Made by a program: the position numbers and the translations under genes. Under the pieces are notes generated by a model. That model was not told the origin of the DNA and searched no databases. It saw only the letters and a program-made list of their open reading frames with translations. DNA of 10,734 nt. Origin: JALXCG01 sp026991065 [NCBI: Gemmatimonadota bacterium]. GTDB lineage: Bacteria > GCA-2686955. The stretch lies in the NCBI GenBank assembly GCA_026991065.1, contig JALXCG010000810.1, positions 1 to 10,734 of the forward strand. The letters run 5' to 3'. This document shows, one piece after another, positions 1-10,734 of this stretch (position 1 is the stretch's first letter; the number at the start of each line of letters is the position of its first letter).

Positions 1-141
1 GGCATGAGCGGAAAACTCCTCGTGTATCGATCCGGGAAGAGAGGCAGCACCGGCGGGTTCTCTGGAACCTCGTCTTGGACGCAAACTTACGCGGCGTACC
101 GGTCTGGTCGAGTGGGTCTTTGAATTAATTCGACTCGCTGG

Positions 142-171
142 TTGACCCATCGAGAATTCAGTCATTAACAT
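142..171 (+). promoter_or_regulatory. Possible sigma70-type promoter for the envelope operon
   Basis: TTGACC at 142-147 matches the -35 consensus at five of six positions. With an 18-base spacer, TAACAT at 166-171 matches the -10 consensus at four of six. It sits in the only AT-rich island upstream of the first gene and would give a leader of roughly 140 bases. The -10 match is weak and the spacer one base long, and promoter consensus in this lineage is unknown, so this is a candidate only. Confidence 0.3.
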
Positions 172-311
172 TAATAACTTGCGGGCGACCTGTCTAGGAG
201 CCTGTTGCAGCTGGCAACACAGCAAGAAAAGCGGGTCAGATCCAACACCCGCGCGAGCCCGGGTGCCAAGCCCACGGGTTCTCTCATATCTGGAATATCC
301 CTTGCCCCCCC

Positions 312-317
312 GAGGAG
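312..317 (+). promoter_or_regulatory. Ribosome binding site deciding the start at 322
   Basis: GAGGAG lies just upstream of the ATG at 322. It supports that start over the in-frame TTG at 205, because the protein from 322 begins directly with a signal peptide, whereas the extension would bury the signal peptide behind 39 polar residues. Confidence 0.75.
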
Positions 318-321
318 ATCC

Positions 322-2052
322 ATGCGCTTTACGACATCCCTTGCCCTCCTGGGCCTGACTCTTCTGGCCGGTGGCTCCGCCCTGGCGGGTGAAGAGCGTT
401 GTGCCGTGTCCGAGTTGATGACTGCCACCTGGTGCGGTTACTGCCCCTACGCCGAAGAGGCCCTCTTGCGGCTTGAGGATGAGTATGACCGCAATCGGTT
501 CCTGGTGATGGCGTACCACGTGGATGACGAGTATTCCAACAGCGAATCGGATGCCCGGATCAGCTACTACCACATCTCCGGTACACCGACCAATGCGATC
601 GACGGATCGCGTTTGATCGTAGGGGGCTGGGACGGTGTTTACAATTCCTACAAGAGCCAGATCGACTCCGACCTGGCGACCGAGTCGCAGGTGTCGATGC
701 GCATCAGCGGCTCGATGATCGACACCCAGGTCGATTACGCGGTCGAGGTCACCGCAAACAGCATGCCCGACTATGTAACCCCACGTCTCTACGTCGCGCT
801 GGCCGAGCGCGGCTTGTGGGATGACGGGGCTGAGATGCGACCGGTCGTGCGGCGCATCGTCGGCCAGGATCTCGGCGGTCTCGCCGCCGCGGGGGATCAA
901 GTCCTGATCACCGGCTCCTTTACCATGGAAGAGGGTTGGAATCCGGCCGAGATGGAGGTGCTGGCCTTCATCCAGGATGATGGCAACGGCAGGCGCGTCG
1001 ACCAGGGGGCGCGAATGTTCTTCACCGATTTCGACGTCCCCGTTCGGTTGGTTACCGCCGCCGAGGACTCGGTTCGGACCATCAAGACCCACTTGACCAA
1101 CCCCAACTCCTATCCGATCGATATGCGGATGCAGATGGCGGATATGTCCGAGGAGGGGTGGATGGGCACCTTCTGCATTCTGGAGTGGGGGATCTGTCTG
1201 CCCGACTCGATCGACATCACCATGCCGCCGGATTCCACGGTGACCGTGAAGTTGCAGTGGATCGACACCGGCGCCACTGAAAAGACGGTGACCTCCAAGT
1301 TCCTGCTGAAGACCGGCGAGAACTTCGACACGGTGCGCGGGGTTACCTACACCGCGCGTTCGGGCAGCGTCGATCTCGGAGTTGCGGAACTGGTGATTGA
1401 TGACGATACCGACGGGGGCAGCAACGGTAATGGTGATGGTGTGCCGCAGCCGGGTGAGATGATCGAGTTCACCATCCGGGCGCAGAATGGCGGCAATCTG
1501 CTCGCCTATGATGTGAGTTCGCGGATGACGGCGAGCGAAACCAAGATTTATGTTTTCGAGCCCAACTCAACCTACGGCGACATCGCCGCCGGCGCCACGG
1601 TGGACGGCACCGTCGGCCGCTTCGCGGTCGACGAGACGCTTGAGCCCGGAATGGTCAATTTCTATGTTGCTTTTGAAGATGGTGAAGGGCACGAGATGAT
1701 CGACACGCTGGAGGTCGAGATCGGCGCGCCCACCGGCATCGCTGGCGAGAATCCGACCCTTCCCATGCCGCAAGTGACCGCGCTGTTCCAGAACCAGCCC
1801 AACCCCTTCAATCCCCGCACCACCATCAGCTACGACGTGGCCGGTGAGAACCAGCCGGTGCAACTGGCCATTTATGATTTGAGCGGCCATGAAGTACGGC
1901 GGTTGGTGGACCAGCCTCAGTCAGCCGGGCACCATTCGGTGGAGTGGAACGGCTACGACCGCCAGAATCGCCCGGTCGCCAGTGGCGTCTATCTGTACCG
2001 GCTGCGTGTTGGTGAAGAGAGTCATACTCGCCGCATGCTTTTGGTGAAGTAG
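322..2052 (+). CDS. Omp28-like secreted thioredoxin-fold protein with C-terminal FlgD-like domain
   Basis: The product is 576 residues and exported. A Sec signal peptide (about 1-22, cleavage after ALA) leads into a thioredoxin-like domain with WCGYC at 37-41 and the cis-proline motif GTPT at 87-90. This arrangement and the following beta-rich part to about 235 resemble the Omp28-related family. A second beta-sandwich (about 238-345) holds a CX6C pair (C285, C292) that may form a structural disulfide. A third (about 350-470) opens with an Asp/Asn/Gly-rich loop (360-373) of calcium-binding appearance followed by PQPGE. Residues 489-576 form a FlgD-like/T9SS-type-A-like terminal domain with PNPFNP at 493-498 and an ending of SGVYLYRL...RRMLLVK type. 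It probably acts outside the inner membrane as a thiol-disulfide or redox-fold protein; substrate and retention mechanism are unknown. It is first of four linked genes. The stop is repeated in frame (TAG TAG TAA, 2050-2058). The family call is good, the precise function open. Confidence 0.85.
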   Translation: MRFTTSLALLGLTLLAGGSALAGEERCAVSELMTATWCGYCPYAEEALLRLEDEYDRNRFLVMAYHVDDEYSNSESDARISYYHISGTPTNAIDGSRLIVGGWDGVYNSYKSQIDSDLATESQVSMRISGSMIDTQVDYAVEVTANSMPDYVTPRLYVALAERGLWDDGAEMRPVVRRIVGQDLGGLAAAGDQVLITGSFTMEEGWNPAEMEVLAFIQDDGNGRRVDQGARMFFTDFDVPVRLVTAAEDSVRTIKTHLTNPNSYPIDMRMQMADMSEEGWMGTFCILEWGICLPDSIDITMPPDSTVTVKLQWIDTGATEKTVTSKFLLKTGENFDTVRGVTYTARSGSVDLGVAELVIDDDTDGGSNGNGDGVPQPGEMIEFTIRAQNGGNLLAYDVSSRMTASETKIYVFEPNSTYGDIAAGATVDGTVGRFAVDETLEPGMVNFYVAFEDGEGHEMIDTLEVEIGAPTGIAGENPTLPMPQVTALFQNQPNPFNPRTTISYDVAGENQPVQLAIYDLSGHEVRRLVDQPQSAGHHSVEWNGYDRQNRPVASGVYLYRLRVGEESHTRRMLLVK

Positions 2053-2099
2053 TAGTAAACCGCACACGCCATCTCCGAAGTTTTATCGGGAGTACTCTC

Positions 2100-2618
2100 A
2101 TGCGCATGACACGCGCTCTGCTCTTGCTGATCGCCTGCTTCTCCTTTTCGTTCTCCACCAGCCCGGCCTTCGCCGCGGACAAAGCGCCCAGTTTCACTCT
2201 TGAAAAGGTTGATGGGGGGCGCCACAAACTTGCTGATTTTCTCGGCGAAGGTCCGGTGTTGCTCAACTTCTGGGCTTCTTGGTGCAAGCCGTGCAAGCAG
2301 GAGGCGCCTCATCTCATCGAGCTTTACAAAGAGATGCACGACTCCGGTCTGCAGATTGTTGCCATCAGCGTCGACGACGTGAACTCAGTCGGCAAAGTAA
2401 AGACCGCGGTACGCAAACTGAAGCTGCCCTACCCGGTGCTTCTGGACCCGCGTGGCGAGTATTCGAAACGCCTGGGCGTCGCATCGCTGCCAACCAATGT
2501 GCTGCTTGACAAGAACGGCAAGATCGTTCGCACCTTCACCGGTTTCCGACCGGGCGATGAGAAGGAGTTCGCCGCTGAGATCAAGAAACTTCTCGGCAGC
2601 AAGAAAGGTGACTCCTGA
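2100..2618 (+). CDS. TlpA-like periplasmic thiol-disulfide oxidoreductase
   Basis: The product is 172 residues, usual for a periplasmic TlpA/ResA-type thioredoxin. An N-terminal export signal (about 1-25, likely cleavage after AFA) precedes a thioredoxin fold starting APSFTLEKVDG. The active site is WCKPC at 61-65 (C62, C65) in the FWASWCKPC context typical of the family. The cis-proline is P131 in SLPTN, and the strand motif VLLDKNGKIV at 134-143 is also typical. Such proteins reduce or exchange disulfides in envelope proteins using electrons from a membrane partner such as DsbD/CcdA, which is not in this window. LIAC at 10-13 fits a minimal lipobox, so a lipoprotein is possible, but the hydrophobic stretch continues beyond it and AFA cleavage looks better. 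The start has GGGAG at 2088-2092. It lies 47 bases after the first gene and 71 before the barrel gene. Likely partners are the neighbouring WCGYC proteins or the barrel's CX4C pair; this is inference. Confidence 0.92.
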   Translation: MRMTRALLLLIACFSFSFSTSPAFAADKAPSFTLEKVDGGRHKLADFLGEGPVLLNFWASWCKPCKQEAPHLIELYKEMHDSGLQIVAISVDDVNSVGKVKTAVRKLKLPYPVLLDPRGEYSKRLGVASLPTNVLLDKNGKIVRTFTGFRPGDEKEFAAEIKKLLGSKKGDS

Positions 2619-2639
2619 CGTTTCGAGTCGTCGCATTCT

Positions 2640-2662
2640 CCGCCGCCAAACCGATGCGGCGG
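2640..2662 (+). other. Intercistronic GC hairpin between the TlpA-like and barrel genes
   Basis: A perfect 7-base stem, CCGCCGC (2640-2646) with GCGGCGG (2656-2662), encloses a 9-base loop. No T-run follows, so it is not an ordinary intrinsic terminator. It ends 16 bases before the barrel gene's GGAGA. It could protect processed mRNA ends or tune translation of the barrel; stems this short do occur by chance in GC-rich DNA. Confidence 0.35.
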
Positions 2663-2678
2663 GAACCACATGCTTTCT

Positions 2679-2683
2679 GGAGA
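2679..2683 (+). promoter_or_regulatory. Ribosome binding site supporting a TTG start
   Basis: GGAGA sits six bases before TTG at 2690. Starting there gives a compact signal peptide. The nearby ATG at 2683 overlaps this site and is in another frame. The next downstream candidate in frame, a GTG at residue 7, would remove the positively charged beginning of the signal peptide. Confidence 0.6.
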
Positions 2684-2689
2684 TGATTC

Positions 2690-4336
2690 TTGAACAGCAA
2701 ACGCGCCGTGTTGGCGGCAGGGCTGGGGATTGGCATCGCGGGGATTCAGGCAGAGGGTTTCGAGATCGGCAGCATCGCACTGCAGGGGGATGAGCAGCTT
2801 CTGGTGCAGCGCGGCGACGAGTCGTTTATCGACAGCGGCGGTGTCGTCGATCGCGACAAGGAGGTGTTCGAGAGCCGTCTCAGACTTGAGATGCGCTGGC
2901 GCAACTGGGTGCTGGGAGGCCGTTTCGACTATCTCGACCCGTTCTTTTTCGACGACATAGAATACACCGGCTTGCGCAAAGCTTTTCTTGAGTACGAAGA
3001 TGGTGAAAACCATCTGCGCGTAGGTTCTTTCGCGACTCTTTTCGGCCGTGGCTTGGCGCTGAATCTCTTCGAGGATCCGGCCATCAACGCCGACCGGGAA
3101 CTCCTCGGAGTTCTGGCGGAGCGGCGGACCGCCACCTACTCTCTGAGCGCGCTCTGGGGTTCGGGTGCCTATGAGTATTTCGACAAGCCCGACTCCTATA
3201 AGGAAGACAAGGTCGGTGCGGCCTATGCAACCTACCGCTTCCTGCCGCAATTCGAACTGGGCCAGGGGTATGTGGAGACGCGGGATGTGGAGCCCAACAC
3301 CGAGGACTTCATCAACCGCAAGCATCTATCCACGCTGCGCATCGACCTCGACCAGGGAGCCCTCTATGGCGAAGTGGTGCAGAATTTCGTCACCCGGCCG
3401 GATGGCTCGCATCCCCCACACGGCCCGGGCTATGGCGCCTATTTTGAACTCAGTACCTGGGCGGGGCCCATTACTTTGCGCGGCGATTACAAGAATTACA
3501 ATATGCACGAAGAAGCACACACAAGTCTTGGTGTGCCCTGGTCGGAACCTCCCTCGCTGCGCCCGGTCAATGATCTCACCACGCTCAACCGACATGAGTT
3601 CAGCATCAACAAGAACAACGAAGTCGGCTTCTCCCTGGAGGGTAGCTACGATGCCGATTTCGGTGGTTCCTTCTCTCTTTTCTATGTGAAGACCGGGGAT
3701 CGCCGGTACTTCGATCTTGCTACGGGCGAAGAAAAAACCGTGTGGTTGCCGATTTGGCAGGGGGTCAGTGGAATTTCCGGCAGTTTGACCAATCTTTTTG
3801 AAGAAGTGACATTCAAGAGCGATCTGCCTCTGCTCACTACATGGTCTACCCATCTTGTGGCCGACTTCGCCGTGGACGGGCACATCGGTGCGCGCAAAAC
3901 GCAATACACCCTGGGGTGGACCAACGAGGTGGATATCGGCGCCACACAGGGCCTGGTCGTGTCGCTGGAGTATCAGCACACGGACGACACCAAGTTCACC
4001 ACCAACTTTGCGCGTGATTATCCCGGCGAGGACATTCCTGTTTTCCACGACGGGATCGCCACAATCACCTATTCACGCTCTCCCTGGTTGGCCGTGTTTG
4101 TTACCTACGAACGCACAAACGAGGCGAAACATTGGGAAGAGATCGGTTATAAACAAGCTACCGAAGCTCTCCGGGACTCCTATCTGCTCGGAGGGCTCAA
4201 CCTAGATCTTACAGCGCAGACGCGGCTCGGTTTGCAGATCGGGCGCGAGCGCGGCGGGGTAGTCTGCCGCGGCGGCACCTGCAAGTTCATCCAACCTTTC
4301 AAGGGTTGGCGCATGGAATTGGTGCAGCGCTTTTGA
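2690..4336 (+). CDS. DUF6029-like outer-membrane beta-barrel protein
   Basis: The product is 548 residues. A signal peptide (about 1-21, cleavage after IQA) is followed by many alternating-polarity, aromatic-rich strands and loops, and the chain ends in phenylalanine (MELVQRF). Hydrophobic residues at -1, -5, -7 and -9 fit an outer-membrane barrel C-terminal signal, recognised by the BamA machinery in this class. Residues 111-129, with LFGRGLALNLFED, and the ending GRERGGVVCRGGTC...GW resemble DUF6029 proteins of Bacteroidota as I remember them; a profile search was not possible. The N-terminal 25-150 is acidic and strand-rich and may form the beginning of the barrel or a plug. The only cysteines, C526 and C531, form a CX4C pair near the last strand, probably a disulfide. 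The gene sits between the TlpA-like and second Omp28-like genes, so its folding or redox state may depend on them. Substrate is unknown. TTG is used as start codon. Confidence 0.75.
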   Translation: MNSKRAVLAAGLGIGIAGIQAEGFEIGSIALQGDEQLLVQRGDESFIDSGGVVDRDKEVFESRLRLEMRWRNWVLGGRFDYLDPFFFDDIEYTGLRKAFLEYEDGENHLRVGSFATLFGRGLALNLFEDPAINADRELLGVLAERRTATYSLSALWGSGAYEYFDKPDSYKEDKVGAAYATYRFLPQFELGQGYVETRDVEPNTEDFINRKHLSTLRIDLDQGALYGEVVQNFVTRPDGSHPPHGPGYGAYFELSTWAGPITLRGDYKNYNMHEEAHTSLGVPWSEPPSLRPVNDLTTLNRHEFSINKNNEVGFSLEGSYDADFGGSFSLFYVKTGDRRYFDLATGEEKTVWLPIWQGVSGISGSLTNLFEEVTFKSDLPLLTTWSTHLVADFAVDGHIGARKTQYTLGWTNEVDIGATQGLVVSLEYQHTDDTKFTTNFARDYPGEDIPVFHDGIATITYSRSPWLAVFVTYERTNEAKHWEEIGYKQATEALRDSYLLGGLNLDLTAQTRLGLQIGRERGGVVCRGGTCKFIQPFKGWRMELVQRF

Positions 4337-4382
4337 TGATCCAGTCCGTTTTTACCGCAACCCCTCCCCCCGGAGATCTGTC

Positions 4383-5414
4383 ATGAAGCGATCATTGGCC
4401 CTCGGCCTCGTTTTTGGCGTCGCCTGCGCAGCCGGTTCCGCCCAAGCCGCCGACATTATCCCTCGCACCGTTGCCATGGAGCTGTTTACCGCCTCCTGGT
4501 GCGGTTACTGCCCGGCCGCGGATGCGGCGGCGGAGCAGTTGCGCACCGAAGAGGGCCGCGCCGGTACCGTTTTTGTGGAATACCACGTGAGCGACGCCCT
4601 CTCCAACAGTGACGGCAATCTGCGCCAGTCCTACTACGGTGTGACCGGAACGCCGACGATGATTTTTGACGGCATCAGCAAGGTGATCGGTGCCGGCGGG
4701 GATATGTACCCCACCTACCGGCAGCGTTTCGACTCGCGTCGCAACTACTCACCGATGGTGGACATTCGCGTGACCGGCGATATGACCGGCAATACCTGGA
4801 CGATTCAGGGGTCGGTCGAGGTCACCGAGCAGATCTGGCAGACGGGCACGCCGCAGATCCGCATCATGCTGACCGAGGACGATTTGACTGCCGGTGGCCG
4901 GCACTACAACGGGGTGCTGCGTGACCATGTGGTGGACATCCCCCTGAACGGGAAGAGCGTGGGTTCGGTCACCTATATCAACGAGAGCTTTACTCCGAAT
5001 GCTTCGTGGAAGAAGGATGACCTGAATGTCGTCGTGCTGGTACAGGAGACCAACTACAAAGAGATCATCGGCGCGAAGCGTTTGTCCGAGGTCTCCATGG
5101 ATGTCCAGGGCGAAAGCTACACGGTGGCCCGTGGGGAGCACCTGCAGGTTCCGATCTCGCTGGAGAACATCAGCCGCAACGACCAGGATCTGACCATCTG
5201 GATGATCGCCTACCGCACCAACGGCCACCAGGTGGGTCCCAATCCGATCTATTTGGACACCTATTCCATCGCTTCCGGCGCGGCCGAGGAGTATATGCTC
5301 GATTACCCGATTCCCGCCGGCGCGCCGCTGGGTACTTATAAGGTTGCGGCTTGGATCGGTACCAGCATGGACGATACCCTGGAGTGGGACACCTATTCGG
5401 TGACGATCCAGTAA
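4383..5414 (+). CDS. Second Omp28-like secreted thioredoxin-fold protein
   Basis: The product is 343 residues and exported, with a signal peptide at about 1-22 (cleavage after AQA). The thioredoxin-like domain has LFTASWCGYCP at 34-44 (C40, C43) and cis-proline P91 in TGTPTM. A following beta-rich region carries NGVLRD at 176-181, matching a conserved turn of Omp28-like proteins. A final Ig-like beta-sandwich (about 237-343) ends at IQ without a sorting-type tail. It is clearly a paralogue of the first gene in the window in its first ~230 residues, but lacks the calcium-loop sandwich and the FlgD-like domain. Presumed role is an envelope thiol-disulfide or redox-fold protein, perhaps periplasmic where the larger paralogue is surface-directed; this is inference. 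The start has GGAG at 4372-4375. It lies 46 bases after the barrel gene and is last in the operon, 31 bases before the terminator stem. Confidence 0.85.
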   Translation: MKRSLALGLVFGVACAAGSAQAADIIPRTVAMELFTASWCGYCPAADAAAEQLRTEEGRAGTVFVEYHVSDALSNSDGNLRQSYYGVTGTPTMIFDGISKVIGAGGDMYPTYRQRFDSRRNYSPMVDIRVTGDMTGNTWTIQGSVEVTEQIWQTGTPQIRIMLTEDDLTAGGRHYNGVLRDHVVDIPLNGKSVGSVTYINESFTPNASWKKDDLNVVVLVQETNYKEIIGAKRLSEVSMDVQGESYTVARGEHLQVPISLENISRNDQDLTIWMIAYRTNGHQVGPNPIYLDTYSIASGAAEEYMLDYPIPAGAPLGTYKVAAWIGTSMDDTLEWDTYSVTIQ

Positions 5415-5445
5415 ACTTCATGGTTCCGACTCACGTTCACAAGAG

Positions 5446-5485
5446 CGCCCTTCGCACTCGATTCCGGTGCGAAGGGCGTGCTTTT
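5446..5485 (+). terminator. Intrinsic terminator closing the envelope operon
   Basis: A perfect 12-base stem, CGCCCTTCGCAC (5446-5457) with GTGCGAAGGGCG (5467-5478), has a 9-base loop and is followed by TGCTTTT (5479-5485). The outer AAGAG/TTTT ends could lengthen the duplex with one mismatch. The T-run is short and offset by three bases, so some readthrough into the next gene is possible. Confidence 0.85.
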
Positions 5486-5499
5486 GGGTGAGGCCTGTC

Positions 5500-5507
5500 A
5501 GGAAGGA
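5500..5507 (+). promoter_or_regulatory. Strong ribosome binding site of the Clp/RF2 fusion gene
   Basis: AGGAAGGA is five bases from the ATG at 5513, within a purine-rich run. It fixes the start and suggests good translation despite the terminator only 27 bases upstream of the start codon. Confidence 0.7.
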
Positions 5508-5512
5508 AGAGC

Positions 5513-8500
5513 ATGGCCAAGGGTGACGACCGCGATGTGGTGGCCGCCGCGCGTTCGACTCTGCGGGAGAACCCGCGCGCTGCGGAGGTAGCGACTGAGG
5601 CGGTCATGGCTCTGCTCGCGCGTGGCGAACCGGACGGAGTGCGGGAGATCTTCGCCCTGGTGGATCCCGCGGTTCTCGCCAGCGATTCCGGTCTGCTCGA
5701 TCTGCAGGCGTCGCTGGCCCTGATCGAAGAGCGCCACGAGGATGCTCTTGAATTCCTCCAGCGACTGGCGGAGGTCACCGACTCCGGAGCGCGCCCGGCA
5801 CTGCGTTTGGCGAAGATCCTGGTACATCTGGAGCGGCCGGAAGCGGCGATTGAGTGGGCGCGCAAAGCGCGCGACCGCGATCCCGGTGACGTGACGGTGA
5901 GCCTGGAAGCGATCACCATCTTCTCTCGCGCCGGAGCTGTGGCCGACGCCCATGCCGAGGCTGCGCGTGTGCTGAGTGCGCACAAGGGTGATCCGCGCTT
6001 GCAGTTGCGCCTGGGGTTGCTGGCCCGGCGTGTCGGCGACCTTGATCTGGCGGTTGACGCACTGGCCGCCGCGACCCTGAGTGATGCCCCCTCCGCCGAG
6101 GCTTTTCTCCACCTGGGGTTGATCTTCTGGGACCACGTCCGCGGTCCGGAGTTCGCGCGCTCTGTGCACCAGATTGCTATCGAGCGATTCGGTGCCGATG
6201 CGGCCAACCTGCGGGAATTGGGCTGGATCGAGATCCTGAACGGCAACCGGCCGGCCGGTACCGCGCTGCTGCTGGCCTCTCTGAGTGCATTCGACAAGGA
6301 GCCGGCGCCCCTGATCCTGGAGCAATGGGCCGGCGAGGCATTGGCCGGCAGCGCGGAGGAGATTGTTGCCCAGTTGGAGCGCCCGCTGCCCGCGGTAATT
6401 CAGCATGGTGTCGGACGCTACTTCGGCAACCGGGGGCGCTTCGACCTGGCGGAGTCCTGGTTTCGCGAAGCCCTTGTGGAGGCACCCGCTGCCGCCGCGA
6501 TTCGCGTCGATCTGGCGCGCATTCTTGCGGAGCAACTGGAGCGCCCCGACGATGCGGTGGCCGAGTTGGAGCAGATCGACCTGGAGAAGGTGGAGGATCC
6601 GCAGACTCGGGCTGAGGTCGCTCATCTGCGAATGATGCTTGGCGATGGCCGGGAGAGCGGCACCGAGCCGGCCATCCCGGAGGAAGCGGGACGCCTCAAC
6701 GGTGGCGGGGTTCTGGCGATGCACGCCCATCCACTCGATGCCGACGCGGCCGAAGGGCGCGCCTGGCGGGGTGAGGATGGGCTGGTTTCACGGGTGATGA
6801 GAATCCTCGCGCGACCCGCGCTGCGTTCGGTGCTTCTGGTTGGCGAGACGGGAGTTGGCAAATCTTCTCTGGTTGCCGAGGTGGCCCGCCGCATCGCTTC
6901 CGGGCAGTGCCCCGAGAGGTTGCACAAACATCGGATCCTGGAACTCTCTCCGACCGCACTGCAGACCGACATCAAGTACCTGGGTGAGTGGCAGACCAAG
7001 ATCACTCGCCTGGTGCGCGAGATTCGCGAGGCGCCCGGGACCATCCTGTATATTCCGCGTTTTCATCACCTTCTCGGTGCCGGAGCTACTTTGGCCCACG
7101 AGGAGGATATGATCGGCGCTTTGGCTCCGCTGCTTGCGGCGGATCAGTTGGTAGTGGTTGCCGACGGCAATCCGGAGCCGTTGCGCCGCATGATGCGCAC
7201 CCGGCCGGAGTTGGACCGGGCATTGACGCAGGTTGAGTTGCCGGAGCCGGATCGTGCCCAGACGCGGAAGATTCTGCTCGCCGCCCGCTCCTGGATTCGC
7301 GGCAACGACGGCCCTCGAATTGAAGCCTCCGCGGTGGATCGAGCGATCGATCTTTGCAGCCGCTTTCTGCGTCGCGAGCATTTTCCCGCCAAGGGGATCG
7401 ATCTGTTGCGGGCTGCCCATGAGCGGGTTCGGGAGAGCGGTCGCAATCTGGTTACGCCGGAGGATGTTGCCTATGAACTCTCCGCCAAGACCGGGCTGCC
7501 ACGCTTCCTGGTGCTGGATTCCGAGATGCTCAATCTGGACCAGACCCTGGCGTTCTTTCGCGAGCGCATTCTGGGCCAGGAGGAGGCCTTGACCGCGCTG
7601 CAAGACACGGTGGCACGGATCAAGACCGGTTTGCAGGATCCGGAGCGACCACTCGCAACCTATCTGTTTACCGGGCCCACCGGCGTGGGCAAGACCGAAA
7701 CCGCGAAAGTTCTGGCCGCCTATCTCTTCGGTGACGAGAAGCGGATGATTCGCTTCGACATGAGCGAGTTCGTCGACCATTTGGCGGTGGAGCGGTTGAT
7801 TGAAGCCCGGGACCAGCAGATCGGCTCTCGCGGGCATCTGACCGGTGCGGTCCGTGAGCACCCACTCTCCGTGATTCTTTTCGACGAGATCGAGAAGGCG
7901 CACCCGCGGGTCTTCGATCTTCTGCTGCAGGTACTCGGCGAGGGGCGCTTGACCGACGCCCGCGGTGAGACGGTGGATTTCCACGAGAGTGTGATCATCA
8001 TGACCTCCAATCTGGGCTCGGAGCGCGGCGCGGATGGAGGGTTGGGCTTTACCCGTGATCGGGCGGCCGCGGAAGCATCGGCGATTCGGGAGGAGGTGCA
8101 GCATTTCTTTCGTCCCGAATTCATCAATCGGATCGATCGTGTGGTGGCGTTCCGGCGCCTCTCGCGCGCCACTTTGCGAACCGTGGCACAGCGTGAAATC
8201 GGCCGCTGCATCGCCCGCGAAGGGGTGGTCCGCCGGGGGATTGTGGTGGAGATCGACCCCAGTGTGGCCGACCGCGTTCTGGAAGAGGGGCAGAGCGTTC
8301 GGTACGGTGCGCGGCAACTGAAGCGCGCTGTGGAGGAACTGGTGGCGGTGCCGCTCGCGCGCCTGATCGCATCGCGCCAGATCATGAGTGACGAGACGGT
8401 CCGCCTGGTCGCCCGGGAGCGGCGGATTCACGCCGATGTCGTGCGCGAGGCACCGGCCAGTCGGCGCGCGGCGGTGGTGCGCTTCGGCAATCGCGCAGCT

Positions 8501-9544
8501 CGTACCGTAGAAGAGGTCCGCGCCGGGATCGGCAGCGCGGGAGAGCGTGTGGAGCATCTGGCGCAAGCGTTTGATCTGCCCGGAGCGCGGCTGCGGGCGG
8601 ATGAACTGCGCCGCGAGATGGCACGTCCCGGTTTTTGGGACCATGCGGCGGCATCGGCGCGGACCCTGCGGGCTTTGGCGGAGGCCAATCGCCTGCTGGA
8701 GCGGGACAAATCGGCGCGCGTGGCACTGGAGGAGGTGGGATTGCTGGTCGACCTGATCGCGGAGGGGCACCGGGAGGTTCTGGAGGAAGCTGACCAGAAG
8801 TTGCGTGAGGTTGAAGTGGAGATCGAGAAGATGGAGCTGGAAACCCTGCTCTCCGCGCCGCGCGATCGCTGCTCCGCTTTTCTGGTGATCTCCGCCGGCG
8901 GCCAAAGCAAGGAAGACGAGATCTGGTTGCGGGAGCTGATACAGCTCTATGTCAAGTGGGGCGAGGGGCGCGGGATGGAGGTCGCGGTGGTCGCCGAGCG
9001 CGGTTTCCGTGGCGCGGTGCGCGGTGGGGCGGTTCTCCATGTGAACGGTCCCTTCGCTTACGGCCTTCTGCGATCGGAGACTGGGACCCACCGCAAGGTA
9101 TTCCAGTCGAAAGACAACGGTCGCTCAGCAGTGGTCGCGCGCTTGCGCGTGGTGGCGGAGCCGGCCGAAGCGGTGGCCCCGCCCGAGGACCTGCGTTATC
9201 GCGCCACCCGGGCCTCAAGCCCCCGTTACATCAGCAACGGTCGCGGCATTGTGTCGTTTCGGGCCGGCGGCGAGCGTTGGTCGCTGCGGACTCCGCATGA
9301 GGCGGCGGCCGCCGCGGAGTTCGCCGCCCTTTTCGCGACCGCTCTCGAACACTCTTCGATCTCGGTCGATCGTTTGGCGACGATCGCCCGCAATGTCGTG
9401 TTTTCGCCCCGGCAGATCGTGGAGGATCCTCGCAGTGGACAGGAGAGCACTGCGTTGCGGGCCTATCTTGACGGCGAGATCGACGAATTTATTCTTGCCT
9501 GCCTGGCGCTCGAGCCCAGCCGGGAACCGCAGCCGATCGCGTGA
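5513..9544 (+). CDS. TPR - double AAA+ (ClpA/ClpB-type) - degenerate release factor 2 fusion protein
   Basis: The product is 1343 residues, cytoplasmic, with no signal peptide. Residues 1-380 are helical TPR-like repeats in place of the Clp N-domain. AAA module 1 (about 415-645) has Walker A GETGVGKS (444-451) and pore-loop KYLGEW (488-493). Its Walker B acids are replaced by P515-R516, and one of two paired arginine-finger residues is A570, so hydrolysis there is unlikely. No ClpB coiled-coil M-domain follows. AAA module 2 (about 680-960) has Walker A GPTGVGKT (721-728), Walker B ILFDE (788-792), sensor-1 N833, arginine finger R873 and sensor-2 R934. The GYVG pore loop reads QQIG (768-771). 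Residues about 1010-1343 follow release factor 2: PGFWD (1039), a coiled coil, a domain-2 strand/helix (1126-1157), AYGLLRSETGTHR (1182-1194) and tail DPRSGQE...LDGEIDEFI (1305-1327). The SPF codon-reading motif and GGQ are missing. I infer an ATP-driven remodeller that docks on ribosomes without terminating translation. It is followed 43 bases on by a DUF2058-like gene. Confidence 0.88.
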   Translation: MAKGDDRDVVAAARSTLRENPRAAEVATEAVMALLARGEPDGVREIFALVDPAVLASDSGLLDLQASLALIEERHEDALEFLQRLAEVTDSGARPALRLAKILVHLERPEAAIEWARKARDRDPGDVTVSLEAITIFSRAGAVADAHAEAARVLSAHKGDPRLQLRLGLLARRVGDLDLAVDALAAATLSDAPSAEAFLHLGLIFWDHVRGPEFARSVHQIAIERFGADAANLRELGWIEILNGNRPAGTALLLASLSAFDKEPAPLILEQWAGEALAGSAEEIVAQLERPLPAVIQHGVGRYFGNRGRFDLAESWFREALVEAPAAAAIRVDLARILAEQLERPDDAVAELEQIDLEKVEDPQTRAEVAHLRMMLGDGRESGTEPAIPEEAGRLNGGGVLAMHAHPLDADAAEGRAWRGEDGLVSRVMRILARPALRSVLLVGETGVGKSSLVAEVARRIASGQCPERLHKHRILELSPTALQTDIKYLGEWQTKITRLVREIREAPGTILYIPRFHHLLGAGATLAHEEDMIGALAPLLAADQLVVVADGNPEPLRRMMRTRPELDRALTQVELPEPDRAQTRKILLAARSWIRGNDGPRIEASAVDRAIDLCSRFLRREHFPAKGIDLLRAAHERVRESGRNLVTPEDVAYELSAKTGLPRFLVLDSEMLNLDQTLAFFRERILGQEEALTALQDTVARIKTGLQDPERPLATYLFTGPTGVGKTETAKVLAAYLFGDEKRMIRFDMSEFVDHLAVERLIEARDQQIGSRGHLTGAVREHPLSVILFDEIEKAHPRVFDLLLQVLGEGRLTDARGETVDFHESVIIMTSNLGSERGADGGLGFTRDRAAAEASAIREEVQHFFRPEFINRIDRVVAFRRLSRATLRTVAQREIGRCIAREGVVRRGIVVEIDPSVADRVLEEGQSVRYGARQLKRAVEELVAVPLARLIASRQIMSDETVRLVARERRIHADVVREAPASRRAAVVRFGNRAARTVEEVRAGIGSAGERVEHLAQAFDLPGARLRADELRREMARPGFWDHAAASARTLRALAEANRLLERDKSARVALEEVGLLVDLIAEGHREVLEEADQKLREVEVEIEKMELETLLSAPRDRCSAFLVISAGGQSKEDEIWLRELIQLYVKWGEGRGMEVAVVAERGFRGAVRGGAVLHVNGPFAYGLLRSETGTHRKVFQSKDNGRSAVVARLRVVAEPAEAVAPPEDLRYRATRASSPRYISNGRGIVSFRAGGERWSLRTPHEAAAAAEFAALFATALEHSSISVDRLATIARNVVFSPRQIVEDPRSGQESTALRAYLDGEIDEFILACLALEPSREPQPIA

Positions 9545-9587
9545 TCGGGATTGGCGTTGATAGCACAACTCTGGTAGAAGAAGACTC

Positions 9588-10697
9588 ATGGCACGATCGA
9601 TCAACAATCTGAGAGAACAGCTACTCAAAGCCGGCCTGGTTACGGCCGATGAGATTGCGCGCGTTGAAGAGGAACGCAAGCGGCCGCCCGCGAGTTCAGG
9701 CAAACGCCGCGGTGACAAGGCCGGCGGTGCATCTCGCAGGGAGGGCCAGGCGCCGCGCGGGCGGCGCAAAGGCGGAGGTGGGCGGAAGCCGGCCAGAGGA
9801 GAATCCGCGGAGCATCGCCCCGGTTCGACGCAACGTCAGTCCGGCGGTCGCCCGGCACCGGTGCGCGGTCGCGATGAGCAGGCTGTTTCTGCACGCAATG
9901 GCGAGACCGGAGCGAAGCAGCAGCAGGCTGCTCCCGCCCGCCGGCGGAAGCGCTCGCGGGGGCGCAAGCGGGCCGTTGTGGCGGAGAATGTGCGGGCGAA
10001 GATTGTTCGCCACTGTCAGGCGGAGCTGATTCGGCTGCAGCCGGGAAGCGCGGTTTTCAACTATGTGCTGCCCAACTCGCCGCGGGTCCGGCGGGTGGAG
10101 ATGGCGGAGGCGCAGCAGCAAGCGCTGGTTTCCGGGGAGTGCGCGCTGGTGGCGATCAACTCGGATGTGCGCTTTGCGCTGCGTAGCAAGGAAGCGCCCA
10201 AAACCTTCGGTCGCCGGGCAAAGCGCTACTACACTGGCGGCCCGGCTACTTCGACCAAGGCCCCCGATGACGGGGATCTGGGGTTGATGAAGGCGGCCGC
10301 GGCTCGAGAGCTGCGAAGCATGGATCCGCGTTTGGTACTTTACCTGCGGGAAGAGAGCGGGAAGGGCCAGCCGGAGGCAGACGCGCCCGCCGCGGAACCT
10401 GCCGCCGAGCGCTCTGTGCCGGAAGCGGAGGTCACTGCGTCGGCCACCGTCGCCGCGCCGGCTGTTTCGGCCTCTGAATCCGATGTTGAGACGGCCGAGG
10501 AGAATCCGGCCGTGGAACAGAAGCCGGCTTCCTCGACGACCGAGGGGGTGCCGGCCGGGGTGCCAGAACTCGCTGCGGCCGCCGTGCAGGATGCGCCGGA
10601 GCCCGTTGCCGCCGAAGCTGTGGCGGAGCCCGCTGCCGCCGTTCCGGTTGAGCCCGCCACGGCCGAATCCGACCCCGGTCCGGGGAACACTTTTTAG
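9588..10697 (+). CDS. DUF2058 (YaiL)-like protein with charged disordered insertions
   Basis: The product is 369 residues, about twice the length of E. coli YaiL. The N-terminus LREQLLKAGLVT (8-19) closely matches the DUF2058 opening helix. The second conserved block (about 134-202: FNYVL, V-R-R-V-E, then ALVSGECALVAI) corresponds to the family's FNF...I-F-V...L-I-NG...L-A-I core. Between them, residues 31-133 are Arg/Lys/Gly-rich and probably disordered, suggestive of RNA binding. Residues 203-258 are less distinctive, with RYY and a short helix. Residues 262-365 are an Ala/Pro/Glu-rich acidic tail of imperfect short repeats. DUF2058 proteins are commonly labelled nucleoprotein or polynucleotide-associated, with no established activity. 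The gene begins 43 bases after the Clp/RF2 fusion gene behind a weak AGAAGA site, so co-transcription is likely and a joint role around RNA or ribosomes is plausible. Domain assignment is good; function is not known. Confidence 0.8.
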   Translation: MARSINNLREQLLKAGLVTADEIARVEEERKRPPASSGKRRGDKAGGASRREGQAPRGRRKGGGGRKPARGESAEHRPGSTQRQSGGRPAPVRGRDEQAVSARNGETGAKQQQAAPARRRKRSRGRKRAVVAENVRAKIVRHCQAELIRLQPGSAVFNYVLPNSPRVRRVEMAEAQQQALVSGECALVAINSDVRFALRSKEAPKTFGRRAKRYYTGGPATSTKAPDDGDLGLMKAAAARELRSMDPRLVLYLREESGKGQPEADAPAAEPAAERSVPEAEVTASATVAAPAVSASESDVETAEENPAVEQKPASSTTEGVPAGVPELAAAAVQDAPEPVAAEAVAEPAAAVPVEPATAESDPGPGNTF

Positions 10698-10734
10698 GAG
10701 CCTGTCGCGCATTGTCCTAACGGCGGTTTTGCCG
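10694..10734. repeat. Small inverted repeats at the right edge
   Basis: Just after the last gene, TTAGGA (10694-10699) and TCCTAA (10715-10720) form 6-base inverted arms 15 bases apart. CGGC (10721-10724) and GCCG (10731-10734) form a short hairpin around GGTTTT that runs into the window end. This could be the start of a terminator or of a short intergenic repeat or element end; too little is visible to decide. Confidence 0.3.

What the first reader, a model, noticed from the sequence alone, without database searches (positions are those of the whole stretch)
8540..9541. A release factor 2 body fused to a Clp-type AAA+ ATPase, with both functional motifs erased
Seen: residues 1010-1343 keep the RF2 landmarks in order, namely the PGFWD helix, coiled coil, the domain-2 strand/helix, AYGLLRSETGTHR and the C-terminal DPRSGQE/LDGEIDEFI tail. 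The codon-recognition SPF region reads S-K-D-N-G-R (residues 1199-1204, 9107-9124), with the P and F lost. The GGQ loop between conserved RAS and N reads SPRYI (1236-1240, 9218-9232). Known: SPF reads the stop codon and GGQ triggers peptide release. Inference: the domain kept ribosome A-site shape but lost termination chemistry, so it would dock an ATP-driven machine on ribosomes, perhaps stalled, hibernating or mis-terminating ones. I know of no described system with this architecture.
Basis: partly seen in the sequence, partly recalled or inferred. Interest (0 to 1): 0.93.

Follow-up and report, generated by a model that had tools for sequence, protein, structure and literature searches.

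The report
Clp ATPase carrying a release-factor-2 scaffold
One intact bacterial gene joins an ATP-driven Clp-type machine to the body of the protein that ends translation, with the parts that read stop codons and release the finished chain gone; related fusions are kept in other bacteria, so it looks like an old, reused part and not a dead one.

Summary
One uninterrupted ORF (5513-9544, 1343 aa) reads TPR region, Clp-type D1, Clp-type D2, then an RF2-shaped arm (8540-9541). The stop-codon loop (SPF), the catalytic GGQ loop and the alpha5 tip are gone; the fold core remains. GGQ stands at its place in 0 of 54 fusion-type rows (window included) and 107 of 107 ordinary RF2s. The arm is under purifying selection in myxobacteria-like relatives (dN/dS median 0.17). 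The motor is altered too: in 18 of 18 aligned fusions D2 keeps its ATPase residues but not the GYVG pore loop, and D1 lacks the Walker B DE pair. In a tree of 16 such arms they fall on one side of a 100/99 branch. Best reading: an unnamed Clp-like remodelling ATPase using an RF2-shaped docking arm, most likely toward the translation apparatus; the target is inferred. My searches listed no paper describing it.

The parts
5513..9544 (+). whole fusion ORF, 1343 aa, ATG start, TGA stop
   Evidence: open frame; homologue of 1345 aa, 61% identical, same order of domains in G001
5513..6712 (+). N-terminal region with TPR repeats (residues 1-400; border approximate)
   Evidence: Pfam TPR_19 and other TPR models; alignable in G001, TPR models in G135; no TPR model in the four other fusions scanned, L165, L180, L170, L171
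6713..7444 (+). Clp-type D1 AAA module (about residues 401-644)
   Evidence: aligned with ClpC D1, 91.5 bits
6842..6865 (+). D1 Walker A, kept
7049..7066 (+). place of D1 Walker B; acidic DE pair replaced by PR
7445..8416 (+). Clp-type D2 AAA module with D2-small domain (about residues 645-968)
   Evidence: AAA_2 and ClpB_D2-small; ClpC D2, 237.5 bits
7673..7696 (+). D2 Walker A, kept
7811..7834 (+). place of the D2 aromatic pore loop; GYVG not kept
   Evidence: coordinates counted by hand
7877..7900 (+). D2 Walker B, kept
8120..8137 (+). D2 arginine finger, kept
8303..8326 (+). D2 sensor 2, kept
8540..9541 (+). RF2-like arm, about residues 1010-1343
   Evidence: prfB model, PDB RF2 chains, Foldseek and VIA-align to RF2
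8888..8911 (+). place of the RF2 alpha5 tip, not kept; holds a GGQ by letters only
9077..9094 (+). E-x-G-x-H-R stretch, kept in 54 of 54 fusion-type rows
9098..9121 (+). place of the SPF stop-codon loop, not kept
9209..9247 (+). place of the catalytic GGQ loop, not kept
9422..9445 (+). C-terminal D-P-R-S/T-G stretch of RF2 domain 2/4, largely kept

Best explanation
An intact, old protein family: a Clp-type AAA+ ATPase (probably a ring; inferred) whose C-terminal arm is an RF2 body turned into a docking part. Shown: the architecture, the RF2 descent, the loss of the SPF, GGQ and alpha5-tip elements, and the kept D2 ATPase residues with altered D1 and lost pore aromatic. Inferred: D2 burns ATP to move or re-arrange a partner and not to thread whole chains; the RF2-shaped arm does not terminate translation but binds a partner, most likely something that RF2 binds or resembles (ribosome A-site region, stalk base, or an RF partner), so that the ATPase is brought to the translation apparatus.
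For: Domain calls and PDB matches. 18 of 18 aligned fusions keep D2 Walker A, Walker B, sensor 1, arginine finger and sensor 2, and lack GY(V/I)G in D2. At their own alignment columns GGQ stands in 0 of 54 fusion-type rows and 107 of 107 ordinary RF2s, SPF in 0 of 54 and 103 of 107; the alpha5-tip pattern occurs in 0 of 54 and 95 of 109. Of 59 columns conserved in ordinary RF2s, 18 are kept in at least 51 of 54 fusion-type rows, 4 in 43-46, 37 in 16 or fewer. 16 arms on one side of a 100/99 branch against 20 ordinary RF2s and 2 RF1s; D2 modules of 15 fusions and 3 paralogues in a 100/100 clade apart from 20 other Clp-type D2 rows. dN/dS median 0.17 for the arm, under 1 in 125 of 125 pairs. Model of the arm: pLDDT mostly above about 83 outside the domain 3 region; E. 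coli RF2 1gqe Z 27.5. Analogues in print: release-factor bodies without their motifs used for mRNA protection (PrfB3, PMC5897788, passages) and ribosome hibernation (Balon, PMC10901736, passages).
Against: The loops by which RF2 grips the decoding and peptidyl-transferase centres (recalled) are exactly what is gone, so a canonical A-site fit is unlikely. The model is unsure over the domain 3 region (model residues 221-290, pLDDT under 50). No neighbour shared across groups points to translation: Omp28/TlpA-type genes and DUF2058 in the window, PyrR/PyrB-like genes in G332, an HNH endonuclease in G506. The arm is acidic (pI 5.9, net -5), though ordinary RF2s are too (median 5.2).
Confidence: 0.42

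Rival explanations
1. The RF2-shaped arm is only a scaffold: a stable coiled-coil and alpha/beta platform used to oligomerise or to hold an unrelated protein partner, with no link to the ribosome.
For: SPF, GGQ and alpha5 tip are lost while 18 core columns are kept; no translation gene shared as neighbour across the groups looked at.
Against: E-x-G-x-H-R is kept in 54 of 54 rows and most of the D-P-R-T-G stretch in over 50, perhaps more than a mere scaffold needs (inference; whether these residues lie on the surface was not measured).
Confidence: 0.33
2. The arm binds RNA in the manner described for chloroplast PrfB3, and the ATPase remodels an RNA-protein complex or protects a transcript.
For: PrfB3 is an RF2 relative that lost SPF and GGQ and binds preferentially to the petB 3' UTR (PMC5897788, passages).
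Against: The arm is acidic; no RNA target is visible.
Confidence: 0.13
3. It is a ribosome rescue or hibernation factor: the arm occupies or probes the A site of stalled or idle ribosomes and the ATPase loads or removes it.
For: Balon, of an unrelated release-factor fold and lacking its two motifs, does bind the A site of hibernating ribosomes (PMC10901736, passages).
Against: Balon has its own replacement contacts; none is recognised here, and the domain 3 region is modelled poorly.
Confidence: 0.1
4. Decaying fusion or assembly artefact.
For: Some relatives are interrupted or bear stops: G580; G534, G489 and G492 with a stop inside the match and G511 with a frame of only 421 aa in an assembly of two contigs. 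Loss of the gene, or errors, do occur.
Against: Intact frame here, same order of domains in four groups of genomes (window/G001, G135, G332 group, G029 group), dN/dS under 0.4.
Confidence: 0.02

Closest known systems
Peptide chain release factor 2 (RF2, prfB)
   Same: fold, PCRF domain, part of the conserved columns (18 of 59 kept nearly throughout), C-terminal D-x-R-T-G and F-I stretches
   Different: no SPF, no GGQ loop, no alpha5 tip; fused behind a Clp ATPase; 129 bits against a prfB cut-off of 370
ClpC/ClpA/ClpB (Hsp100) ATPases
   Same: D1-D2 layout, D2 catalytic residues, D2-small domain
   Different: D1 Walker B pair not kept, D2 GYVG lost, TPR region at the N-terminus, RF2-like arm at the C-terminus; D2 tree places it outside 20 other Clp-type D2 rows
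Chloroplast PrfB3
   Same: RF2 descendant that lost SPF and GGQ (PMC5897788, passages read)
   Different: the passages read describe no ATPase partner; acts on petB mRNA
Balon, Dom34/Pelota
   Same: release-factor-type body without the catalytic motif, put to another use (PMC10901736 and PMC6514570, passages read)
   Different: archaeo-eukaryotic release-factor fold, unrelated to the bacterial RF2 fold (PMC6514570, passages)
Vms1-Cdc48
   Same: a release-factor-like protein working with an AAA+ chaperone (PMC6514570, passages read)
   Different: separate proteins, unrelated release-factor fold, Cdc48 not Clp

Membership tests
Class-I release factor RF2 | RF2 fold / PCRF domain | tested here: met
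   PF03462 2.3e-20; 1gqe Z 27.5, 317 residues, rmsd 4.4; the model was made with RF2 rows in its alignment, so the fold search is not independent of the sequence match
Class-I release factor RF2 | SPF stop-codon motif | tested here: not met
   0 of 54 fusion-type rows incl. window; 105 of 109 ordinary RF2s. A looser SP(F/Y/W/A) pattern occurs in 8 of 54 rows, never at the SPF place
Class-I release factor RF2 | GGQ catalytic motif in domain 3 | tested here: not met
   0 of 54 at its own columns, 107 of 107 ordinary RF2s; two fusion rows hold the letters elsewhere; the second G of the motif aligns with a G in 52 of 54 rows, not in the window or G001
Class-I release factor RF2 | NCBIfam prfB cut-off 370 bits | tested here: not met
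   124.8 bits (whole protein) and 129.1 bits (arm)
Clp/Hsp100 ATPase | two AAA modules with Walker A | tested here: met
Clp/Hsp100 ATPase | D2 Walker B, sensor 1, arginine finger, sensor 2 | tested here: met
   18 of 18 aligned fusions
Clp/Hsp100 ATPase | D1 Walker B acidic pair DE | tested here: not met
   not kept in 18 of 18; PR in 2, ED in 1 (G135, may still work), RD or PD in 15
Clp/Hsp100 ATPase | D2 aromatic pore loop GY(V/I)G | tested here: not met
   0 of 18; the G048 Clp control keeps it; also absent in the two G128 paralogues
ClpB / ClpA as named by NCBIfam | curated cut-offs 1232.1 and 993.15 bits | tested here: not met
   397.2 and 366.8 bits
ClpA/ClpC protease partner | ClpP-binding loop in D2 | not tested
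   not looked for
PrfB3-type RF2 derivative | binding to mRNA | not testable with these tools
   needs a wet experiment
Pseudogene | broken frame or relaxed selection | tested here: not met
   open frame; dN/dS median 0.17, 125 of 125 pairs under 1, measured in myxobacteria-like relatives, not in the window's own genus

The most novel reading that the evidence does not exclude
A bacterial translation quality-control machine in one chain: an RF2 decoy arm, stripped of stop reading and peptide release, takes a non-threading Clp motor to the ribosome, where ATP hydrolysis in D2 pries off or re-arranges a factor. It would be the bacterial counterpart, made from unrelated parts, of the Vms1-Cdc48 pairing, and kept in several deep groups of bacteria.
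Probability: 0.2. Interest if true: 0.85.

Novelty: new variant of a known kind. Interest (0 to 1): 0.6.

Why it matters
Release factors are thought of as bound to their one job. A family in which the RF2 body has been built into a Clp ATPase, cleared of its reading and cutting loops, and then kept under selection in several groups of bacteria shows the fold reused as a part, and gives a single tractable gene (in large-genome, probably myxobacterial relatives) with which to ask what a Clp motor would want with an RF2-shaped arm. It also warns annotators: prfB-type hits to such proteins are not release factors.

Tried and rejected
Active release factor: rejected, SPF, GGQ and alpha5 tip all missing. 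The GGQ letters at the alpha5 tip: rejected as catalytic, wrong place. Replacement of RF2 in this genome: G000 shows one full RF1-type gene and a piece that I read as ArfB-like (recalled) but no ordinary RF2; the assembly is 83.8% complete, three of the six genes that I took as real in the window end in TGA, and G001, G029, G135, G332, G506, G643 and G595 each have two PF00472 matches of full model length in long frames, so the gap is most likely the assembly's. Assembly chimera: rejected by G001. Defence system: the PADLOC hits lie in the AAA parts. Mobile or viral carriage: tblastn found 30 plasmid and 24 phage records, none covering 80% of the arm; the rows listed (10 of 30, 10 of 24) cover 53-57%, and those with a named feature are prfB; PHROGs gave an ATP-dependent protease family for the AAA part. 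Shared neighbourhood: seen only between window and G001 (TlpA-, DUF6029- and Omp28-like genes by similarity; DUF2058 by Pfam, with a PD40 gene between in G001). Sister paralogues in G128/G264 with an eroded RF2 stretch: a motif found by chance in 6 of 20,000 shuffles, hhalign E 0.0064 but probability 5.9, and no single-sequence phmmer hit at E 1: suggestive only. A1 against A2 by hhalign is not independent, both hold the window. Papers: seven searches. Five bear on whether this fusion is in print; by title and abstract start none of the rows listed is on it (19 of 19, 20 of 39, none found, 25 of 38, 10 of 10). PMC6514570: section 2.4 read whole, other passages by find; PMC5897788 and PMC10901736: passages only. 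Supplements and databases of domain architectures were not looked at.

Full report
What is there. The window holds one open frame, 5513-9544, of 1343 aa. Pfam marks TPR repeats, AAA modules (AAA_2 1.5e-48), the ClpB D2-small domain and PCRF, the RF1/RF2 domain (2.3e-20). Against solved structures the middle part matches ClpC best (1.1e-96) and the last 332 aa RF2 best (1.7e-22). The finding's interval is the RF2-like arm.

What is erased. Aligned with ordinary RF2s, the arm keeps the first helical domain, the domain 2/4 core, E-x-G-x-H-R and D-P-R-(S/T)-G. Gone are the alpha5 tip, the SPF loop and the GGQ loop. By pattern, over 54 fusion-type rows and 109 ordinary rows: SPF 0 against 105, the alpha5-tip pattern 0 against 95, GGQ letters anywhere 2 against 109; the two are at the alpha5 tip (window) and in the linker before the arm (L171). 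At their own alignment columns GGQ stands in 0 of 54 against 107 of 107 and SPF in 0 of 54 against 103 of 107 (two of the 109 ordinary rows were dropped for odd length). A looser SP(F/Y/W/A) occurs in 8 of 54 fusion-type rows, never at the SPF place. The 54 rows include near-identical species, one lone arm without AAA (G488), one short frame (G511) and one cut by a contig end (G517). Of 59 columns that ordinary RF2s keep in at least 95% of 107 rows, 18 are kept in 51 or more of 54 fusion-type rows, 4 in 43-46 and 37 in 16 or fewer. One of the 18 is the second G of the GGQ, which aligns with a G in 52 rows but not in the window or G001. That the lost loops are the ones that read and cut is established knowledge of RF2 (recalled), not a measurement here.

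The motor. In 18 of 18 aligned fusions (my choice out of those fetched) D2 keeps Walker A, Walker B, sensor 1, arginine finger and sensor 2. In 18 of 18 the D2 pore loop lacks GY(V/I)G, which the G048 Clp control keeps; the two G128 paralogues lack it too. The D1 Walker B pair DE is not kept in 18 of 18: PR in 2, ED in 1, RD or PD in 15. So ATP turnover in D2 looks possible, threading in the usual way less so (inference).

Who has it. G001, the only other genome held of this phylum, has the same fusion (1345 aa, 61% identity) in a like neighbourhood, and has ordinary RF1 and RF2 besides. It also has a second RF2-like piece without GGQ at a contig end. Among 386 genomes, 9 pass 1e-88 with the whole protein; of these G000, G001, G135, G332 and G029 are fusions by frame and arm match, G128 and G264 are AAA relatives without a clear arm, and G048 and G245 matched in the AAA part only. 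In G332's phylum, 8 of 301 sampled genomes match the whole protein at 1e-120. In G135's phylum 2 of 8, one of them interrupted.

Age and condition. The arms of 16 fusion-type rows (of 54) lie on one side of a branch with 100/99 support against 20 ordinary RF2s (of 109) and 2 RF1s; G001's second piece sits beside the window and G001 arms. Long branches are a caution. D2 modules of 15 fusions sit with two G128 paralogues and one G506 paralogue in a 100/100 clade apart from 20 other Clp-type rows; within it the fusions need one change against the two G128 rows, with the G506 paralogue beside those (89/83). One fusion event, followed by descent or transfer, is the simplest reading. In 125 of the 435 possible pairs among 30 myxobacteria-like loci, those that passed a dS filter and held no stop, dN/dS is 0.17 (median) for the arm and 0.105 for the 1200 bases before it (mostly D2), never above 0.40 for the arm. 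The pairs are not independent. The arm is kept, not decaying.

Structure. The arm modelled with 34 ordinary RF2s gave mean pLDDT 76.6, mostly above about 83 outside the domain 3 region (model residues 221-290), which is below 50. Its nearest solved folds are RF2, 1gqe Z 27.5 over 317 residues, rmsd 4.4. As ordinary RF2s were in the alignment, this agrees with but does not independently prove the fold.

Function. Best reading: a Clp-like remodelling ATPase with an RF2-shaped docking arm, most likely toward the translation apparatus (0.42). Shown: architecture, descent, erasures, selection. Inferred: ring, remodelling without threading, and the target. The strongest argument against is that the ribosome-gripping loops are just what is missing; the scaffold-only rival gets 0.33. 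Neighbours do not decide.

In print. Five searches listed no paper that by title or abstract start is on a Clp-RF2 fusion; two of the lists were cut. The release-factor survey PMC6514570 has no word beginning with 'clp' in its main text, and its section on bacterial factors, read whole, does not mention such a fusion. PrfB3 and Balon show that release-factor bodies without their motifs can be put to other use.

Noticed in passing
L174:6451-7284 (G488): An RF2-like arm without the AAA part lies between an integrase-family (XerC/D-like) gene and a proteasome-subunit-family (HslV-like) gene, as a 277-aa ORF; no AAA match to the window in the 12 kb fetched.
   Followed up: partly
L037:1-729 (G001): A second RF2-like piece without GGQ, cut by the contig end, closer to the window's arm than to ordinary RF2.
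   Followed up: partly
L165:5045-9715 (G332): The fusion lies directly after a phosphoribosyltransferase gene (PyrR-like, name recalled) and before an aspartate/ornithine carbamoyltransferase gene (PyrB-like).
   Followed up: partly
L166:3022-10282 (G128) and L127 (G264): Clp-like paralogues, two in tandem in G128 and in the fusion clade of the D2 tree; the C-terminus of one in each genome bears what may be a far more eroded RF2 stretch.
   Followed up: partly
G506:C1:1939314-1946190: Three Clp-like matches in a row in one large genome; one of them (L222) falls in the fusion clade of the D2 tree.
   Followed up: no
window 9588-10697 and L036:1448-2068: A DUF2058 gene follows the fusion, directly in the window and after one more gene in G001; the window copy has a long Ala/Pro/Glu-rich C-terminus.
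   Followed up: partly
window 322-2052 and 4383-5414: Two Omp28-like proteins (weak matches) flank a TlpA-type redoxin and a DUF6029 gene; the first ends in a FlgD-Ig-like domain.
   Followed up: no
L112 (Thermoactinospora rubra): The ordinary RF2 lies in an open frame of 856 aa, far longer than usual; possibly only an open upstream stretch.
   Followed up: no
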